Source of the DNA: Thalassospira xiamenensis M-5 = DSM 17429 | Lineage (GTDB): Bacteria; Pseudomonadota; Alphaproteobacteria; Rhodospirillales; Thalassospiraceae | Reading direction: 5' to 3' | Assembly: GCF_000300235.2 (NCBI RefSeq) | Contig: NZ_CP004388.1 | Location: 353,501 to 417,500, forward strand | Length of the DNA stretch: 64,000 nucleotides | Part shown: positions 1 through 64,000 of the stretch, piece by piece | Layout: the number at the start of each line of letters is the position of its first letter | Numbering within the stretch: the stretch's first letter is position 1 | Position numbers and translations under genes: made by a program | The notes under the pieces: model-generated | Seen by the model: only the letters and a program-made list of their open reading frames with translations | Told to the model about the DNA's origin: nothing | Database searches by the model: none

Positions 1-597
1 GGTCATGGCTTCGACCTGATCGTGGGTCACGTAAATCATCGTGGTCTTCAGTTCCTGATGAAGGCCGGTGATTTCAAGGCGCATATTGACGCGAAGGGCG
101 GCATCAAGGTTTGACAACGGTTCGTCAAACAGGAAGGCCGCCGGGTTACGCACAATCGCACGACCGATTGCGACACGCTGGCGCTGCCCCCCGGAAAGCG
201 CGCCGGGGCGGCGTTCCAGATAATCGGTCAGGTTCAGGATTTTGGCCGCGTTCTGAACTTTTTCTTCAATCACGGCCTTGCTTTCCCCGGCCATTTTCAG
301 GCCAAAGGCAATGTTGTTATAGACCGTCATGTGCGGATAAAGCGCATATGACTGAAACACCATCGAAAGACCGCGTTTTGCCGGTGCCTCGTTGGCGACG
401 TCGGTACCGTTGATCAGGATTTTGCCATCAGTGACGTCTTCAAGGCCCGCGATCAGGCGCAGCAAAGTGGATTTGCCACAGCCCGACGGGCCGACAAAGA
501 CAACAAATTCACCATCATTGATATCAAGGTCCACACCCGGAATAACATCCAGCGTTCCGAAGGTTTTCTTGACTTTTTCCAGTCGGATAGCACCCAT
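1..597 (-). CDS. smoK: Polyol/sugar ABC transporter ATP-binding protein, 3' part missing
   Basis: Nucleotide-binding subunit of a carbohydrate importer of the MalK/UgpC/SmoK class, acting at the cytoplasmic face. The ATG at 597 follows a GAAGGAACACC-type ribosome site; 199 codons are visible and the reading frame runs off the left edge. Visible motifs are Walker A (GPSGCGKST, about residues 37-45), the ABC signature [14 protein letters not shown], Walker B (FLFDEP) and the H-loop region ([11 protein letters not shown]) at the edge. The regulatory C-terminal domain expected in this class is outside the window. It is the last visible gene of the transporter operon, after two permeases and a binding protein. 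The substrate is inferred from the binding protein, not from this subunit. Confidence 0.9.
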
Positions 598-636
598 TTC
601 GGTGTTCCTTCTTGTTGAATTTCGATCAGGCGGCGG

Positions 637-1467
637 TTACTTGACCGCGCCAAATGTCAGGCCACGAACAAGCTGTTTCTGCGAGAACCAGCCGATGATA
701 AGGATCGGCGCAACCGCCATCGTCGATGCGGCTGAAAGCTTTGCCCAGAACAGCCCTTCGGGGCTGGAATAGGAGGCAATGAAAGCGGTCAGCGGGGCAG
801 CATCGGCGGTGGTCAGGTTCAGGGTCCAGAAAGCTTCGTTCCAGGCCAGGATGATGTTGAGCAGCATGGTCGATGCCATGCCCGGAACCGCCATTGGCAA
901 CAGCACAAAGATGATTTCCTTGGGCAGGGTGGCACCATCCATGCGGGCCGCTTCAAGGATGTCGGACGGGATTTCCTTGAAATAGGTGTAAAGCATCCAG
1001 ACCATGATCGGCAGGTTCATCAGGAACAGAACCATGATCAGACCGAACCGGGTATCGAGCAGGCCCCAGTCACGAAACACCAGATAGATCGGGACCAATA
1101 CGCCAACTGGCGGCATCATCTTGGTCGACAGCATCCAGAGCAGGGCATCCTTGGTCCGTTTGGTCGGATTGAAGGCCATCGCCCATGCACAGGGCACGGC
1201 AAAAAGCAGACCCACCAGGGTAGAGCCAACCGACAGGATGACCGAATTCATGGCGAACCGGAAATAATCGGACCGTGCCTGTACCTCGGCGTAGTTTTCC
1301 AGCGTCCAGTCAAACGACATGAAGCTTGGCGGGATCGATACGGCTTCAAGTTCGGTCTTGAAGCTGGTCAGGACCATCCAGAAAATCGGGAAGAAGATCA
1401 GAAGTCCGACAATCCAGGCAAAGATCGAAAAACCGATATGGCCAAGGGCTGTTTGTTTGTTTTCCAT
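637..1467 (-). CDS. smoG: Polyol ABC transporter permease, MalG type
   Basis: Inner-membrane permease of the carbohydrate importer, 276 residues with about six hydrophobic segments. The EAA loop is visible as EAARMDGA about two-thirds along, where it docks on the ATPase. I chose the ATG at 1467 rather than an upstream in-frame codon because it has a good ribosome site (GGGGACACGAG) and starts 10 bases after the stop of the upstream permease; the longer frame would overlap that gene. Family members of the MalG/SmoG type are normally about 275-280 residues, which agrees. Part of the smoEFGK-like operon. Confidence 0.9.
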   Translation of the reverse strand: MENKQTALGHIGFSIFAWIVGLLIFFPIFWMVLTSFKTELEAVSIPPSFMSFDWTLENYAEVQARSDYFRFAMNSVILSVGSTLVGLLFAVPCAWAMAFNPTKRTKDALLWMLSTKMMPPVGVLVPIYLVFRDWGLLDTRFGLIMVLFLMNLPIMVWMLYTYFKEIPSDILEAARMDGATLPKEIIFVLLPMAVPGMASTMLLNIILAWNEAFWTLNLTTADAAPLTAFIASYSSPEGLFWAKLSAASTMAVAPILIIGWFSQKQLVRGLTFGAVK

Positions 1468-1477
1468 CTCGTGTCCC

Positions 1478-2350
1478 CTACCTGTCCAGGTTCTTGCCAA
1501 TGAGGCGGATCAGGAAGATCGCCACGATATTTGCCAGAACGACCGCAACGATACCGCCCGCCGATGCCCCGCCAATGTCGTATTGCAGCAGGGCCTGCGT
1601 ATAGACGAGGAAGGCGATATTGGTGGTTGCAAGGCCGGGACCGCCGCCGGTTGTCACGAAGATTTCGGCAAAGACGGTCAGCAGGAAGATCGTTTCGATC
1701 AGCACGACCACCGTGATCGCACGGCTGAGATGGGGCAGCGTGATATAGAAGAAAATCGAAACCGGGCCGGCACCATCCATCTGGGCGGCTTCCTTCTGAT
1801 CGCGGTCAAGCGATTGAAGGGCGGTCAGCAGGATCAGCACGGCAAAGGGCAGCCATTGCCACGATACCATGATGATGATGGCCGTTAGCGGGGCTTCGGA
1901 AAACCAGTCGATGGACTGGAAGCCAAGCGAATTGGCAATCCAGGCAAACATGCCCGATACCGGATGCATCAGAAGGTTTTTCCAAACCAGCGCATTCACG
2001 GTCGGCATGATGAAGAAGGGGGCAATCACCAGCAGGCGCAGGATGCCGCGGCCAAAAATAGGCTGATCCAGCATCAGGCCCAGCAGAACACCGCCGACCA
2101 CCGTGATCACAAGTACCGATCCGACGAGCAGAAGCGTATTGGCCAGCGACGCAAAGAAGGCCGGGTCGGTCAGGAAGAATTCATAGTTCAGCGTACCAAC
2201 CCATTCTTCCATACCGGGCGAAAGAAGGTTGTAACGCAGGAACGAAAAATAAATTGTCATGCCCAACGGCACGATCATCCACAAAAACAAGGCGATGATC
2301 GACGGTGCAGACATAATGCGCCCGGTCAGGGTAGAGGACCGTGTCGACAT
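1478..2350 (-). CDS. smoF: Polyol ABC transporter permease, MalF type
   Basis: First permease of the carbohydrate importer, 290 residues and strongly hydrophobic, forming the transmembrane channel with the MalG-type partner. An EAAQMDGA motif marks the EAA loop. The N-terminus (MSTRSSTLTGRIMSAPSIIALF) resembles SmoF/MtlF-type permeases. It lies about 150 bases downstream of the binding-protein gene, a gap that usually lets the binding protein be made in excess; I see no clear terminator-like hairpin in it. The start at 2350 is preceded by GGGAGCACATC, a usable ribosome site. Confidence 0.9.
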   Translation of the reverse strand: MSTRSSTLTGRIMSAPSIIALFLWMIVPLGMTIYFSFLRYNLLSPGMEEWVGTLNYEFFLTDPAFFASLANTLLLVGSVLVITVVGGVLLGLMLDQPIFGRGILRLLVIAPFFIMPTVNALVWKNLLMHPVSGMFAWIANSLGFQSIDWFSEAPLTAIIIMVSWQWLPFAVLILLTALQSLDRDQKEAAQMDGAGPVSIFFYITLPHLSRAITVVVLIETIFLLTVFAEIFVTTGGGPGLATTNIAFLVYTQALLQYDIGGASAGGIVAVVLANIVAIFLIRLIGKNLDR

Positions 2351-2498
2351 GATGTGCTCCCTGTTTGAAGTCCCTGTTGCCTCGATCCGGATGGAAAGAG
2401 GGTGGCGGTCAGAAGTGCCGCCACCCCAAGTTCATCAGGTCAAGGAGGCACAGGCCAGAATTCATTGCACTAGGTGCGGCATCCTGGCCCGTCATGCA

Positions 2499-3812
2499 TC
2501 AGTAGTAACCAGCCTTGCGCATGGTGCGGTCGGTGCTGGACTGTGCGGATGCAAGCGCATCTTCAACAGTCGAGGAACCGGCCAATGCGGCAGAGAACTG
2601 CTGGCCTACCGTGGTGCCGATACCCTGGAATTCAGGGATCGCGGCAAACTGAACACCGACATAGGGCTTCGGCTTCATGGTCGAATTGATCGGATCGGCA
2701 CTGTCGATGGCGAGAAGGGTTTCGTCAGCGAACGGTGCGGCTTCCAGATATTTCGGGTTTTCGTACAGGGACATACGGGTACCCGGCGGAACGTTGGCCC
2801 AGCCTTCTTTGGAGGCTACGAGTTCCAGATAGTCTTTCGAGGTTGCCCAGGCGATGAATTTCTGGGCGGCTTCGACTTTCTGGGAGCCGGTCGGAATGCC
2901 AAGGTTCCATGCCCAGAGCCAGTTGGCACCAGTGCAGGTTTCAGCACAGGGGGCTTCGGTGAAGCCGACCTTGTCGGCAACGGTCGATTCTTTGGGGTTG
3001 CTGACAAAGGATGCTGCAACGGTTGCATCAATCCACATGCCGCATTTGCCCGAGTTGAACAGCGAAAGGTTTTCGTTAAAGCCGTTCGACGTTGCCCCCG
3101 GAGGACCATATTTGCCGAGGATTTCGACATACATATCGAGGGCGTTTTTCCATTCGGCACTGTCGAAGGTCGGATTCCAGTTCTCGTCAAACAGGCGCGC
3201 GCCATAGGCATTGCCCATGGTGGTGATCAGCGCCATGTTTTCGCCCCAGCCAGCCTTGCCGCGCAGGCAGATGCCATAAACACCGTTATCCGGATCATGA
3301 AGCTTTTTGGCAATGTCGAGCGTCTGGTCCCAGGTCAGGCGACCATTGATGGTGATGCCTGCTTTTTCAAACAGATCGGTGCGGTACATCATCATCGAGC
3401 TTTCGGCATAAAAAGGTGCCGCATAAAGCTTGCCATCGTTGCTTACGGCGGAACGGATGGCGGGCATGATGTCATCGGTATCGTAATCGGCACCAAGGTT
3501 ATCGAGCGGTGCCAGCCAGCCCTTTTCGGCCCAGATCGGAACCTCGTAGGTGCCGATGGTCATGATGTCATACTGACCGCCCTTGGTGGCGATGTCGGTG
3601 GTAACACGCTGACGCAGGGTGTTTTCTTCGAGCGTAACCCATTCAAGGGAAATGTCGGGGTTTTTGGAGGTGAAGTCATCCGTCAGCTTCTGCATGCGGA
3701 TCATGTCACCGTTGTTCACGGTAGCAATGGTAAGTTTTGTTTCGGCATTGGCGGAGAATGCGACACCGCCTGCCAACAGCGCGCAAAGCGCTGCTCCCGT
3801 TACGCGTTTCAT
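2499..3812 (-). CDS. smoE: Sorbitol/mannitol-type periplasmic substrate-binding protein
   Basis: Periplasmic solute-binding protein (extracellular family 1), 437 residues. The N-terminus is a signal peptide ending near FSANAE. The mature start (TLTIATVNNGDMIRMQ-like) and the segments YDIMTIGTYEVPIWAEKGW and FYAESSMMMYRTDLF closely resemble SmoE/MtlE polyol-binding proteins as I know them, so sorbitol or mannitol is the likely ligand; other polyols are possible. The ATG at 3812 was preferred over one 12 bases upstream because GGGAGGA lies at the right distance before it and the upstream ATG is inside that ribosome site. First gene of the transporter operon; the dehydrogenase genes expected with it must lie outside the window. 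Confidence 0.9.
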   Translation of the reverse strand: MKRVTGAALCALLAGGVAFSANAETKLTIATVNNGDMIRMQKLTDDFTSKNPDISLEWVTLEENTLRQRVTTDIATKGGQYDIMTIGTYEVPIWAEKGWLAPLDNLGADYDTDDIMPAIRSAVSNDGKLYAAPFYAESSMMMYRTDLFEKAGITINGRLTWDQTLDIAKKLHDPDNGVYGICLRGKAGWGENMALITTMGNAYGARLFDENWNPTFDSAEWKNALDMYVEILGKYGPPGATSNGFNENLSLFNSGKCGMWIDATVAASFVSNPKESTVADKVGFTEAPCAETCTGANWLWAWNLGIPTGSQKVEAAQKFIAWATSKDYLELVASKEGWANVPPGTRMSLYENPKYLEAAPFADETLLAIDSADPINSTMKPKPYVGVQFAAIPEFQGIGTTVGQQFSAALAGSSTVEDALASAQSSTDRTMRKAGYY

Positions 3813-4007
3813 AGTTCCTCCCAAAGGACTGTGTACCCGATGGGCAAATTATCTTGCCCGTTTGATCATTTGTTCAGGTAATGAGCATTCACTCAATTTA
3901 AGGATGCCTTGTCAAACGAAATCGTTTTTGCGCTGCAACAAGAAAACCCCGCCAAAAGCTTTGGCGGGGTTGATTTCGGTATTGATTCAAAACGTGTTTT
4001 GCGGTGC
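3813..4007. promoter_or_regulatory. Promoter region of the polyol operon
   Basis: This 195-base gap lies upstream of smoE and downstream of the SorC-type regulator, both read leftward. It contains the regulator's terminator (3937-3971). Near 3873-3886 is TGAGCATTCACTCA, a TGAG/CTCA dyad that could be an operator for the neighbouring SorC protein. That assignment is inference from position only. Confidence 0.3.
3937..3971 (-). terminator. Rho-independent terminator of the SorC-type regulator
   Basis: AACCCCGCC and GGCGGGGTT form a perfect stem around a short loop. Read leftward, the hairpin is followed by TTTTCTTG. It lies 37 bases after the stop of the regulator and separates it from smoE. 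Confidence 0.8.
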
Positions 4008-4961
4008 CTAGCTTTGCAGCAAAGCTTCGGCGGTGGCTTCGTCGGTGATCAGTGTGGTGATCAGTTTGCCGCGCATTGCCCCGCGAATCGCGGCGACCTT
4101 TTTGGCCCCCTTGGCGACGGCAATCGTGTTTTGCGCAGGAATATGGATTGGCGCACTGGTGACGCGATGATTGACGTCATGATCAAGGATCGCGCCATTT
4201 TCATCGAATGACCAACTGACGACCTCGCCGATGCCGCCGTTTTTTTGAAGCGACCGCAATTCATCCTTGCTGATGAAGCCATCAATATAAAGCGGTGCGT
4301 CGGCGCCAAGATCACCAACCCCGACAAAGCGCACATCGGCCTTGGCGGCAAGGTGCATGATGTTATCCATGGGTGGCTGTTGCTGCATCTGGGCGCGCAC
4401 ATTGGCACTTTCGACAATTACCGGGATCGGCAGCGGATAATGCGGCGCGCGGGTCCGGTCAGCCAGATCGGTGACCGCGTCATAGAAACTTGCAGCCCCG
4501 TCATGGGCAATCGTCCCGACCAAAGATACGATCTTGTGATGGCGGGCATCGACGCGCTGAACTTCATCGACCATGCCGCGCATCGCACGCCCCGTGCCAA
4601 TCGCAATGATCTTGGGATCGGGGGATTGCAGAACGCGTTCAAGATAGGTCGCGGCCGTCTGCGTCATGCCAAACATGGCATCGGGAGCGGCCGGATCGGT
4701 TGGCACCACATCACAATTGGCAAGACCGTATTCCTTGCACAGCGAAGCGGCCAGTTCCATGCAGCGCGCAATCGGATGATCAAGGCGGACTTTGACCAGA
4801 CCTTCGCTAATGGCGGCAGACACCAGACGCTGTGCGGTCGGACGCGAAACGCCAAGTTTGGTGGCGATTTCGTCCTGCGTGTTGCCAGCGCAGTAATACA
4901 GCCAGCCCGCGCGGGCAGCTTCGTCAAGCCTTGCAGCTTCTTTGCGTGTTCGTTTTACCAT
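4008..4961 (-). CDS. SorC/DeoR-family sugar-binding transcriptional regulator
   Basis: Predicted cytoplasmic repressor or activator of the adjacent polyol transporter. The N-terminal helix-turn-helix is visible at about residues 27-55 (NTQDEIATKLGVSRPTAQRL), followed by the SorC sugar-phosphate-binding domain, which includes GTGRAMRGMVDEV and GVGDLGADAPLYIDGF. At 317 residues it has normal family length. It is encoded immediately upstream of, and in the same direction as, smoE, but with its own terminator, the usual arrangement for SmoC-like regulators. The inducer is probably a polyol or its phosphate; that is inference from context. Confidence 0.85.
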   Translation of the reverse strand: MVKRTRKEAARLDEAARAGWLYYCAGNTQDEIATKLGVSRPTAQRLVSAAISEGLVKVRLDHPIARCMELAASLCKEYGLANCDVVPTDPAAPDAMFGMTQTAATYLERVLQSPDPKIIAIGTGRAMRGMVDEVQRVDARHHKIVSLVGTIAHDGAASFYDAVTDLADRTRAPHYPLPIPVIVESANVRAQMQQQPPMDNIMHLAAKADVRFVGVGDLGADAPLYIDGFISKDELRSLQKNGGIGEVVSWSFDENGAILDHDVNHRVTSAPIHIPAQNTIAVAKGAKKVAAIRGAMRGKLITTLITDEATAEALLQS

Positions 4962-5095
4962 CCCTGAAAACTTGTTTGTTGTTGTTTCAGTTTCTTTTCC
5001 CTAGCTCTTTTTTGCACGCAAGGCTAGGCATTTGGCTTTTTGCCAGTGAAAATGGGTATTGTCAGGCAGCAGAATGGCGCGAACTTCGATTTAGT

Positions 5096-5112
5096 TTGAT
5101 AATCATTATCAA
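5096..5112 (+). promoter_or_regulatory. Fur-type iron box
   Basis: TTGATAATCATTATCAA is a perfect 8+8 palindrome around one central base and closely resembles the classical Fur box core (GATAATNATTATC). It lies 78 bases upstream of the FecI-type sigma factor start and faces away from the SorC regulator. Iron-dependent repression of the sigma factor operon is the natural reading. In alphaproteobacteria, Irr or RirA could use related sites. Confidence 0.75.
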
Positions 5113-5190
5113 TTTCATTAATCATTGCGATTATATCGACAGCCGTCCGTACTTGTTGGCCGGTTTTAATAATGATTGAGGCGCTTTTAC

Positions 5191-5727
5191 GTGTCGAACC
5201 CGGATAACAGGTTAAAGCTATTTCTTGCCCACGAGGCGGCGCTTGTCGAATATGCTGCGCCGATTGTCGGTGATCGCGGGCGGGCCGAAGACATTGTTCA
5301 GGAAGCTTTCATCCGTTTTAATCCCGGTCATGAGAACGGTGGCAATCCAGAGAGTACGGATTTGCGGCAGCCGGTGGCATATCTGTATCGGATCGTTCGC
5401 AATCTGGCGTTTGACTGGGTGCGTCGGCGGGCGACAGAGCGTCGCTACGAACATCTGGAAACGACCGAGCATGAATTAGCAGAAAGTGTGTCTGTTTCCC
5501 CTGAACAGGAAATTATCCGCAAGCAAACCGCAATTAGCGTTCGCAATGCGTTGGCCATGCTTGATGAAAAAACCCGCCTTGCTTTGGAAATGCATCGTAT
5601 ACACGGCAAAACCTTGACCGAGATTGCAGCGCACTTTGATATATCTGTTGCTACGGCGCATCGATTGATCCGTAGCGGGATCGTCCAGCTGACCCTTGCA
5701 TTGACGCATGAGGATGAGGACGCGTGA
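5191..5727 (+). CDS. fecI: FecI-type ECF RNA polymerase sigma factor
   Basis: Extracytoplasmic-function sigma factor of the iron-uptake group, 178 residues. Region 2 is seen in RAEDIVQEAFIRF and region 4 in KTLTEIAAHFDISVATAHRLIRSGI. The GTG at 5191 is preferred because GAGG lies nine bases before it; a TTG at 5176 is in frame but lacks a ribosome site. The stop overlaps the start of fecR (GTGA), so translation is probably coupled. With FecR and the receptor that follows, it should form a surface-signalling circuit that switches on receptor transcription when ferric siderophore binds. The Fur-like box upstream suggests expression only under iron limitation. Confidence 0.9.
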   Translation: MSNPDNRLKLFLAHEAALVEYAAPIVGDRGRAEDIVQEAFIRFNPGHENGGNPESTDLRQPVAYLYRIVRNLAFDWVRRRATERRYEHLETTEHELAESVSVSPEQEIIRKQTAISVRNALAMLDEKTRLALEMHRIHGKTLTEIAAHFDISVATAHRLIRSGIVQLTLALTHEDEDA

Positions 5728-6860
5728 AAAAAGCATCGGATCATGAAAAATCAGGCCGTTCTATACGTCACGGTATTGGTGGGATTCAAAATGAAGAGCC
5801 GAATTGTCCATCCGAAGGCGTGAGAGAGAGAATTGGCGTGACCGACGCAGAACGCAAATTGGTTTATGAACAGGCCGCCGACTGGTTGCTTGAACTTGAG
5901 GCCGCCCCAAAGGATGCCGATTTGCGACAGGCATTTGAAGCATGGGTTGACGCACACCCGTTACACGCCAAGGTCTGGTCCCGAGTGGCATCAACCTGGT
6001 TTGCACTTGGCGAGCCTCTGGAACCCAAGGCCGTTGGGCATGTGTCTGCGCCTTCAAAAGCTGTTCATAGGTCAAGAACAGCCAGAGGCACTATCGGTCC
6101 GAGCCGCGAAGCGTCAATCTGGCGACGGATACCGGTACGGGGACGGGTGGCTTCGGGAGTTTTCCTTGCTTTAACGGTGCTGGCGTTCCTGCCCTTTGCC
6201 GAGAGGTTGCAGCATGATGATTACACGACCGGTATCGGTGAAACCCATCTGGTGACGCTTGATGATGGATCGATGGTTTATCTGGCACCCGATAGTGCGA
6301 TTGATGTTGATTTCACGCCAGACCAACGTTTGTTGCACTTAAAAAGGGGGGAAGCCTTTTTTGATGTGAACAAAGATCCTGCACGTCCTTTTAAGGTTGA
6401 AACCGACCATGTGACGGTCAGCGTTGTCGGAACCGCCTTCGATGTACGTCTGAGTGATGACAGCCTTGCGGTTGAAGTCGAACACGGCATTGTCAGTGTT
6501 CACAACAATGCGGTTTCCGGACTTGAGCAGGATGATTTGCGACTGACGGCGGGCCAATCGGTATCCATTGATTTCGAGTCAGGCAAAGCTGACCGTTACA
6601 ATGCACCTGCTGAAATGATCGCCGGATGGCGTGAGGGATTGCTGATGGTCGAGGGTGTAACAATCGGCGATGTTGTGGATACCTTGCAGCGTTACAAATC
6701 CGGCTGGATCGTTTTTGGTGATCAGAAATTGTCAGAGGGGCGTGTCACAGGTCTTTATGATCTTCGTGATCCGGACCGGGCTTTGAACGCCTTGGTCAAG
6801 GCCCATGACGGGAAGGTTACGCAAGTCACACCGTTCCTTACGGTTTTGTCATTTAAATAA
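5724..6860 (+). CDS. fecR: FecR-family sigma factor regulator
   Basis: Inner-membrane anti-sigma/sigma-activating protein that relays the signal from the outer-membrane receptor to FecI. The N-terminal cytoplasmic DUF4880 part is seen around residues 43-95 (EQAADWLLELEAAP, HPLHAKVWSRVAS). One membrane helix lies at about 141-158. The periplasmic FecR domain follows (THLVTLDDGSMVYLAPDSAI, RGEAFFDV, VVGTAFDV), then a DUF4974-like C-terminal segment (SGWIVFGDQKL). The GTG at 5724 overlaps the fecI stop by four bases. A second in-frame GTG at 5838 would give a more family-like N-terminus, so the first 38 residues are uncertain. Confidence 0.88.
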   Translation: MKKASDHEKSGRSIRHGIGGIQNEEPNCPSEGVRERIGVTDAERKLVYEQAADWLLELEAAPKDADLRQAFEAWVDAHPLHAKVWSRVASTWFALGEPLEPKAVGHVSAPSKAVHRSRTARGTIGPSREASIWRRIPVRGRVASGVFLALTVLAFLPFAERLQHDDYTTGIGETHLVTLDDGSMVYLAPDSAIDVDFTPDQRLLHLKRGEAFFDVNKDPARPFKVETDHVTVSVVGTAFDVRLSDDSLAVEVEHGIVSVHNNAVSGLEQDDLRLTAGQSVSIDFESGKADRYNAPAEMIAGWREGLLMVEGVTIGDVVDTLQRYKSGWIVFGDQKLSEGRVTGLYDLRDPDRALNALVKAHDGKVTQVTPFLTVLSFK

Positions 6861-6910
6861 GGCCCGTTGACCGGCCGCCTTTAAAAAATTTCCAAAAAAT
6901 GATCCCGGCG

Positions 6911-6938
6911 TGAAAAATCGTCATCACTTCTGCGTCTA
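6911..6938 (+). promoter_or_regulatory. Candidate FecI-dependent promoter of the receptor gene
   Basis: TGAAAA (6911-6916), 16 bases, then CGTCTA (6933-6938) fits the general form of iron-starvation ECF promoters (A-rich -35, CGT-containing -10). It lies 61 bases upstream of the receptor ATG. No canonical sigma-70 promoter is obvious in this 138-base gap. The assignment is inference from motif and position. Confidence 0.4.
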
Positions 6939-6998
6939 TGTCATGAAAGTGCGAATTATTTGCACTTTGAGCATCTACAAGCAGGAGTGATCTGTAAA

Positions 6999-9515
6999 AT
7001 GGGGGGACGGAAAATATCCGTTTCGGATGGATATCGGATGAACGGTCATCAACCGGTATCGCGCTGGACTGTAAGTATTGCCAGCATGATCATTGCACTT
7101 TCGACAGTTGGACATGCAACAGCTCAAGAGAGTGCAAACGGGGGAACGCCGGTTGAGGCGGCACAAGCTGCAACCACAGTGCATGAATTCAACATCACCG
7201 CACAGCCGCTTGCCAGTGCGCTTAACCTTTTTGGCCGTCAGGCTGGCTTGCAGGTCAGTTTTGACAGTGCGCTTGTCAGTGGCGCACAGGCAAAAGCTGT
7301 CAGGGGAACGATGCGGTCCGATGTGGCCTTGCAGGAGCTTCTTCGTGACAGTGATGTCACCGGGCAGATCACATCAGATGGCATCGTGGTTCTGTTCCGT
7401 GACACAGATCCGCAGGCAACCATGATTGATCCGGTTGTCGTCGAGGGTGAACGTCAGGTGGTGTCGTCTGACTATGACGGTTACGTCGCCTATCGCAGCA
7501 GATCCGGGACGAAAACCGGCACTTCGATCATGCGCACGCCACAAGCGGTCAATGTAATCACAAAGGACGAAATCGAAGACAAGGGCGCGACGACTGTCAC
7601 CCAGGCATTGGAATATACGCCCGGGGTCATCAGCCAATATGGCAATACGGATTTACGCCACGACTGGTTGTCCGTGCGCGGTTTCGTGCCAGGCCGTTAT
7701 ATGGACGGATTGCGCCTTTCATTCGGTGCGCGTGGATATGCACAGCCGAAAATCGAACCCTATGGACTGGAACAGATCGAAGTCCTCAAGGGACCTTCGT
7801 CGGTGCTGTATGGACAGAACAGCCCGGGTGGTCTTTTGAACATGCAAAGCAAAAGACCGACCGCGGAAAGCTTACGCGAAGTTTTTGTGCAGTACGGTTC
7901 CTATAATCATCGCGAAGCTGGATTTGACGTAGGCGGTGCCGCAACAGAGGATGGCACACTGCAATTCCGATTGACCGGTGTCGGGCGGATGGCTGATGCG
8001 CAAGCCGATTATGTCAGCGAGGATCGTGTCTTTATTGCACCGGCGCTGACATGGCAACCAACCGATGAGACCCGGCTGACCATTCTGACACAGTATCAGA
8101 AAATCGAAGCCGACGGCGGCGGCGCGCCGCCCGCATTACCGGCAAGTGGAACATTGTGGGACAATCCGTCATACAGTCTTGGCCCGAGCACCTATATTGG
8201 TGAACCTGATTATGACCGTTTCACGAACGAACAAATGTCGGCGGGTTACGAGTTTGAACACAAGTTCAACGACACTTGGGAGTTCAAACAGAATCTGCGC
8301 GTGGGGAATGTTGATACTTATACGCAGCGTGTTCAGGCAGGAGCGCTCGTTGGCAATAGTCTGATCCGCTATGCGTGGGCTTTCCCGGAAGAATCAACCA
8401 CCGTCAATGTCGATAACCAGCTGATTTCGCGATTCAGCACAGGCGACATCAATCATACGGTATTGGGCGGTGTGGATTATCTTTGGGAGGATTCAGCCTA
8501 TGACGAATCTTTCGTCAGCCCGCTGACCCAGACAACTGTCGGGTCGCTCGATCTGACCGATATTGTTTATACCGGCGATGCCACCACGCCGCCATTATCG
8601 ACGACCGTCCGACAAGATCGTTATCAGGTTGGTTTCTATTTGCAGGAAGAAGCAAACATAGACAATTGGACGGTTTTGCTGGGCGGAAGATATGATCTTG
8701 CGCGGGCGACGACTGATACCACCACGGTTAGTACGGGTGTGACCAGCACGGCGAAGCAGGATGACAATGCCTTTAGTGGTCGTGCCGGACTTGTTTACGA
8801 GTTTGACAATGGTTTTGCCCCTTATGCCAGCTATGCGCAGTCCTTTACCCCGACATCAGGTTCTGATCGCAGTGGCGCGCCTTTCGATCCGACAGAAGGT
8901 GAACAGTTCGAGCTTGGCGTACGCTATCAGCCTGAAAACACCAATAGCCTGATTACCGTTTCGGCATATCAGTTGACGCAGACCAACGTTTTGACCCCCG
9001 ATCCGGTTAACACCAGCTTCCGCACCCAAACAGGTGAAGTCCGTGTTCGCGGGATCGAGGTTGAAGGCAAGGCAAATCTTGATAACGGGATCGAGCTTTC
9101 AGCTTCCTATTCTTTGAGCGATAGCGAAGTAACAAAGGCCAATGCGAACAGTAGTAACGTAACAACCAAAGGCAAAGAGCAGCCTTTTATCCCCCGTCAT
9201 CAGGCGGCTGCCTGGGTTGGGTATAATTTCCAGCAGGCCGATCTGGCCGGGTTGGGGATTGGCGGCGGTGTTCGCTTTATCGGATCGTCCTATGGGGATG
9301 CCAACAATCTGTATCAGGCCCCGGGTGTGACCCTGTTTGATGCAGCACTGCATTATGATCTGGGCCATAACTGGCAACAGCTTGCGGGGACCAGCCTGTC
9401 TCTGACTGCTAACAATCTGTTGGACGAGGAATATATCTCGACCTGTATTTCGGCAACCGGTTGCTATTACGGCAATGGCCGGACGGTCATGGCGACTCTG
9501 AAATACCGTTGGTGA
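6999..9515 (+). CDS. TonB-dependent siderophore receptor with signalling (STN) domain
   Basis: Outer-membrane ferric-siderophore transporter and signal transducer, 838 residues from the ATG at 6999. A signal peptide (TVSIASMIIALSTVGHATAQ) is followed by an STN domain at about 63-125 (FNITAQPLASALNLFGRQAG), the N-terminal extension that contacts FecR. A TonB-box-like DPVVVEG lies near 136, then the plug (RTPQAVNVITKDEI, VSVRGF-like LSVRGF, LKGPSSVLYGQ, PGGLLNMQSKRP) and a barrel ending in the terminal aromatic residue of TATLKYRW-type ends. AGGAG lies 11 bases before the chosen ATG; another ATG at 7038 is possible. The siderophore is unknown; the plug resembles FpvA/FoxA/FhuE-type receptors. 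A terminator follows directly. Confidence 0.93.
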   Translation: MGGRKISVSDGYRMNGHQPVSRWTVSIASMIIALSTVGHATAQESANGGTPVEAAQAATTVHEFNITAQPLASALNLFGRQAGLQVSFDSALVSGAQAKAVRGTMRSDVALQELLRDSDVTGQITSDGIVVLFRDTDPQATMIDPVVVEGERQVVSSDYDGYVAYRSRSGTKTGTSIMRTPQAVNVITKDEIEDKGATTVTQALEYTPGVISQYGNTDLRHDWLSVRGFVPGRYMDGLRLSFGARGYAQPKIEPYGLEQIEVLKGPSSVLYGQNSPGGLLNMQSKRPTAESLREVFVQYGSYNHREAGFDVGGAATEDGTLQFRLTGVGRMADAQADYVSEDRVFIAPALTWQPTDETRLTILTQYQKIEADGGGAPPALPASGTLWDNPSYSLGPSTYIGEPDYDRFTNEQMSAGYEFEHKFNDTWEFKQNLRVGNVDTYTQRVQAGALVGNSLIRYAWAFPEESTTVNVDNQLISRFSTGDINHTVLGGVDYLWEDSAYDESFVSPLTQTTVGSLDLTDIVYTGDATTPPLSTTVRQDRYQVGFYLQEEANIDNWTVLLGGRYDLARATTDTTTVSTGVTSTAKQDDNAFSGRAGLVYEFDNGFAPYASYAQSFTPTSGSDRSGAPFDPTEGEQFELGVRYQPENTNSLITVSAYQLTQTNVLTPDPVNTSFRTQTGEVRVRGIEVEGKANLDNGIELSASYSLSDSEVTKANANSSNVTTKGKEQPFIPRHQAAAWVGYNFQQADLAGLGIGGGVRFIGSSYGDANNLYQAPGVTLFDAALHYDLGHNWQQLAGTSLSLTANNLLDEEYISTCISATGCYYGNGRTVMATLKYRW

Positions 9516-9529
9516 ATGCGGCTTTTCAA

Positions 9530-9570
9530 CACGGGGCATGTGCGATTCAGCGCATGCCCCGTGTCTTTTA
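9530..9570 (+). terminator. Hairpin terminator after the siderophore receptor
   Basis: CACGGGGCAT pairs perfectly with ATGCCCCGTG, with GCG/CGC extending the stem inward, and TCTTTTA follows. It lies 15 bases after the receptor stop. The three genes beyond it may be expressed by read-through or from a promoter I cannot identify. Confidence 0.7.
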
Positions 9571-9881
9571 TGATTGATACGAAAATGACTGGTTTTCCCG
9601 ACGTGATTCAAGCTTTTGCCATTACATCGCGCGTCATTCTGGCAGTTTTTGGTGGTTACGCAGTCGCAGCCATGATCGCTGTTCTGTTGTCGGTTGCGTT
9701 GCCGATGCCGCGTGTTGATGCAACCCTTTTTGGCATGCTCATCAGCTTTATTGTTTGGGCGGCAGTGGCGACCGCAGTGTTTCTTGTCCGACGCACTACA
9801 GTTGCGTGGCTGATGACGCTGTTATTTGTCGCTGTCCCGGGGATTGCCTTTTATTGGCTGCAGGCAGGGGGAGATATCTAG
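9570..9881 (+). CDS. DUF3649 inner-membrane protein
   Basis: Small hydrophobic protein of about 103 residues with three predicted membrane helices (SRVILAVFGGYAVAAMIAVLLSV, ATLFGMLISFIVWAAVATAVFLV, VAWLMTLLFVAVPGIAFYW). The segment RVILAVFGGYAVA and overall size match DUF3649, a family that in my knowledge sits next to PepSY proteins and TonB-dependent siderophore receptors. The biochemical role is not established. Translation probably begins at ATG 9570 or 9585; a longer frame from 9516 would run through the terminator hairpin and is unlikely. The stop is directly followed by the PepSY gene. Confidence 0.75.
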   Translation: MIDTKMTGFPDVIQAFAITSRVILAVFGGYAVAAMIAVLLSVALPMPRVDATLFGMLISFIVWAAVATAVFLVRRTTVAWLMTLLFVAVPGIAFYWLQAGGDI

Positions 9882-9882
9882 C

Positions 9883-11391
9883 ATGAAAGCTGGTATTCGC
9901 CAATCGGCTGCGTGGCTGCATAGTTGGGGCGGGTTGGTGCTTGGATGGTTGTGCTTTGCGATTTTTCTGACGGGAACCCTTGCATATTACCGCCCGGAAA
10001 TTTCATTATGGATGCGCCCTGAACTGGCACAAACCAATCTGTTTGATCCAACCGCACTTGATTATATTGCCGATGATCTGGCACGTACCGCGCAGGATGC
10101 GCAAATGTGGCAGTTCAACCTTCCCGATGATCGTCATCGTACCATCCGGGTTTTTTATACCGATGCTGCAGGCACATATCACAGTTCCCTGCGTGATCCG
10201 GGAACAGGACAGATATTGTATCCCCGGGATACGGAGGGAGGCGATTTCTTTTACAGGTTCCACTTTGAACTAATGTTTGCCCCGACATCTGGCCGGATCG
10301 TCTCGGGAATTTGCGCAATGTTCATGCTGGTTGCCATTATCAGTGGTATCATCACGCATCGCCGGTTTTTCCGGGATTTCTTTACGTTCCGACCGGCTTC
10401 CAATCCGCAACGTTCGTGGCTTGACGGGCATAATATTCTGGGGGTTGTCGGGCTGCCGTTCCACATTCTGATCATATACAGCGGCCTTGCGACGCTGATG
10501 TTTCTATATATGCCTTGGGGGGCTTGGGTCGCCTATGGCGGAGACCGGGCGGCATTTTTCACCGAGGCTTATGACAGTGCCCCTCCGAACGAACCGGTGG
10601 GGGAGCAGGCAGAAATGGTTTTGTTATCCGATACCCTTCTGCGTTTCCAAAACAGTATGGCGGATTTCACCCCGGGACGACTGGTTATCACTCATCCGGG
10701 GGATGCCAACGCAACGATACAGGTTTTTGCATCGGAAACGGGCGGGCTTTCGGTGCGACCGGGGGCAATCCTGATTGATGGCGTTAACGGAACCGAATTG
10801 TCACGCCGGTTTGAGACATCGACAGTGCGTGAAAGCTGGAATGTTATCTATGGTCTGCATCTGGGGCGGTATGCCGATCCCGTGTTTCGGTTTGTTCTTT
10901 TCGTAATGGGATTGGGCGGGACGGCAATGGTTGGAACCGGTTTGATCCTGTGGTCGGTGAAACGTCAGCGGAACGGAGCTTTCGGCAGGGGTGGCAGAAT
11001 GGTTCACATGTTGAACGTTGCGACCTTGGCCGGGTTGCCGCTTGCCGTTGCCGTGTTTTTCACTGCGAACCGTCTGCTACCAACCGATATTGCCGGAAGG
11101 GCGGGTTATGAAGTAACCGGGTTTTACCTCGCTGTCGGTGCGGCACTGGTATATGCGATTTTCTGTCCGGCGCGGCGGATATGGCGCGATCTTTTCGCGT
11201 TGATTGCCGGATTGTTTCTGATGTTGCCTTTGTTTGGCGGAATACTCGATTTTCAAGGAGGAAACAGCGATCTGTCGGATGTCGACACCGTTTTCCTGTG
11301 GATGGACATTTCCATGTTGATTGCTGCGGGAGCTTTTGGCGCGTTGGCGTGGCGGCTTCATGTGCAACGTATCGGGACAATTTACCGATGA
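9883..11391 (+). CDS. PepSY-associated TM helix protein, putative siderophore-linked reductase
   Basis: Polytopic inner-membrane protein of 502 residues. The N-terminus (RQSAAWLHSWGGLVLGWLCFAIFLTGTLAYY) is the classic PepSY_TM start. Further membrane segments carry paired histidines (ISGIITHRRFF, DGHNILGVVGLPFHILIIYSG, YGLHLGRYAD, MVHMLNVATLAGLPLAVAVFF). Such proteins are linked to siderophore uptake and are suspected to reduce or release iron at the membrane; the activity is not proven. The ATG at 9883 has GGGGGAGA eight bases before it. It ends in a four-base overlap with the DUF3325 gene, so the trio is co-translated. Confidence 0.85.
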   Translation: MKAGIRQSAAWLHSWGGLVLGWLCFAIFLTGTLAYYRPEISLWMRPELAQTNLFDPTALDYIADDLARTAQDAQMWQFNLPDDRHRTIRVFYTDAAGTYHSSLRDPGTGQILYPRDTEGGDFFYRFHFELMFAPTSGRIVSGICAMFMLVAIISGIITHRRFFRDFFTFRPASNPQRSWLDGHNILGVVGLPFHILIIYSGLATLMFLYMPWGAWVAYGGDRAAFFTEAYDSAPPNEPVGEQAEMVLLSDTLLRFQNSMADFTPGRLVITHPGDANATIQVFASETGGLSVRPGAILIDGVNGTELSRRFETSTVRESWNVIYGLHLGRYADPVFRFVLFVMGLGGTAMVGTGLILWSVKRQRNGAFGRGGRMVHMLNVATLAGLPLAVAVFFTANRLLPTDIAGRAGYEVTGFYLAVGAALVYAIFCPARRIWRDLFALIAGLFLMLPLFGGILDFQGGNSDLSDVDTVFLWMDISMLIAAGAFGALAWRLHVQRIGTIYR

Positions 11392-11756
11392 TGTTTCTGA
11401 TCAGTTTTCTTTGGGTCTGTACGGGGATGGGGACGTTGTGCCTGGCAATGGACCGCCATGCAAAGCAGGCAGGATATTTCCCGGCAAAAGCAGGGGCGGG
11501 TGGCAGGCGATTGTTTGGCGCTATGTGTCTTGCCGGTGCATTATATCTGACTATTACTGATCTGGGGATTGGTATGGGGATTGGTATGGGGACAGCGTTA
11601 TGGGGCTGTCAGGCCAGTCTTGCCGGTTGGCTGATCGCGATTATTTTACCTTACCGCGCCAAATGGGTTCCCCGCATTGTTGCAGGGAGTGCCATAGCAG
11701 CAATGGCAGGGATTCTGATTTACATTGTGGCAGGATGGGCACCGCAGATCGGTTAG
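11388..11756 (+). CDS. DUF3325 inner-membrane protein
   Basis: Hydrophobic protein of 122 residues with about four membrane helices. MAMDRHAKQ-like CLAMDRHAKQAGYFPAKAG, and a helix with GALYLTITDLGIGMGIG, fit DUF3325, a family commonly encoded with PepSY and DUF3649 proteins in siderophore loci. The function is unknown. The ATG overlaps the stop of the PepSY gene (ATGA). An in-frame ATG follows immediately and could be used instead. It is the last gene of the iron island; the next gene reads in the opposite direction. Confidence 0.78.
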   Translation: MMFLISFLWVCTGMGTLCLAMDRHAKQAGYFPAKAGAGGRRLFGAMCLAGALYLTITDLGIGMGIGMGTALWGCQASLAGWLIAIILPYRAKWVPRIVAGSAIAAMAGILIYIVAGWAPQIG

Positions 11757-11784
11757 GTTTATAATCTGCGGCGCCGATTGATCC

Positions 11785-12804
11785 CTATTTCTTTGGCAGA
11801 TATTCCGCAACCAGCATTTCGGCGATCTGAACTGCGTTAAGGGCGGCCCCTTTGCGCAGGTTGTCGCCAACACACCAAAGCGAAAGCCCGTTTTCAACCG
11901 TCGGGTCCTTGCGCACGCGTGAGACGAAAACATTATCTTCGCCCTGGACTTCCTGCGGCGTGACATATCCCTCGTCCTGGCGATAATCCACCACGGAAAC
12001 GCCGGGGAAAGCTTTCATTGCCTTGCGGGCTTCTTCGACGGTGACCGGCTGTTCGAATTCGATATTGATGGCTTCGGCATGACCAACAAAGACCGGCACC
12101 CGCACGCAGGTCGCATGAACCGCGATATCCGGATCAAGGATCTTGCGGGTTTCGGCGGTCATTTTCCATTCTTCGCGGGTCGCACCATCATCCATGAATT
12201 CGTCGATATGCGGGATGACGTTAAAGGCGATCTGTTTGGTGAACTGTTCTTTGACCGGCAGATCGTTGACGTAAATGCCCTTGGTCTGGTTGAACAGTTC
12301 ATCCATCGCCAACCGACCGGCACCGGAAACCGACTGATAGGTTGCAACGACAACGCGTTTGATCGGTTGCAGGTCGTGCAGGGGTTTAAGCGCCATGACC
12401 ATCTGAATGGTCGAGCAGTTCGGATTGGCGATGATGTTTTTCTTGGCGTAACCGGCCAGCGCGGCACCATTTACCTCTGGCACGACCAGCGGTACACCGG
12501 GCTCCATCCGCCAGTAGCTGGAATTGTCGATGACAACGCAACCCGCAGCAGCAGCCTTGGGCGCCAGCGTTTTGGCAGTTGTGCCACCGGCTGAGAACAG
12601 CGCGATATCGACCTTGGAAAAATCGAAGGTTGCGGCATCCAGGACCTTGATTTCCTTGTCACCGTAATCCAGTTCGCGGCCAACCGAACGCGAGGAGGCG
12701 AGTGCGAAAATTTCATCGGCCGGAAATTGGCGTTCTTCAAGCGTATTGAGCATCTCGCGCCCGACATTTCCGGTCGCGCCGACAACGGCGATTTTATAGC
12801 CCAT
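11785..12804 (-). CDS. asd: Aspartate-semialdehyde dehydrogenase
   Basis: NADPH-dependent reduction of aspartyl phosphate to aspartate semialdehyde, the branch point to lysine, diaminopimelate, threonine and methionine. The N-terminal Rossmann motif is VVGATGNVGREML (residues 7-19). The catalytic cysteine is Cys130 in NPNCSTIQ. Substrate-binding residues lie in SVSGAGRLAMDEL and in HATCVRVPVFVGHAE. At 339 residues it has normal length. The gene stands alone, convergent with the iron island. AGAGGCTCCTG precedes the start at 12804. Confidence 0.96.
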   Translation of the reverse strand: MGYKIAVVGATGNVGREMLNTLEERQFPADEIFALASSRSVGRELDYGDKEIKVLDAATFDFSKVDIALFSAGGTTAKTLAPKAAAAGCVVIDNSSYWRMEPGVPLVVPEVNGAALAGYAKKNIIANPNCSTIQMVMALKPLHDLQPIKRVVVATYQSVSGAGRLAMDELFNQTKGIYVNDLPVKEQFTKQIAFNVIPHIDEFMDDGATREEWKMTAETRKILDPDIAVHATCVRVPVFVGHAEAINIEFEQPVTVEEARKAMKAFPGVSVVDYRQDEGYVTPQEVQGEDNVFVSRVRKDPTVENGLSLWCVGDNLRKGAALNAVQIAEMLVAEYLPKK

Positions 12805-13222
12805 CAGGAGCCTCTTTCAGTCTTTCTGGCATTGCTTATACGCGTTGCCCCTCTTTGGTATGGGGCGTCGTGATTTGCATATGCCTGTGGATAATCGTCT
12901 GTACAGTATGGGGCGAGATGTAAGGTTTTATCGAGTGCCACGCAAGGAGTTCGTTGGCTTTTACCTCTTGAGATTGCAAAAAATTCTGGCAGAATTACCC
13001 ACGGGGTTCGAGTACCGAACCCTAAATCAGAATCGTTCGGCCCCGGCTTTGAGTTTTCTGTTTTCACTGTCTGCGGGTACGCGGCGCACCAAGTAGCCGT
13101 TTCAGCATTTCCTTTTCGAACGATTGACCAGACGATCCTGATTTAGGGTCCGGTACTGATGTAAAATCCGGCGACGGGTTTTACGTGGGGCGATGGCATT
13201 TCCGGCTTAAAAAGGACGGCAG
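12805..13222. other. 418-base divergent intergenic region
   Basis: This gap separates the divergent genes asd and cfa and must carry both promoters. I see no convincing gene. It contains a nested palindrome and a 24-base imperfect inverted repeat (13004-13156, listed separately), and a GTAAAA/TTTTAC hairpin at 13161-13184 just upstream of cfa. Confidence 0.6.
13004..13156. repeat. Inverted repeat element with nested palindrome
   Basis: The left arm at 13012-13035 and the right arm at 13133-13156 are complementary at 22 of 24 positions, around CTGATTTAGGGT. The left end also forms its own perfect hairpin, GGGTTCG-AGTAC-CGAACCC (13004-13022). About 97 bases lie between the arms, with no open frame of note. 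It could be a small MITE-like element, a structured RNA or a regulatory site. I cannot decide between these from one copy. Confidence 0.5.
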
Positions 13223-14458
13223 ATGACGTACCCGATGACACTGGACTGGACACAAAAAAAGGTTCTCGATTTTTTCCGGGAACATGTCACGCGTGGAACA
13301 CTGGTATTCCGGGCGGACGATAGACACGAGATTGTTCTGGGGGATGGCAGCGATCCCAGGGCAACAATGACTGTACCGAACTGGACCGACACATTGAAAA
13401 TGGCGCTAAGTCCTGATCCGGGATTTGGTGAAGCCTATATGCGTGGCGGTTTTGATGTTGTTTCAGGCGAGATGGAAGACCTGATCAGGGTCTTGCGGCT
13501 TAATTTCGAAGGCGGCCATTCGGCAAACGGATTTGGCCTGTTTATCGAAAAGCTGCAATCGCTTAAATTCCAGATCGCGCAATTTACCTCGGTCAAGGCC
13601 GCGTCCCGGCGCGTGCGCCATCATTATGATATCGGCAATGACCTTTATACCCGTTTCCTTGATCCGGAAATGCAGTATTCCTGCGCATTCTGGGACGATG
13701 GTGCCCAGACGCTGGAAGAGGCGCAAAACCGCAAAATGACTTTGACCACCCAGCGGCTGAAGATTGACCAGCCGGGCCTTCGGGTGGTTGATGTCGGGTG
13801 CGGCTGGGGCGGGTTGAGCCGCTTTATCCGGCGGACCACCGGGGCGGAGGTGCACGGGATCACCCTGTCGACCGAACAATATAACTGGGCGCTCGAACGC
13901 AAGGCGGAACTGCCAGATAACTTCCACGAAGGTCTTGGATATCATCTTCTGGATTACCGGTTGTTTGCCGATGCGAATGAAGGGAAATACGACCGGGTTG
14001 TTTCGGTTGGCATGTTTGAACATGTCGGGCGGCCGCAGTTCAAAACCTATTTCGAGAAGGTCGGCAAATTGCTGAAAGCCGGGGGGCGGGCAGTGATCCA
14101 TACGATCATCAAGCCGCGCCCGGAATTCACATCGCCGTGGATTGATCGCTATATTTTCCCCGGTGGTTATATTCCGGCGGTGCATGAAGTGATTGAGGCT
14201 GCGGAAAACGCCGACCTTAAAGTCGAAGCATCGCATTTCCATGCCGGACTGAACTATGCCCGAACTTTGGTCGCGTGGCGCGACCGGTTCCGCGAGATTG
14301 CCGATCAGCTTGACCCGGAAAAATACGACACCGAGTTCAAACGGATGTGGGAGTTTTATCTGGCGGGCTGCATCAATGCCTTTGACGAGCGTGAAGGCGG
14401 TGGGGGGATGCGGGTCGGGCAGTTTGTTTTCACCAAACCCGGTTATCGTTTTACGTAA
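13223..14458 (+). CDS. cfa: Cyclopropane-fatty-acyl-phospholipid synthase
   Basis: S-adenosylmethionine-dependent methylation of unsaturated acyl chains in membrane phospholipids, forming cyclopropane rings; a peripheral membrane enzyme. The N-terminal lipid-binding part (GFGEAYMRGGFDV) is followed by HHYDIGNDLYTRFLDPEMQYSCAFW, the hallmark of the family. The SAM-binding glycine motif VDVGCGWGG lies at 189-197, then MFEHVGRPQF and GRAVIHTIIKPRP. At 411 residues it matches family length. AAAGGACGGCAG precedes the ATG. Expression in such genes is often stress or stationary-phase controlled; nothing here proves that. Confidence 0.93.
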   Translation: MTYPMTLDWTQKKVLDFFREHVTRGTLVFRADDRHEIVLGDGSDPRATMTVPNWTDTLKMALSPDPGFGEAYMRGGFDVVSGEMEDLIRVLRLNFEGGHSANGFGLFIEKLQSLKFQIAQFTSVKAASRRVRHHYDIGNDLYTRFLDPEMQYSCAFWDDGAQTLEEAQNRKMTLTTQRLKIDQPGLRVVDVGCGWGGLSRFIRRTTGAEVHGITLSTEQYNWALERKAELPDNFHEGLGYHLLDYRLFADANEGKYDRVVSVGMFEHVGRPQFKTYFEKVGKLLKAGGRAVIHTIIKPRPEFTSPWIDRYIFPGGYIPAVHEVIEAAENADLKVEASHFHAGLNYARTLVAWRDRFREIADQLDPEKYDTEFKRMWEFYLAGCINAFDEREGGGGMRVGQFVFTKPGYRFT

Positions 14459-14467
14459 AAACGCATC

Positions 14468-14500
14468 GGTCGGGCTGTCGTTTTGCGGCAGTCCGACCCA
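14468..14500 (+). terminator. Hairpin downstream of cfa
   Basis: GGTCGGGCTGTCG and CGGCAGTCCGACC form a 13-base stem with two G-U-type pairs around TTTTG. No long T-run follows, so termination is only probable. It lies 10 bases after the cfa stop. Confidence 0.45.
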
Positions 14501-14580
14501 TATAACATTATTAACGGGCCAAAGAGCCCGGACAGCGTGAACCGTGAAACAACCGGCACGGTGTAGAACGCGACCATCCG

Positions 14581-14604
14581 GTTGTTCCTTCGGGAGGAAA
14601 CAAC
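14581..14604 (+). promoter_or_regulatory. Hairpin holding the ribosome site of the next gene
   Basis: GTTGTTCC (14581-14588) can pair with GGAAACAAC (14596-14604) with one bulged base, ending at the base before the ATG at 14605. The GGAGG ribosome site (14594-14598) overlaps the loop and stem. This could throttle translation or act as a simple thermosensor; it is inference from sequence alone. Confidence 0.35.
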
Positions 14605-15030
14605 ATGCAGAACATGACACACCGGGAAACCCCGGGCGCACGTGCATATTCCACCCAGATCACCCATCGTACCGGACCGCATATCGGCCGCGTTGAGGAC
14701 TATGTCCGGGCGCTTCGATCCATTGATATGTCAAGTTGCGAACGCGACATGCTGCGCGCCCATGCCAAGGCACCGGGGCGCGAAATTACCGGTAATCAAC
14801 TGGCAAATACGATTGGTCATTTCGGGTCCCGGATCGGGAACAGGAAATACGGCAAACTGGCGCAAAAAATCGCCCTCGCGGCCGAATTGCCGATGTGCAA
14901 ATCCGATGTCAGCGATTATCTGATGGCGGTCTTTACGCTGGCAGATGGTGAACAGCAAAATAGCGAAGACTGGCATTGGGTCAAGCATGAAGAGGTCGTC
15001 GAAGCCTTGAAAAAGACCCGCATCGTATAG
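14605..15030 (+). CDS. Hypothetical protein, 141 residues
   Basis: Unrecognised soluble protein. No signal peptide or membrane segment is visible. The middle section (ERDMLRAHAKAPGREITGNQLANTIG, then NRKYGKLAQKIA) resembles a short helical segment I associate with the N-terminal part of some HNH-endonuclease-type or restriction-related proteins (a pattern like LLRxHYxAPxxTxTATQLA...YGKLG). No nuclease motif is present here. It has a strong GGAGG ribosome site and normal codon use, so it is a real gene. It sits between cfa and the CMD/ECF41 pair and is followed by a different transcription unit, so its neighbours say little about its job. Confidence 0.75.
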   Translation: MQNMTHRETPGARAYSTQITHRTGPHIGRVEDYVRALRSIDMSSCERDMLRAHAKAPGREITGNQLANTIGHFGSRIGNRKYGKLAQKIALAAELPMCKSDVSDYLMAVFTLADGEQQNSEDWHWVKHEEVVEALKKTRIV

Positions 15031-15063
15031 AATTTCGGGCGCGATAAATTTTTTTGCCAGATA

Positions 15064-15090
15064 TGTAACGCGGGCCAAAGCTGTTTCGTC
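15064..15090 (+). promoter_or_regulatory. Candidate ECF41-type promoter
   Basis: TGTAACG (15064-15070), 16 bases, then CGTC (15087-15090). The published ECF41 consensus, as I recall it, is TGTCACA in the -35 and CGTC in the -10 element, so this matches 5 of 7 and 4 of 4. It lies 50 bases upstream of the CMD-family start, and the ECF41 gene itself is next in the operon, implying autoregulation. Confidence 0.6.
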
Positions 15091-15092
15091 CT

Positions 15093-15126
15093 GATTGCAG
15101 AGGGGGATTTCCCCCGGTTTGCAATC
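15093..15126 (+). promoter_or_regulatory. Strong hairpin in the 5' leader of the CMD gene
   Basis: GATTGCA (15093-15099) pairs with TGCAATC (15120-15126), and the inner GGGGGA/TCCCCC arms form a perfect stem with a minimal loop. It begins where transcription from the ECF41-type promoter should start and ends three bases before the GGAG ribosome site. It may protect the mRNA 5' end or limit ribosome access. Confidence 0.5.
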
Positions 15127-15139
15127 ACGGAGAAACATG

Positions 15140-15574
15140 ATGAGCCGTTTTGACGTTCCGAAATCGAGCCCGAAAATTTTTGAAGCAATGCTGGGTCTTG
15201 CCACCAGTCTTGAAGACAGCCCGCAGATCCCGCGTGTCCTGCGCGATCTGGTGGAATGCCGCGTGTCGCAAATCAATGGATGTTCGCATTGCCTGCGCAT
15301 GCATGCCAAAAGCCATGCCGATCACGGTGGGGATGCCATCAAGGTGACCATGCTGGCGGTCTGGCGCGCGGCCAAGGGATATGACGAAGCCGAACGTGCC
15401 GCACTTGATTGGGCCGAATGCCTGACCGAGGCCGTTGATCAGGATCGCATTTCGCAAAGCTATCGCAAGCTTGTCGACCATTTCGAAGAAGACGCCATTT
15501 CCGAACTGACCTGCATCATTTCAACGATGAATGCATGGAACCGTCTTGGTATTGCGCAGCATGAGCTTGCCTGA
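15140..15574 (+). CDS. Carboxymuconolactone decarboxylase (AhpD-like) family protein
   Basis: Alkylhydroperoxidase-D-like fold, 144 residues. The redox motif is visible as ECRVSQINGCSHCLRMHAKSHA, with Cys48, Cys51 and His55 in the CxxCxxxH arrangement expected for a thiol-based antioxidant or oxidoreductase. The second ATG of the ATGATG pair is chosen because GGAG lies seven bases before it. The gene is directly upstream of an ECF41-group sigma factor, a linkage well known for that group: CMD-type enzymes are the usual output of ECF41 sigma factors. The substrate is unknown. Confidence 0.88.
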   Translation: MSRFDVPKSSPKIFEAMLGLATSLEDSPQIPRVLRDLVECRVSQINGCSHCLRMHAKSHADHGGDAIKVTMLAVWRAAKGYDEAERAALDWAECLTEAVDQDRISQSYRKLVDHFEEDAISELTCIISTMNAWNRLGIAQHELA

Positions 15575-15689
15575 TCGCAAACCCCCATCCGATAGACCCT
15601 TTGCTTCAACGGACCTATCGGGCAGTATGACCAGCCAATCGGCGATACGGGCCTGTCCCGTATCGCTTCATGTGTTTGACGGGGATCGC

Positions 15690-16577
15690 ATGGCGGATCA
15701 GGTTTTCGAAACCCATCGCGGGCGGTTGCATGCTCTGGCCTATCGCATGCTGGGCAGCCATGCCGATGCCGAAGATGCCGTGCAGGATGTCTGGTTACGC
15801 TGGCGGGCGGCGGCAAAGGATGACATCCGCGATGCGACCGGCTGGCTGGTGCGGGTCTGCAGCAATATCTGCCTTGATGTTCTGAAATCGGCACGTCGTA
15901 GGCGTGAATATTATGTTGGGCAATGGTTGCCCGAACCCTGGATGCCGCCAGTTTTTCCTGAAGCTGAAAACAATCTGATCGAACGGGATGGTCTGGGGCA
16001 GGCCTATGTCATGATGCTGGAACGGTTGGGACCGGTTGAACGGGTGGCACTTGTTCTGCATGACGTTTTTGACTGGTCACACGAAGATATCGCCCCGGTG
16101 ATAGAGCGGACCGAAAACAATACCCGCCAGATCCTGTTTCGCGCACGCCGCAAGGTGAACCGCGAAGACGATCGTGATCCAACCCCCGTTCCAGATAGCG
16201 AGACCGCAAACAGGGAACAGGTCACAGCCTTTGTCGATGCCCTGATCCACGGTGATCTGAACGCGTTGATCGGGCAACTGGCCCCGAACGTGATCATGCA
16301 TTCCGATGGCGGAGGCAAGGCAAGTGCCGCGGTTAATCCGATATTCGGTGCAGATAAGGTTGCGCGGTTCTTTGTCGGTATCTGGCGCAAGAATCCGGTG
16401 CACAACATTGAATTCAAGACCGTTGACGGGCAGGAATACTGGGTGCTTGTGCGTGAAGGTGACCGGGTGGCGACCGCCATCAGTATGGCCATGCACCAAA
16501 ACGCAATAACGGATGTTTTCATCCACCGAAACCCCGACAAACTGGCGCGTTTCGATGATCTTGGATCGCGAACATGA
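15690..16577 (+). CDS. ECF41-group sigma factor with SnoaL-like C-terminal extension
   Basis: RNA polymerase sigma factor of the SigJ/ECF41 type, 295 residues. Region 2 spans about 4-70 (LAYRMLGSHADAEDAVQDVWLRW), region 4 about 105-155 (VFDWSHEDIAPVIERTENNTRQILFRARRK). The C-terminal SnoaL-like domain (about 175-295) carries both group hallmarks, DGGGK (206-210) and NPDKL (281-285), which in characterised members tune sigma activity without a separate anti-sigma factor. The ATG at 15690 is preferred since GGGGATCGC precedes it and it gives the family-typical start; longer in-frame starts at 15561 or 15627 exist. It is followed by a strong terminator. Confidence 0.92.
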   Translation: MADQVFETHRGRLHALAYRMLGSHADAEDAVQDVWLRWRAAAKDDIRDATGWLVRVCSNICLDVLKSARRRREYYVGQWLPEPWMPPVFPEAENNLIERDGLGQAYVMMLERLGPVERVALVLHDVFDWSHEDIAPVIERTENNTRQILFRARRKVNREDDRDPTPVPDSETANREQVTAFVDALIHGDLNALIGQLAPNVIMHSDGGGKASAAVNPIFGADKVARFFVGIWRKNPVHNIEFKTVDGQEYWVLVREGDRVATAISMAMHQNAITDVFIHRNPDKLARFDDLGSRT

Positions 16578-16578
16578 T

Positions 16579-16618
16579 AACGGGCCGGATCATTACGATC
16601 CGGCCCGTTATTTTTATT
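16579..16618 (+). terminator. Rho-independent terminator of the CMD/ECF41 operon
   Basis: AACGGGCCGGATC pairs perfectly with GATCCGGCCCGTT over 13 bases with loop ATTAC, followed by ATTTTTATT. It begins one base after the sigma factor stop and may also limit the convergent gene. Confidence 0.9.
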
Positions 16619-16627
16619 CTGCGGCTG

Positions 16628-18667
16628 TCATTGGCCGTTGGCGGTAATACGAAGGCCCAGCATTTGCGCCCCCATCTGCGGGAACATCAGTCCACCGGCC
16701 GCCATGCCCATCGCAACGGGTTCCTGCGGTGCCAGTTCGATCAGCAGGTGGCGCGGATCATCAACCCATGTCAGCAATTCGCCAAACGCATCATAAAGCG
16801 TTGCGTCGTCGGCAAATTGTTCCTGCGCCTGCATCAGGTTCATGGTGACCAGCATTTTCATATCTTCGGCGGTGTTGCCATTAAGCAGGGAGGCAACGCC
16901 CAGGGCAAAAGGCAACATTTTTTCACCCGAAATTTCAAGGCGTGCACCGCGGAAGGCCGCGTCGACCGTCAGGGCCTGTTCGAGTGCCGCGTCATCGCCG
17001 ATCCGGGTTTTCAGAAGACGGGTCATGACGTCATCGTTGATCCCGGTGACCGTGACCGAAAGGCCGATCTGGCCGATATCGCGCAGGGCAACCTTGTCGA
17101 TGCTGTAAACAAAATCGCTAGCCGTCTCATCCCAGATAATGCTGTTGGAGACATCCAGCACAAGATCATCGAAGCTGTTGATACCAAGATAGATTGCGGT
17201 ATCGTTGCCACCGGTAATGCTGTCATCAAGGGTGGCATGCAGCCCTTCGAGGGTGCTGTTGTTGACTTTGACAAATGTCAGTGCGCTGCTTTCAGGGGTG
17301 AAAGGCTTTTCAAGGGTGCTTTTGAAGCTGTCGAGCCGAATTTCGACCTTTTCACCGTCCGGCGCGCCCGAGAATGAGAGGCCATTTATGGAAAACGCAC
17401 CGTAAAGCGCCTGACTGAGCGGCAGGTTCATCTGACCCAGTGTGAAATCTTCGAACTGGTCGATATGTTGACCAACCATTTCATCGGCAACGTCGTAAAT
17501 TTCGCCAAAGCCGGTGATTGCCATTAAATCCAGATCGGTGACGGAAAGTCCGTCCAGATCGAAATTGGCGGGGCCGTCCGGGGTTTTCTGCGTGATGTGG
17601 CTTCCGGTGATGTCGATCCCGGCAAGTCTGCCATCACGCATGTCGCGCAATGTGACATTATCGAGCGCGATTTCGACTTCCTCGTCGGAAATTACCGGAT
17701 TTTTGACGATGATTGTCTGGAAGGAGGTGTTTTCGGCCATCTTCCTGACGTCCGCCATGCTGAGTCTTGTATCAAGATCAATCATGTCGCCCGTCAGATC
17801 GACGCGGAAATCAGCAAGTGAGATTTCGCCAATGGCAAGCTTGGCAGGATTGTCTGGCTGCTGCATCGACAGACCGGTCAGCGTGCCGGATTTGATCACC
17901 CGGGATTCCAGACCCGACAGGGCAATTGCATCAACCGACATTTCCAGGCCTGCGTCATCGGCAAACGACAAGGTGGTGGCCGAAATATCGTCACAGATGG
18001 CGAAATCGCGGGCAATGTCGGGATCGAAACTGGCGATCAGATCGGCCGGTCCGGCACAGCCGGCAAAGGACATATTGTCGATGCTGCTGGTGATTTTTGT
18101 TTCCTGATCATCCATTTTCCAACCGGTAATGTTCAGGGCATCGATATTGGCCGAACCGGCATTTTCCGCCAGCAGGTGATCAATATTGATGCGGCGGATG
18201 TCGCCATCCGAAATGGTCAGGTTTTGCAGATCAGCACGACCGGTGGTGATGTCGAAATTGCGCGAAGCCAGGTCCATCGCAAGATCGCCAAGTTCCGCCT
18301 TCGGGGTGGTGATGCCATAGGCATCATAGGCAATTGCCAGTTCTTCGAGATCAGCCTGACCGGCAATGCCGTTGCCAAACGGGTTTGCCCCGATCAGGGT
18401 CAGCCAGTTGACCTGATTGAGATGCATTGATCCGATGGTGTAGGTCACACCGTTAGGATCGATCAGTTTGACATTCTTGGCGGCCAATGTGCGGCCCAGA
18501 AGCGACATTTCGAAATCGGAAAATTCACCGCGAAGGTCTGAGTCCGGGCTGCTGAGGATCGTGCGGAACCGGTTTTCGAGATAGGCCGGTGCCTTGTAGT
18601 GAAGACCGGCACCCGCGGCCGCCAGAACGGCAAGGCCACCGACAAGAAGAACTGTTTTTTTGCTCAT
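16628..18667 (-). CDS. Large exported protein of unknown function, 679 residues
   Basis: I do not recognise a family with certainty. The N-terminus (MSKKTVLLVGGLAVLAAAGAGLHYK) is one hydrophobic signal or anchor segment, so the bulk is periplasmic. The rest is acidic, beta-rich-looking sequence with repeated phrases such as AAKNVKLIDPNG, LQNLTISDGDIRRINIDHLL, ALDNVTLRDMRDG and VALRDIGQIGLSVTVTGI. This resembles AsmA-like or DUF945-like envelope proteins with stacked strand repeats. Cysteines are few: the pair in SFAGCAGPAD and FAICDDIS could be disulfide-bonded. It is a single gene convergent with the ECF41 operon. A role in envelope lipid or outer-membrane assembly is only a guess. Confidence 0.75.
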   Translation of the reverse strand: MSKKTVLLVGGLAVLAAAGAGLHYKAPAYLENRFRTILSSPDSDLRGEFSDFEMSLLGRTLAAKNVKLIDPNGVTYTIGSMHLNQVNWLTLIGANPFGNGIAGQADLEELAIAYDAYGITTPKAELGDLAMDLASRNFDITTGRADLQNLTISDGDIRRINIDHLLAENAGSANIDALNITGWKMDDQETKITSSIDNMSFAGCAGPADLIASFDPDIARDFAICDDISATTLSFADDAGLEMSVDAIALSGLESRVIKSGTLTGLSMQQPDNPAKLAIGEISLADFRVDLTGDMIDLDTRLSMADVRKMAENTSFQTIIVKNPVISDEEVEIALDNVTLRDMRDGRLAGIDITGSHITQKTPDGPANFDLDGLSVTDLDLMAITGFGEIYDVADEMVGQHIDQFEDFTLGQMNLPLSQALYGAFSINGLSFSGAPDGEKVEIRLDSFKSTLEKPFTPESSALTFVKVNNSTLEGLHATLDDSITGGNDTAIYLGINSFDDLVLDVSNSIIWDETASDFVYSIDKVALRDIGQIGLSVTVTGINDDVMTRLLKTRIGDDAALEQALTVDAAFRGARLEISGEKMLPFALGVASLLNGNTAEDMKMLVTMNLMQAQEQFADDATLYDAFGELLTWVDDPRHLLIELAPQEPVAMGMAAGGLMFPQMGAQMLGLRITANGQ

Positions 18668-18771
18668 GTTATCCAGCTTTTATTATGTTTCTGCACGTAT
18701 GGGATGCAGACAGTAGTTGCCTGGGCAACATCTTTGTTGTCGCGCAACAAGTCAAGGAAACGTGCTTATGG

Positions 18772-18806
18772 CAAAGGCCGGATCATTGACCCGGCCTTTG
18801 TTTTTT
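18772..18806. terminator. Hairpin downstream of leuB
   Basis: CAAAGGCCGG and CCGGCCTTTG form a 10-base stem. The T-run (TTTTTT) lies on the plus-strand side, while leuB reads leftward into it, so the direction of termination is uncertain. It is the only hairpin between leuB and the large exported protein gene. Confidence 0.5.
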
Positions 18807-18824
18807 GAAGCGTGATCGGAAAGA

Positions 18825-19928
18825 TCAGGCGATCTTGTCGAGTTCGTTGATCAGGGATTCGCCCATGACGGTGGTCGAAACCTTTGCCATGCCCGGCTGC
18901 ATGATATCAGCGGTGCGAAGCCCGCCTTTCAGAACGTTCTGAACGGCGGTTTCGATCATGGTTGCATCATCGCCCATGTCGAACGAGTAACGCAGCATCA
19001 TGGCAAACGACAGGATGGTTGCCAGCGGGTTTGCGATGTCCTGACCGGCGATGTCCGGGGCGGAGCCGTGCACCGGCTCGTAAAGCGCCTTGCGGGCACC
19101 GCTTGCATCGGCAGCACCCAGCGATGCGGACGGCAGCATGCCAAGCGATCCGGTCAGCATGGCGGCACAATCGGAAAGGATGTCGCCAAACATGTTGGTG
19201 GTGACCATCACGTCGAACTGTTTCGGGTTACGGACCAGCTGCATGGATGCGTTATCGACATACATGTGGCTGACCTCGACTTCCGGGAAGTCCTTGGCAA
19301 CGCGTTCAACAACTTCGCGCCACAGGACGGTCGATTCCAGAACGTTGGCCTTATCGACCGAACACAGGCGTTTGTTGCGTTTCATGGCCATGTCAAAGGC
19401 GACACGGGCGATACGTTCAACTTCCGGCTCGGAATAAACCAGCGTGTTGAAGCCAAAACGCACACCGTCGCGTTCTTCGATGCCGCGCGGCTGACCGAAA
19501 TAGATGCCGCCGGTCAATTCGCGCAGGATCATGATATCCAGACCCTTGACGATGTCTTCTTTCAGGGTTGAGGCACCGACAAGCGCATCAAACACAAGGG
19601 CCGGACGGAGGTTGGCAAACAGGCCCATTTCCTTGCGGATTTTAAGCAACCCGCGTTCCGGCTTGATATCGAAGGGAAGGTTGTCCCATTTCGGACCACC
19701 GACAGCACCAAGCAGAACCGCATCGGCCGCCATGGCATCGGCAAGCGTTTCGTCGGTCAGCGGGTTGTTGTGCGCATCAATTGATGCGCCGCCGATCAGA
19801 CCTTCGGTGATTTCGAAATTGACGTTACGCTTCTTGGCCATCCAGTCCATGACGCGCTGAACCTGGCGCATGACTTCGGGGCCAATGCCGTCGCCGGGCA
19901 GCATCAGAACTTTTTTGGTGGTGCTCAT
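18825..19928 (-). CDS. leuB: 3-isopropylmalate dehydrogenase
   Basis: Oxidative decarboxylation of 3-isopropylmalate with NAD in leucine biosynthesis; cytoplasmic homodimer. Visible are [15 protein letters not shown] near the start, [12 protein letters not shown]-type [16 protein letters not shown], the substrate loop [14 protein letters not shown] and the metal/cofactor segment [27 protein letters not shown] with [18 protein letters not shown]. At 367 residues it has normal length. The ATG at 19928 follows AAGGA by seven bases; an in-frame TTG directly upstream is ignored. It lies downstream of leuD and after a terminator, so it probably has its own promoter. Confidence 0.96.
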
Positions 19929-19975
19929 CAAACAATCCTTCCCAGATATTATCGGGGTCGTTCACCCCGTATCGA

Positions 19976-20009
19976 CAAAAAGGGCGGCAGACCGATCTGG
20001 ACTGCCGCC
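19976..20009 (-). terminator. Rho-independent terminator after leuD
   Basis: Read leftward, GGCGGCAG and CTGCCGCC form a perfect 8-base stem followed by CTTTTTG. It lies nine bases after leuD and separates leuCxD from leuB. A second small hairpin, CGGGGT-CGTTC-ACCCCG, lies at 19952-19968 in the leuB leader. Confidence 0.75.
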
Positions 20010-20017
20010 ACTTTGAA

Positions 20018-20629
20018 TTACAGCGACAGCCAGGGCTGCGACGCAGCGCGCTTGGCTTCGAAGTCGTTGATCGCGTCGCCCTTCTGCAGGGTCAGGCCAA
20101 TGTCATCGAGGCCGTTCAACAGGCAATGTTTGCGGAACGGTTCGACATCAAACGTGATGCAACCGCCATCCGGACCATGGATTTCCTGTTTTTCAAGATC
20201 AATGGTGATGGTCGCGTTTTCGCCGCGTTCGGCATCATCCATCAGCTTGTCGACATCTTCCTGCGGCAGACGGATCGGCAGAATGCCGTTCTTGAAGCAG
20301 TTGTTATAGAAAATGTCGGCAAAGCTTGGCGCGATGATGCAGCGAATGCCGAAATCAAGCAGCGACCACGGCGCATGTTCGCGCGATGAACCACAGCCAA
20401 AGTTGTCGCCTGATACGATGATCTTGGCATTGCGATAGGCCGGTTTGTTCAGGACGAAATCCGGGATTTCGTTGCCCTTGTCGTCATAGCGCATTTCATC
20501 AAACAGGTTCTTGCCAAGGCCCGAACGTTTGATGGTTTTAAGGAACTGTTTCGGGATGATCATGTCGGTATCGACATTGATCATCGGCAGCGGTGCTGCC
20601 ACACCGGTGAGGGTCGTGAACTTATCCAT
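20018..20629 (-). CDS. leuD: 3-isopropylmalate dehydratase small subunit
   Basis: Small subunit of isopropylmalate isomerase, which interconverts 2- and 3-isopropylmalate with LeuC. Motifs include [22 protein letters not shown] near the N-terminus and the swivelling-domain loop [17 protein letters not shown]. At 203 residues it has normal length for the bacterial LeuD1 type. It follows a 62-residue open frame that separates it from leuC, with only five bases between the two. Confidence 0.96.
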
Positions 20630-20634
20630 TAATC

Positions 20635-20823
20635 TTATCCCTTGCTTCCAGTTTCCCAGGCAAGACCGAGGGCCTCGATCAGTTCCTCGGTTGCGTCGAT
20701 ATCCTTCGCAACGAATTCGGGCAGGTTGATCCCGGTCAGCTGCGGGAGCAGCTGTTCAAGGATCGGTGCCCGGCCGCAGCGCGCTGCGCCGTCACGGAAA
20801 CTGATGAATGCTCGTTCTGCCAT
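20635..20823 (-). CDS. Small conserved-looking protein between leuC and leuD
   Basis: 62-residue soluble protein, not recognised. It has no signal or membrane segment. The sequence is mildly acidic at its C-terminal half ([28 protein letters not shown]) and starts [20 protein letters not shown]. It fills the leuC-leuD gap with 11 and 5 bases on each side, in the same direction and with normal codon use, so translation with the operon is likely. A role in isomerase assembly or stability is possible but unsupported; it may equally be unrelated. Confidence 0.65.
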
Positions 20824-20834
20824 GGGTTTCTGCC

Positions 20835-22241
20835 TTAACCGAGTTTGCGGACGTCAGTCAGATGACCGGTGACTGCTGCGGCCACGGCCATCGCCGGGCT
20901 GAGCAGGTGGGTACGGCCACCACGGCCCTGACGGCCTTCGAAGTTACGGTTGGAGGTCGATGCGCAACGCTCGCCCGGCTCCAGTCGGTCCGGGTTCATC
21001 GCCAGGCACATCGAGCAGCCCGGTTCACGCCATTCAAAACCGGCTTCGAGGAAAATCTCGTGCAGGCCTTCGGCCTCGGCCTGTTCCTTGACCAGACCGG
21101 AACCCGGAACGACCATGGCACTGACGTGATCGGCAACCTTGCGACCCTTGGCGATAACCGCCGCGGCGCGCAGGTCTTCGATACGACCATTGGTGCAGGA
21201 ACCGATAAAGACGCGATCAATCCTGATATCTTCGATATTGGTGCCAGCCGTCAGGCCCATATATTCGAGCGAACGGGCGATGGCTTTCTGTTTGCCGGGA
21301 TCCTTGGCGTCGGACGGTGCCGGGACTTTGCCGTTAACCGGTACGACGTCTTCCGGGCTGGTGCCCCAGGTGACCTGCGGGATGATGTCGGCAGCATCGA
21401 TTTCGACGATCTTGTCGTAATGCGCGCCTTCGTCAGACGGAAGGGTCTTCCAGTATTCGACAGCCTGTTCGAATGCGGCCCCTTTGGGTGCCATCGGGCG
21501 GCCCTTGATATATTCAAAGGTTTTTTCGTCCGGTGCGATCAGGCCCGCGCGTGCGCCGCCTTCGATCGACATGTTGCAGACGGTCATGCGGCCTTCCATC
21601 GACAGCGAACGAATGGCCGAACCGGCATATTCGATCACATAACCGGTGCCGCCAGCCGTGCCGATGCGTCCGATGATGGCAAGGGTGATGTCCTTGGCGG
21701 TAACGCCCGGATGCAGATCGCCTTCGACCTTGACCAGCATGTTTTTTGCCGGTTTCTGAACCAGCGTCTGGGTGGCCAGAACATGTTCGACTTCGGACGT
21801 GCCGATGCCGAATGCCAGGGTGCCGAATGCACCGTGGGTCGAGGTGTGCGAGTCGCCGCAGACCATGGTGACACCTGGCAGGGTGAAACCTTCTTCCGGG
21901 CCGACAATGTGGACGATGCCCTGACGCAGGTCATTCATCGGGAAGTAATGGATACCGGTATCCTTGGCGTTCTGGTCAAGAGTGTTGACCTGGATACGGC
22001 TGTCTTCTTCCTTGATGCCTTCGGAACGGTCCGTGGTCGGAACGTTATGATCCGGAACGGCAAGGGTCAGTTCCGGGTGGCGCACTTTGCGGCCGGCATT
22101 GCGAAGGCCTTCGAAAGCCTGCGGGCTGGTCACTTCATGAACGAGATGGCGGTCAATATAAATCAGGCAGGTACCATCATCCTGCGTATCGACCACGTGA
22201 CTTTCCCAAATCTTGTCAAAAAGGGTTTTAGGCGCACCCAT
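20835..22241 (-). CDS. leuC: 3-isopropylmalate dehydratase large subunit
   Basis: Large, Fe-S-containing subunit of isopropylmalate isomerase in leucine biosynthesis. The aconitase-type features are clear: [47 protein letters not shown] with the first cluster cysteine, and [12 protein letters not shown] with the other two cluster cysteines, then [16 protein letters not shown]. At 468 residues it is full length. GAGGAGG lies six bases before the ATG. First gene of leuC-x-leuD; the long upstream region may hold regulation. Confidence 0.97.
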
Positions 22242-22759
22242 CTCGACCTCCTCTTAAAATCGATCTTTTATGCAGCGACGACCAGACAGTAGTGCCGGCA
22301 AAGGACATTAAACCGGGGATGTTTTTTACGACGGCAATCCTGGGATTGCGATGTCATGTGGCGCACGGCGTCGCCTGTTCCTCCGGGCATCCGGGTTTGT
22401 CCCGATATGCGAAATTTTATTATCCAGAACCGCACGGACTTGATCGTTTTTGCCGCGGGAGTGCCTTTATACACTCAAGCTTCCAAATCGCAAGCAACCC
22501 GGCGCGTGTTTTTTTACGCTACTACATCTTAAAGTAGATTCGGGGAAAATTGAGCATCTTGAGGTAGCCAAAACTACCAGATTCCGGGGTGAGGCAGCCA
22601 AAGCAGGGATAGCTGATATAAAATAAAGTTATATGTTATTCGCAAGGTTTCCGCGCGTTACATCGATCAGGCATGAAAACCGGCGATTCGATATGATGCA
22701 CGCATAAAGTGTATTTATCGGTTGTTTGTCGCCCAAGGCCACAGGCAATCGAAACAGCC
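22242..22759. other. Long leader/intergenic region upstream of leuC
   Basis: About 520 bases between leuC and the rplS terminator without a convincing gene. I looked for a leucine-rich leader peptide on the leuC strand and found none. An imperfect direct repeat is present: AGATTCGGGG...GAGGTAGCCAAA (22536-22572) and AGATTCCGGGG.GAGGCAGCCAAA (22579-22602). The promoter of leuC must be here but I cannot place it. Confidence 0.5.
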
Positions 22760-22793
22760 CAAAAGAAACGGGCCCACCCGAAGGTGAGCCCGC
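22760..22793 (-). terminator. Rho-independent terminator of the rpsP-rimM-trmD-rplS operon
   Basis: Read leftward, CGGGCTCACC pairs with GGTGGGCCCG around a TTCG loop, followed by TTTCTTTTGGG. It starts about 30 bases after the rplS stop. Confidence 0.85.
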
Positions 22794-22821
22794 CAATCAT
22801 TCCGACAATGCGGAACGCAGA

Positions 22822-23226
22822 TTATTTCTTGCGTTCTGCAGCCGTCAGTTTGCCTTTGTGACCGGTGGTCTGTTCGGCGATACGCGCCGATTTACCGGTA
22901 CGGCCACGCAGGTAGTAAAGTTTTGCGCGACGAACGTCACCGCGACGGACGACTTCGATTTTGTCGATCGCCGGGGAGTAGTTCTGGAAGATACGCTCGA
23001 CACCTTCGCCCGATGCGATTTTACGCAGGGTGAAGGACGAGTTCAGGCCGCGGTTTTTCTTGGCGATGCAGACGCCTTCGAACTGCTGGATACGTTCGCG
23101 GGTACCTTCAACGACTTTCAGGTGAACACGGACGGTGTCGCCTGCGTCGAATTCCGGAACTTCGCGTTTTGCAGCGATTTTATCGAGCTGATCTTTTTCG
23201 ATCTGCTGGATGATTGCGTTGGTCAT
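22822..23226 (-). CDS. rplS: 50S ribosomal protein L19
   Basis: Large-subunit ribosomal protein at the subunit interface. The sequence shows the family core: [52 protein letters not shown] and [23 protein letters not shown]. At 134 residues it has the usual length with a short alphaproteobacterial C-terminal tail. Last gene of the conserved order rpsP-rimM-trmD-rplS, three bases after trmD. Confidence 0.97.
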
Positions 23227-23229
23227 GGT

Positions 23230-23946
23230 TTAACCCTCTTTGATGTGCCCGCGTGCGACATACTGATCCCAAAGGTCAGGACGCCGAGCACGGGTAATTT
23301 CTTCTGCCTGAGCATGCCGCCAGGCTTGTACCTTGGCATGATGTCCGGAAAGCAAGATCTCCGGCACGTCACGCCCGTTCCAATTGGCCGGGCGCGTGTA
23401 ATGCGGATATTCAAGCAACCCGGTTTCAAAGCTTTCCTCGTCGACGGATTCGGTCTTGTTGACCACACCTTCGATAAGGCGAATGCACGATTCAATCAGG
23501 ACCATGGCCGGCAGTTCGCCGCCCATGAGGATGTAGTCGCCAATGCTGATTTCCTCGACCTGATGTTCATCAAGTACGCGCTGGTCGATACCTTCGTAGC
23601 GACCACACAACAGGATGGCACCCGGTCCCGCTGCCAGTTCGCGGCAACGTTTCTGGTTCAGCATTTTCCCGCGCGGGCTGAGATAAATCAGCGGCAATTG
23701 CGGAGCTTCCGCACGCAATTCACGCAGGGTGGCGTCGACAATATCCGGGCGCATGACCATACCGGCCCCACCCCCGAAAGGATTGTCGTCAACAGTGCGG
23801 TGACGGTCGGTTGCATGATCACGGATGTCTTTGACATCCAGCGACCAGATCCCGTTTTCCAGTGCCCGTCCGGCCAGAGACTGGCCGAGCGCACCCGGGA
23901 ACATTTCCGGGAACAGGGTTGCAACCTTGGCCTGCCACACAGACAT
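23230..23946 (-). CDS. trmD: tRNA (guanine-N1)-methyltransferase
   Basis: Makes m1G37 in tRNAs reading CNN codons and prevents frameshifting. The trefoil-knot SAM-binding motifs are visible: [17 protein letters not shown] and [21 protein letters not shown], together with the N-terminal [15 protein letters not shown] and [15 protein letters not shown]. At 238 residues it matches family length. Three bases separate it from rimM and from rplS, so the operon is tightly coupled. Confidence 0.97.
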
Positions 23947-23949
23947 CGA

Positions 23950-24624
23950 TCAGGCCTCCTTTCCGCTGCCGGTCGCAGTTTCTGCGCCTACTGCATCGGC
24001 AGTGACGGCATCAGAATCGCGGTCGGCCTGAGAGTCCCTGCGGGAGCTGCCCGGACGGCGGGTACGATTTCCCGGTCCTTCTTCTTCCTGCAAAAGCCCC
24101 TCGGGCGGATTTACCACCAGCTTGCGTTCCGAAAGCACCACATCGGGCACGACTTCCTTGGTAAACGGCAGGACGACGACTTTGCCACGGACTTCTTCCA
24201 GCGCGATTTCGATCACATCGCCCGCGCCAAAATCGGCCACACCCCGTACGGTCCCGAACAGCGAACCATCAACATGATGGGCTTTCAGGCCGACAAGATC
24301 GGCAAGATAGAATTCGTCTTCGTCTTCCGTTTCCGGCAGGGCCGTCCGCGGTACGTAAAGCTTGGTTCCCCGCAGCCGTTCGGCGGCGTCCCGGTCGTTC
24401 ACACCATCGATCTTGGCGATCAGCTGGTCGCGAACATGTCCGACAGGAGACAGTTTGAATTTCGCTTGTCCCTTGGCGTCGAACAACGGGCCGTAACCGA
24501 CAAGGTTATCCGGATCGACGGTATAGCTTTTGACGCGCACGGCACCACGCACCCCGTGCGGGGCGGTGATCATGCCGACGCAGACAAATGCATCGTCGGT
24601 TTTGGATTTGCGGGTATCAGCCAT
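23950..24624 (-). CDS. rimM: 16S rRNA processing protein
   Basis: Assembly factor for the 30S head that binds S19. The N-terminal motif CVGMITAPHGVRGAVRVKSYT and the PRC-barrel segment YLADLVGLKAHHVDGSLFGTVRGVADFGAGDVIEI with LPFTKEVVPDV are clear. The C-terminus is longer than usual, about 45 extra charged and low-complexity residues (EEEGPGNRTRRPGSSRRDSQADRDSD...), for a total of 224. The extension looks disordered and probably lineage-specific. Confidence 0.95.
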   Translation of the reverse strand: MADTRKSKTDDAFVCVGMITAPHGVRGAVRVKSYTVDPDNLVGYGPLFDAKGQAKFKLSPVGHVRDQLIAKIDGVNDRDAAERLRGTKLYVPRTALPETEDEDEFYLADLVGLKAHHVDGSLFGTVRGVADFGAGDVIEIALEEVRGKVVVLPFTKEVVPDVVLSERKLVVNPPEGLLQEEEGPGNRTRRPGSSRRDSQADRDSDAVTADAVGAETATGSGKEA

Positions 24625-24669
24625 TTCGGTTCACAAATTTCCGGTATCTGATCAAAGCGTGCGAAAAGC

Positions 24670-25074
24670 TTATTCTTCGCTGGCAGCTTCTTCAGCAGGA
24701 GCCGCAGCAGCTTCGGCAGCTGCAGCAGCAGCGGCTTCGGCTTTTTCAGCTTTCTCACGAAGACGTTCCTGGGCTTTCGCTTTCGGAGCCGACTTCTGGG
24801 GCTGTTCGGTCGGTTTGAACGCGTCAGCCAGGCCAGCTTTGCCCAGGAAACGTGCAACACGATCGGTCGGCTGTGCGCCAACGCCCAGCCAATATTTGAT
24901 GCGCTCTTCTTTGAAGGTCACGCGGTTGTCAGCATCCTTCGGGAGCATCGGATCATAGGTACCGACTTTCTCGATGAAGCTGCCGTCACGCGGGGCACGG
25001 GCATCTGCAACTACGATACGGTAGTACGGACGCTTTTTGGCACCGCCACGGGAAAGACGAATCTTGACAGCCAT
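24670..25074 (-). CDS. rpsP: 30S ribosomal protein S16
   Basis: Small-subunit assembly protein. The core is unmistakable: [31 protein letters not shown], then [13 protein letters not shown] and [21 protein letters not shown]. At 134 residues it carries an alanine- and glutamate-rich C-terminal tail (about residues 95-134), common in alphaproteobacterial S16. First gene of the operon; about 125 bases separate it from ffh. Confidence 0.97.
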
Positions 25075-25200
25075 TCGGATAAGTTCCTTTCAGCTTGGGT
25101 TTGTAGTCTTCAAGTTACGATCCCGGAGGATCAATTTATTCCGGTTCAGGGAACCGGGGTGTTTGGTTCTTTCGAAAAATCTTGAGAACCGGGGGCTTGG

Positions 25201-26685
25201 CTATTTCTTTTTACCGAACCCCGGAAATCCCGGCGGCAAACCGCCGCCGCCCAATCCCGGGAACCCGGGCGGTAATCCGCCCCCGGCACCGGGAAATCCT
25301 TTTGGCAACTTGCTCATATCGGGCATGTCGCCGCCTTCGAGCATCGAGGGATCCATTTTCGGCATACCGCCAAACAGTCCCTTTTTGCCCATCTTGCCCA
25401 TCTTTTTGATCATGGTGGACATGGTCTGATACTGTTTGAGCAGCTTGTTCACATCCTGAACCGAAAGACCGCAACCTGCGGCAATACGCTTTTTGCGCGA
25501 TGCCTTGATCAGGGCCGGGTTTTCTCGTTCCTTGGGCGTCATCGACAGGATGATCGCCTCCTGATGGGTCAGAAGTTTGGGATCAAGCTTGGTCTGCGAC
25601 ATCTGTTTTTTCAGCGCGCCCATGCCCGGCAGCATCCCCATGATGCCGGAAAGATCACCCATTTTCTGAAGCTGCTTGAGCTGGGAAAGAAGATCGTTCA
25701 GGTCAAACTGACCCTTTGCGAGCTTCTTCGCCATTTTCTCGGCGTCTTCCTGCTTGATCGTTTCGGCAGCCTTTTCGACAAGACTGACGACATCGCCCAT
25801 CCCGAGGATGCGGTTGGCGATACGATCCGGATGGAAGGCTTCCATCTCGTCGATTTTCTCACCGGTACCGAGCATCTTGATCGGGCAACCGGTGATCTGG
25901 CGCATCGACAGGGCCGCACCACCACGTGCATCACCGTCGATACGGGTCAGAACGATACCGGTGATGCCGACCTTGTCGGCGAATTCCTTGGCCACATTGA
26001 CCGAGTCCTGACCGGTCATCGCATCGGTGACCAGAAGGGTCTCGGCCGGGTTGACCGCGTCACGGACCTGGGCGACTTCGCTCATCAGTTCCATATCGAT
26101 ATGCAGGCGCCCTGCGGTATCGAGGATGACGGCGTCATAGCCTTCCTTGCGGCCCATATCCATTGCGCGTTTTGCGATCGATACCGGCTTTTCGCCCATA
26201 ATGATCGGCAGAACGTTCAGGTCGTTATTGTCGGCCAGAATTTTCAACTGCTGCTGGGCGGCCGGGCGATAGATATCAAGCGACGCCAGCAGGACTTTCT
26301 TGTTGCGCTTTTTGGTCAGATGCAGCGCGATCTTGGCCGAGCTCGTGGTTTTACCTGAACCCTGCAAACCGACCATCAGGATCGGAACCGGCGGGGTGGC
26401 CGCAAGGTTGATATCCTCGCCTTCACCCAGCATGTTTTTCAGTTCGTCATGAACGATCTTGACGACCATCTGACCCGGTGTGACCGAACGCAGAACGTCC
26501 TGACCAACCGCACGCTCGGTTGCATTGGTGATGAATGATTTGACGACCGGCAGCGCCACGTCAGCCTCAAGCAGGGCGACGCGTACTTCGCGCATGGCTT
26601 CCTTGACGTCGGATTCTTTCAGCGCGCCACGTCTGCGCAGCTTATCAAGAACCCCGCCAAGGCGATCGCTTAGTCCTTCAAACAT
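25201..26685 (-). CDS. ffh: Signal recognition particle protein Ffh
   Basis: GTPase subunit of the signal recognition particle, which targets inner-membrane proteins co-translationally. The N domain spans about 1-90, followed by the G domain with GLQGSGKTT (106-114), DTAGR and TRIDGDARGGAALS. The methionine-rich M domain binds 4.5S RNA and signal peptides. The last 45 or so residues are a Gly-Pro-Phe-rich tail (repeats of GLPPGFPG), common in alphaproteobacteria. The 494-residue length includes this tail. No 4.5S RNA gene was seen in the window. Confidence 0.97.
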   Translation of the reverse strand: MFEGLSDRLGGVLDKLRRRGALKESDVKEAMREVRVALLEADVALPVVKSFITNATERAVGQDVLRSVTPGQMVVKIVHDELKNMLGEGEDINLAATPPVPILMVGLQGSGKTTSSAKIALHLTKKRNKKVLLASLDIYRPAAQQQLKILADNNDLNVLPIIMGEKPVSIAKRAMDMGRKEGYDAVILDTAGRLHIDMELMSEVAQVRDAVNPAETLLVTDAMTGQDSVNVAKEFADKVGITGIVLTRIDGDARGGAALSMRQITGCPIKMLGTGEKIDEMEAFHPDRIANRILGMGDVVSLVEKAAETIKQEDAEKMAKKLAKGQFDLNDLLSQLKQLQKMGDLSGIMGMLPGMGALKKQMSQTKLDPKLLTHQEAIILSMTPKERENPALIKASRKKRIAAGCGLSVQDVNKLLKQYQTMSTMIKKMGKMGKKGLFGGMPKMDPSMLEGGDMPDMSKLPKGFPGAGGGLPPGFPGLGGGGLPPGFPGFGKKK

Positions 26686-26727
26686 TCCAAATCCCGTCTG
26701 TGTTTCCGGTGTTTCTACCGTGTGCGC

Positions 26728-26770
26728 ACAAAAAACTAAAACCCAGTGCTCGACAACTCGAGGACTGGGG
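26728..26770 (-). terminator. Rho-independent terminator of panBC
   Basis: CCCAGT and ACTGGG, extended inward by CTCGA/TCGAG, form a stem at 26742-26769. Read leftward it is followed by TTTTAGTTTTTT. It lies about 150 bases after panC and upstream of ffh. Confidence 0.8.
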
Positions 26771-26917
26771 GAGTCACCCCTTGGGCGACCTTTGTTGCGC
26801 AGGGTTTATGCGATAGGGGGGATAGAGTCAAGCGCAATCAGGCGCAAAAGCGCGATGTTCTGCGCTTTTGATGCCAATCGCATCGCAATCCGCGATTCAT
26901 CGGGACCAAGCTGCTGT

Positions 26918-27787
26918 TTAACCCGTGATGTTGATCGGGTCGATGGCGTGATTGTCGATCAGGCGGGCTTTGCCAAGATGGGCGGCGACAAAGACGCGGC
27001 TACGTTTGCGCACCCGATCTTCGACCCGTTCAAGCGTATCTGCGTCGCGGATTTCAAGGTAGTCAATCGATTTGAAACCGGCGTTCAGAATATCTTCGCG
27101 TCCCTTGGACAGAAGCGGGGCGATTTCCGCTCCTGTTGCCGCGGCTGTGGTGATTTCGCCCAAAACCCGGTCAAGTGTCGGGGCAATCGCGCGTTCTTCC
27201 GGTGTCAGATAGCGGTTGCGCGATGACATCGCCAGCCCGTCATCTTCGCGCAGGATCGGTGCGCCGATAATTTCGACCGGGATGTTCAGGTCGGTGGAGA
27301 AACGACGGATGACCATCAGCTGCTGATAGTCTTTCTGGCCGAATATCGCGCAATCGGGCAGGGCTTGCAGCAGAAGTTTGGTGACGATCTGGGCAACGCC
27401 GTCGAAATGGCCGGGGCGGGAAGCACCGCACAGGACGTTGGTAAATGATCCATCGACGCTGACACGAGTGGCAAAGCCTTCGGGATACATTTCTTCGACC
27501 GAGGGGGCAAAGCACAGCTCCACCCCGGCGGCATCGAGCATTTTCTGATCGTCTGGCAATGTACGGGGATAGGCACCGAAATCCTCGTTCGGGCCGAACT
27601 GCGTCGGATTGACGAAGATGCTGACAATGACGCGGTCGGCGTGATTGCGGACATGATCGGTCAGGCTGATATGACCGGCATGAAGAGCACCCATCGTCGG
27701 GACCAGTGCCACACGCAATCCTCGCGCGCGCCACCCGGCAACAACCGCGCGCAGTTCTGCAACGCTGTGAACGGTTTTAAGCGTCAT
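26918..27787 (-). CDS. panC: Pantoate--beta-alanine ligase (pantothenate synthetase)
   Basis: ATP-dependent condensation of pantoate and beta-alanine to pantothenate, the coenzyme A precursor. The nucleotidyltransferase signature is seen in ALVPTMGALHAGHISL, followed by SIFVNPTQFGPNEDF, IFGQKDYQQLMVIRRF and the KMSKS-equivalent DGLAMSSRNRYLTPEER. At 289 residues it has normal length. It lies directly downstream of panB with about 40 bases between them, and is followed by a terminator. Confidence 0.96.
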   Translation of the reverse strand: MTLKTVHSVAELRAVVAGWRARGLRVALVPTMGALHAGHISLTDHVRNHADRVIVSIFVNPTQFGPNEDFGAYPRTLPDDQKMLDAAGVELCFAPSVEEMYPEGFATRVSVDGSFTNVLCGASRPGHFDGVAQIVTKLLLQALPDCAIFGQKDYQQLMVIRRFSTDLNIPVEIIGAPILREDDGLAMSSRNRYLTPEERAIAPTLDRVLGEITTAAATGAEIAPLLSKGREDILNAGFKSIDYLEIRDADTLERVEDRVRKRSRVFVAAHLGKARLIDNHAIDPINITG

Positions 27788-27829
27788 GTTCGTCTTGTCG
27801 ATCGTCTGTTGGGCAAAAAGGCGGCACCG

Positions 27830-28678
27830 TTATTTTACGGCGCGCAATTTGCCGGGTTTGGTCACGCCAAAGCAATGATCGTCGGTCGGGAACTGACGGT
27901 TCCGGACTTCGGTGGCATAGCTTTCAACCGCTTTGGAGACCTGATCGCCCAGATCGGCATAGCGTTTGACGAATTTCGGGGTGAAATCGGAAAACAGCCC
28001 AAGGATATCCTCGGTCACCAGCACCTGCCCGTCGCAGGCAACAGATGCACCGATGCCAATCGTCGGAATGTCGATTTCCGTGGTGATAAGCCGTGCAACG
28101 GCCTCGACCGTGCCTTCGACAACCACTGAAAATGCACCGGCTTTGGCGACGGCCTTGGCATCGGCAATCACCTTGGCAGCAGCTTCTTCGCCGCGACCCT
28201 GGCTTTTGAAGCCGCCCATGGTGTTGACCTGCTGGGGCATCAGGCCGATATGGGCCATGACGGGAATGCCGCGCTGGCTGAGGAATTCGACGGTGTCAGC
28301 CAGTTCGGCGCCACCTTCGAGTTTCACCCCCGCGCATCCGGTTTCGGCAAGAATGCGCGATGCCGTGCGAAAAGCCTGTTCTTTGGATTCCTGATAGCTG
28401 CCAAACGGCAGATCGACGATCACGCAGGCGTTGGAGCTGCCGCGCATGACGGCCTTGCCGTGGTTGATCATCATGTCGACGGTGACGGCAAGCGTGCTTT
28501 CCATGCCGTAAACAACCATGCCCAGTGAATCCCCGACCAGAAGAAGATCGCAATGCGGGTCAAGGCGTTGCGCCATCGGCGTGGTATAGGCCGTCAGGCA
28601 GACAATCGGTTCTGCACCCTTGCGGGCGCGAATGGCAGGAACCGTGATGCGGCCCTGTTTTCTGGTGGTGGCACTCAT
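27830..28678 (-). CDS. panB: 3-methyl-2-oxobutanoate hydroxymethyltransferase
   Basis: First committed step of pantothenate synthesis, using methylene-tetrahydrofolate. Motifs include [85 protein letters not shown] and [23 protein letters not shown], all typical for PanB. At 282 residues it is full length. It heads the panBC unit. Confidence 0.97.
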
Positions 28679-28868
28679 GACGTTTCTCCCCCGGTGTTAC
28701 CGGATCTGGCTGCCCGATCTGTGTCAGGCGTGCCGTCATGTTTACAATATGATGACCATTTGCGGGAACTGTTTTTTCGCAATCGCGAAACAGGCTTTTG
28801 GTCGAATAGCCTTTAACAGGAAGGGTTCCCTATTGTTACCGCAGGATATTCCGTCCATTTCGGGATTT

Positions 28869-28886
28869 GTTGTGCAATTGCACAAC
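28869..28886. promoter_or_regulatory. Perfect 18-base palindrome next to the fnrL stop
   Basis: GTTGTGCAATTGCACAAC is perfectly self-complementary and ends four bases from the fnrL stop codon. It has no T-run on either side and no loop, so it is less like a terminator than a dimeric protein-binding site. A second hairpin, TTTCGC-AATC-GCGAAA, lies at 28775-28790 in the same gap. Confidence 0.4.
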
Positions 28887-28890
28887 GCAA

Positions 28891-29589
28891 TCACAAACCT
28901 TCGGCAAGATCTTCAAGCATATCAATGCCGACGGCTTCGATATGGCGATTATCCTTAAGCGTGATCGTTGCTTCCTTGCGCAGCTGCGTCAGGGTGCGTG
29001 AAACCGTTTCGATGGTCAGGCCAAGGTAATCGGCGATGTCCGAGCGGCTCATCGGGACCTGGATCGTGTCGCTTTCCTCGCCGCGATGTTCCTGACGGCG
29101 GGCCAGCATCAAAAGGAAGGACGCAACCTTTTCCTTGGCGGTCTTGCGACCCAGCAGCAGCATCTGATCCTGTGCGGCGGCAAGTTCGTCAACCGCCATG
29201 CCCAGCATGCGTTTTTCAAGACGCGGGAATTCGTCAAACAGCTTTTCAAGCTTTTCGCGCGGGAAACGGCAGGCGGTTACCGGCTCGATTGCCTCGGCGG
29301 TGTAGCTGTATGTGGTGTTCAGAGCCAGACCAAGGAAATCACCAGGGAACAGGAAACCGGTGATCTGGCGGCGGCCGTCGCCCAGAAGTTTGTATAGTTT
29401 TACCGAACCCGACGTGACGTTAAACACGTAATCGGCATCTTCGGCTTCGTGGAAAATCGTGCTGTGCGGATCGAACTGAACATGGGTCAGCATCTGGCGC
29501 AAACGATCATGCTCCGTGCCCTGCAAAGAAGAGCAGAAGGTCAGGTCCTTGATTCCGCAGGCCTCACAAAGCTGGGAACGGACAGACAT
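28891..29589 (-). CDS. fnrL: FNR-type oxygen-sensing regulator (FnrL-like)
   Basis: Crp/Fnr-family regulator that binds TTGAT-type boxes when its oxygen-labile 4Fe-4S cluster is intact. The cluster ligands are visible: Cys8, Cys11 and Cys19 (CxxCx7C) plus Cys107, the spacing I associate with alphaproteobacterial FnrL rather than E. coli Fnr. The cNMP-like beta-roll lies at about 30-120, then the dimer helix, then the HTH SRSDIADYLGLTIETVSRTL with the ExxSR recognition helix. At 232 residues it is full length. It is adjacent to and reads with the cco cluster, its expected regulon. Confidence 0.93.
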   Translation of the reverse strand: MSVRSQLCEACGIKDLTFCSSLQGTEHDRLRQMLTHVQFDPHSTIFHEAEDADYVFNVTSGSVKLYKLLGDGRRQITGFLFPGDFLGLALNTTYSYTAEAIEPVTACRFPREKLEKLFDEFPRLEKRMLGMAVDELAAAQDQMLLLGRKTAKEKVASFLLMLARRQEHRGEESDTIQVPMSRSDIADYLGLTIETVSRTLTQLRKEATITLKDNRHIEAVGIDMLEDLAEGL

Positions 29590-29670
29590 GGCAAACTCCG
29601 GAGCTACATGTACTTAAGATGTCAGATTGGAATTAATCTATGCGATCTGACTGCATCAGTTCAAGCGATA

Positions 29671-29859
29671 CTAACGTTTGTCTCCGTTGTTTTTCGTATG
29701 GCTGTCCTGCGGTTGCTGTTCATCGTCATCAAAAAGGATGCGATTGGCGGCTCCTTCCATGTCATCGAACTGCCCCGATTTAAGCGACCACAGAAATGCT
29801 GCCAATCCGAGAAGCCCCAGAAACAGGGCGATTGGTATCAGAAGTAATAGGTTGCTCAT
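29671..29859 (-). CDS. ccoS: cbb3 oxidase maturation protein CcoS
   Basis: Small single-span membrane protein of 62 residues, needed for heme and copper insertion into the cbb3 oxidase. The sequence MSNLLLLIPIALFLGLLGLAAFLWSLKSGQFDDMEGAANRILFDDD shows the membrane helix followed by the conserved QFDDMEG(A/P)A.RIL(F)DD motif. It overlaps the ccoI stop by four bases (ATGA). Last gene of the ccoGHIS unit. Confidence 0.95.
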   Translation of the reverse strand: MSNLLLLIPIALFLGLLGLAAFLWSLKSGQFDDMEGAANRILFDDDEQQPQDSHTKNNGDKR

Positions 29860-32288
29860 ACTGACGGCGCTCCTGCCTCTTGGGCATGTACGGGGAGGGC
29901 GGAAGGATCTTCGGCCCGCTGTTTGTCTGTTCCAGATCTCAGGCGCAATGCGTTGGCAATCACAATCAAAGAGGATGAAGACATCGCAATGGCGGCAATC
30001 AGTGGTGTGACCATGCCCGATACTGCCAATGGAATCGTGATCAGGTTATAGGCAAATGACAGGGTGAAATTCTGTCGGACAAGCCGGTCGGATTTCCTGG
30101 CAACGTCGATGGCCTCGATCACGGCCGAAAGGCGGTCGCCCTGAAACACGATATCGGCGACATTCTGGCTGATTTCGGCTGCACTTGCCGGTGACATGGA
30201 TGCATAAGCGGCGGCAAGGGCCGGCGCATCATTAATGCCGTCACCGACCATCAGGTCACATTTGCCATTTTCGGCGCGACGGGCGATTTCGTTTGCCTTG
30301 TCCGCCGGTGAAAGCTGCGCCTTCCAATCGCGAATGCCCAGTGTTTCGGCAAGTCGAGCAACCGTCACGGCCCGGTCCCCCGATAGCAGCGATATGTCAA
30401 AACCACGCGAAGACAGGGTTTCGATGACCTGTTCGGCATCATGACGCGGGGCATCGCGGAAAACAAAACGGGTTGCGGCCCGGCCCGGTTCCTGCAACCA
30501 CATTTCGGGGCCTGCAATGTGGCTGGACAGGTCGGCATTTTCTGCAATACCGCAAAATGCCCGGCTGCCCAATCGGACCGTGCCGCCGGGCAATTCTGCT
30601 GAGAGTCCCTGGCCGGGATGTTCCGAAACATTGGCGATTGGCGTTACATTTCCGGCAGCCCGTACAAGGGCACGCGACAGTGGGTGTGTGCTATTGGCCG
30701 CGATGGATGCGGCCAGTTCAAGCGCAGTGTCATCGTCCGGATTGGAGATCAATTCGGGCTTGCCGGTGGTCAATGTGCCGGTCTTATCAAAAATGACACC
30801 GCGAATACGGGTCAGTCTTTCAAGGGCCGTGGCTGATTTGACCAAGATACCAGCGCGCAACAGCCGCCCGGTCGCAATCACCTGAACAACCGGCACGGCA
30901 AGGGCAAGGGCACAGGGGCAGGTGATGATCAGAACGGCAATCGCATTCATCAGGGCATCCTGCCAGCCAATCCCGCCAATCAGCCACCAGCCGAGAAATG
31001 TCGTGCCCGAAAGAAGGTGGACCACCGGGGCATAGGATTTGGCGACACGGTCGGCAAGGGCGACATATCGGGCGCGTCCCTGTTCGGCGTTTTCCATCAA
31101 CCGGACAATTTCAGCCAGAAGCGTTGTTTGACCGGTCGCAGTAACGCGGATGCGCAACGGGGCCGATATATTGGTTGTTCCGGCGAAAACGGTTGTGCCT
31201 GGTTTGGCGGTGTTCGGGATGCTTTCCCCCGTTATCAGGCTGGTATCGATATCCGATTGACCATCAAGGATTTCACCATCAATGCCGATCCGCTCCCCCG
31301 CTGCCACCAGAACGATCATGCCCGGTTTGGCCTTGTCCGGTGCGATCAGTCGGCGGGTGCCATCGTCAGCCAGAACCGTGACCGAGCGCGCATTCAGCGA
31401 TAGCAGATGTTCGGCGGCTGATCGGGCCTGACCACGGGCGCGGCTGTCAAGATATCGGCCAACCAGCAGGAAAAACAAAAGCGTTATGGCAGAATCGAAA
31501 TAGGCATGGGGGCCGCCGCGCATGGTTTCGGCCAGACTCATGCCAAGGGCAAGAATGACCCCCAGGCTGATCGGCACATCCATATTGACCCGGCGATTGC
31601 GGATCGCACCCCATGCGGACCGGTAAAACGGCATTCCGGCATAGACGGCTGCCGGAAGGGCAATCAGGGCCGATATCCAATGGAAAAGATCGCGGGTTGC
31701 CCCGCCCATTCCCTGAAAATATCCGGCCCAGACAGAAACCGACAGCAGCATGACGTTGCCCGCGGCAAATCCGGCAACCGCCAGACAGCGCAGCAATTCG
31801 CTGTTGCGGGCCTGTGTTGCCTGTTCTAGCGCTGCGGGATCGAACGGGATCAGCCGGTATCCCATCTGCAGAACCGGTTTAACCAGTTCATCCACATCGG
31901 CAATGTCACCGTTCCATGTCAGCCGTAACCGGCGGGTAGTCATATTGACGCGCGCATGCAGGACAGACGGATTTTTTTGCAGCAGGGTTTCGATCAGCCA
32001 GACACAGGCCGCACAATGTATGCCATCCACCATCAGGTTAAGATGATGAACGCCTTCGTCGTCAGTGCTGACAAGATCGGTGAAATTAACCGCAGCGATT
32101 TCATCGCTATCAGGGCGCAATGGCCGGGCTTTGGGATCGATGCTTCGGCGGCTGTAATAGGATTTAAGACCCAGATCGCCCAGAAGTTCAAACGCACCTG
32201 CACATCCCCGACAGCAAAAATCAGGCCCGACCGGTGACATCGAGGTCACCGGATCTCCACAATGGCGGCAGGTGGTTTGGGGGGTCAT
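29856..32288 (-). CDS. ccoI: Copper-type P1B ATPase CcoI
   Basis: Inner-membrane P-type ATPase thought to export copper for cbb3 oxidase assembly, 810 residues. The N-terminus has a cysteine-rich segment (CRHCG and CCRGCAGAF) followed by one heavy-metal-associated domain with GIHCAACVW (Cys92, Cys95). The membrane CPC motif is in ITCPCALALAVPV, the phosphorylation site in FDKTGTLTTG, and the hinge in MVGDGINDAPALAAA. It overlaps ccoH and ccoS by four bases each. The metal could also be assigned as in FixI, whose exact metal is debated; copper(I) is best supported for the family. Confidence 0.95.
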   Translation of the reverse strand: MTPQTTCRHCGDPVTSMSPVGPDFCCRGCAGAFELLGDLGLKSYYSRRSIDPKARPLRPDSDEIAAVNFTDLVSTDDEGVHHLNLMVDGIHCAACVWLIETLLQKNPSVLHARVNMTTRRLRLTWNGDIADVDELVKPVLQMGYRLIPFDPAALEQATQARNSELLRCLAVAGFAAGNVMLLSVSVWAGYFQGMGGATRDLFHWISALIALPAAVYAGMPFYRSAWGAIRNRRVNMDVPISLGVILALGMSLAETMRGGPHAYFDSAITLLFFLLVGRYLDSRARGQARSAAEHLLSLNARSVTVLADDGTRRLIAPDKAKPGMIVLVAAGERIGIDGEILDGQSDIDTSLITGESIPNTAKPGTTVFAGTTNISAPLRIRVTATGQTTLLAEIVRLMENAEQGRARYVALADRVAKSYAPVVHLLSGTTFLGWWLIGGIGWQDALMNAIAVLIITCPCALALAVPVVQVIATGRLLRAGILVKSATALERLTRIRGVIFDKTGTLTTGKPELISNPDDDTALELAASIAANSTHPLSRALVRAAGNVTPIANVSEHPGQGLSAELPGGTVRLGSRAFCGIAENADLSSHIAGPEMWLQEPGRAATRFVFRDAPRHDAEQVIETLSSRGFDISLLSGDRAVTVARLAETLGIRDWKAQLSPADKANEIARRAENGKCDLMVGDGINDAPALAAAYASMSPASAAEISQNVADIVFQGDRLSAVIEAIDVARKSDRLVRQNFTLSFAYNLITIPLAVSGMVTPLIAAIAMSSSSLIVIANALRLRSGTDKQRAEDPSALPVHAQEAGAPSV

Positions 32289-32803
32289 GGTTTTACGACA
32301 ACGGTCTCGACAGTCTGATAATCATCACCAAGGGCGTGTGCAATGGTCCGGATTTCCCAACGGCCATAAACCGGGAACGCGGCACTTGCCCGATATTCCC
32401 CGGGCGCGATTTCCGCCATTCGCACGGTCTGGTCAAGATCGTCACGGTCCGAACGCCGCAAAACGATTTCCATTTTGGCACCGCTGATCGGTTGGGAATC
32501 GCGATCCCGGAACAGGACAGTAACCGTCGCAGACTGATTGATCAGACCCTCGACCGACAGTTTGCTGCGCCATCCCAATTCGGCCTGACGCTGCGCGCCC
32601 GACATTGCGGCGTTATAATTGTTGCCTTCTTCGAAGGCGTGTTTGGTGACAAGCCCGTTCCAGCTTGTCATTGAAAACGTGATCAGCGAGATGTTGGCGA
32701 TCAGCATGATCGCGAAACCGCCAACAAAGTACCACGGGATCAGGCGATCCGATTTGCGCGGACCCGCAACAGAGGATGGTGAGGTTGTGGTCTGGGTCGT
32801 CAT
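32285..32803 (-). CDS. ccoH: cbb3 oxidase assembly protein CcoH (FixH)
   Basis: Assembly protein of 172 residues. The start at 32803 is chosen because AGGAGA lies seven bases before it; an upstream TTG in frame is ignored. After a short cytoplasmic segment comes one membrane helix (WYFVGGFAIMLIANISLITFSM). The periplasmic domain contains VTVLFRDRDSQPISGAKMEI and PVYGRWEIRTIAHALGDDYQ, typical of FixH. Four-base overlap with ccoI. CcoH is known to stay with assembly intermediates of the oxidase. Confidence 0.93.
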   Translation of the reverse strand: MTTQTTTSPSSVAGPRKSDRLIPWYFVGGFAIMLIANISLITFSMTSWNGLVTKHAFEEGNNYNAAMSGAQRQAELGWRSKLSVEGLINQSATVTVLFRDRDSQPISGAKMEIVLRRSDRDDLDQTVRMAEIAPGEYRASAAFPVYGRWEIRTIAHALGDDYQTVETVVVKP

Positions 32804-32862
32804 CTTTCTATCTCCTGTCCGGCGCAATAGGGTCGGTGGCCGGATCGTCAGGCGGGTGGCGG

Positions 32863-34359
32863 TTATTTCGGACCGGCAAATACGGTATCATAAGTTTCGC
32901 GAATATTGTCCTTTGGATCGGTCACGCTGAACTCGAACGGTGTGGCTTCGCCGTCCAGTACTTCTGGATCGGCCGCAACAAAGACACGGAAACTGCCAAC
33001 GCGGTCCGGGGCAACATCCAGGCTGAATGTGCCATCCTGATTAGGTGTCAGACCGATAACCTGAAAATCGGTGGCAACAAGCCCTTCGATTGTAAGGATA
33101 TAGGTTTTGGCAGCCTGTTCTTTGTTCAGGACCTTTAAGGTGTAGCCATTTCGGACATCACCATCGGACAGTCGGACGAATATCGGGTTGCGATCCCGCA
33201 AAACGTTGACTTCAAGTGTCGTGCGATTGAACAGGCCAAAGGCCATCACGCCTGCGACCAGCATCACGATGATCGAATAGAAAATGGTACGCGGCCGGAC
33301 AATGCGGATTTTGGTTGCCTTGCCATGCGCACGCAACTGGCTGTTTTGCACCGAATCAAACCGGACCAGATCACGCGGGAAGCCGACCTTGTCCATCATT
33401 TCGTTACACGCATCGATACACAGGCCACAGCCGATGCATTCCATCTGCAATCCGTCACGGATATCGATCCCCGTCGGACAGACGTTAAAGCAGGCATAGC
33501 AATCAATGCAGTGGCCGACTTCCGGCACTTCGCCGCGGACAAGGTTCTTGCGCTTGATCGGACCACGCGGTTCGCCGCGCCAGCCTTCATAGGTGACGAT
33601 CATCGACTCGTCATCAAGCATCGCCGACTGGAAACGCGGCCACGGGCACATATAGGTGCAAACCTGTTCGCGCGCCCACCCGGCCAGCAGATAGGTCGAA
33701 AAAGTCAGGAACGCGATGGTGACATAAACACCCAGTGACGCATCGCCGGTAAAGATATCGGCCATGACCGTCGGCGCATCGTGGAAATAAAGCACAAACG
33801 CACCGCCGGTTGCCGCGGCAATCACCAGCCATGAAAGATGGGTCGCGCCGATTTTCCAGACTTTTTCGAATGTCCAGGGCGATTTGTCCAGACGCATGCG
33901 CGCATTGCGATCCCCCTGGATATGACGTTCGACCAGCATGAAAAGATCGGTCCACACCGTTTGCGGACAGCCATAACCGCACCAGATACGGCCAAACAGC
34001 GACGTTGCCAGAAACAGACCGATCGCGGCAAGGATCAGAAGGCCGGTGATGTAATAGACTTCCTGCGGCCAGATCTCGATAAAGAAGAAATAGGCGCGGC
34101 CAAGATCCATGTCGATCAGCACGGCCTGATCCGGTGCCGAAGGTCCGCGGTCCCAGCGCAGCCAGGGAACAATCCAGTAAATGGCAAGCAGAGCGACCAG
34201 TGCAAACCATTTCAGGTTACGGAAACGGCCCGAGACCCGTTTCGGATAGACCTTGTCGCGGGTTTTATAAAGTGGCTGGTCGCGGTCATCTTCCGGCAGT
34301 GTATCGTTTTGCGGGATCGGATGTGCGGGATCGGGCTGTTGCAAATGGGGCATGGCCAT
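32863..34359 (-). CDS. ccoG: cbb3 oxidase accessory ferredoxin CcoG (FixG)
   Basis: Membrane-bound ferredoxin-like protein, now regarded as a cupric reductase feeding copper to cbb3 assembly. Several membrane helices are seen (ALVALLAIYWIVPWL, LLILAAIGLFLATSLFG). It has the NapH/FixG cluster motif GRIWCGYGCPQTVWTDLFMLVE and two 4Fe-4S sites (CIDCYACFNVCPTGIDI and CIGCGLCIDACNEMMDKVG). The C-terminus is an Ig-like FixG domain. I chose the ATG at 34359 (CAGG eight bases before); in-frame ATGs as far as 34458 exist, so the first 33 possible residues are uncertain. Confidence 0.93.
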   Translation of the reverse strand: MAMPHLQQPDPAHPIPQNDTLPEDDRDQPLYKTRDKVYPKRVSGRFRNLKWFALVALLAIYWIVPWLRWDRGPSAPDQAVLIDMDLGRAYFFFIEIWPQEVYYITGLLILAAIGLFLATSLFGRIWCGYGCPQTVWTDLFMLVERHIQGDRNARMRLDKSPWTFEKVWKIGATHLSWLVIAAATGGAFVLYFHDAPTVMADIFTGDASLGVYVTIAFLTFSTYLLAGWAREQVCTYMCPWPRFQSAMLDDESMIVTYEGWRGEPRGPIKRKNLVRGEVPEVGHCIDCYACFNVCPTGIDIRDGLQMECIGCGLCIDACNEMMDKVGFPRDLVRFDSVQNSQLRAHGKATKIRIVRPRTIFYSIIVMLVAGVMAFGLFNRTTLEVNVLRDRNPIFVRLSDGDVRNGYTLKVLNKEQAAKTYILTIEGLVATDFQVIGLTPNQDGTFSLDVAPDRVGSFRVFVAADPEVLDGEATPFEFSVTDPKDNIRETYDTVFAGPK

Positions 34360-34507
34360 TGTCGCTACCTGACTGTTGGGCCGCATCGCCGATAACTGCT
34401 CTCTTGTGGCTTTGGGGCCACCAGTTATCTGCATGGTGCACAACATGGCATGCGGCATGCCATGTCGGATTAGGATTATTCAAATTGCAGTGCCAACATA
34501 CGAAAAA

Positions 34508-34574
34508 CCCGCCGCACCCCACCATGACACAAATCAATTTTTGATCAGATCACAGTGTATAAAGGTGCGGCGGG
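34508..34574 (-). terminator. Terminator of ccoNOQP with long loop
   Basis: CCCGCCGCACC (read leftward from 34574) pairs perfectly with GGTGCGGCGGG (ending 34508) over 11 bases, followed by TTTTTCG. The loop is unusually long at 45 bases and contains the FNR-like box at 34524-34537. It starts 17 bases after the ccoP stop. Confidence 0.7.
34524..34537 (-). promoter_or_regulatory. FNR/FixK-like box upstream of ccoG
   Basis: TTGATTTGTGTCAT, read leftward, has a perfect left half TTGAT and a right half GTCAT against the common GTCAA. Its centre is about 170 bases from the chosen ccoG start. It would place a separate promoter for ccoGHIS in the loop of the ccoNOQP terminator. Confidence 0.5.
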
Positions 34575-34590
34575 CAGAAGATTTTAAAGG

Positions 34591-35463
34591 TTACTGACCG
34601 CCACCAAGCGAGTGGACATAAACCGTCAGCATCTTGATGGTTTCTTCGTCAAGACGACCACCCCATGCCGGCATGACGCCGCCACGCGAATTGGTCACGG
34701 TTTCGGTAATGGCCGCGGCATCACCACCATACAGCCAGATCGCATCCGTCAGGTTCGGTGCCCCCAATTCCTGAACACCCTTGGCGTCTTCGCCATGACA
34801 GGATGCGCAGTTATCAGCGAAGACTTCCATGCCGCGGGCTGCCGCGGCCTTGTCGGTTTCGCGTCCGTTAAAGGACAGGACATACTGAACAACATCATTG
34901 ATGCCATCGCGTTCCAGTATCTCGTCACGACCAAAGGCAGGCATATCGTTGAAACGCGTATCATCATTGGCATCCCAGCGGATACCGACATGCAGCGTTT
35001 CATTGATGGTTTCAAGCGAACCACCCCACAGCCAGTCATCGTCCTGAAGGGATGGGAAGCCCGGGTTGCCCGAACCGCCGGTGCCATGACACGGTGCGCA
35101 GTTTTCTGCAAACACGGCCTTGCCACCTGCCATCGAGAAGTTCAGCAATTCGCTGTCATTAACGATTTCATCCAGATCCAGTGCTGCCAGACGCTCCATA
35201 TACGGTGCGCGTTCGGCGGCAACATTGGCCATGGTTTCATGCAGTTGGGTCCGGTTGGTGGTTTCGAACATACCGGTAAGGTAGCTCGTTGCCGTCGGCC
35301 AGGACGGATAAACCACCCAATAGCCGACCGACCAGACGATTGTGGCCCAGAAAACATAGACCCACCAGGACGGCAGCGGTGTATTCAGCTCTTTGATGCC
35401 ATCCCATTCATGACCGGTGGTTTCGTGACCCGAAACCTGGTCTTTTTCGACATGTGTCGACAT
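34591..35463 (-). CDS. ccoP: cbb3 oxidase diheme cytochrome c subunit CcoP
   Basis: Membrane-anchored diheme cytochrome c that passes electrons from the bc1 complex to the oxidase core. Family features are HEWDGIKELNTPLPSWWVYVFWATIVWSVGYWVVYPSWP at the N-terminal helix, and heme sites CAPCH (122-126) and CASCH (219-223), each followed by an axial methionine region (MPAFG and MPAWGG). At 290 residues it is normal. Fourth gene of ccoNOQP, 15 bases after ccoQ. Confidence 0.97.
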   Translation of the reverse strand: MSTHVEKDQVSGHETTGHEWDGIKELNTPLPSWWVYVFWATIVWSVGYWVVYPSWPTATSYLTGMFETTNRTQLHETMANVAAERAPYMERLAALDLDEIVNDSELLNFSMAGGKAVFAENCAPCHGTGGSGNPGFPSLQDDDWLWGGSLETINETLHVGIRWDANDDTRFNDMPAFGRDEILERDGINDVVQYVLSFNGRETDKAAAARGMEVFADNCASCHGEDAKGVQELGAPNLTDAIWLYGGDAAAITETVTNSRGGVMPAWGGRLDEETIKMLTVYVHSLGGGQ

Positions 35464-35478
35464 AGCTCGGTTCTCCCC

Positions 35479-35640
35479 CTATTCCTCATCCCGAAACGGA
35501 ATCCGGGCATGCTCTTCCATGTCTTTCCGGCGCTTTTTGCTGGGCCACATGACCCAGGCAATGATCGCCCCGAAAAGCAGCATCAGCCACAGACCCCACA
35601 AGGGTCGGAAAAAGTCAGCGAGTTGCGTAAAGAATTCCAT
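35479..35640 (-). CDS. ccoQ: cbb3 oxidase subunit CcoQ
   Basis: Small single-span membrane protein of 53 residues, easily missed by length cut-offs. It begins MEFFTQLADFFRPLWG, continues with a helix containing LMLLFGAIIAWVMWPS and ends in a charged tail (KKRRKDMEEHARIPFRDEE). CcoQ stabilises the association of CcoP with CcoNO. It fits exactly between ccoO and ccoP, with 16 and 15 bases on either side. Confidence 0.93.
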   Translation of the reverse strand: MEFFTQLADFFRPLWGLWLMLLFGAIIAWVMWPSKKRRKDMEEHARIPFRDEE

Positions 35641-35656
35641 GACGTTCCCCTTCGCC

Positions 35657-36385
35657 TTAGCGCAGGTTCAGTTGCGGGTTGTAGGTGGTGAAATCGACCA
35701 TGCGACCCAGGACCTGCAGATACGCGACCAGCGCATCCATTTCGGTCAGTTTCGCGGGGTTTCCGTCAAAGTCACCGGTTGCCGCATTCGGATAACGTGC
35801 AAGGAGTTCATCGTAATCCTCGTCCGCCATCGCCTGCAGATACAGGTCGGCCTTGGCATTCTCGATCTGCTCGTCGGTATAAGGAACACCAACCATTTTA
35901 AGCGTTTCAAGATGGGCCTGGGCGTCATCGAACTTCAATTCGCGTTCCGCCAGGAACGGATAGCCCGGCATGATCGATTCCGGCACGACAGAGCGCGGAT
36001 CTTTCAGGTGGGCAACATGCCAGTCGTTGGAATATTTGGCACCAACGCGGGCAAGGTCCGGTCCGGTACGTTTCGATCCCCACTGGAACGGATGGTCATA
36101 CATCGATTCCGCGGCAAGGCTGTAATGGCCATAACGTTCGACCTCGTCACGGAACGGACGGATCTGCTGGGAATGGCAGTTATAGCAGCCTTCGCGGAGA
36201 TAGATGTTGCGACCCGCCTGTTCGAGCGGTGAATAGGGACGGACCCCTTCGACCTTCTCGATGGTCTGTTCCATCGTGAACAACGGCACGATTTCGACAA
36301 TACCACCGATGATGATGGTCAGGAAAATCCCGAGGATGAGAACAAAGACGTTCTTCTCAACAATGTGGTGTTTTTTCAGAAGCAT
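35657..36385 (-). CDS. ccoO: cbb3 oxidase monoheme cytochrome c subunit CcoO
   Basis: Membrane-anchored cytochrome c subunit of the oxidase, 242 residues. The N-terminal helix ([24 protein letters not shown]) precedes the heme-binding site CYNCH (67-71) in [15 protein letters not shown], followed by [38 protein letters not shown] and MPGYPFL, all diagnostic for FixO/CcoO. Fourteen bases after ccoN. Confidence 0.97.
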
Positions 36386-36399
36386 TTTTCACATCCCCC

Positions 36400-37872
36400 T
36401 TATTCGGCTGCTACGGTAGCAGGTGTGCCGATCGGTGCTTCGCGACGCAGATCACCCTTGATCGTCTTGTAGACGTTCCAGACCATGATCAGCGATCCGA
36501 GCAGGAAGAGCAGGCCACCGGTTGCACGAATGATGTAGTAGGGGTGCATTGCTTCAACGGTTTCGATGAAGGAATACTGCAGGAAGCCAAGATCGTCGTA
36601 GGCACGCCACATCAGGCCCTGCATGATCCCCGAAACCCACATCGACGTGATGTAAAGAACGATACCGATGGTACCCAGCCAGAAGTGATAGGCAACCAGA
36701 CGCATCGAATAGAGGCGTTCACGATGCCACAGGACCGGGATCAGGTGATAGATCGCACCGAAGGAAACGAAAGCCACCCAGCCAAGCGCGCCGGAATGAA
36801 CATGTCCAATGGTCCAGTCGGTGTAATGTGACAGGCCATTGACAGCCTTGATCGACATGACCGGGCCTTCGAAGGTCGACATGCCATAAAAACCGACAGC
36901 GGCGACCATGAAGCGCAGGACAGGGTCGGTTCGCAATTTGTCCCATGCACCCGAAAGCGTCATCAGACCGTTGATCATTCCGCCCCAAGACGGCATCCAC
37001 AACATGATCGAGAATGTCATACCAAGAGTCTGCGCCCAATCAGGAAGGGCTGTGTAATGCAGATGGTGCGGACCAGCCCAGATATACAGGAAGATCAGCG
37101 CCCAGAAGTGAATGATCGACAGACGATAGGAATAAACCGGACGTTCAGCACGTTTCGGAATGAAATAGTACATCATCCCAAGGAAGCCGGCTGTCAGGAA
37201 GAACCCAACGGCATTATGACCGTACCACCACTGCGTCAGAGCATCCTGCACGCCTGAGAACATCGAGTAGGATTTGGCCCCCATGAAGGAGACCGGAATC
37301 GCCAGGTTGTTGCCCAGATGAAGCATCGCGATTGTTACGATGAAGGCCAGGTAAAACCAGTTTGCGACATAGATATGTGGTTCTTGTCGTTTCAGCAGCG
37401 TGCCAACAAAAATGGCAAGATACGCAACCCAAACCACGGTCAGCCATATATCAACAAACCATTCAGGTTCTGCGTATTCACGGCCTTGGGTAATACCCAA
37501 TACATAGCCGAGTGCGGCCATGACAATGAATAGCTGATAACCCCAGAATACGAATGCTGGAAGGGCCTTGCCGCCATAAAGAGATGCGCGACATGTCCGT
37601 TGCACAACATAGAATGACGTCGCGATAAGAGCATTGCCGCCAAAGGCAAAAATCACCGCAGACGTGTGCAGCGGGCGCAAACGCCCGAAATTCAGATATT
37701 CGATGTCGAAATTAAGCGCCGGAAATGCGAGTTGCCAGGCGATAAGATCGCCCGCCAGAAATCCGACGACGCCCCAAAATATAGTCGCCAGTGCGCCCCA
37801 GCGCACAACGTCCATATTATAACTAACAGCAACAGGCGTTGGTGCTGTTTGTGCCATGCTCCCCTGGCTCAT
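36400..37872 (-). CDS. ccoN: cbb3 cytochrome oxidase catalytic subunit CcoN
   Basis: Catalytic subunit I of the high-oxygen-affinity heme-copper oxidase; reduces oxygen to water and pumps protons. Twelve membrane segments are expected over 490 residues. Metal-ligand regions are seen in [44 protein letters not shown] (CuB region) and [15 protein letters not shown], and the low-spin/high-spin heme ligands in [21 protein letters not shown] lies seven bases before the ATG at 37872; a second ATG six codons later also has a GGGGAG. The long leader upstream contains two FNR/FixK-type boxes. Confidence 0.97.
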
Positions 37873-38088
37873 GCTTGACTCCCGTTCAAGGTGTTCGGGT
37901 GAACTGTCCGATCCAATCGGGCAGCTCCATCAGTCCCGGCGGTGACCGGGTGCGACACATGTCATTCCCTTGCCACCTGCACCAAAAGCCCCACCGCTGC
38001 CGTGATGCGCTTTTGGCAGCATCACATGCAAAACGGACGAGGCTTTCGATTGTCAGGTGATTATGCGGGTTGAAGCCTTACGCGCCAT

Positions 38089-38102
38089 TGATCCACGTCA
38101 AT
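38089..38102. promoter_or_regulatory. FNR/FixK box, probably for ccoN
   Basis: TTGATCCACGTCAA (TTGACGTGGATCAA on the ccoN strand) matches the FNR/FixK consensus TTGAY-N4-RTCAA in both halves. Its centre is about 220 bases upstream of ccoN. The FnrL-type regulator encoded at 28891-29589 is the likely ligand. Confidence 0.7.
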
Positions 38103-38210
38103 ATTGGCTCGTAAAACCGCAGAACCCCTCAATCTCAAGACAAAGCTCGCCCGCATTGCGGGACAATTGATTGCTAAGCGTGTTTATGCGCGTTTGGGTC
38201 TGTAAAGGTG

Positions 38211-38224
38211 TTGATACAGGTCAA
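38211..38224. promoter_or_regulatory. FNR/FixK box near the GNAT-like gene
   Basis: TTGATACAGGTCAA matches the FNR/FixK consensus in both halves. Its centre is 64 bases before the ATG at 38282; with activation at -41.5 the transcript would start about 23 bases before that ATG, an ideal class II layout. It may also add to ccoN control. Confidence 0.7.
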
Positions 38225-38281
38225 GGTCAACACGAAATCTTTGCGCCATGATTGCTGAAAATCGTGGGAAGAGTAGCAATC

Positions 38282-38773
38282 ATGTCAACAACCTATCAGG
38301 CAAGACCCCTAACACATCACACGGCGGATATGACTTTTCCGCTCGTGCAGATGATGCAGACCGGTCTTACGTTTGAGCGCTGGCGTGAATTTGTTGCCGA
38401 ATTCTGCACTGATCGCGCCAATAGCATGATCGGGGCCGGATGCGACGATATCCTGTGGCAACGCCCGCGTGGCATCATCGTGATCGCCAATGAGCGGGGG
38501 TATATCCACGGTCTGTTTTCCTATCAGGTGCGTGACGACATGTCCGAGGGACTTGTCCTGCATGTCGACAACATCATGGCCGTCGAGATTGTTTCACGAC
38601 CTTATGTGCTTGATGCGATGCGCGACGCTATGAACCGGCTGGTTCTGGATCATCATTGCGCGGCGGTTCATGTTTCGGTCGGTGAAATGGAAGAACGCCT
38701 GCGCGACTATTTCAGCGGGGCCGGCTTTGTGCCGCGCAAAATCCGTTACTGTGCCCCGGCTGCCCAGCATTGA
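38282..38773 (+). CDS. GNAT-like protein, probably oxygen-regulated
   Basis: 163-residue soluble protein resembling the acetyltransferase (GNAT) fold, though no textbook Q/RxxGxG/A motif is present, so the activity is unproven. Visible segments include LTFERWREFVAEFC near the N-terminus, IVIANERGYIHGLFSYQV, GLVLHVDNIMAVEIVSRPYVLDAM in the middle, and LRDYFSGAGFVPRKIRYC at the end, the pattern of a GNAT core and C-terminal strand. The ATG at 38282 is preferred over a TTG at 38252. An FNR/FixK box lies at the right distance upstream, so expression under low oxygen is likely. It is divergent from ccoN and just upstream of dapF. Confidence 0.7.
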   Translation: MSTTYQARPLTHHTADMTFPLVQMMQTGLTFERWREFVAEFCTDRANSMIGAGCDDILWQRPRGIIVIANERGYIHGLFSYQVRDDMSEGLVLHVDNIMAVEIVSRPYVLDAMRDAMNRLVLDHHCAAVHVSVGEMEERLRDYFSGAGFVPRKIRYCAPAAQH

Positions 38774-38823
38774 CGGCGCTGACTTTGGTGGACGATATCC
38801 GCTGACACCGTTATAAGGCGGTT

Positions 38824-39669
38824 ATGAACGGTATTCCTTTTGTCAAAATGCATGGTCTGGGAAATGATTTCGTTGTCTTTGACGGACGACGCGATCCCGC
38901 CGTGCTTGATCTTGATAACGCAACTGCGGCCCGCATCGCCGACCGCAAAACCGGAGTCGGTTGTGATCAGCTGATCGTGATCGAACCCGCCCGCGATGAT
39001 CTTGCCGATGCCTTCATGCGCATTCGCAACAATGACGGGGGCGAGGTCCAGGCCTGTGGCAATGCCACGCGCTGTGTGGCGAGCATCGTCATGGGCGAAC
39101 TTGGCCGCAAGGATGTCATTATCCAGACCGTCGTCGGATTGCTTGATGCCAATGGTCTGGCCGATGGTCGTGTCACCGTCGATATGGGGCAGGTCAAGCT
39201 GGACTGGCGCGATATCCCGCTGGGTCAGGCGGTTGATACCAACCATATTCCGCTGTCCTTGGGCGGTTTGTCGGATGCGGTCGGGGTCAATGTCGGCAAT
39301 CCGCATGCGGTGTTCTTTGTTGACGATGCCGAGTCGATTGATATCGAAAAGCTTGGCCCTGTCCTTGAACATCATGAAATGTTCCCCGAACGCGCCAATA
39401 TTGAGGTTTGCAGCATCATTGGCGAAGACCGGATTCGCATGCGGGTCTGGGAACGTGGTGTGGGGGTGACGCGCGCCTGTGGTACGGGTGCCTGTGCGGC
39501 CGGTGTTGCCGCTGCGCGCCGCGGTTTGACCGGGCGGAAAACCGAAATCATTCTGGATGGTGGTCCGCTGACCATCGAATGGCTGCCCGACGATCATGTT
39601 CTGATGACCGGGCCGGTCGCGACCAGTTTCTCGGGCTTTTTGCACGGATCCCTTCTGGGACAGCATTGA
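38824..39669 (+). CDS. dapF: Diaminopimelate epimerase
   Basis: Converts LL- to meso-diaminopimelate for lysine and peptidoglycan synthesis; cofactor-independent two-cysteine racemase. Both catalytic cysteines are seen, in NNDGGEVQACGNATRC and in TRACGTGACAAGVAA. The N-terminus FVKMHGLGNDFVVFDGR and the segment VNVGNPHAVFFVDDAE are family hallmarks. At 281 residues it has normal length. AAGGCGG precedes the ATG. A long antisense open frame covers the gene and is a shadow. Confidence 0.97.
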   Translation: MNGIPFVKMHGLGNDFVVFDGRRDPAVLDLDNATAARIADRKTGVGCDQLIVIEPARDDLADAFMRIRNNDGGEVQACGNATRCVASIVMGELGRKDVIIQTVVGLLDANGLADGRVTVDMGQVKLDWRDIPLGQAVDTNHIPLSLGGLSDAVGVNVGNPHAVFFVDDAESIDIEKLGPVLEHHEMFPERANIEVCSIIGEDRIRMRVWERGVGVTRACGTGACAAGVAAARRGLTGRKTEIILDGGPLTIEWLPDDHVLMTGPVATSFSGFLHGSLLGQH

Positions 39670-39844
39670 TTGAATTTCTGGTGCCGACCCGCGGGTAGCC
39701 TGATGGGTCGGTATCGTTCTGAATGGTTTCCCCGGTTGCACAATGCCTGTTCGTCGGGCAAAAGGGCGCAAACGGGTTCTTCGTTCAACCCATGTCGGGA
39801 CGCCCCCTCCCGTCTTCTGTGAAACTCAAAAGCAGGTTCAGATA

Positions 39845-41038
39845 ATGGCTGACTTCAATACGCTTGACGGTGTCAATGTCGCTGGCAAGCGCGTTTTGCT
39901 GCGCGCTGATCTTAACGTTCCAATGAAAGACGGCGTTGTGGGTGATACCACCCGCATCGAACGGACGGTTCCGGGGTTGATCGAACTGGCGGATGCCGGT
40001 GCGAAACTTGTCGTGATCACCCATTTTGGCCGTCCCAAGGGCGAACGCATTGCTGAAATGTCGCTTAAACCGGTTGCCGATGCGCTGGCCAAGCAGCTTG
40101 GGCGTCCGGTGAAATTCGCCGATGATTGCATTGGTGCGGCCGCAGCAGACGTCGTGAACAGCCTTAAGGACGGTGAAATCGCGGTTCTGGAAAACCTTCG
40201 TTACCACGCCGCAGAGGAAAAGAACGATCCGGCCTTTGTCGCCGAACTGGCAAAGCTTGGCGACATTTACGTCAATGATGCGTTTTCGTGCGCGCACCGG
40301 GCGCACGCCTCGACCGAGGGGCTGGCCCACAAACTTCCGGCCTATGCCGGTCGTCTGATGCAGGCCGAACTTGAAGCCCTTGGCAATGCGCTTGAAGCGC
40401 CGAAACATCCGGTGATGGCAATCGTTGGCGGTGCCAAGATTTCAACCAAACTGGATCTGCTTGGCAATCTGGTTGCCAAGGTTGACCAGCTGGTGATCGG
40501 TGGCGGCATGGCCAATACCTTCCTTGCGGCCAAGGGTGTAAATGTTGGCAAGTCGCTGTGCGAACACGACCTTCTGGCAACTGCGCGCGAAATTTTTGCC
40601 AAGGCCGAAGCCGCCAATTGCGAAATCGTCCTGCCGGTCGATGGTCTGGTCGCCAAGGAATTCAAGGCGCATGCCGATCACACCATATCTGACATCAACG
40701 ATGTCGATGCCGATGGCATGATCCTTGATGCCGGGCCGAAAACCATTGTCGATCTGAACAAACGTCTCGAGTCCTGTGAAACGCTGGTCTGGAACGGTCC
40801 GCTGGGTGCGTTTGAAATCGCACCGTTCGATACGGCAACCGTTTCCGTCGCCCAGCAGGCGGCAAAACTGACCAAGGCCGGTAAACTTCTGTCGGTCGCG
40901 GGTGGTGGTGATACGGTTGCGGCCCTGCGTCACGCCGATGCCGATCAGGATTTCTCCTATGTCTCAACCGCGGGCGGTGCCTTCCTTGAATGGCTAGAAG
41001 GCAAGGAATTGCCGGGCGTTGCAGCCCTGCGTGGCTGA
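39845..41038 (+). CDS. pgk: Phosphoglycerate kinase
   Basis: Glycolytic/gluconeogenic transfer of phosphate between 1,3-bisphosphoglycerate and ADP. Clear motifs are [69 protein letters not shown] and the ATP-binding GGGDTVAAL near the C-terminus. The start at 39845 (397 residues) gives the normal family N-terminus; the reading frame is open 34 codons further upstream without support. A hairpin terminator follows. gap and fba, often neighbours, are not in the window. Confidence 0.97.
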
Positions 41039-41062
41039 TCCGCAAACTGCTGATTGTTAAAT

Positions 41063-41092
41063 GCAAGACCCCGCCAATCGGCGGGGTCTTGC
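41063..41092 (+). terminator. pgk terminator hairpin
   Basis: GCAAGACCCCGCC pairs perfectly with GGCGGGGTCTTGC over 13 bases with loop AATC. It lies 24 bases after the pgk stop; the T-run is weak. The core CCCCGCCAATCGGCGGGG recurs at 42144. Confidence 0.7.
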
Positions 41093-41167
41093 TGCTGACA
41101 AAGCATTCCCAATCATCCGAAATAAACCACGACGGCGGGAATCCCGTCTCTTTCAATGGGCCATGGA

Positions 41168-41205
41168 TTCCGGGTCTGCACTCCGCTTCGCCCGGCATGA
41201 CGATT
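41168..41205. repeat. REP-like palindromic sequence
   Basis: GATTCCGGGTCTGCACTCCG followed by CTTCGCCCGGCATGACG has the form of the dispersed palindromic sequences common between genes in alphaproteobacteria (CCGGGTC...GCCCGG near a TGACG end). Only one copy is in the window, so its repeated nature is from general knowledge. Confidence 0.45.
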
Positions 41206-41277
41206 TTGATCAACCGCCAAGCCACTCCAGCTCAAACCAAGCCAACCACCCCCGCTGCCCCCGGTATCGCCAAACGC

Positions 41278-41640
41278 CACCGACCGGACGGACCACGCCC
41301 CGGACCCTGCTGTCCCGAACAAACACCCGTCGCTCTCGGTTGACGCCCGAAACGCACCTCACCCCAAGGGCCACACGTTGCCGCATGGCAGACACACAAC
41401 TCCCGCCATCGATGACCAGCCTTTCGGCATGTCCGAACGCACCACCAGCCCGCTGACAACCGATCCTGCCAGCCAATCCCGGCAACCCGGTCAGACGATC
41501 CAGTGCCGATCCAATCCGGGCGCAATTCGGGCCCGCTGATTCTCGGCATTGTCACGCTTCACCGACCGGACTGAACTGGACCGAACCAACTTCGCCCCGG
41601 CTCTCGCTGCCCCGAACAAACACCCTTGCCCTAAGGGCAC
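41278..41640. repeat. Two diverged copies of one sequence
   Basis: CACCGACCGGAC.GA (41278 and 41560) and CTGYCCCGAACAAACACCC (41310-41328 and 41608-41626) recur in the same order, separated by different fillers. The copies lie about 280-300 bases apart. They look like an old tandem duplication that has decayed. Confidence 0.55.
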
Positions 41641-41831
41641 ATTTCTCCCGTCATGATAAACCACAGTTTTTCGCAAATATCCGACGGCCTTACGGCCTGA
41701 TCGCACCACCCCCGTAATGACTTTTCCAAGCGCCATGAACGTCCCTTTGACGATACCGCACCCGCCATTTCATCCCGTCAGATCGCTGCCCTGTCATCGT
41801 CTCATTCCTGATTTTGCCGCCCGAAACGCAA

Positions 41832-41866
41832 AAAACCCGCAAAGCGAATCACGCTTTGCGGGTTTT
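41832..41866. terminator. Perfect bidirectional terminator
   Basis: AAAACCCGCAAAGCG and CGCTTTGCGGGTTTT form a perfect 15-base stem with loop AATCA and T-runs on both strands. No gene ends within 100 bases on the plus side, so it probably belonged to a lost gene or stops stray transcription. Confidence 0.8.
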
Positions 41867-41979
41867 GTCTCCGGACCCATTTGTCCTGTTGACTTTATCT
41901 TTATGCCACAAGACAAAGAACAAATCAAGAACTATTTTCCAAAAACCCGGAAAAAGTTCCCGGAAAAAGCTCAACACGG

Positions 41980-42006
41980 CAAAAAAGGTATATTTTTTAA
42001 TACCTT
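41980..42006 (-). terminator. Minus-strand terminator after the coding remnant
   Basis: Read leftward, AAGGTAT and ATACCTT form a 7-base stem followed by TTTTG (the stem itself ends in TT). It lies 14 bases after the TAG that ends the remnant at 42021-42119. Confidence 0.6.
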
Positions 42007-42020
42007 GGGTAAGGCCATCC

Positions 42021-42119
42021 TACTCCGCCGCATCGACTTTCAGAACGCCGCGACGGATCTGGTCTTCTTCGATCTGGCTTTGGTCATCGGTTGATTCGTT
42101 CAGCGGAATACGGATTTTG
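42021..42119 (-). pseudogene. C-terminal remnant of an unidentified gene
   Basis: The minus strand reads GKIRIPLNESTDDQSQIEED then QIRRGVLKVDAAE and a TAG stop, with codon use like neighbouring genes. A terminator follows. No ATG, GTG or TTG start exists in frame upstream; the frame stays open through the hairpin at 42142-42163 and into the 3' end of the synthase gene, one base out of its frame. It could be the end of a deleted gene, or the lost C-terminal tail of the synthase after a frameshift. I do not recognise the protein. Confidence 0.35.
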
Positions 42120-42141
42120 CCGCACGCGATGTGATCGCCCG

Positions 42142-42163
42142 GGCCCCGCCAATCGGCGGGGTC
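42142..42163 (+). terminator. Second copy of the pgk-type hairpin
   Basis: GGCCCCGCC-AATC-GGCGGGGTC followed by TTTGTT. The sequence CCCCGCCAATCGGCGGGGTCTT is identical to the core of the pgk terminator 1.08 kb upstream. The T-run favours plus-strand termination although no plus-strand gene ends here. Confidence 0.65.
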
Positions 42164-42167
42164 TTTG

Positions 42168-43142
42168 TTATCCGGGAAGGCTGTTGTTGGCGGTTTGCGC
42201 GATGATTGTGTCGCGGTCCTTCAGGAACGCCGCATATCCATTATCCATCATCGCACTGGCAAGTTCGATATAAACGGCAAACAGGCGTGACAGGGTGTCG
42301 GTTTCTTCCGCATCAAGGATCGCCAGAAGTTCAGCCGACCGGGCCTGCCCGGTTTCAAAATGTTCCCACGCGCGTTCCAGCAGAATGGTGCCCAGGCGGT
42401 CCAGTTCGTCATATTTCTTCTGCCCGATGGCATTGCGGATTTCGCCAAGCGTGATATCGGCGGCAATCAGGATTTCGGCTGGTATCGTCACCAGCCTGTC
42501 CGGGCCTTTGATATCGTCTGGAAGGTCGCGCAGGATATGCACCACGTAACAGAAAATCGCCATGTCGCGCGCATGATAAAGCGGTGGGTTGGTCAGGGGG
42601 GATGTATATCCGATTTCGTTATCGAATCGTGCCGATAGCAGATAAACAAAAATTGATGCCGGGGCGGCGGTTGCCCCCTCGCAATAGGCGATGAAATCGT
42701 CCCATTCATCCATCGGGTCTTCGGCAACATCGCGGCGCAATGCATCGGCCAGATCAACCCACGGATCAACTTCCAGATCGCTTCGGCCCAAAGTCAGACG
42801 CAGGGCATCAAATACCTGCTGGCTGAGCGGGCCGCTTTCGGGATGGGGGTTATCAGCATCGATCTTGGCAGCCTGGATTTGCTGCTGCCAGTGATCAATT
42901 GCAATCAGGGTGTCTTCGCGGGCATAGTCGCGTTCATGATCGGTCAGTTCAAGGAACCCGTCATCGACAATATCGTCGATCACCCGCATCGATGCATAGG
43001 CCGCCAGAAAGAAACGCTGCCGTTCCGGGCCAAGGCGCATGGCCGCACGGTAAAGATTGGCATTTTTTGCCGCGGCAAGGTCGTTGCAGGCGGAAAAGGC
43101 ATCGGCATTCGGCCCGTCTATCGGTGCTGGCATTCTTGTCAT
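42168..43142 (-). CDS. Squalene/phytoene synthase family protein
   Basis: Putative head-to-head prenyltransferase of 324 residues, cytoplasmic or membrane-associated. The first aspartate-rich motif is DDIVDD in MRVIDDIVDDGFLEL; the second is RDLPDDIKGPDRLV, both with the expected spacing for Mg-diphosphate binding. YCEGATAAPASIFVYLLS matches the conserved CYYVAGxVG-type segment of the family. Its neighbours are not hopanoid or carotenoid genes, so the product (squalene precursor, phytoene or other) cannot be told. It is flanked by a decayed region. ATG 43142 is used; an ATG three codons later is possible. Confidence 0.82.
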   Translation of the reverse strand: MTRMPAPIDGPNADAFSACNDLAAAKNANLYRAAMRLGPERQRFFLAAYASMRVIDDIVDDGFLELTDHERDYAREDTLIAIDHWQQQIQAAKIDADNPHPESGPLSQQVFDALRLTLGRSDLEVDPWVDLADALRRDVAEDPMDEWDDFIAYCEGATAAPASIFVYLLSARFDNEIGYTSPLTNPPLYHARDMAIFCYVVHILRDLPDDIKGPDRLVTIPAEILIAADITLGEIRNAIGQKKYDELDRLGTILLERAWEHFETGQARSAELLAILDAEETDTLSRLFAVYIELASAMMDNGYAAFLKDRDTIIAQTANNSLPG

Positions 43143-43259
43143 GCGGCGTTTCGTCTTTTCCTGATGATCCTTCTAGGAGTCATACAGCCTCGTTCGGGCA
43201 GGCAAAAGGGGAATTGAGCATTTCGTAAAAGATCACGGCCAAATTAAGGGGGCCTGATC

Positions 43260-43958
43260 CTAGAATTCCAAGCGATATCCGGCTGTCAGACCCAGCATCG
43301 CGTCAAAGCGATCAAGCGCACCGGTATTCGGATCAGGGGCAAGATCACTGGTCAATCGACCATGTAACCCGATCCAGATATCCTGAAACGGCATATAGGA
43401 CAGGCTGGCGGCAATGCCCGCATCATCCGTGCCCGAAGGGTTGCCGGGATTGCCCGAAAAGTTATGGCGGTAAAAGCCACCGGGGTGGTGCGTGGGGGTG
43501 ACATCAAAATCATTGCGTTGGTCGGTGCCAAAGCTTTGCCCGATCGGGCCATTCAGTTCGAAAACCGGGCCAAAGGCAAAGCCCAGATCCGGGCGTGGGG
43601 CGTAGCCAATTCCGAACTGGGCCGCAATGCCGTTGTTTGTCGTTGGCTGGCTGTCGATTTCAAACCACAGAAGCGATGGGTCACTTTCCCCATCGGTGGA
43701 TGGATTGTTCAGGACAATGCCGTGATTTCGACGAGGGGCGAAATAATTGCTCATCCCGCCAGGCAGCGCGGGGGGCAGTATTCCGGGGACCAGTGAATTT
43801 GGCGAACTGTCAGTCTGGGGCATGCCAATTGTCACACCGGCTTCATCTGGCGTGGCGGGCTGGATCGACTGGGCACGGGCCGCGTGCGAAAAGCCGCCCG
43901 TTGTCGCGGCAACGGCAAGAATCGCAACAGACCACGCAATTGGACTTGATACATGCAT
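43260..43958 (-). CDS. Putative outer-membrane beta-barrel-like protein
   Basis: Exported protein of about 232 residues, not recognised. The ATG at 43958 gives a clean signal peptide (MHVSSPIAWSVAILAVAAT... cleaved near ARAQ); the frame is open 31 codons further upstream. The mature part is rich in Gly, Asn and Pro and alternates hydrophobic residues in its second half (GIAAQFGIGYAPRPDLGFAF, AGIAASLSYMPFQDIWIGLHGRL), ending in GYRLEF with a terminal aromatic residue, as in barrel proteins. A MipA/OmpV-like or outer-membrane-family fold is possible. Codon use is normal. Function unknown. Confidence 0.7.
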   Translation of the reverse strand: MHVSSPIAWSVAILAVAATTGGFSHAARAQSIQPATPDEAGVTIGMPQTDSSPNSLVPGILPPALPGGMSNYFAPRRNHGIVLNNPSTDGESDPSLLWFEIDSQPTTNNGIAAQFGIGYAPRPDLGFAFGPVFELNGPIGQSFGTDQRNDFDVTPTHHPGGFYRHNFSGNPGNPSGTDDAGIAASLSYMPFQDIWIGLHGRLTSDLAPDPNTGALDRFDAMLGLTAGYRLEF

Positions 43959-44040
43959 ATCTCGTGTTCCGACAACCTTATCGCAACTGGTGCACATCCC
44001 CTTGTGCAAACAAATTCTGGATGTTTCCGGCCCCGGTTTG

Positions 44041-44877
44041 TCAGTCGGCAAGGAACGCCTTGATGGCTTTTATCTGTTCCTCGTCATTCAAATGGGGTGC
44101 ATGTCCGCAATTTGCTACAGTTAAAATCGGCATTTCCGGTTTTTGTTCCCGCATTTTTTCGACAATGGCGGGGGGAATCAGATCAGATTTCGCACCGCTG
44201 ATCAGCATCACCGGGCAAGAAATAGCGTTGAATTGATCCCATGCATCAAAAGAATCAATATGTTCGGCAAAGACGCGCATGACTTCGGGATCATAATGCA
44301 TCATGAAATTTCCGTTCGGCAGACGTCGCACCGAGCGTGCGGAAATAAATGACCAGGTGGCTTCGTCGGTGATGCCAAACGGCGCATAGATCAGTTTGAC
44401 GATTTCTTCGACATCATGGATCGTTTCAAATTCCGGGGTGGCCCTGACATAGGATTTGATCCGTGCGACTGCCGCAGTGTCAAGTTCCGGTCCGATGTCA
44501 TTTAAAACCAGCTTTTCGATCCATCCGGCGGCTTCGGCGGTCATGGCAAGCCCGATCAACCCGCCCATTGACGTTCCGATCCACTTGCAGCTTGAAATCC
44601 TGAAATGTTCAAGCATTTCGAAGGTCTGTGCGACATAGAAGGGCAGGGTATATTCCCGGTCGGGATTCTTGGCCCATCCCGAAAGCCCGCGGCCGATCAT
44701 GGACGGGCACAGGACAAAATACGTATCAGTGAAATGCGGCGCGACATGATCAAAATCATCGGCCAGTCGCGCCAGACCGTGGCTCATGACAAGGGCTGGT
44801 TTTTGGGGATCGCCCCACGTCCTGACATGAATTTCATAGCCGCAACAGGGAATAAAATGGTCACGGAAGGCGGGCAT
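44041..44877 (-). CDS. Alpha/beta hydrolase
   Basis: 278-residue alpha/beta-hydrolase-fold protein. The oxyanion-hole region is LVMSHGLARLADDF, the nucleophile elbow GTSMGGLIG (Ser), the acid in LISGAKSDLIP (Asp) and the base in NCGHAPHLNDEEQ (His). Length and motifs fit esterase, lactonase or haloperoxidase-like members; the substrate is not evident. It is upstream of the outer-membrane-like protein on the same strand and ends about 80 bases before its chosen start. Confidence 0.88.
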   Translation of the reverse strand: MPAFRDHFIPCCGYEIHVRTWGDPQKPALVMSHGLARLADDFDHVAPHFTDTYFVLCPSMIGRGLSGWAKNPDREYTLPFYVAQTFEMLEHFRISSCKWIGTSMGGLIGLAMTAEAAGWIEKLVLNDIGPELDTAAVARIKSYVRATPEFETIHDVEEIVKLIYAPFGITDEATWSFISARSVRRLPNGNFMMHYDPEVMRVFAEHIDSFDAWDQFNAISCPVMLISGAKSDLIPPAIVEKMREQKPEMPILTVANCGHAPHLNDEEQIKAIKAFLAD

Positions 44878-44925
44878 GGGGTGCTCCGTTTGTAATGCCC
44901 GCCAATAGAGACTTTAGCGTCGAAT

Positions 44926-45732
44926 TTATGCGTCGCGTTTGCGGGCGATCATGAATAACCGGTTGAATGGAAACAGTGTGACGCCATCATCACGCGGCGG
45001 ATAGACCTGTTTCAAGCGGGTTTTGTATTTTTCACAAAATGCGGCGCGCGCATCATCATCGGGCAGGGCGGCAAGAACCGGGCGCAAGGCGGTCGATGAT
45101 GTCCAGTCGAAAACGGGGTCTTCCCCATGCAGGACATGGCAATACTGGGTCTGCCACAGGTCAATGGCATCGCAATCGGCGGACAGGACATCAAAATAGT
45201 CGCCCGGTCGCATGATCCGGATTTGCTGGGTCGCCCCGGCAACCGCATCGCGCCATTCAATTCCGGCTTCGCCAATCAACTGATGACTGGGTGCCAGGAA
45301 ATTGTTCGGCACCTGAATGGCCAACAGTCCGCCGGGACGCAAAAACCGTGTCAGGCGGGGGAACAGTTTGGCATGTTCGGGAATCCATTGCAGGGCGGCA
45401 TTGGAAAACAGGATATCAACCGGGCTATCCGGTTCCCATTGCGCGATATCGGCCTGTTGCCATTCGATATTCTCGTCGCGCTTGGCGGCTGTTTCCAACA
45501 TTTCTGCTGAAGAATCGATCCCGACAATCTGGACATCGGGATTTTCCGGTGTGCGATACGCCTGATCAAGCAACGCGGTGATGGATCCGGGCCCGCAGCC
45601 AAGATCGACAATGTGACGTGGCAAAAAGCCATCCGCCGGTTTGGGCAGACGGGCAATCAGGTCTTTTGCCGGGCGGCGACGTTCATCGCCAAACAGACCG
45701 TAACGAACAGGATCCCAGTGTGTATTGCTCAT
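44926..45732 (-). CDS. tam: Trans-aconitate 2-methyltransferase-like SAM methyltransferase
   Basis: Class I SAM-dependent methyltransferase of 268 residues, resembling Tam, which methylates spontaneously formed trans-aconitate. The SAM motif is IVDLGCGPGSITALLDQA, followed by VQIVGIDSSAEML, WQQADIAQWEPDSPVDILFSNAALQWIPEH and LRPGGLLAIQVPNN, a string characteristic of the Tam family; the C-terminal FPFNRLFMIARK also fits. The start at 45732 (MSNTHWDPVRYG) is used; two upstream in-frame ATGs are possible. The exact substrate is inferred. Confidence 0.85.
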   Translation of the reverse strand: MSNTHWDPVRYGLFGDERRRPAKDLIARLPKPADGFLPRHIVDLGCGPGSITALLDQAYRTPENPDVQIVGIDSSAEMLETAAKRDENIEWQQADIAQWEPDSPVDILFSNAALQWIPEHAKLFPRLTRFLRPGGLLAIQVPNNFLAPSHQLIGEAGIEWRDAVAGATQQIRIMRPGDYFDVLSADCDAIDLWQTQYCHVLHGEDPVFDWTSSTALRPVLAALPDDDARAAFCEKYKTRLKQVYPPRDDGVTLFPFNRLFMIARKRDA

Positions 45733-45807
45733 ACTCTGATCCATAACCTGCCCGGTCCCGAAAGAAAACCTCAAAGGCGATGTCGACCGATATCTCGGCG
45801 GCAGACC

Positions 45808-45999
45808 TTATTTATGCCCGTCTTTTTCCAGCTGGTCATAATGTCCCTTGATCAGTGCGAACATGAACAGCACCGCACCAAAGAACAATGCCAGGCCCAC
45901 AAAATAGGAATATCCATCATGTGATCCCGAAGCATAGAACAGGCCGAAAATCCCCACCACAATCGTCAGGACACCGAAGATCAAGCGATCCGCACCCAT
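45808..45999 (-). CDS. Small two-helix membrane protein
   Basis: 63 residues with two predicted membrane helices (LIFGVLTIVVGIFGLFYAS and YFVGLALFFGAVLFMFALI) and a charged C-terminal tail (KGHYDQLEKDGHK). AGAGGAG lies seven bases before the ATG, so the gene is real. I do not recognise the family. It lies alone between rppH and the methyltransferase on the same strand. Confidence 0.75.
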   Translation of the reverse strand: MGADRLIFGVLTIVVGIFGLFYASGSHDGYSYFVGLALFFGAVLFMFALIKGHYDQLEKDGHK

Positions 46000-46085
46000 C
46001 TTAGAACTCCTCTAAACTTCTGATGTATCTTGATTTTCTGCAATCTATCGATTTGAGCGTATTGATCAAGAAATAACGTGGCGTC

Positions 46086-46682
46086 TTATGCCGTCCCCAA
46101 ATTTCGAATTCTTTGAGGTACATCACGAAAGATTTCGACAAGTTGCAAATAAACCGGTCTTTTGAACGGGACAATCAGATCGGGCAAAGTTCCGAAATCG
46201 GTCCAGCGCCATGCATCAAATTCAGGATGGGGAACATCAATTTTGATATGTTTTTCCTTACCCGTAAAGTGCATGGCAAACCATTTCTGTTTCTGGCCGC
46301 GATACTTGCCACCAAATGCCTTGCCAATCAGGTGATCGGGTAAATCATAGGTCAGCCAGTCGGGCGTTTCGGCAACGATTTCGGCCTTGTCGGTGCCGAT
46401 TTCTTCGGACAATTCGCGAAGCGCTGCCTGTTCGGCGGTTTCGCCATCATCTATCCCGCCCTGTGGCAATTGCCATGCGCCTTCAAACCCGATCCGGTTG
46501 CCGATCCAGACCTGTCCCTCGTCGTTAAAAAGTGCGATCCCGACACAGGGGCGATAAGGCAGGTCTTCTGCGGTCAGCGTTGATTTGTCCGTGTTGCCGG
46601 TTTTTATCTTCTGATCCCCGGCCTTCTGATCATCGTCGGCTTTGGCTGCCTTCTTTGATTTGCCGCCCGATTTCTTCGCCAT
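46086..46682 (-). CDS. rppH: RNA pyrophosphohydrolase (Nudix)
   Basis: Removes pyrophosphate from mRNA 5' ends to start decay; may also act on dinucleoside polyphosphates. The Nudix box is GGIDDGETAEQAALRELSEEIGTD, preceded by GFEGAWQLPQGG and followed by WLTYDLPDHLIGKAFGGKYRGQKQKWFA, the RppH hallmark. The ATG at 46682 has AGGGGG five bases before it and gives 198 residues with a lysine-rich N-terminal extension of about 45 residues before the domain (YRPCVGIALFNDEGQVWIG). It is the last gene of the gpmI-envC-ctpA-deacetylase-rppH run. Confidence 0.95.
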   Translation of the reverse strand: MAKKSGGKSKKAAKADDDQKAGDQKIKTGNTDKSTLTAEDLPYRPCVGIALFNDEGQVWIGNRIGFEGAWQLPQGGIDDGETAEQAALRELSEEIGTDKAEIVAETPDWLTYDLPDHLIGKAFGGKYRGQKQKWFAMHFTGKEKHIKIDVPHPEFDAWRWTDFGTLPDLIVPFKRPVYLQLVEIFRDVPQRIRNLGTA

Positions 46683-46720
46683 CAATACCCCCTGACAAAC
46701 CGCATACGGTGGCGGTGTCA

Positions 46721-48250
46721 TCAATTTTCGATTGTTTCACTTTCGCCGTCACCAGTATCGGACGGGGCTGCATCCTTTTGGGCGCGTTCTTCGGCCAATG
46801 CGGCGTCACGCCGGGCGGCTTCCGCCTCGTCCGCAGACTGCGGTGTGACCTGCAATTTTGCAAGCGCCGAAACCGGTGCAAGCTGAACGCCCTGGCGGGC
46901 AAGTCGTGACGACCAGTTCCGAAGGCGTTGTATGGTCACCGGATAGGATTGCGCAATTCCGACGGCAACGCCGTTGCTTTTTGCCAGTTCGACCAGATCG
47001 TTAAGCCGGGCGTCGATTTGCCGGCGACTTGGAATTTCGTCGATCATGATGTTGCCAACGGCATTCGGACTATCGGCATTCGATGCCAATTGCGCGCCAA
47101 GGCTCACGGACCCGGAATTGGTACCTTCAACATACATAAGACCGGTCCGGTCGACGAATTCGATCACCGGACGGATGGCGCTATCGAGGCTTCCGAACTT
47201 CGACCCAAGATAACTGACGACACCCGCGTAGCCCGGGAACCGTGCGAGCAACCATTCAAGTCGCACAAGGTTTTCCCCTTCCGGCAGGCTGGTCAAAAGC
47301 GCGCGCGGACCGGGATCAGATAGCGGGAAGTCGATCGGCTCCATCGGCAACTGCAAGAATATCTCGTGGCCCATGGCGCGCGCATCGGCAGCGACCTGTT
47401 GCAGATTGTTGGCATAGGGCGAAAGCGCCAGCGAAATGTTCAGTGGCAAATCTTCGATTGCCGCCTTCGTTCTGGTGCTGTTCAGGCCTATACCGGTCAC
47501 GATGATCGCGACATAGGGCTGGCCTTCAACCCGTTCGAAGGGCCGTTTATAGGCATCAAACGGCGTCGTGCCATCATCGGCAATCCGCGGAATACGACCG
47601 AAACTGCCTTCTTCATCCAGACCAGGAAGCGGAGCCGGGCGCAGGGGATCGGGTTCTATCGGCTGATCAAGTGCGCCTTCTTCGGCAAGGGCGGCGAGTT
47701 CTTCCGGGGTTGGTGTTGTCGTGCCATCCACTGCGCCCTCCTGACCGGGGGTGCCAACCAGATCGGAAACGCCTTCAAGCTGTCTGGCGATGTCTTCGGC
47801 ACTTTGCGGATTGTTGGGATCACTAGCGGCTTTGGCCAGTGCTTCCTGTTCGGCGCGCGTGCGTTCTTCGACGTCGCGCACACCTTTGGCGATTTCTTCC
47901 TGAAGCTCGCGCTCGGTCCCGGGAACGGCGACGATGGTTTTGGGTGATCCTAGATGAAACAGCCGCCAGCCGGTTTCAGGATCAAGGATCGGGATAAGTC
48001 CGACACCCGCCGCGGCAATCGGGCTTAAAAACAGCACAATGATCAGGAGTTTTGACAGCCACCAGCGCCGTGATGGCGGATGCTTGGGCAGACGTTCCCA
48101 TTGAACCTCGATCGGCAGCTCGTTAAAGGGAAGATCCTCGTCCGACAGAGCGTCTGAAACATCATCTGTTTCAGGGGCGCCCATGTCATCAAGAGGATCC
48201 CGTTCCTTCTTTCGGCCAAACCGTAAGGATTTTATGAGTTTCCTGATCAC
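46721..48250 (-). CDS. Divergent polysaccharide deacetylase (DUF610) family protein
   Basis: 509-residue envelope protein. A cytoplasmic N-terminal part is followed by one membrane helix (about 66-90, LLIIVLFLSPIAAAGVGLI), a low-complexity acidic linker, then a YibQ-type divergent polysaccharide deacetylase domain from about 245 (VAIIVTGIGLNSTRTKAAI, LPLNISLALSPYANNLQQV, GHEIFLQLPMEPIDFPLSDPGP, GVVSYLGSKF). Catalytic metal ligands of classical deacetylases are not obviously kept. Its place next to ctpA and envC is standard in alphaproteobacteria and suggests a role in cell-wall turnover or division; the activity is not established. Confidence 0.88.
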   Translation of the reverse strand: MIRKLIKSLRFGRKKERDPLDDMGAPETDDVSDALSDEDLPFNELPIEVQWERLPKHPPSRRWWLSKLLIIVLFLSPIAAAGVGLIPILDPETGWRLFHLGSPKTIVAVPGTERELQEEIAKGVRDVEERTRAEQEALAKAASDPNNPQSAEDIARQLEGVSDLVGTPGQEGAVDGTTTPTPEELAALAEEGALDQPIEPDPLRPAPLPGLDEEGSFGRIPRIADDGTTPFDAYKRPFERVEGQPYVAIIVTGIGLNSTRTKAAIEDLPLNISLALSPYANNLQQVAADARAMGHEIFLQLPMEPIDFPLSDPGPRALLTSLPEGENLVRLEWLLARFPGYAGVVSYLGSKFGSLDSAIRPVIEFVDRTGLMYVEGTNSGSVSLGAQLASNADSPNAVGNIMIDEIPSRRQIDARLNDLVELAKSNGVAVGIAQSYPVTIQRLRNWSSRLARQGVQLAPVSALAKLQVTPQSADEAEAARRDAALAEERAQKDAAPSDTGDGESETIEN

Positions 48251-48285
48251 GAAAGGTCAGTCTCTTTCGGTCTGCGGATCGCACC

Positions 48286-49590
48286 TCACCCTTGCGGGCG
48301 GGGTGCGAACAGGGCGATGCCCCGGATCATATCAAGTGCACGGGACAGCTGATAATCTTCCAGCGCTATTTCCTCGGCAGCATTGCGGCGATCATTGGCA
48401 TCGCTTTCGGCGTTGCTGATGGTTTCATCCTCGTTGCGCAATGCACCATTCAGATCGGCTTCGGATCGGCGCTGGGCGGCTTCGATGCTTTCGACACGGG
48501 CCTGCGGGACGATGATGTCAGGCACGATGCCGACTTCCTGGATCGATTTGCCCGACGGCGTGTAATAGCGTGCCGTGGTCAGACGCAGTGCCACATTGCC
48601 GGGCATCGGAAGGATTGTCTGAACCGATCCCTTGCCGAAACTGCGTGTTCCCATGATGACCGCGCGGCGGTGATCCTGAAGGGCACCGGCAACGATTTCG
48701 GATGCGGATGCCGAACCGTCATTGATCAGAACGATCATGGGAAGTCCGTCGGCAAGATCGCCCGGACGGGCATTGTAACGTTCGGTATTTTCGGTATCGC
48801 GCGGGCGGGTTGATACGATTTCTCCCTTATCAAGGAAGGCGTCCGAAACCGAAATCGCCTGATCGAGCAAACCACCAGGATTGTTGCGCATGTCAATCAC
48901 AAGGCCCTTGATTTTCGGGCCGATCTGATCGCGCAACTCGGTGATCGCACGTTGCAGGCCGCTAAAGGTCTGCTCGTTGAATTTGGTGATACGGATATAT
49001 CCGACATCATCCTTTGCTTCGGATCTAACCGACTGGATCTTGATCACGGCCCGGGTCAGGGTGACATCAAACGGTGCGGTTTCACCCTTGCGCATGATGG
49101 TCAGGATAATGTCCGTATTGACCTTGCCGCGCATCATTTCAACCGCTTCGTTCAGGCCAAGACCACGGATCGGTTTGCCATCGATATGGGTGATGAAGTC
49201 ACCGGGTTGCAAACCGGCCTTTTCGGCGGGTGTGTCATAAATCGGGGAAATGACTTTGACAAAGCCTTCTTCCATCGTGACTTCGATACCAAGCCCGCCG
49301 AACTCGCCGCGGGTATCGACCTGCATTTCCTCGAAATTATCCATATTCAGATAGGAGGAATGCGGATCAAGCGATGTCAGCATGCCGTTGATGGCCGCTT
49401 CGATCAGCTGCTTGTCATCTACTTCTTCGACATATTTCGATTTCACCTGTTCAAACACATCGCCAAACAGGTTCAGCAGCCGATAGGTTTCGGCTGATGT
49501 TGTTGGTGAAGATTGCGCCAGCGCGGGCGAAGCAAGGCCCAAAGTCATGCCGGTAGCGAGTGCGAATACTGCCAATCGAGAGGTTTTCAT
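48286..49590 (-). CDS. ctpA: C-terminal processing protease, S41 family
   Basis: Periplasmic PDZ-containing serine protease of 434 residues, often trimming cell-wall hydrolases or their regulators. After a signal peptide ending near PALAQS, the N-terminal helical part includes LIEAAINGMLTSLDPHSSYL, then the PDZ domain (GLGIEVTMEEGFVKVISPIYDTPAEKAGLQPGDFI). The S41 catalytic Ser-Lys dyad lies in VLINDGSASASEIVAGAL and MGTRSFGKGSVQ. It overlaps the envC-like stop by four bases (ATGA), so the two are co-translated. Confidence 0.95.
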   Translation of the reverse strand: MKTSRLAVFALATGMTLGLASPALAQSSPTTSAETYRLLNLFGDVFEQVKSKYVEEVDDKQLIEAAINGMLTSLDPHSSYLNMDNFEEMQVDTRGEFGGLGIEVTMEEGFVKVISPIYDTPAEKAGLQPGDFITHIDGKPIRGLGLNEAVEMMRGKVNTDIILTIMRKGETAPFDVTLTRAVIKIQSVRSEAKDDVGYIRITKFNEQTFSGLQRAITELRDQIGPKIKGLVIDMRNNPGGLLDQAISVSDAFLDKGEIVSTRPRDTENTERYNARPGDLADGLPMIVLINDGSASASEIVAGALQDHRRAVIMGTRSFGKGSVQTILPMPGNVALRLTTARYYTPSGKSIQEVGIVPDIIVPQARVESIEAAQRRSEADLNGALRNEDETISNAESDANDRRNAAEEIALEDYQLSRALDMIRGIALFAPRPQG

Positions 49591-50936
49591 CCACTTACCT
49601 TGCCGTTTTTCGAGGCCAGCCAGGGAAGCGGATTGATCGCTTCACCGTCATGGCGCATCTCCAGATAGAGTTTAGGCGATAATTCACCCATTATTCCAAC
49701 AGGTTCACCCGCCAACAGATATTGTCCTACCACACTGTCGAGCCGATCAAAACCAGCGATAAGGCTATGGTATCCTTCGCCGTGTTCGATAATCAAGAGG
49801 CGGCCATAGCCACGGAAGGGCCCGGCGAATACAACTTTGCCGTCAAAGGGCGATACGACCTGCGCGTTTGGGCGTGTGTCGATCTCGATCCCTTTGGAAT
49901 GTGTAACCGCCAGTCCGTCCGGTCCGCGGGACCGTTCACCAAACAATGTAACGACCTTGCCGCTTGCGGGCATACGCAATTGTCCGTGTGCCAGCGTGAT
50001 CGAACTGCCGACAGAAAGCTCTTCATCATTTGCCGATGGCGCCTTGCTGGCAGGGGCTGTTTTTTCCGCAGGGGTGGCGGGCGGCTCGTTTCTGGCAATT
50101 GTCGATGGGGCCGGGGCCGGTTTGGGTTCTGTGCGCTTGGCGATCTGGCGTTCCGGTTTCATGCGGGGTTCGGGAACGCCTTCCGCCCGCTTTTTCAGGC
50201 TTTCCAGAAGATCGCCCAATGATTTTGCCTCGGTCGCCAGTTCATTGACGGCGCGCGATGCCATTTTGGCCTCGGCCTCGGTTTCCGAACGCAGTTTGCG
50301 CTTTTCGTTAAGCAGGGCGGCCAGTGACTGGCGCTCTGCCTGTAATTCTTTGGTGGCGGCTGCCATTTCGCTGCGGCGCGTTCGGATGTCTTCGCGAAGG
50401 GTGCCAATTTCTTCAAGCTCGGCGCGCAAATCGCGCGCATGCTGTTCAACACCGGGTAGGGCGGCCTTTAACAGGATGGCTGACCGCAATGTATCCTGCG
50501 GGCTGGTCGGAAGGGCGATCACAGCTTCGGGCGGGGTGGTCGACAAACGCTGCAAGGCCATAAGGATGCGGGCATATTGCCCGGCTTTGTCTTCAAGGCT
50601 GGTGGCGGCCCGCTTTTCGCGCACTTCAAGTTCGGCAAGCTGATCTTCAAGATCGGTCAGGGTTGTTTCAAGGCGCTGGGCGCGTCTGGCGACCGAAATG
50701 GCTTCGGATTGAAGCGCCTGTTCCTCGGTCCAGAGTTCGCGCGATTTACGCGCCAGGAATTCTTCCTGCTTTTGCTGCTCTGACAACTGGCTTTCAAGTT
50801 TATCAAGCTGACTGTCGACCTTGCGTAGCGACTGGGCAAAAGACGGCGCTGCCCCGCCCGCGATCATGGCTGCAATCACAGCCAGCGCAGGCAGGGCGGT
50901 CTTGGAACGCAGATCAGTTCGCAAGAAGCGCATCAT
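49587..50936 (-). CDS. envC: EnvC-like murein hydrolase activator
   Basis: Periplasmic protein of 449 residues with signal peptide, a long coiled coil at about 35-250 (KVDSQLDKLESQLSEQQKQ and repeats) and a C-terminal LytM/M23 domain (about 325-445). The active-site residues of true M23 peptidases appear altered: HSKGIEID has Glu where the metal-binding Asp is expected, and the HxH motif is replaced in YHSLIAGF. It should therefore activate amidases during division, as EnvC does, rather than cut peptidoglycan. The start overlaps the gpmI stop by 23 bases; an ATG one codon later is possible. Confidence 0.9.
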   Translation of the reverse strand: MMRFLRTDLRSKTALPALAVIAAMIAGGAAPSFAQSLRKVDSQLDKLESQLSEQQKQEEFLARKSRELWTEEQALQSEAISVARRAQRLETTLTDLEDQLAELEVREKRAATSLEDKAGQYARILMALQRLSTTPPEAVIALPTSPQDTLRSAILLKAALPGVEQHARDLRAELEEIGTLREDIRTRRSEMAAATKELQAERQSLAALLNEKRKLRSETEAEAKMASRAVNELATEAKSLGDLLESLKKRAEGVPEPRMKPERQIAKRTEPKPAPAPSTIARNEPPATPAEKTAPASKAPSANDEELSVGSSITLAHGQLRMPASGKVVTLFGERSRGPDGLAVTHSKGIEIDTRPNAQVVSPFDGKVVFAGPFRGYGRLLIIEHGEGYHSLIAGFDRLDSVVGQYLLAGEPVGIMGELSPKLYLEMRHDGEAINPLPWLASKNGKVSG

Positions 50937-52506
50937 TCCCTTTCAAACCCTTGATCAACGGTTTGCCGGTCATTTCCGCCGGTTGCGGTAGCCCGAGAAG
51001 CTGCAACAAAGTCGGTGCCACGTCGGCCAGGCGACCATTTTCCAGTGTCGCGCCTTCGGGTCCATTCACCAGAATGGTCGGCACCAGATTAAGCGTATGC
51101 GCGGTGTGCGGCTCGCCGGTTTCCGGATCCACCATCATCTCACAGTTCCCGTGATCGGCGGTAACGAACATCACGCCGCCCACCGATTTAACCGCATCAA
51201 CAACCTGCCCAAGGCAGGTATCGACCGCTTCGGCGGCCTTCATCGCGGCGGACAAAATGCCGCTATGGCCGACCATGTCGGGGTTGGCAAAGTTCAGAAT
51301 GATCGCGTCATAGGTTTCAGCCCTGATCGCCGCCACCAGCTTTTCGGTCACTTCCGGGGCCGACATTTCCGGCTGCAAATCATAGGTCGCGACCTTGGGC
51401 GATGGCACCAGAATACGGTCTTCGCCCTCGAAAACCTGTTCTTCGCCGCCGTTAAAGAAGAAGGACACATGCGGATATTTTTCGGTTTCCGCGATGCGCA
51501 ACTGCTTCATGCCAGCCCTGGAAACGACTTCACCAAAGATATTTGGCAACACCTGCGGCGGATAGATCGCATCCATATATTTTGCATGGTCGGATGAATA
51601 TTCAACCATACCGGCCTGCACGGCAAATCTGATCGGGGTGCCACGGTCAAACCCGTCAAAGTCCGGTGCGCAGATCGCGGCCAGAATTTCACGCGCGCGG
51701 TCGGCCCGGAAATTGGTCATCAAAATCCCGTCGCCGTCTTTCATGCCGGCATAATCGCCAATCACGGTCGGCAGAACGAATTCATCCGTGGTGTCGGCAT
51801 CATAGGCTGCCCTGATTGCGGCTTCGGCACTTTCAGCGGTGCGGCCATCGGCGTAATTCTTGCCCTTTACCATCGTGAAATAGGCCTGGCTGACGCGTTC
51901 CCAGCGATTGTCGCGGTCCATCGCGTAATAGCGCCCTGTGACGGTCACGATTTCAACATTGGCATCACCGATCAGTGCGCGGAATTTTTCAAGGAATTTG
52001 GCGGCACTTTTGGGGGCGGTATCGCGGCCATCCAGATAGGCATGGATTTTTACCGGCACACCGGCCGATGCGATGATTTTGGCAAGGGCCGCCATATGGG
52101 CCTGATGGGAATGCACCCCGCCTTCGGACAGAAGCCCGGCGATATGACAGACACCCCCGCTTTCTTTCAGCTTGGCGATAACCTTTTTGACGGTATCGGT
52201 ATCGGCGATCGAACCGGTTTTGACAGCCTCGTCAATTTTTGGCAGTTCCTGCATCACAACCCGGCCGGCACCAAGATTCATATGGCCGACTTCGGAATTG
52301 CCCATCTGCCCTTCGGGCAGGCCGACATCAAGACCGCAGGCTTTCAGAAAGCCGGTCGGATTGTTGGCATAAAGCGCGTCCCAAACAGGGGTATTGGCCA
52401 ATGCAACCGCATTGTCCTTGCTTTCCTCGCGATAACCCCAGCCATCCAGAATGCACAGCACCACCGGACGCGGGCGCTTTACGGTATTTGATACAGTCAC
52501 AATCAT
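50914..52506 (-). CDS. gpmI: 2,3-bisphosphoglycerate-independent phosphoglycerate mutase
   Basis: Manganese-dependent interconversion of 3- and 2-phosphoglycerate. The phosphorylated serine is in MGNSEVGHMNLGAGR, with metal ligands in VLCILDGWGYREES, LLSEGGVHSHQAHM, DGRDTAPKSA, NFANPDMVGHSG and VTADHGNCEMM. The start at 52506 gives 530 residues, near the family norm of about 510; the frame is open a further 39 codons upstream but has no support, and GGGA lies close to the chosen ATG. GTG 52500 is an alternative. It heads the gpmI-envC-ctpA run. Confidence 0.95.
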   Translation of the reverse strand: MIVTVSNTVKRPRPVVLCILDGWGYREESKDNAVALANTPVWDALYANNPTGFLKACGLDVGLPEGQMGNSEVGHMNLGAGRVVMQELPKIDEAVKTGSIADTDTVKKVIAKLKESGGVCHIAGLLSEGGVHSHQAHMAALAKIIASAGVPVKIHAYLDGRDTAPKSAAKFLEKFRALIGDANVEIVTVTGRYYAMDRDNRWERVSQAYFTMVKGKNYADGRTAESAEAAIRAAYDADTTDEFVLPTVIGDYAGMKDGDGILMTNFRADRAREILAAICAPDFDGFDRGTPIRFAVQAGMVEYSSDHAKYMDAIYPPQVLPNIFGEVVSRAGMKQLRIAETEKYPHVSFFFNGGEEQVFEGEDRILVPSPKVATYDLQPEMSAPEVTEKLVAAIRAETYDAIILNFANPDMVGHSGILSAAMKAAEAVDTCLGQVVDAVKSVGGVMFVTADHGNCEMMVDPETGEPHTAHTLNLVPTILVNGPEGATLENGRLADVAPTLLQLLGLPQPAEMTGKPLIKGLKGNDALLAN

Positions 52507-52789
52507 AATCCCACGAAGTAAAGTACACGAAATAAGGTAAAAGGCTGAATTACCGGTAAAGATGGTTATTTTCCGGCAATTTTGCCATCCGTACAAAGAC
52601 GCCGGGCGCGGTGGGTTCGCCATCAGACGCTGCCAATCATAGCATTTTCAACGCGCAATCTATCATGAATGCCGGTATTGAACAGCCTTCCGACCGGGTA
52701 TTTTTTGTGCGCTTGCAAAGTCGCTTTTTGACAAGGATCATCACCTGCCTGTAATCTCGGGCGTTACGGTGATACCTCGAATAACCGCG

Positions 52790-52887
52790 ATGGGAGAGCC
52801 CGCTTTGATCCCGCGATCAGATCGGCGCCGAAGGAGCAATAGCCCCGAAAACTCTCAGGCAGATGGACCGTTGCGGATTGAGGCTCT
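52790..52887 (+). ncRNA. Glycine riboswitch, first aptamer
   Basis: The conserved core of the gcvT-type glycine aptamer is present in order: GGGAGAG (52792-52798), GCCGAAGGAGCAAT (52827-52840), AACTCTCAGGCAGATGGACCG (52850-52870). The variable P3 arm lies between. Purine-rich GGAGAG pairs with CTCTC as P1/P2 in the known fold. Together with the second aptamer it forms the cooperative tandem arrangement. Confidence 0.9.
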
Positions 52888-53017
52888 GGAGAGAGAAAGC
52901 GGTACGGGGCCAACGCCCGGCACCATATTTCCACCGAAGGATGAAGCCATGGCGTCAAAGACTTCTTTGTTTTTGGCAACAGGGCGCACAATCTCAGGTC
53001 AAGGGACAGAGGGGGCA
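52888..53017 (+). ncRNA. Glycine riboswitch, second aptamer and linker
   Basis: The second aptamer follows at once: TGGAGAGAG (52887-52895), CACCGAAGGATGAAGCC (52932-52948) and AATCTCAGGTCAAGGGACAG (52990-53009), with a longer P3 arm between. The usual GCAA after the CCGAAGG element is altered to GAAG. Tandem aptamers normally act as a glycine-dependent ON switch. The following 65 bases should be the expression platform: a GTCATGTGG/CCGCATGAC hairpin (53036-53060) lies just before the ribosome site, and no intrinsic terminator is present, so control of translation is more likely. Confidence 0.85.
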
Positions 53018-53081
53018 AGACACCGGTTCTGTAACGTCATGTGGTATTGATCCGCATGACAAAGAGCCGTGGGAGGCCCAT

Positions 53082-54497
53082 TTGACCGAAGAAAATAAGC
53101 AGCGTCCGCAAGACGTTAATCTTTCCGTTGTCGATCTTTATACCATCGGGATTGGCCCATCGAGTTCGCATACGGTCGGCCCGATGCGCGCGGGCTATCG
53201 GTTCTGTCTGGAACTCGAAGCCCGGAATCTTTTGGAAAAAATCGGCTCGGTGATTGTCGATCTTTACGGATCGCTTGCCCTGACCGGCAAGGGCCATGCC
53301 ACCGATACTGCGGTGATCATGGGGCTTTCGGGGGAACGACCGCGTTCGGTTGATCCAGACCGGATCGCACCGACAATGGATGCGATTGATAAAGATCACG
53401 CATTACAGCTTTACGGCGCGCACCCGGTTGCTTTCAACCGGGATACCAACCTTGTTTTCCATATGACCGAAAGCCTGCCCGAACATCCCAATGGCATGCG
53501 GATCACCGCCTTTGACCGTGACGGTGTTGTTCTGCACAAACAGGAATATTTTTCGGTTGGGGGTGGGTTTATCGTCTCGGGCGATGATCGCGGGGCGGAA
53601 TATTCCGGCGATAATATCACGCTGCCTTATCCCTTTTCCTCGGCCGATGAACTGATGGCGATCTGTAAAAAGGAAAAGCTGTCGATTGCCGAAGTCATGG
53701 CCGAAAACGAAAAAAGCTGGCGTGAACCTGCCGAGACCGAGGAATTTGTCGACCGCGTGCATCGCGCGATGATGGATTGTATTGAGCGTGGCTGCAAAAC
53801 CGATGGCATTCTGCCCGGCGGGTTGAATGTCAAACGGCGTGCGCGCAAACTTTACCTTGAACTGACGGAACGGCCAGAAGCGGGGCTTAAGGACCCGTTG
53901 ACCGTGATCGACTGGGTCAATCTTTATGCCCTTGCGGTTAACGAAGAAAATGCTGCCGGTTCGCGCGTCGTGACCGCCCCTACCAACGGTGCGGCGGGTG
54001 TTATTCCCGCCGTGCTGCGCTATTATGAACGGTTCGGGGCCAATGTGACACAGGGCAAAATACGCGAATTCCTGTTAACGGCGGCGGCCATTGGTTCGAT
54101 CTATAAAAAGCGTGCGTCGATTTCGGCCGCCGAAGTCGGTTGTCAGGGTGAGGTCGGTGTGGCCTGCTCAATGGCGGCAGGCGCGCTTTGTGCCGTCATG
54201 GGCGGTACGCCCGAACAGGTTGAAAACGCCGCCGAAATTGGCATGGAACACAACCTTGGCCTGACCTGTGATCCGATTGGCGGTCTGGTGCAGGTACCCT
54301 GCATCGAACGCAACACCATGGGGGCGGTCAAGGCGATCAATGCTGCCCGTCTGGCAATGCGAGGTGATGGTCAGCATACCGTGTCACTCGATAAGGTAAT
54401 CGAAACCATGCGCCAGACCGGCATTGATATGCAAAGCAAATACAAGGAAACCAGTCAGGGCGGGCTGGCGGTCAATGTCAACGTGGTCGAATGTTGA
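53082..54497 (+). CDS. sdaA: L-serine ammonia-lyase (serine dehydratase), Fe-S type
   Basis: Deaminates L-serine to pyruvate and ammonia using a 4Fe-4S cluster. The N-terminal domain has [27 protein letters not shown]; the C-terminal domain has [18 protein letters not shown] and cluster cysteines in [20 protein letters not shown] and [19 protein letters not shown]. Translation starts at TTG 53082: GGGAGG lies six bases before it and the product (471 residues) begins a few residues before the family start; frames open further upstream would read through the riboswitch. Control by glycine makes sense because glycine is converted to serine by GlyA. A terminator follows. Confidence 0.95.
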
Positions 54498-54520
54498 GCT
54501 GACAGTTTGAAATACCGACC

Positions 54521-54557
54521 AAACACCCTCGAAGCCGCCGTTTCGGGGGTGTTTTTC
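54521..54557 (+). terminator. Rho-independent terminator of sdaA
   Basis: AAACACCC with TCGAA pairs with TTTCG and GGGTGTTT, followed by TTTTC. It lies 24 bases after the sdaA stop. Confidence 0.85.
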
Positions 54558-54649
54558 ATCCGGCCTGATTCTTGCCACCTTGCGCCTGCAATCTGATATC
54601 ATTGAGAAATCAAAAACGGGGCAAAGACCCCGAACAGGTTGGGCAAAGC

Positions 54650-55183
54650 ATGAAAAAGAAACTGTTCCGCATCTATATCGCGGTCAGTCTGGATGGCTAT
54701 ATCGCGCGCGCCAATGGTGCTGTTGACTGGCTTGATCAATTCGATCCGGGCGAGTTCAATTTCGAGGGCTTTCTGGGCACCGTGGGAACACTGATCATCG
54801 GGCGAAAAACCTTTGATCAGGTGATGGAATTTGGCGACTGGCCCTATGAAGATCGCCGCACGATTGTCCTGACATCGCGCGATTTGCCCGATAACCGCCC
54901 GGCCAATACAGAGGCCTATGGCGGTAGTCTTGTGGAACTGGCAAGCCAGCTTCGCGATGACAGGTCCGATACCGGCGATATCTGGATCGTCGGTGGGGCC
55001 AGTGTTGTGACCCAATTCCTGTTTGGCGGCCTTGTCGATCAGCTTGAAATGTTCATCATCCCCGAAATTCTCGGTGATGGCATCCGGCTGTTTGGCCGGG
55101 ATGCTGTGGGCACGACACTGAAACTGGTGGCATCGGAGCACTACAAGTCCGGTGTCGTGCGCATGCAGTATGATTTGCGTTAA
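54650..55183 (+). CDS. Dihydrofolate reductase/RibD C-terminal-like protein
   Basis: 177-residue cytoplasmic NADPH-type reductase fold of the RibD C-terminal family. IYIAVSLDGYIARANGAVDWL at the N-terminus, GTLIIGRKTFDQVMEFGDWPY and DIWIVGGASVVTQFLFGGLVDQLEMFIIPEILGDGIRLF are the family landmarks. Such stand-alone proteins are usually of unknown physiological substrate; neither folate nor riboflavin synthesis is shown. The ATG at 54650 gives the family N-terminus. It is followed closely by a gene on the opposite strand. Confidence 0.88.
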   Translation: MKKKLFRIYIAVSLDGYIARANGAVDWLDQFDPGEFNFEGFLGTVGTLIIGRKTFDQVMEFGDWPYEDRRTIVLTSRDLPDNRPANTEAYGGSLVELASQLRDDRSDTGDIWIVGGASVVTQFLFGGLVDQLEMFIIPEILGDGIRLFGRDAVGTTLKLVASEHYKSGVVRMQYDLR

Positions 55184-55189
55184 AGCCGG

Positions 55190-55846
55190 TTACTTAAGCG
55201 TTTCCAGTTTTTGGGCAATCTTTGAGGAAAGTTCGCGTAGGGCATTAACAGCACTGCTTTGCCAGTCGCTGTCGAGGACCATCTGCATCTTTTCCTGATA
55301 GCTGTCGGTGACTGTAACCGGTTCGCCCTTGTTCAGTTCGTTGCCCTTCAACGTCACTTCGGACTTGTTATGCACCGTGACCTGCCAGAAACCGGGTTCG
55401 AACCATGACCAGAACTTGATCAGGTCGGCATCGACGGAGTCGGCGCTGTCATATTCGGCGTCCCCCGGTTCAAGAACACGGTATCCGGCCTGTTTGAAGC
55501 CGTTGGAGATTGCCTTGTTGACAGCATCGGCAACGGTTTTGCCTTCGGGTAGCAAAACATCCCCCAGTGCCATTCCATAGGTGTTGCGTTTGCGGGCATA
55601 GGCACGCGATGTAAAGGTGACATCATCAATCTCGTCATTCGACAGCGACGGGATATCCGGTGTTGACGGATCAATCTCGAATTGGCGTTTGTCTTCGACC
55701 GAAACGATTTTAACGGCCGGCCCAGTCGCCGGGTTCTCAATTTTGGCCGGTTCCTGAATTTCGACAACGCTACGCGAAGCTGCGCACGCGCCGGTCAGCA
55801 TTGCCAAACCGATAGCGGCGGCAATCTTTAAGTATCTGTTTTGCAT
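55190..55846 (-). CDS. Predicted lipoprotein of unknown function
   Basis: 218-residue exported lipoprotein. The signal peptide ends in the lipobox LTGAC (Cys near residue 21). The mature part has a mixed alpha/beta look with GPAVKIVSVEDKRQFEID, LGDVLLPEGKTVADAVNKAI, NGFKQAGYRVLEPGD and ALRELSSKIAQKLETL. The domain with a predicted helix pairing to a strand (AGYRV) resembles YajG-type outer-membrane lipoproteins, but the match is not firm. It is transcribed away from the DHFR-like gene and lies about 100 bases beyond rlmH on the same strand. Confidence 0.75.
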   Translation of the reverse strand: MQNRYLKIAAAIGLAMLTGACAASRSVVEIQEPAKIENPATGPAVKIVSVEDKRQFEIDPSTPDIPSLSNDEIDDVTFTSRAYARKRNTYGMALGDVLLPEGKTVADAVNKAISNGFKQAGYRVLEPGDAEYDSADSVDADLIKFWSWFEPGFWQVTVHNKSEVTLKGNELNKGEPVTVTDSYQEKMQMVLDSDWQSSAVNALRELSSKIAQKLETLK

Positions 55847-55948
55847 CGTTAATTCCCCTACTCAAACAGATAGAGAAATACCCATGGACAAATTTTGAAA
55901 CAACTTATCCAAGAGTGGGGGAACCAATGCTTTTGGTGACTTTGAGGA

Positions 55949-56407
55949 TTATTCCCGGTGATAGGGATGGTTGGTCTGGATGGCGTGGGCGCGGAAAAGC
56001 TGTTCGGCAATCAGGGCGCGGACCAGCATATGGGGCCATGTCGCCTTGCCAAGTGACCAAAGCGTATTGGCGCGTGTTTTGATGGCGTCCCCATGCCCGT
56101 CGGCCCCGCCAATGGCAAAGGCGATATTTCCGGCATATTGATCGATCCAGCCTTCAAGCTTTGCGGCAAAATCGATGGAGCCATATTCGCGGCCATGCTC
56201 GTCAAGTGCGATCAAAAAGGCATTTTCGGGGATGACGCCCAGTAAAAGCTCCGCCTCGCGGTCTTTGAGCTGATTGGGGGGCAGCTTTTTCTTCTCTTCG
56301 ACTTCCCGCACGGCAAAGGGCCAGCGCAGGCGGGCTGCGTAATGGTCAAAAAGATCTTTCTCGGGGCCGTTCTTCATCCGGCCCACTGCCGCAAGGGTAA
56401 TTTGCAT
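55949..56407 (-). CDS. rlmH: 23S rRNA pseudouridine-1915 N3-methyltransferase
   Basis: SPOUT-family methyltransferase acting on helix 69 of 23S rRNA in assembled 70S ribosomes. Key segments are MQITLAAVGRMKNGPEKDLFDHYAARL, FLIALDEHGREYGSIDFA, the knot motif IAFAIGGADGHGDAI and ATWPHMLVRALIAEQLFRAHAIQTNHPYHRE at the conserved C-terminus. The ATG at 56407 (152 residues) gives the family start; the frame is open 15 codons upstream. It follows rsfS, the standard order. Confidence 0.96.
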   Translation of the reverse strand: MQITLAAVGRMKNGPEKDLFDHYAARLRWPFAVREVEEKKKLPPNQLKDREAELLLGVIPENAFLIALDEHGREYGSIDFAAKLEGWIDQYAGNIAFAIGGADGHGDAIKTRANTLWSLGKATWPHMLVRALIAEQLFRAHAIQTNHPYHRE

Positions 56408-56489
56408 CTTTCCGATCTGGCTCCGGCCCGCAAGGGGACCACCGATGGCCAATCCCCGCGGTGGTCAGGGCAAACCGGGGCGGACTGTA

Positions 56490-56879
56490 TTAATACAGTC
56501 GCGCCGCCTGCTGTTTAAGCGCCGGATTTTCAACGCCCCACATCTGTTCTATGTTGTAGAAAGCGCGAACTTCCGGGCGGAACAGATGGACGATGACATC
56601 GCCGGCATCAACCAGAACCCAGTCGCCCTGTTCCTTGCCTTCGGCCTGGGCACGGCCCTGACCTGCTTCTTTCAGCTTTTCGACAATATGCTCTGCCATC
56701 GACGCCACCCGTCTGGAGGATGACCCGGTTGCAATGATCATATGATCGGCAAGGGAGGTTTTATCGATCAGATTAATGGTGACAAGGTCTTCGGCCTTGT
56801 CGTCTTCGAGCGTGCTCTGGATAAGGGCAAGAAGCTCGCCCGGGGTCAGAGTCTTTTTTGCGGTACCTATGGTCGCCAC
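56490..56879 (-). CDS. rsfS: Ribosome silencing factor
   Basis: RsfS/YbeB/Iojap protein of 129 residues that binds L14 and blocks subunit joining when nutrients are short. The core is seen in DDKAEDLVTINLIDKTSLADHMIIATGSSSRRVASMAEHIVEKLKEAG and DWVLVDAGDVIVHLFRPEVRAFYNIEQMWG, both family hallmarks. It lies between nadD and rlmH in the conserved alphaproteobacterial order. Confidence 0.96.
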   Translation of the reverse strand: MATIGTAKKTLTPGELLALIQSTLEDDKAEDLVTINLIDKTSLADHMIIATGSSSRRVASMAEHIVEKLKEAGQGRAQAEGKEQGDWVLVDAGDVIVHLFRPEVRAFYNIEQMWGVENPALKQQAARLY

Positions 56880-56933
56880 CTCAATTTACGCAAGAGAGCC
56901 CGATCCGTTTTGGATCCGGGGAACTCCCGCCGG

Positions 56934-57542
56934 TCAAACCTGCCATCTGCCTTCGGCGCGGATTGCGGTCGAAGAAGCCGGATGGCGCTTTATTGGCAGG
57001 TAAACCCAGGCCGGAACATCGAGATCGGCCAGCAAACCCGCCCTGTCCGATGGGATGCGCCAGCGTTCCATACGCTTGGCTGCCGTCCCGGACAATGCCT
57101 TGTTAGAATACCCCTCGCGGTCAAGAACCGCAATGGGAGCGCGCAAAATCAACCTGTCCCACCATTTCCATTTATGAAACTGGGCCAGATTGTCCGCCCC
57201 CATCAGCCATACGAACCGCGTTCGGGTAAAACGACGCTGCAAAGCTGCGAGAGTGTCGGCCGTATAACGGGTTCCCAGTTCTGATTCAATTGCAGAAACA
57301 ACAATGCGGGGATGCTTTGCCATCATCAGCGCCGAATCGAACCGGTCGGCAAGGTCGGCCATACCCTGGGCGGGCTTGAGCGGGTTTTGCGGCGACACCA
57401 GCCACCAGACTGCATCAAGTTGCAGGGTTTTCAAGGCTTCCAGCGATATATGCAGATGCCCTTCATGGGCCGGGTTAAACGACCCGCCCAGCAATCCGAC
57501 GCGGGGCGGGGCACTATGACTTCTGGGCGTCGAAAAACTCAT
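56934..57542 (-). CDS. nadD: Nicotinate-mononucleotide adenylyltransferase
   Basis: Adenylates nicotinate mononucleotide in NAD synthesis. The nucleotidyltransferase motifs are VGLLGGSFNPAHEGHLHISL at the N-terminus, WLVSPQNPLK, VWLMGADNLAQFHKWKWW and the C-terminal ASSTAIR, equivalent to the ISSTxIR signature. At 202 residues it is normal length. It overlaps the proA stop by four bases. Confidence 0.96.
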   Translation of the reverse strand: MSFSTPRSHSAPPRVGLLGGSFNPAHEGHLHISLEALKTLQLDAVWWLVSPQNPLKPAQGMADLADRFDSALMMAKHPRIVVSAIESELGTRYTADTLAALQRRFTRTRFVWLMGADNLAQFHKWKWWDRLILRAPIAVLDREGYSNKALSGTAAKRMERWRIPSDRAGLLADLDVPAWVYLPIKRHPASSTAIRAEGRWQV

Positions 57543-58825
57543 GGGCGGGTCTGGCCGGTGCCGCGCACGATGTATTTATAGCTGGTCAGCTGTTCGACTC
57601 CGACCGGGCCGCGTGCATGCAGCTTGCTCGTCGAAATGCCAATCTCGGCCCCCATGCCAAATTCGCCGCCATCAGCAAACTGTGTCGATGCATTGACGAT
57701 CACGATGCCGGAATCAACACCATTGAGGAACGTCGCGGTCGCATCGGTATCCTCGGCCAAAATGGCGTCGGTGTGATGCGATCCATATGTGTTGATATGG
57801 TTGACCGCTTCTTCGACGCCATTGATGACCTTGATCGACACAATGGCATCAAGATATTCGGTGATCCAATCATCGTCCGTGGCAGGCAGGATGCGGGTGT
57901 CTGCCTTTTGCGCGCTGGCATCGCCACGCATTTCACATCCCTTGTCGGCAAGGGCCGCGGCAATTTTCGGCAACAGATCATCGGCAACCACCTGATCAAT
58001 CAGGATGGTTTCGGTCGCACCGCAAATGCCGGTCCGGCGCATCTTGGCATTCACCACGATATCGACGACTTTGGTCACATCCGCACTGGCATGGACATAG
58101 GTATGGCAAAGCCCTTCCAGATGCTTGAACAGGGGAATCCGACTTTCATCGGTAATGCGCGATATCAGCGACTTGCCGCCGCGCGGGACGATGACGTCGA
58201 TGTAATCGGACAGTTTCAGCATCTCGCCAACGGCGGCGCGATCCGTCACCGGGATCATCTGAAGCGCATGTTCGGGCAAACCGGCATCGAGAATACCGGC
58301 AAGCATGCAGTCAAAAATCGCGCGGGATGAATGGAAGCTTTCCGAACCACCGCGCAGGATGGCGGCATTGCCCGATTTGATGCACATGGCACCGGCATCG
58401 GCCGTCACATTCGGGCGGCTTTCATAAATGATGCCGATCACGCCAAGCGGCACAGACACGCGCGCGATATCGAGCCCGTTGCGTTCGGGGCTCCAGCGGG
58501 CAAGTTCGCGACCCACCGGATCGGGAAGGTCGGCAACTGCTTCGACCCCGGATGCCATGCTTTCGATGCGTGCAGGGTCAAGCGCAAGACGATCAAGCAA
58601 TGCTGGCGTCAGGCCCTTTGCACGGCCTGCTTCCATGTCGCGTGCATTGGCGGCCAGAATGATATCGGCATTTTCGCGCAATTTGCGTGCGGCGGCCTTA
58701 AGGGCAGCGGTTTTTGGTTCGGACGGGACCTGTGCCAGTTTCAGCGAAGCTTCACGGGCATTGATGCCCATGTCGTGCATCAGTGCTGCGATGTCCTGGG
58801 TTTCGATGCTGGCAAGTGCCGTCAT
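57539..58825 (-). CDS. proA: Gamma-glutamyl phosphate reductase
   Basis: NADPH-dependent reduction of glutamyl-5-phosphate, second step of proline synthesis. The aldehyde-dehydrogenase-type catalytic cysteine is in MRRTGICGATETILID. Other landmarks are RVSVPLGVIGIIYESRPNVTADAG, CIKSGNAAILRGGSESFHSS, IDVIVPRGGKSLI and the C-terminal GAEIGISTSKLHARGPVG. At 428 residues it is full length. Four-base overlap with nadD shows coupling. proB is not in this window. Confidence 0.97.
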   Translation of the reverse strand: MTALASIETQDIAALMHDMGINAREASLKLAQVPSEPKTAALKAAARKLRENADIILAANARDMEAGRAKGLTPALLDRLALDPARIESMASGVEAVADLPDPVGRELARWSPERNGLDIARVSVPLGVIGIIYESRPNVTADAGAMCIKSGNAAILRGGSESFHSSRAIFDCMLAGILDAGLPEHALQMIPVTDRAAVGEMLKLSDYIDVIVPRGGKSLISRITDESRIPLFKHLEGLCHTYVHASADVTKVVDIVVNAKMRRTGICGATETILIDQVVADDLLPKIAAALADKGCEMRGDASAQKADTRILPATDDDWITEYLDAIVSIKVINGVEEAVNHINTYGSHHTDAILAEDTDATATFLNGVDSGIVIVNASTQFADGGEFGMGAEIGISTSKLHARGPVGVEQLTSYKYIVRGTGQTRP

Positions 58826-59122
58826 GGTCCTGGTTCCGTTCCTTGAAGATGTCCCGCAGGCCGGAATTCCCGGGGCGGGCTTATCGCAATTTTATCGACA
58901 ATTTGACAAAATATCCCTCTGACCGCGTAACTGCAATCATCTAGGAACGATAAATCAATGTTTTGCGAACTATTCCGTAGACGGCAAGACATGCTTTCTT
59001 GTCCGACTTGCTTGCCAAATCATTGATTACGGGCCATCTGTTGTTTTGGGAAAGCGGGACGTCAATCGGAAAGCCGGGGCTGTGTCGGACACGTCACATG
59101 GTACCCACCAGGGGATGAAAAC
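58826..59122. promoter_or_regulatory. Divergent promoter region of proA and the Atm1-type exporter
   Basis: 297 bases with no gene. TTGACA at 58902-58907 could be a -35 element for the rightward gene, but the -10 is weak. The sequence just before the ABC exporter has ACCAGGGG eight bases before its TTG start. I see no operator I can name. Confidence 0.35.
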
Positions 59123-60988
59123 TTGAAAAATATGGGTGATAGCCAGCCAACAGCCCGCGCTGAATTTGGTGTTGTTAGAACTTTTCTGCCATATCTTTGG
59201 CCGCGTGGCGAGTTCGAGCTCAAGGTTCGTGTGGTTATCGCCCTGCTGTTTCTGGTCGGGGCGAAGGTCGCCAACGTTTATGTCCCTGTTTTGTATAAAT
59301 ACGCCGTCGATGCGCTTGACGGCGGTGGCAAGGCCGGTGCTTCGTCCGGTGGTGCCGATGCGACATCTCTGATCGTGGTGCCGGTGGGGATGATTGTCGC
59401 CTATGGGCTGGTGCGGGTTTTATCCTCGGCCTTCGGGGAATTGCGCGATGCCGTCTTTGCCAAGGTCGCGCAACGTGCCATCCGGACATCCGCCCTTGGC
59501 GTTTTTGAACATTTGCATGCCCTGTCGCTTCGGTTCCATCTGGATCGTCAGATGGGCGGGCTCTCGCGCGCGATTGAGCGCGGGGTCAAGGGGATTGAAT
59601 TCCTTTTGTCCTTCATGCTGTTCAACATTCTGCCGACCCTGCTTGAAATCTTCATGGTGTCGGGCATTCTGTGGGTGCTTTATGATTTCTGGTTCGCGCT
59701 GATCACGTTTGTCACCATCGTGATCTATATCGCGTTCACCCTGATCGTGACCGAATGGCGCATGAAGTTCCGCCGCGAAATGAACCAGCGCGATGACGAA
59801 GCCAACACCAAGGCCATCGACAGTCTGATCAATTATGAAACGGTCAAGTATTTCAATAACGAGGATCACGAATCCCGGCGTTACGACAATGCCCTGCGCG
59901 GTTACGAAACGGCGGCGGTGAAGTCGCAGGAATCCCTGTCCAAGCTCAATATCGGGCAGGGTGCCATCATTGCGGTTGGTCTGGTTCTGAACATGCTTCT
60001 GGCGGCCAAGGGTGTTCAGGATGGCAACATGACCATTGGCGACTTTGTGCTGGTGAACACCTATTTGTTGCAGCTTTACATGCCGCTAAACTTCCTTGGT
60101 TTTGTCTATCGGCAGATCAAACAGTCGCTGACCGATATGGAACGCATGTTTTCGTTACTCGACGTCGAAAAGGAAGTCGAAGACAAGGACGGGGCACCTG
60201 CGTTGGTTTGTGCGGATGCGGCAATCCGGTTCGAGGATGTCAAATTCGCCTATAACCCGGATCGTCAGATTCTGAAGGGTGTCAGTTTCGAAGTTCCGGC
60301 GGGCAAAACCGTTGCTGTTGTCGGGCCAAGCGGGGCGGGCAAATCGACCCTGACCCGCCTGATGTTCCGTTTCTATGACGTCTCGAGCGGTCGGATCACG
60401 ATTGACGGGCAGGATATCCGCGATGTGTCGCAGACATCCCTGCGCCGTTCGATCGGTATCGTGCCGCAGGATACGGTCCTGTTTAACGATACGATTGCCT
60501 ATAACATCGCTTATGGTCGCCCCGGCGCGGAAGAGGCGGAAATCACCAATGCTGCCAAACTCGCCAGCATCGATGGCTTCATCGCCGCCCTGCCACAGGG
60601 TTTTAAAACCATGGTCGGCGAACGCGGGCTTAAACTTTCCGGTGGGGAAAAACAGCGTGTATCGATTGCGCGCATGTTGCTGAAACGCCCGAAAGTCATG
60701 ATCTTTGACGAGGCGACATCGGCCCTTGATACCCGTACCGAAAAGGATATCCAGCAGGCGCTTCGCGATGTGTCGCGCGGGCATACGACGCTTGTGATCG
60801 CGCACCGGCTTTCGACCGTGATTGATGCCGATGAAATCATCGTGCTGCGCGACGGGCAGGTCGCCGAACGCGGCCGCCATCAGGACCTTCTGGCACAGGA
60901 CGGGCTTTATGCCGAAATGTGGGCCCAGCAGCAGGAAATTCGCGAGGCCGAAGAAATCCTTGCCCATGCCGGGGATGTCAAGGCATAG
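59123..60988 (+). CDS. Atm1-type ABC exporter (fused permease and ATPase)
   Basis: 621-residue half-transporter with an N-terminal membrane domain of six helices and a C-terminal ATPase. The segment IDSLINYETVKYFNNEDHESRRYDNAL is diagnostic for the Atm1/HMT1 group, which exports glutathione-linked sulfur or metal conjugates and supports Fe-S or heavy-metal homeostasis. ATPase motifs: Walker A GPSGAGKSTL, signature LSGGEKQRVSIARMLL, Walker B VMIFDEATSALD. Start at TTG 59123 is supported by AGGGG eight bases away; the ATG at 59132 is too far from it but possible. Its 3' end overlaps the convergent AEC gene by 11 bases. The substrate is inferred from the family. Confidence 0.9.
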   Translation: MKNMGDSQPTARAEFGVVRTFLPYLWPRGEFELKVRVVIALLFLVGAKVANVYVPVLYKYAVDALDGGGKAGASSGGADATSLIVVPVGMIVAYGLVRVLSSAFGELRDAVFAKVAQRAIRTSALGVFEHLHALSLRFHLDRQMGGLSRAIERGVKGIEFLLSFMLFNILPTLLEIFMVSGILWVLYDFWFALITFVTIVIYIAFTLIVTEWRMKFRREMNQRDDEANTKAIDSLINYETVKYFNNEDHESRRYDNALRGYETAAVKSQESLSKLNIGQGAIIAVGLVLNMLLAAKGVQDGNMTIGDFVLVNTYLLQLYMPLNFLGFVYRQIKQSLTDMERMFSLLDVEKEVEDKDGAPALVCADAAIRFEDVKFAYNPDRQILKGVSFEVPAGKTVAVVGPSGAGKSTLTRLMFRFYDVSSGRITIDGQDIRDVSQTSLRRSIGIVPQDTVLFNDTIAYNIAYGRPGAEEAEITNAAKLASIDGFIAALPQGFKTMVGERGLKLSGGEKQRVSIARMLLKRPKVMIFDEATSALDTRTEKDIQQALRDVSRGHTTLVIAHRLSTVIDADEIIVLRDGQVAERGRHQDLLAQDGLYAEMWAQQQEIREAEEILAHAGDVKA

Positions 60989-61934
60989 GTCCGAAAACCT
61001 GCGTGGTGTCAAGCAGCCAAAGGGCGGTTGATATGGTGATGAAGGATAGTGACGTTGCGATCATAAGCGATGCGGCACAGAGTCCTTCATGGCCATAACG
61101 TTGTCCAAAGACCGCATAGATGCTCAGCATCGGCGAACAGGCAAAACTGACCGCGGCAATTTGCAGGACTGGCTCCATCGGCGGCATCAGCCAGACAAGG
61201 GAAAATACGATCAGCGGATGCAGGATCAGTTTGCCAGTAACGATCCGCGCCATATCAACGCGCATACCCCGGATTTTAAGCCCGACAAGACCCGCTCCGA
61301 TCACAAACAGCGCCACCGGTCCCGATGACATTGCCAGCATGTCGATGGCTTTCAGGGCCGGGGCGGGCAGTTCAATCCCGGTCAGCGAAAGACAAAGGCC
61401 TGCAAAAATCGCGATGATAATAGGTGTTTTGCACAGGTTTTTTAATGCCTTGCCAAGAACCTGAAGCCGTCCCTGTCCGTTATTGTTTGCACTGTCGCCC
61501 AGCACAAGAACCAGCGGCATCATCACCAGCGTTTCGATCATCACGCACAGTGTTAATGCTATCGCTGCCGGTGGCCCCAGCACCTGAAGCGCGATCGGAT
61601 AGCCGATAAATCCGCTATTGGAGAATGACATGCCCAAACCCTGCAGGGTCGCATTGGCAAAGGATTTCCGGGCGATAAAGCGAGTATAGGCAATCCCGAT
61701 TGTCAGAATGATTAACGAGCCGCCGCCATAGGCAATCAGAAATTCGCCGTGAATGATGTCGGCAATCGGCCGCCCTGAAAGCGTTTTGACCAGAAGGGCC
61801 GGTAGGGCAAAATTCATCACGAACGCCCCCATGCTGCGCGCCACATCCTGCGCGATGATATTTTGCCTGACCGCGACATAACCCAGTGCGATAATCAGGA
61901 AGATGGGGCTGGTGATCGCCAGAATATCAAGCAT
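60978..61934 (-). CDS. AEC-family transporter
   Basis: Inner-membrane carrier of 318 residues with about ten helices, of the auxin-efflux-carrier/malonate transporter family. The N-terminus LDILAITSPIFLIIALGYVAVRQNII and GMSFSNSGFIGYPIALQVLGPPAAIALTLCVMIETLVMMPLVLVLGD are typical; the second half contains GLCLSLTGIELPAPALKAIDMLAMSSGPVALFVIGAGL. The ATG at 61934 gives the family start; the open frame extends 20 codons upstream. Substrates of this group include dicarboxylates such as malonate; none can be assigned here. Confidence 0.88.
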   Translation of the reverse strand: MLDILAITSPIFLIIALGYVAVRQNIIAQDVARSMGAFVMNFALPALLVKTLSGRPIADIIHGEFLIAYGGGSLIILTIGIAYTRFIARKSFANATLQGLGMSFSNSGFIGYPIALQVLGPPAAIALTLCVMIETLVMMPLVLVLGDSANNNGQGRLQVLGKALKNLCKTPIIIAIFAGLCLSLTGIELPAPALKAIDMLAMSSGPVALFVIGAGLVGLKIRGMRVDMARIVTGKLILHPLIVFSLVWLMPPMEPVLQIAAVSFACSPMLSIYAVFGQRYGHEGLCAASLMIATSLSFITISTALWLLDTTQVFGPMP

Positions 61935-62061
61935 ATTGGGGCATATTCCGAAACCGGCGCGGATGATCTGATCGACAGACCGCGGTTGTGCCAAAAATAT
62001 TTGATTTTATTACATATCCCGTGCAATGCCGGGCGGGTCAAGAAATGGAATGGATTTATCA

Positions 62062-62676
62062 ATGAACCAGACCGGAATGGATTGGCCCGAAAGCCTGATG
62101 CCCAATGCCTTTCGCGGTCTTGATTTGTTGCGATCCGTTTCCGTGCGTGGTCAAAAGGCGGCCGGTCTGATTTCAGGACATGGTGTATGGGATGGGCTTG
62201 CCGGGTTTGATCCGATTGTCGCCGGAACTTTTCCGATTAATCTTGATATTGATGGATCGGATATCGACATACTTTGCCATTGCCCGGATTTTGATGGTTT
62301 CGAAGCCCACGTACAGGCTGTCTTTGGTCATCATGATGATTTTGGATTGCATCGCCGCCCGGCAACGCAACATGTCGCGCAGGCCATTGTCGTGCGGTTT
62401 GTTCTGGATGATTTGCCGGTCGAAATTTTTGCCACCGGCACGCCATCGCAATGCCAGTTCGGCTTCCGCCATATGCTGGTCGAGGCACGGTTGATATATC
62501 TTCTGGGGTCGCAGCTTTCCGAAGAAATCCGGAAAATGAAACGGGCCGGTTTCAAAACCGAACCTGCCTTCGCCATCCTTCTTGAGCTGGGCGCCGATCC
62601 CTATCTCGTGCTGGACGAAATGTATGATCTGGGGCCGCTTGCATTAAAAAGCAGGGTGGGGCGGTTCATCCTTTAA
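62062..62676 (+). CDS. DUF4269 protein, nucleotidyltransferase-like
   Basis: 204-residue cytoplasmic protein of the DUF4269 family. The landmark is GTFPINLDIDGSDIDILCHCPDF, where the DxDxD-type segment following a GTxP motif recalls a minimal nucleotidyltransferase active site. Later parts include HHDDFGLHRRP, VVRFVLDDLPVEIFATGTPSQCQ and GFRHMLVEARLIYLLG. The activity is not proven. The ATG at 62062 is used; another start upstream at 62026 is open but unsupported. It ends 11 bases into the convergent diguanylate cyclase gene. Confidence 0.82.
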   Translation: MNQTGMDWPESLMPNAFRGLDLLRSVSVRGQKAAGLISGHGVWDGLAGFDPIVAGTFPINLDIDGSDIDILCHCPDFDGFEAHVQAVFGHHDDFGLHRRPATQHVAQAIVVRFVLDDLPVEIFATGTPSQCQFGFRHMLVEARLIYLLGSQLSEEIRKMKRAGFKTEPAFAILLELGADPYLVLDEMYDLGPLALKSRVGRFIL

Positions 62677-63748
62677 GGTCGTCAAGGCTGCCATGGCTGT
62701 CCAGCGCGCGATAGCGGACCGTATCGCGCCCGCTTTCCTTGGCTTCATAAAGGGCCTCGTCGGCAATCCGCAGTACATCGAGCGGTTCATAAAGATCGGT
62801 CGTTTCACTGGAAATCCAGGTCGCCCCGACGCTGACCGTGATCGAAACCGCATTGCCGTCCATATCGCTGACCCGGCATTGATCACGCACCACATTGCAC
62901 AACTTGTAACCAAGATACATCGTCTGTTCGAGGCGAATGCCTGGCAGGACACAAACGAATTCCTCTCCCCCGAAACGTCCGACGATGTCATGATCGCGAA
63001 GGCAAGATGACATGATGGCGGCAATGTCCTGTAATACCTTGTCGCCGATCAGATGGCCATGTGTATCATTGACCTGCTTGAAATGGTCGATATCAAGCAT
63101 GAATACCCCGGCCGAGCCACCTTTGATCCGGGAACTCGTCATTTCGCGTGCCAGCAATTCTTCAAGTCCGCGCCGGTTCCAGACCCCGGTCAGGCTGTCG
63201 ATCATCATGTCGCGATGTGCTGCATCCAGATCGGCCAGAAGCTGTCTCTGGCTGCGTTCGCTATAGCGAAGGGCAAGAACCGTTTCGATCCAATGGGCAA
63301 GGTCCTTGAGCGTTTCGATCTCGCTTTCGGAAAAATTGCGGGTTTTTGAATCAATAATGCACAGCGTGCCAAGCTTGTAGCCTTCGCGATTGGAAAGCGG
63401 CACACCGGCATAGGACCGGATATGGGGTGCCCCCACCACCAGCGGATTGTCGCTGAAACGTTCGTCATCGATGGCATTGCCAACAACAAGCGGCGCGTCA
63501 TGCATGATCGCATGCCCGCAAAACGAAATGTCACGCGGCGTTTCGGGAACGCCCAGATTGATCCGGGATTTGAAAAACTGCCGGTCGCCATCAATCAGGG
63601 AAATGGCGACGATTTCGGTGTTGAAAATGCGTTCGGCAAGGCGCGTAATCCGATCAAGTTCAGGGTCGCGCGGTGTTGACAGAATACCCATGCTTTCAAG
63701 CGATTTCTGCCGCTCGTTCTCGTTATCCGGCGTGGGCGCGATTTTCAA
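62666..63748 (-). CDS. GAF-GGDEF diguanylate cyclase
   Basis: 360-residue cytoplasmic enzyme making cyclic-di-GMP. The N-terminal GAF domain spans about 25-160 (LDRITRLAERIFNTEIVAISLIDGDRQFFKSR, ISFCGHAIMHDAPLVV, SYAGVPLSNREGYKLGTLCIID). The GGDEF domain follows from about 180 with GGEEF at 260-264 and a product-inhibition I-site RDHD at 251-254, exactly five residues before it, so the cyclase should be active and feedback-controlled. The C-terminus has SVGATWISSETTDLYEPLDVLRIADEALYEAKESGRD. Upstream on the same strand lies a second GGDEF gene with a related C-terminus. Confidence 0.94.
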   Translation of the reverse strand: MKIAPTPDNENERQKSLESMGILSTPRDPELDRITRLAERIFNTEIVAISLIDGDRQFFKSRINLGVPETPRDISFCGHAIMHDAPLVVGNAIDDERFSDNPLVVGAPHIRSYAGVPLSNREGYKLGTLCIIDSKTRNFSESEIETLKDLAHWIETVLALRYSERSQRQLLADLDAAHRDMMIDSLTGVWNRRGLEELLAREMTSSRIKGGSAGVFMLDIDHFKQVNDTHGHLIGDKVLQDIAAIMSSCLRDHDIVGRFGGEEFVCVLPGIRLEQTMYLGYKLCNVVRDQCRVSDMDGNAVSITVSVGATWISSETTDLYEPLDVLRIADEALYEAKESGRDTVRYRALDSHGSLDDLKG

Positions 63749-63790
63749 GACGGTTCTCCCGTTACAGCATGTTGTTATTCCAGGTGGAGT

Positions 63791-64000
63791 TTAATGCTGT
63801 TCAAATAGTCCTTTGTTGTGCTGTTCGTTGACATCGGGCGTGAACACCACCCGGTCGCGGCCGCTTTGTTTCGCGCGATATAGCGCGGCATCGGCAATTT
63901 CGAAAATGGCCTTGCGGTTGTCGTTGCTGCAACCTGCCGCAATCCATGTGGCCCCGATGGAAATAGTCACGCCAAGGGTTTTGCCCTCGCTGGTGTTGAT
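63791..64000 (-). CDS. GGDEF-domain protein, N-terminal part beyond the right edge
   Basis: Only the last 69 residues and the TAA stop are in the window. The sequence runs LGVTISIGATWIAAGCSNDN, then FEIADAALYRAKQSGRDRVVF and a short tail (TPDVNEQHNKGLFEQH). This is the C-terminal third of a GGDEF domain: SIGA, ADxALYxAKxxGRDRV. The active-site motif itself is outside, so activity cannot be judged. It lies 42 bases upstream of the GAF-GGDEF gene, so the two may be co-transcribed. Confidence 0.9.
   Translation of the reverse strand: MNTSEGKTLGVTISIGATWIAAGCSNDNRKAIFEIADAALYRAKQSGRDRVVFTPDVNEQHNKGLFEQH

Follow-up and report, generated by a model that had tools for sequence, protein, structure and literature searches.

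Tandem glycine riboswitches of the RF00504 kind are known before gcvT, for instance in Neisseria gonorrhoeae (PMC13104608) and in the genome considered here, and consist of two aptamers followed by one expression platform near the start codon, with a G-run after aptamer 2. In the parts of PMC13104608 drawn on here, measurements show the gonococcal gcvT tandem to be a translational ON-switch, and a pseudoknot between a C-tract in P3b and the G-tract after aptamer 2 is described as frequent in ON-switches (Torgerson 2020, as cited there), where P3b is, in our reading, that of aptamer 1. According to the corresponding part of PMC6944388, the second aptamer is commonly the less conserved one in tandems ahead of genes for glycine cleavage. 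Serine genes, in turn, are rare glycine riboswitch targets in the passages used from PMC3766115, where such riboswitches are reported to control sdaA in betaproteobacteria and in two species of Mycobacterium. Moreover, the section of PMC12452182 concerned reports a glycine riboswitch on the Streptomyces gcvT-gcvH-glyA-sdhA operon, which is taken to act at scarce glycine, opposite to the reading given below.

The locus described here lies in a 64,000-nucleotide stretch of Thalassospira xiamenensis DNA (the window) and shares the aptamer and platform architecture of the gcvT tandems, but differs from them in its target gene, sdaA. Ligand class and target enzyme activity are those of the betaproteobacterial, Mycobacterium and Streptomyces cases in the parts of PMC3766115 and PMC12452182 cited above, while the lineages are others; furthermore, sdhA is the last gene of the Streptomyces operon, whereas sdaA here stands directly behind its own array. 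An earlier note on this DNA had presented sdaA as an unusual target, which overstated the case, as control of sdaA and sdhA by glycine riboswitches is in print in the same parts of these two papers. Hence, a glycine riboswitch on a serine deaminase gene is known from other bacteria, and the Thalassospira case is a well-supported new instance. A literature search on Thalassospira and riboswitches, whose coverage mostly leaves out subscription papers, returned no title on glycine riboswitches. The tandem is predicted to be a riboswitch of the RF00504 kind that probably turns on sdaA translation at high glycine.

Tandem aptamers and the gene behind them

The features of the leader and its gene are as follows.
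52781 to 52880, + strand: glycine aptamer 1 (RF00504, 59.7 bits, cmscan)
52842 to 52846, + strand: GCCCC, located in the P3b loop of the first aptamer; may pair with 53012-53016 as a P5 pseudoknot
52884 to 53011, + strand: glycine aptamer 2, with long P2 and P3b insertions (RF00504, 32.7 bits, cmscan)
52933 to 52942, + strand: 5' side of aptamer 2 P3, core ACCGAAGGAU, without GCAA; pairs with 52991-52999 through 8 standard pairs that are the same in 24 of 24
53011 to 53016, + strand: G-run GGGGGC after aptamer 2, common to the putative P5 and the predicted anti-Shine-Dalgarno helix
53013 to 53079, + strand: expression platform fold (fold z-score, pair counts on 24 sequences, whole-leader fold)
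53071 to 53076, + strand: Shine-Dalgarno (SD) sequence GGGAGG (from the letters; GGAGG invariant in 24 aligned sequences)
53082 to 54497, + strand: sdaA, L-serine ammonia-lyase, 471 aa, probable TTG start (TIGR00720, SDH_beta, SDH_alpha)

Both cores quoted in a row by the earlier note are present in the sequence, and the covariance search with the Rfam glycine model that it had proposed gave two matches above the gathering cut-off of 32 bits. In the cmscan of the 64-kb window these reach 59.7 bits (E 8e-10) for aptamer 1 and 32.7 bits (E 0.01) for aptamer 2, with nothing else above gathering thresholds; when only a 501-base stretch is searched, the E-values become 6.3e-12 and 7.9e-5, respectively. 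A whole-genome RF00504 search scores aptamer 2 at 37.8 bits over positions 1-94. Taken alone, the second match is weak, but it directly adjoins aptamer 1, and all 24 aligned sequences, from the window and 23 relatives, retain its core.

The gene product is an L-serine ammonia-lyase with SDH_beta and SDH_alpha domains, scoring 702.7 bits against TIGR00720 (sda_mono; curated cut-off 345.1 bits). The placement of a tandem directly before an L-serine deaminase gene is borne out by the RF00504 matches and the conservation within the genus given below. Judged from the letters, translation most likely starts at TTG 53082, five bases past the SD sequence GGGAGG (53071-53076). An alternative start at ATG 52863, opening a 544 aa frame, was rejected: this frame would cross aptamer 2, and GGAGG followed 3-6 nt on by an in-frame ATG or TTG is kept in 23 of 23 relatives. 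As to the extent of the element, proposed as 52790-53081, the downstream end holds in that the platform reaches the start codon, while the tandem begins 9 bases earlier.

Within the genome, four RF00504 matches form two arrays, one before sdaA and one before what we take to be a gcvT-like gene; gcvT-like genes were recognized here by eye from their translations. Two arrays occur in all 24 genus relatives searched (E 0.001), with four matches in 21 of them and three in the others (G010, G019, G023). In 23 of these 24, sdaA follows one array with 85-98% identity; in the remaining one (G008), the contig breaks off within the leader, which by its letters belongs to the sdaA type.

The variant core of the second aptamer

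The earlier note had pointed out that aptamer 2 lacks the usual GCAA after CCGAAGG, with a possible effect on ligand affinity. GCAA is indeed absent, yet this is not damage: a pair of P3 has changed on both sides, identically in 24 of 24 sequences. In the covariance alignment, CCGAAGG is followed by AUGAA, and on the opposite side of the helix AUC stands in place of the consensus CUC, so that GGAU faces AUC in all 24 aligned sequences. The innermost P3 pair is thereby changed on both sides from consensus G-C to U-A and the outermost one from G-C to A-U, while the two bulge A's are retained. Altogether, each of 13 pairs of aptamer 2 (8 in P3, 5 in P1) is of a standard type in 24 of 24 sequences; since none varies, this amounts to conservation and not to covariation within the genus. 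Going by these letters, aptamer 2 is a conserved version and not a decayed one.

Two other readings of this core bear on what the leader senses. A score barely above the cut-off and a long, variable P3b would suit an aptamer 2 that has lost binding and serves only as structural partner of a glycine-sensing aptamer 1; this is unlikely, given that 24 of 24 sequences retain the P1 and P3 letters of aptamer 2. Alternatively, the variant core might have switched its ligand, e.g. to L-serine, the substrate of the controlled enzyme. We regard this as extremely improbable; if true, the leader would be a two-input switch, with glycine at aptamer 1 and another amino acid at aptamer 2. The preferred reading keeps glycine as the predicted ligand of both aptamers.

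The model RF03166 (glycine-GGAnGA) belongs to the same clan as RF00504, and aptamer 2 of this leader contains the letters GGATGA. Assignment of aptamer 2 to RF03166 was nevertheless rejected, with 45.5 bits against a cut-off of 110 and letters that mismatch the model's aptamer 2 consensus, whose P3 is of another kind than the one found here. In the phylum sample, searched with strict filters, none of 398 genomes passed the RF03166 cut-off, and a literature search on the name glycine-GGAnGA gave no riboswitch title among the matches listed.

Expression platform and probable direction of switching

The 111 bases from 53000 onwards fold with -39.4 kcal/mol (z -3.03), a value reached by none of 200 shuffles. 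In this fold, GGGC 53013-53016 pairs with GCCC 53076-53079, CAC and GGUUCU pair with AGAGCC and GUG, and a hairpin spans 53036-53060. Across the 24 leaders, the platform pairs are standard in 85.0% of cells, compared with 28.5-44.0% in slid versions, and two-sided pair changes number 9 versus a shuffled mean of 5.9, a count attained by 1 of 500 shuffles. Eight of the nine lie in the hairpin, the tip of which is paired in just 42.6% of cells, and the number of further platform pair types does not exceed that of the shuffles (405 of 500 as high). The helix between the G-run and GCCC is paired in 100% of the 24 leaders and almost invariant; as it hardly varies, it gives no covariation. In local folds, the G-run pairs with GGCC[CT] beside the SD sequence in 24 of 24 leaders and, with a fold starting one base later, in 23 of 24, L053 losing the helix. 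Outside the genus, the helix appears in the local folds of four of six related leaders, made of other letters that match again, namely GGGCATCC/GGATGCCC (L128), GGCATC/GATGCC (L096, L097) and GGGCACC/GGTGCCC (L130), and is absent in L126 and L127.

At low glycine, the G-run after aptamer 2 would accordingly be expected to pair with GCCC between the SD sequence and the start codon, folding the initiation region away. The minimum-energy fold of the whole leader, in which G-run and GCCC are paired and P1 of aptamer 2 is unformed, is as expected of such an OFF state. At high glycine, both aptamers would fold, P1 of aptamer 2 would form and the G-run would be held, with the C-run in the loop of aptamer 1 P3b as its probable partner (P5 pseudoknot), whereby the initiation region would be freed. 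P5 and the pairing of G-run and GCCC are mutually exclusive, as both use 53013-53016. For the putative P5, 4-5 contiguous pairs can be formed in 24 of 24 leaders, whereas shuffled loops match in 24% and other leader stretches in 20% (means). In the alignment, 81.7% of the P5 cells are paired. The shuffle and window controls for P5 are weak, and a single sequence (L045) carries a two-sided P5 change, GCCCU with AGGGC.

The direction of switching was addressed by energy models in which the G-run is held and which contain neither aptamers nor a pseudoknot. In these models, the mean cost of opening the SD sequence plus 9 nt drops from 7.3 to 5.3 kcal/mol, with easier opening in 21 of 24 leaders, and that of a 20 nt window drops from 8.3 to 5.5 kcal/mol, with easier opening in 23 of 24. 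The SD sequence alone becomes easier to open in just 13 of 24. In the free platform, the five bases of the SD sequence fall within an internal loop and are mostly unpaired (mean probability 0.65); holding the G-run lowers this value to 0.36. Together with the count of 13 leaders, these values do not support simple masking of the SD sequence. The increased average pairing of SD bases once the G-run is held would suit an OFF switch, in which holding the G-run lets GCCC pair back on the SD sequence (GGGAGGCCC) and masks it when glycine is bound. This is very unlikely, considering that the whole initiation window becomes cheaper to open in the models (21 of 24 leaders for 14 nt, 23 of 24 for 20 nt) and that the ON type, in the parts of PMC13104608 and PMC6944388 referred to above, agrees with a target in catabolism and with stronger conservation of aptamer 1. 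Translational ON control is thus held likely from the lower cost of opening the window, set against the pairing of SD bases, and the energy models support the direction in part.

The stable platform fold could belong to a switch that terminates transcription instead of acting on translation; in the + strand of 52600-53200, however, there is no terminator-like site, and we consider this reading most improbable. Rho-dependent effects are possible. A sigma-70 promoter scan of 52600-53200 found none.

Compared with the translational ON-switch thus preferred for sdaA, the platform of the gcvT arrays seems to differ, to go by the letters: the 25 gcvT leaders of the genus carry other letters after the G-run than the sdaA leaders, and in 5 of them the best downstream helix pairs the 3' strand of P1 instead, e.g. 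GAGACAG/TTGTCTC (L046).

Distribution and proposed physiological role

In the rest of the order, 11 of 16 relatives have RF00504 matches, amounting to 12 arrays, none of which stands before sdaA according to tblastn. Eleven precede gcvT-like genes (by eye). The twelfth, a second glycine array in G034 (L090, G034:C31:6600-9600, at 475-1545), precedes a 2-hydroxyacid dehydrogenase gene with 2-Hacid_dh domains, which is an unusual target. A tree was built from 70 tandems (from the genus, 25 sdaA arrays and 25 others; 12 from order relatives; 8 Sneathiella-like or other ones; L129 being omitted). In this tree, the sdaA arrays of the genus form a clade of their own with a support of 0.994, which includes neither the gcvT arrays nor the six other sdaA arrays; because of low inner support and midpoint rooting, the tree does not separate one origin from two.

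In a sample of 240 genomes of the class, SdaA is found in 44 at E 1e-40 and a glycine riboswitch in at least 136, among the matches listed. An array stands directly before sdaA in at least 3 of these 44, i.e. the present genome, G081 and G208, while in G215 an upstream array is separated from sdaA by about 1.3 kb that hold another gene. For these counts, 29 relatives were scanned as loci, G117 was scanned separately and 13 were judged among the matches listed, of which 6 are without any match and 7 have listed arrays elsewhere. Of the best 80 among at least 592 named SdaA loci, six (L125-L130) have a glycine aptamer immediately upstream; they belong to T. lucentensis, two Sneathiella metagenome-assembled genomes (MAGs), two alphaproteobacteria and a Rhodospirillum MAG. 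These six are among the seven loci of the best 80 with an SdaA identity of at least 65%, the exception without an aptamer being L131. T. lucentensis is the closest named one in this set with 88%, records of the own genome possibly being excluded. Forty of the 80 loci were scanned with Rfam and all 80 with our own model R1, which finds L126, L127, L128, L130 and L147 by construction, as it was built from them; L125 and L129 are not part of R1. Unlike the arrangement described here, a Rhodoferax MAG (L147, 443-3383) has a D-amino acid dehydrogenase gene (NF009074) between its array and sdaA.

Further glycine arrays were noted beside other genes. In G215, the array (L211) precedes a D-amino acid dehydrogenase gene (NF009074). 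In G077 (L207, G077:C1:119800-122800), the array is followed by glutamine synthetase-like and aldehyde dehydrogenase-like frames (by eye). A short contig of G111 (L209, G111:C70) has aptamer matches at 274-362 and 1617-1705, about 1.3 kb apart, the first of which is followed by a frame that by eye resembles a membrane protein.

As regards physiology, the earlier note had suggested that surplus glycine is disposed of through serine to pyruvate. This fits the genome, which has a gcvT-like gene behind the other array and encodes one serine hydroxymethyltransferase. As glycine arrays precede both gcvT and sdaA, excess glycine would be expected to raise glycine cleavage and serine deamination together, feeding a route from glycine via serine to pyruvate. 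The genome also holds a second, more distant serine dehydratase-like gene (L231, 1450-3210; G000:C1:2321344-2322063) beside an FAD oxidoreductase-like frame. It scores 165 bits for SDH_alpha, under the NCBIfam cut-offs, and the RF00504 search of the own genome places no glycine array near it.

The 24 related leaders allow a comparative reading of a glycine expression platform, with the shared G-run as candidate switch point. In the passages of PMC3766115 drawn on here, sdaA targets are named only in betaproteobacteria and two Mycobacterium species; with the Thalassospira leaders, likely direct control by glycine would extend to serine deamination in a lineage of the Alphaproteobacteria.
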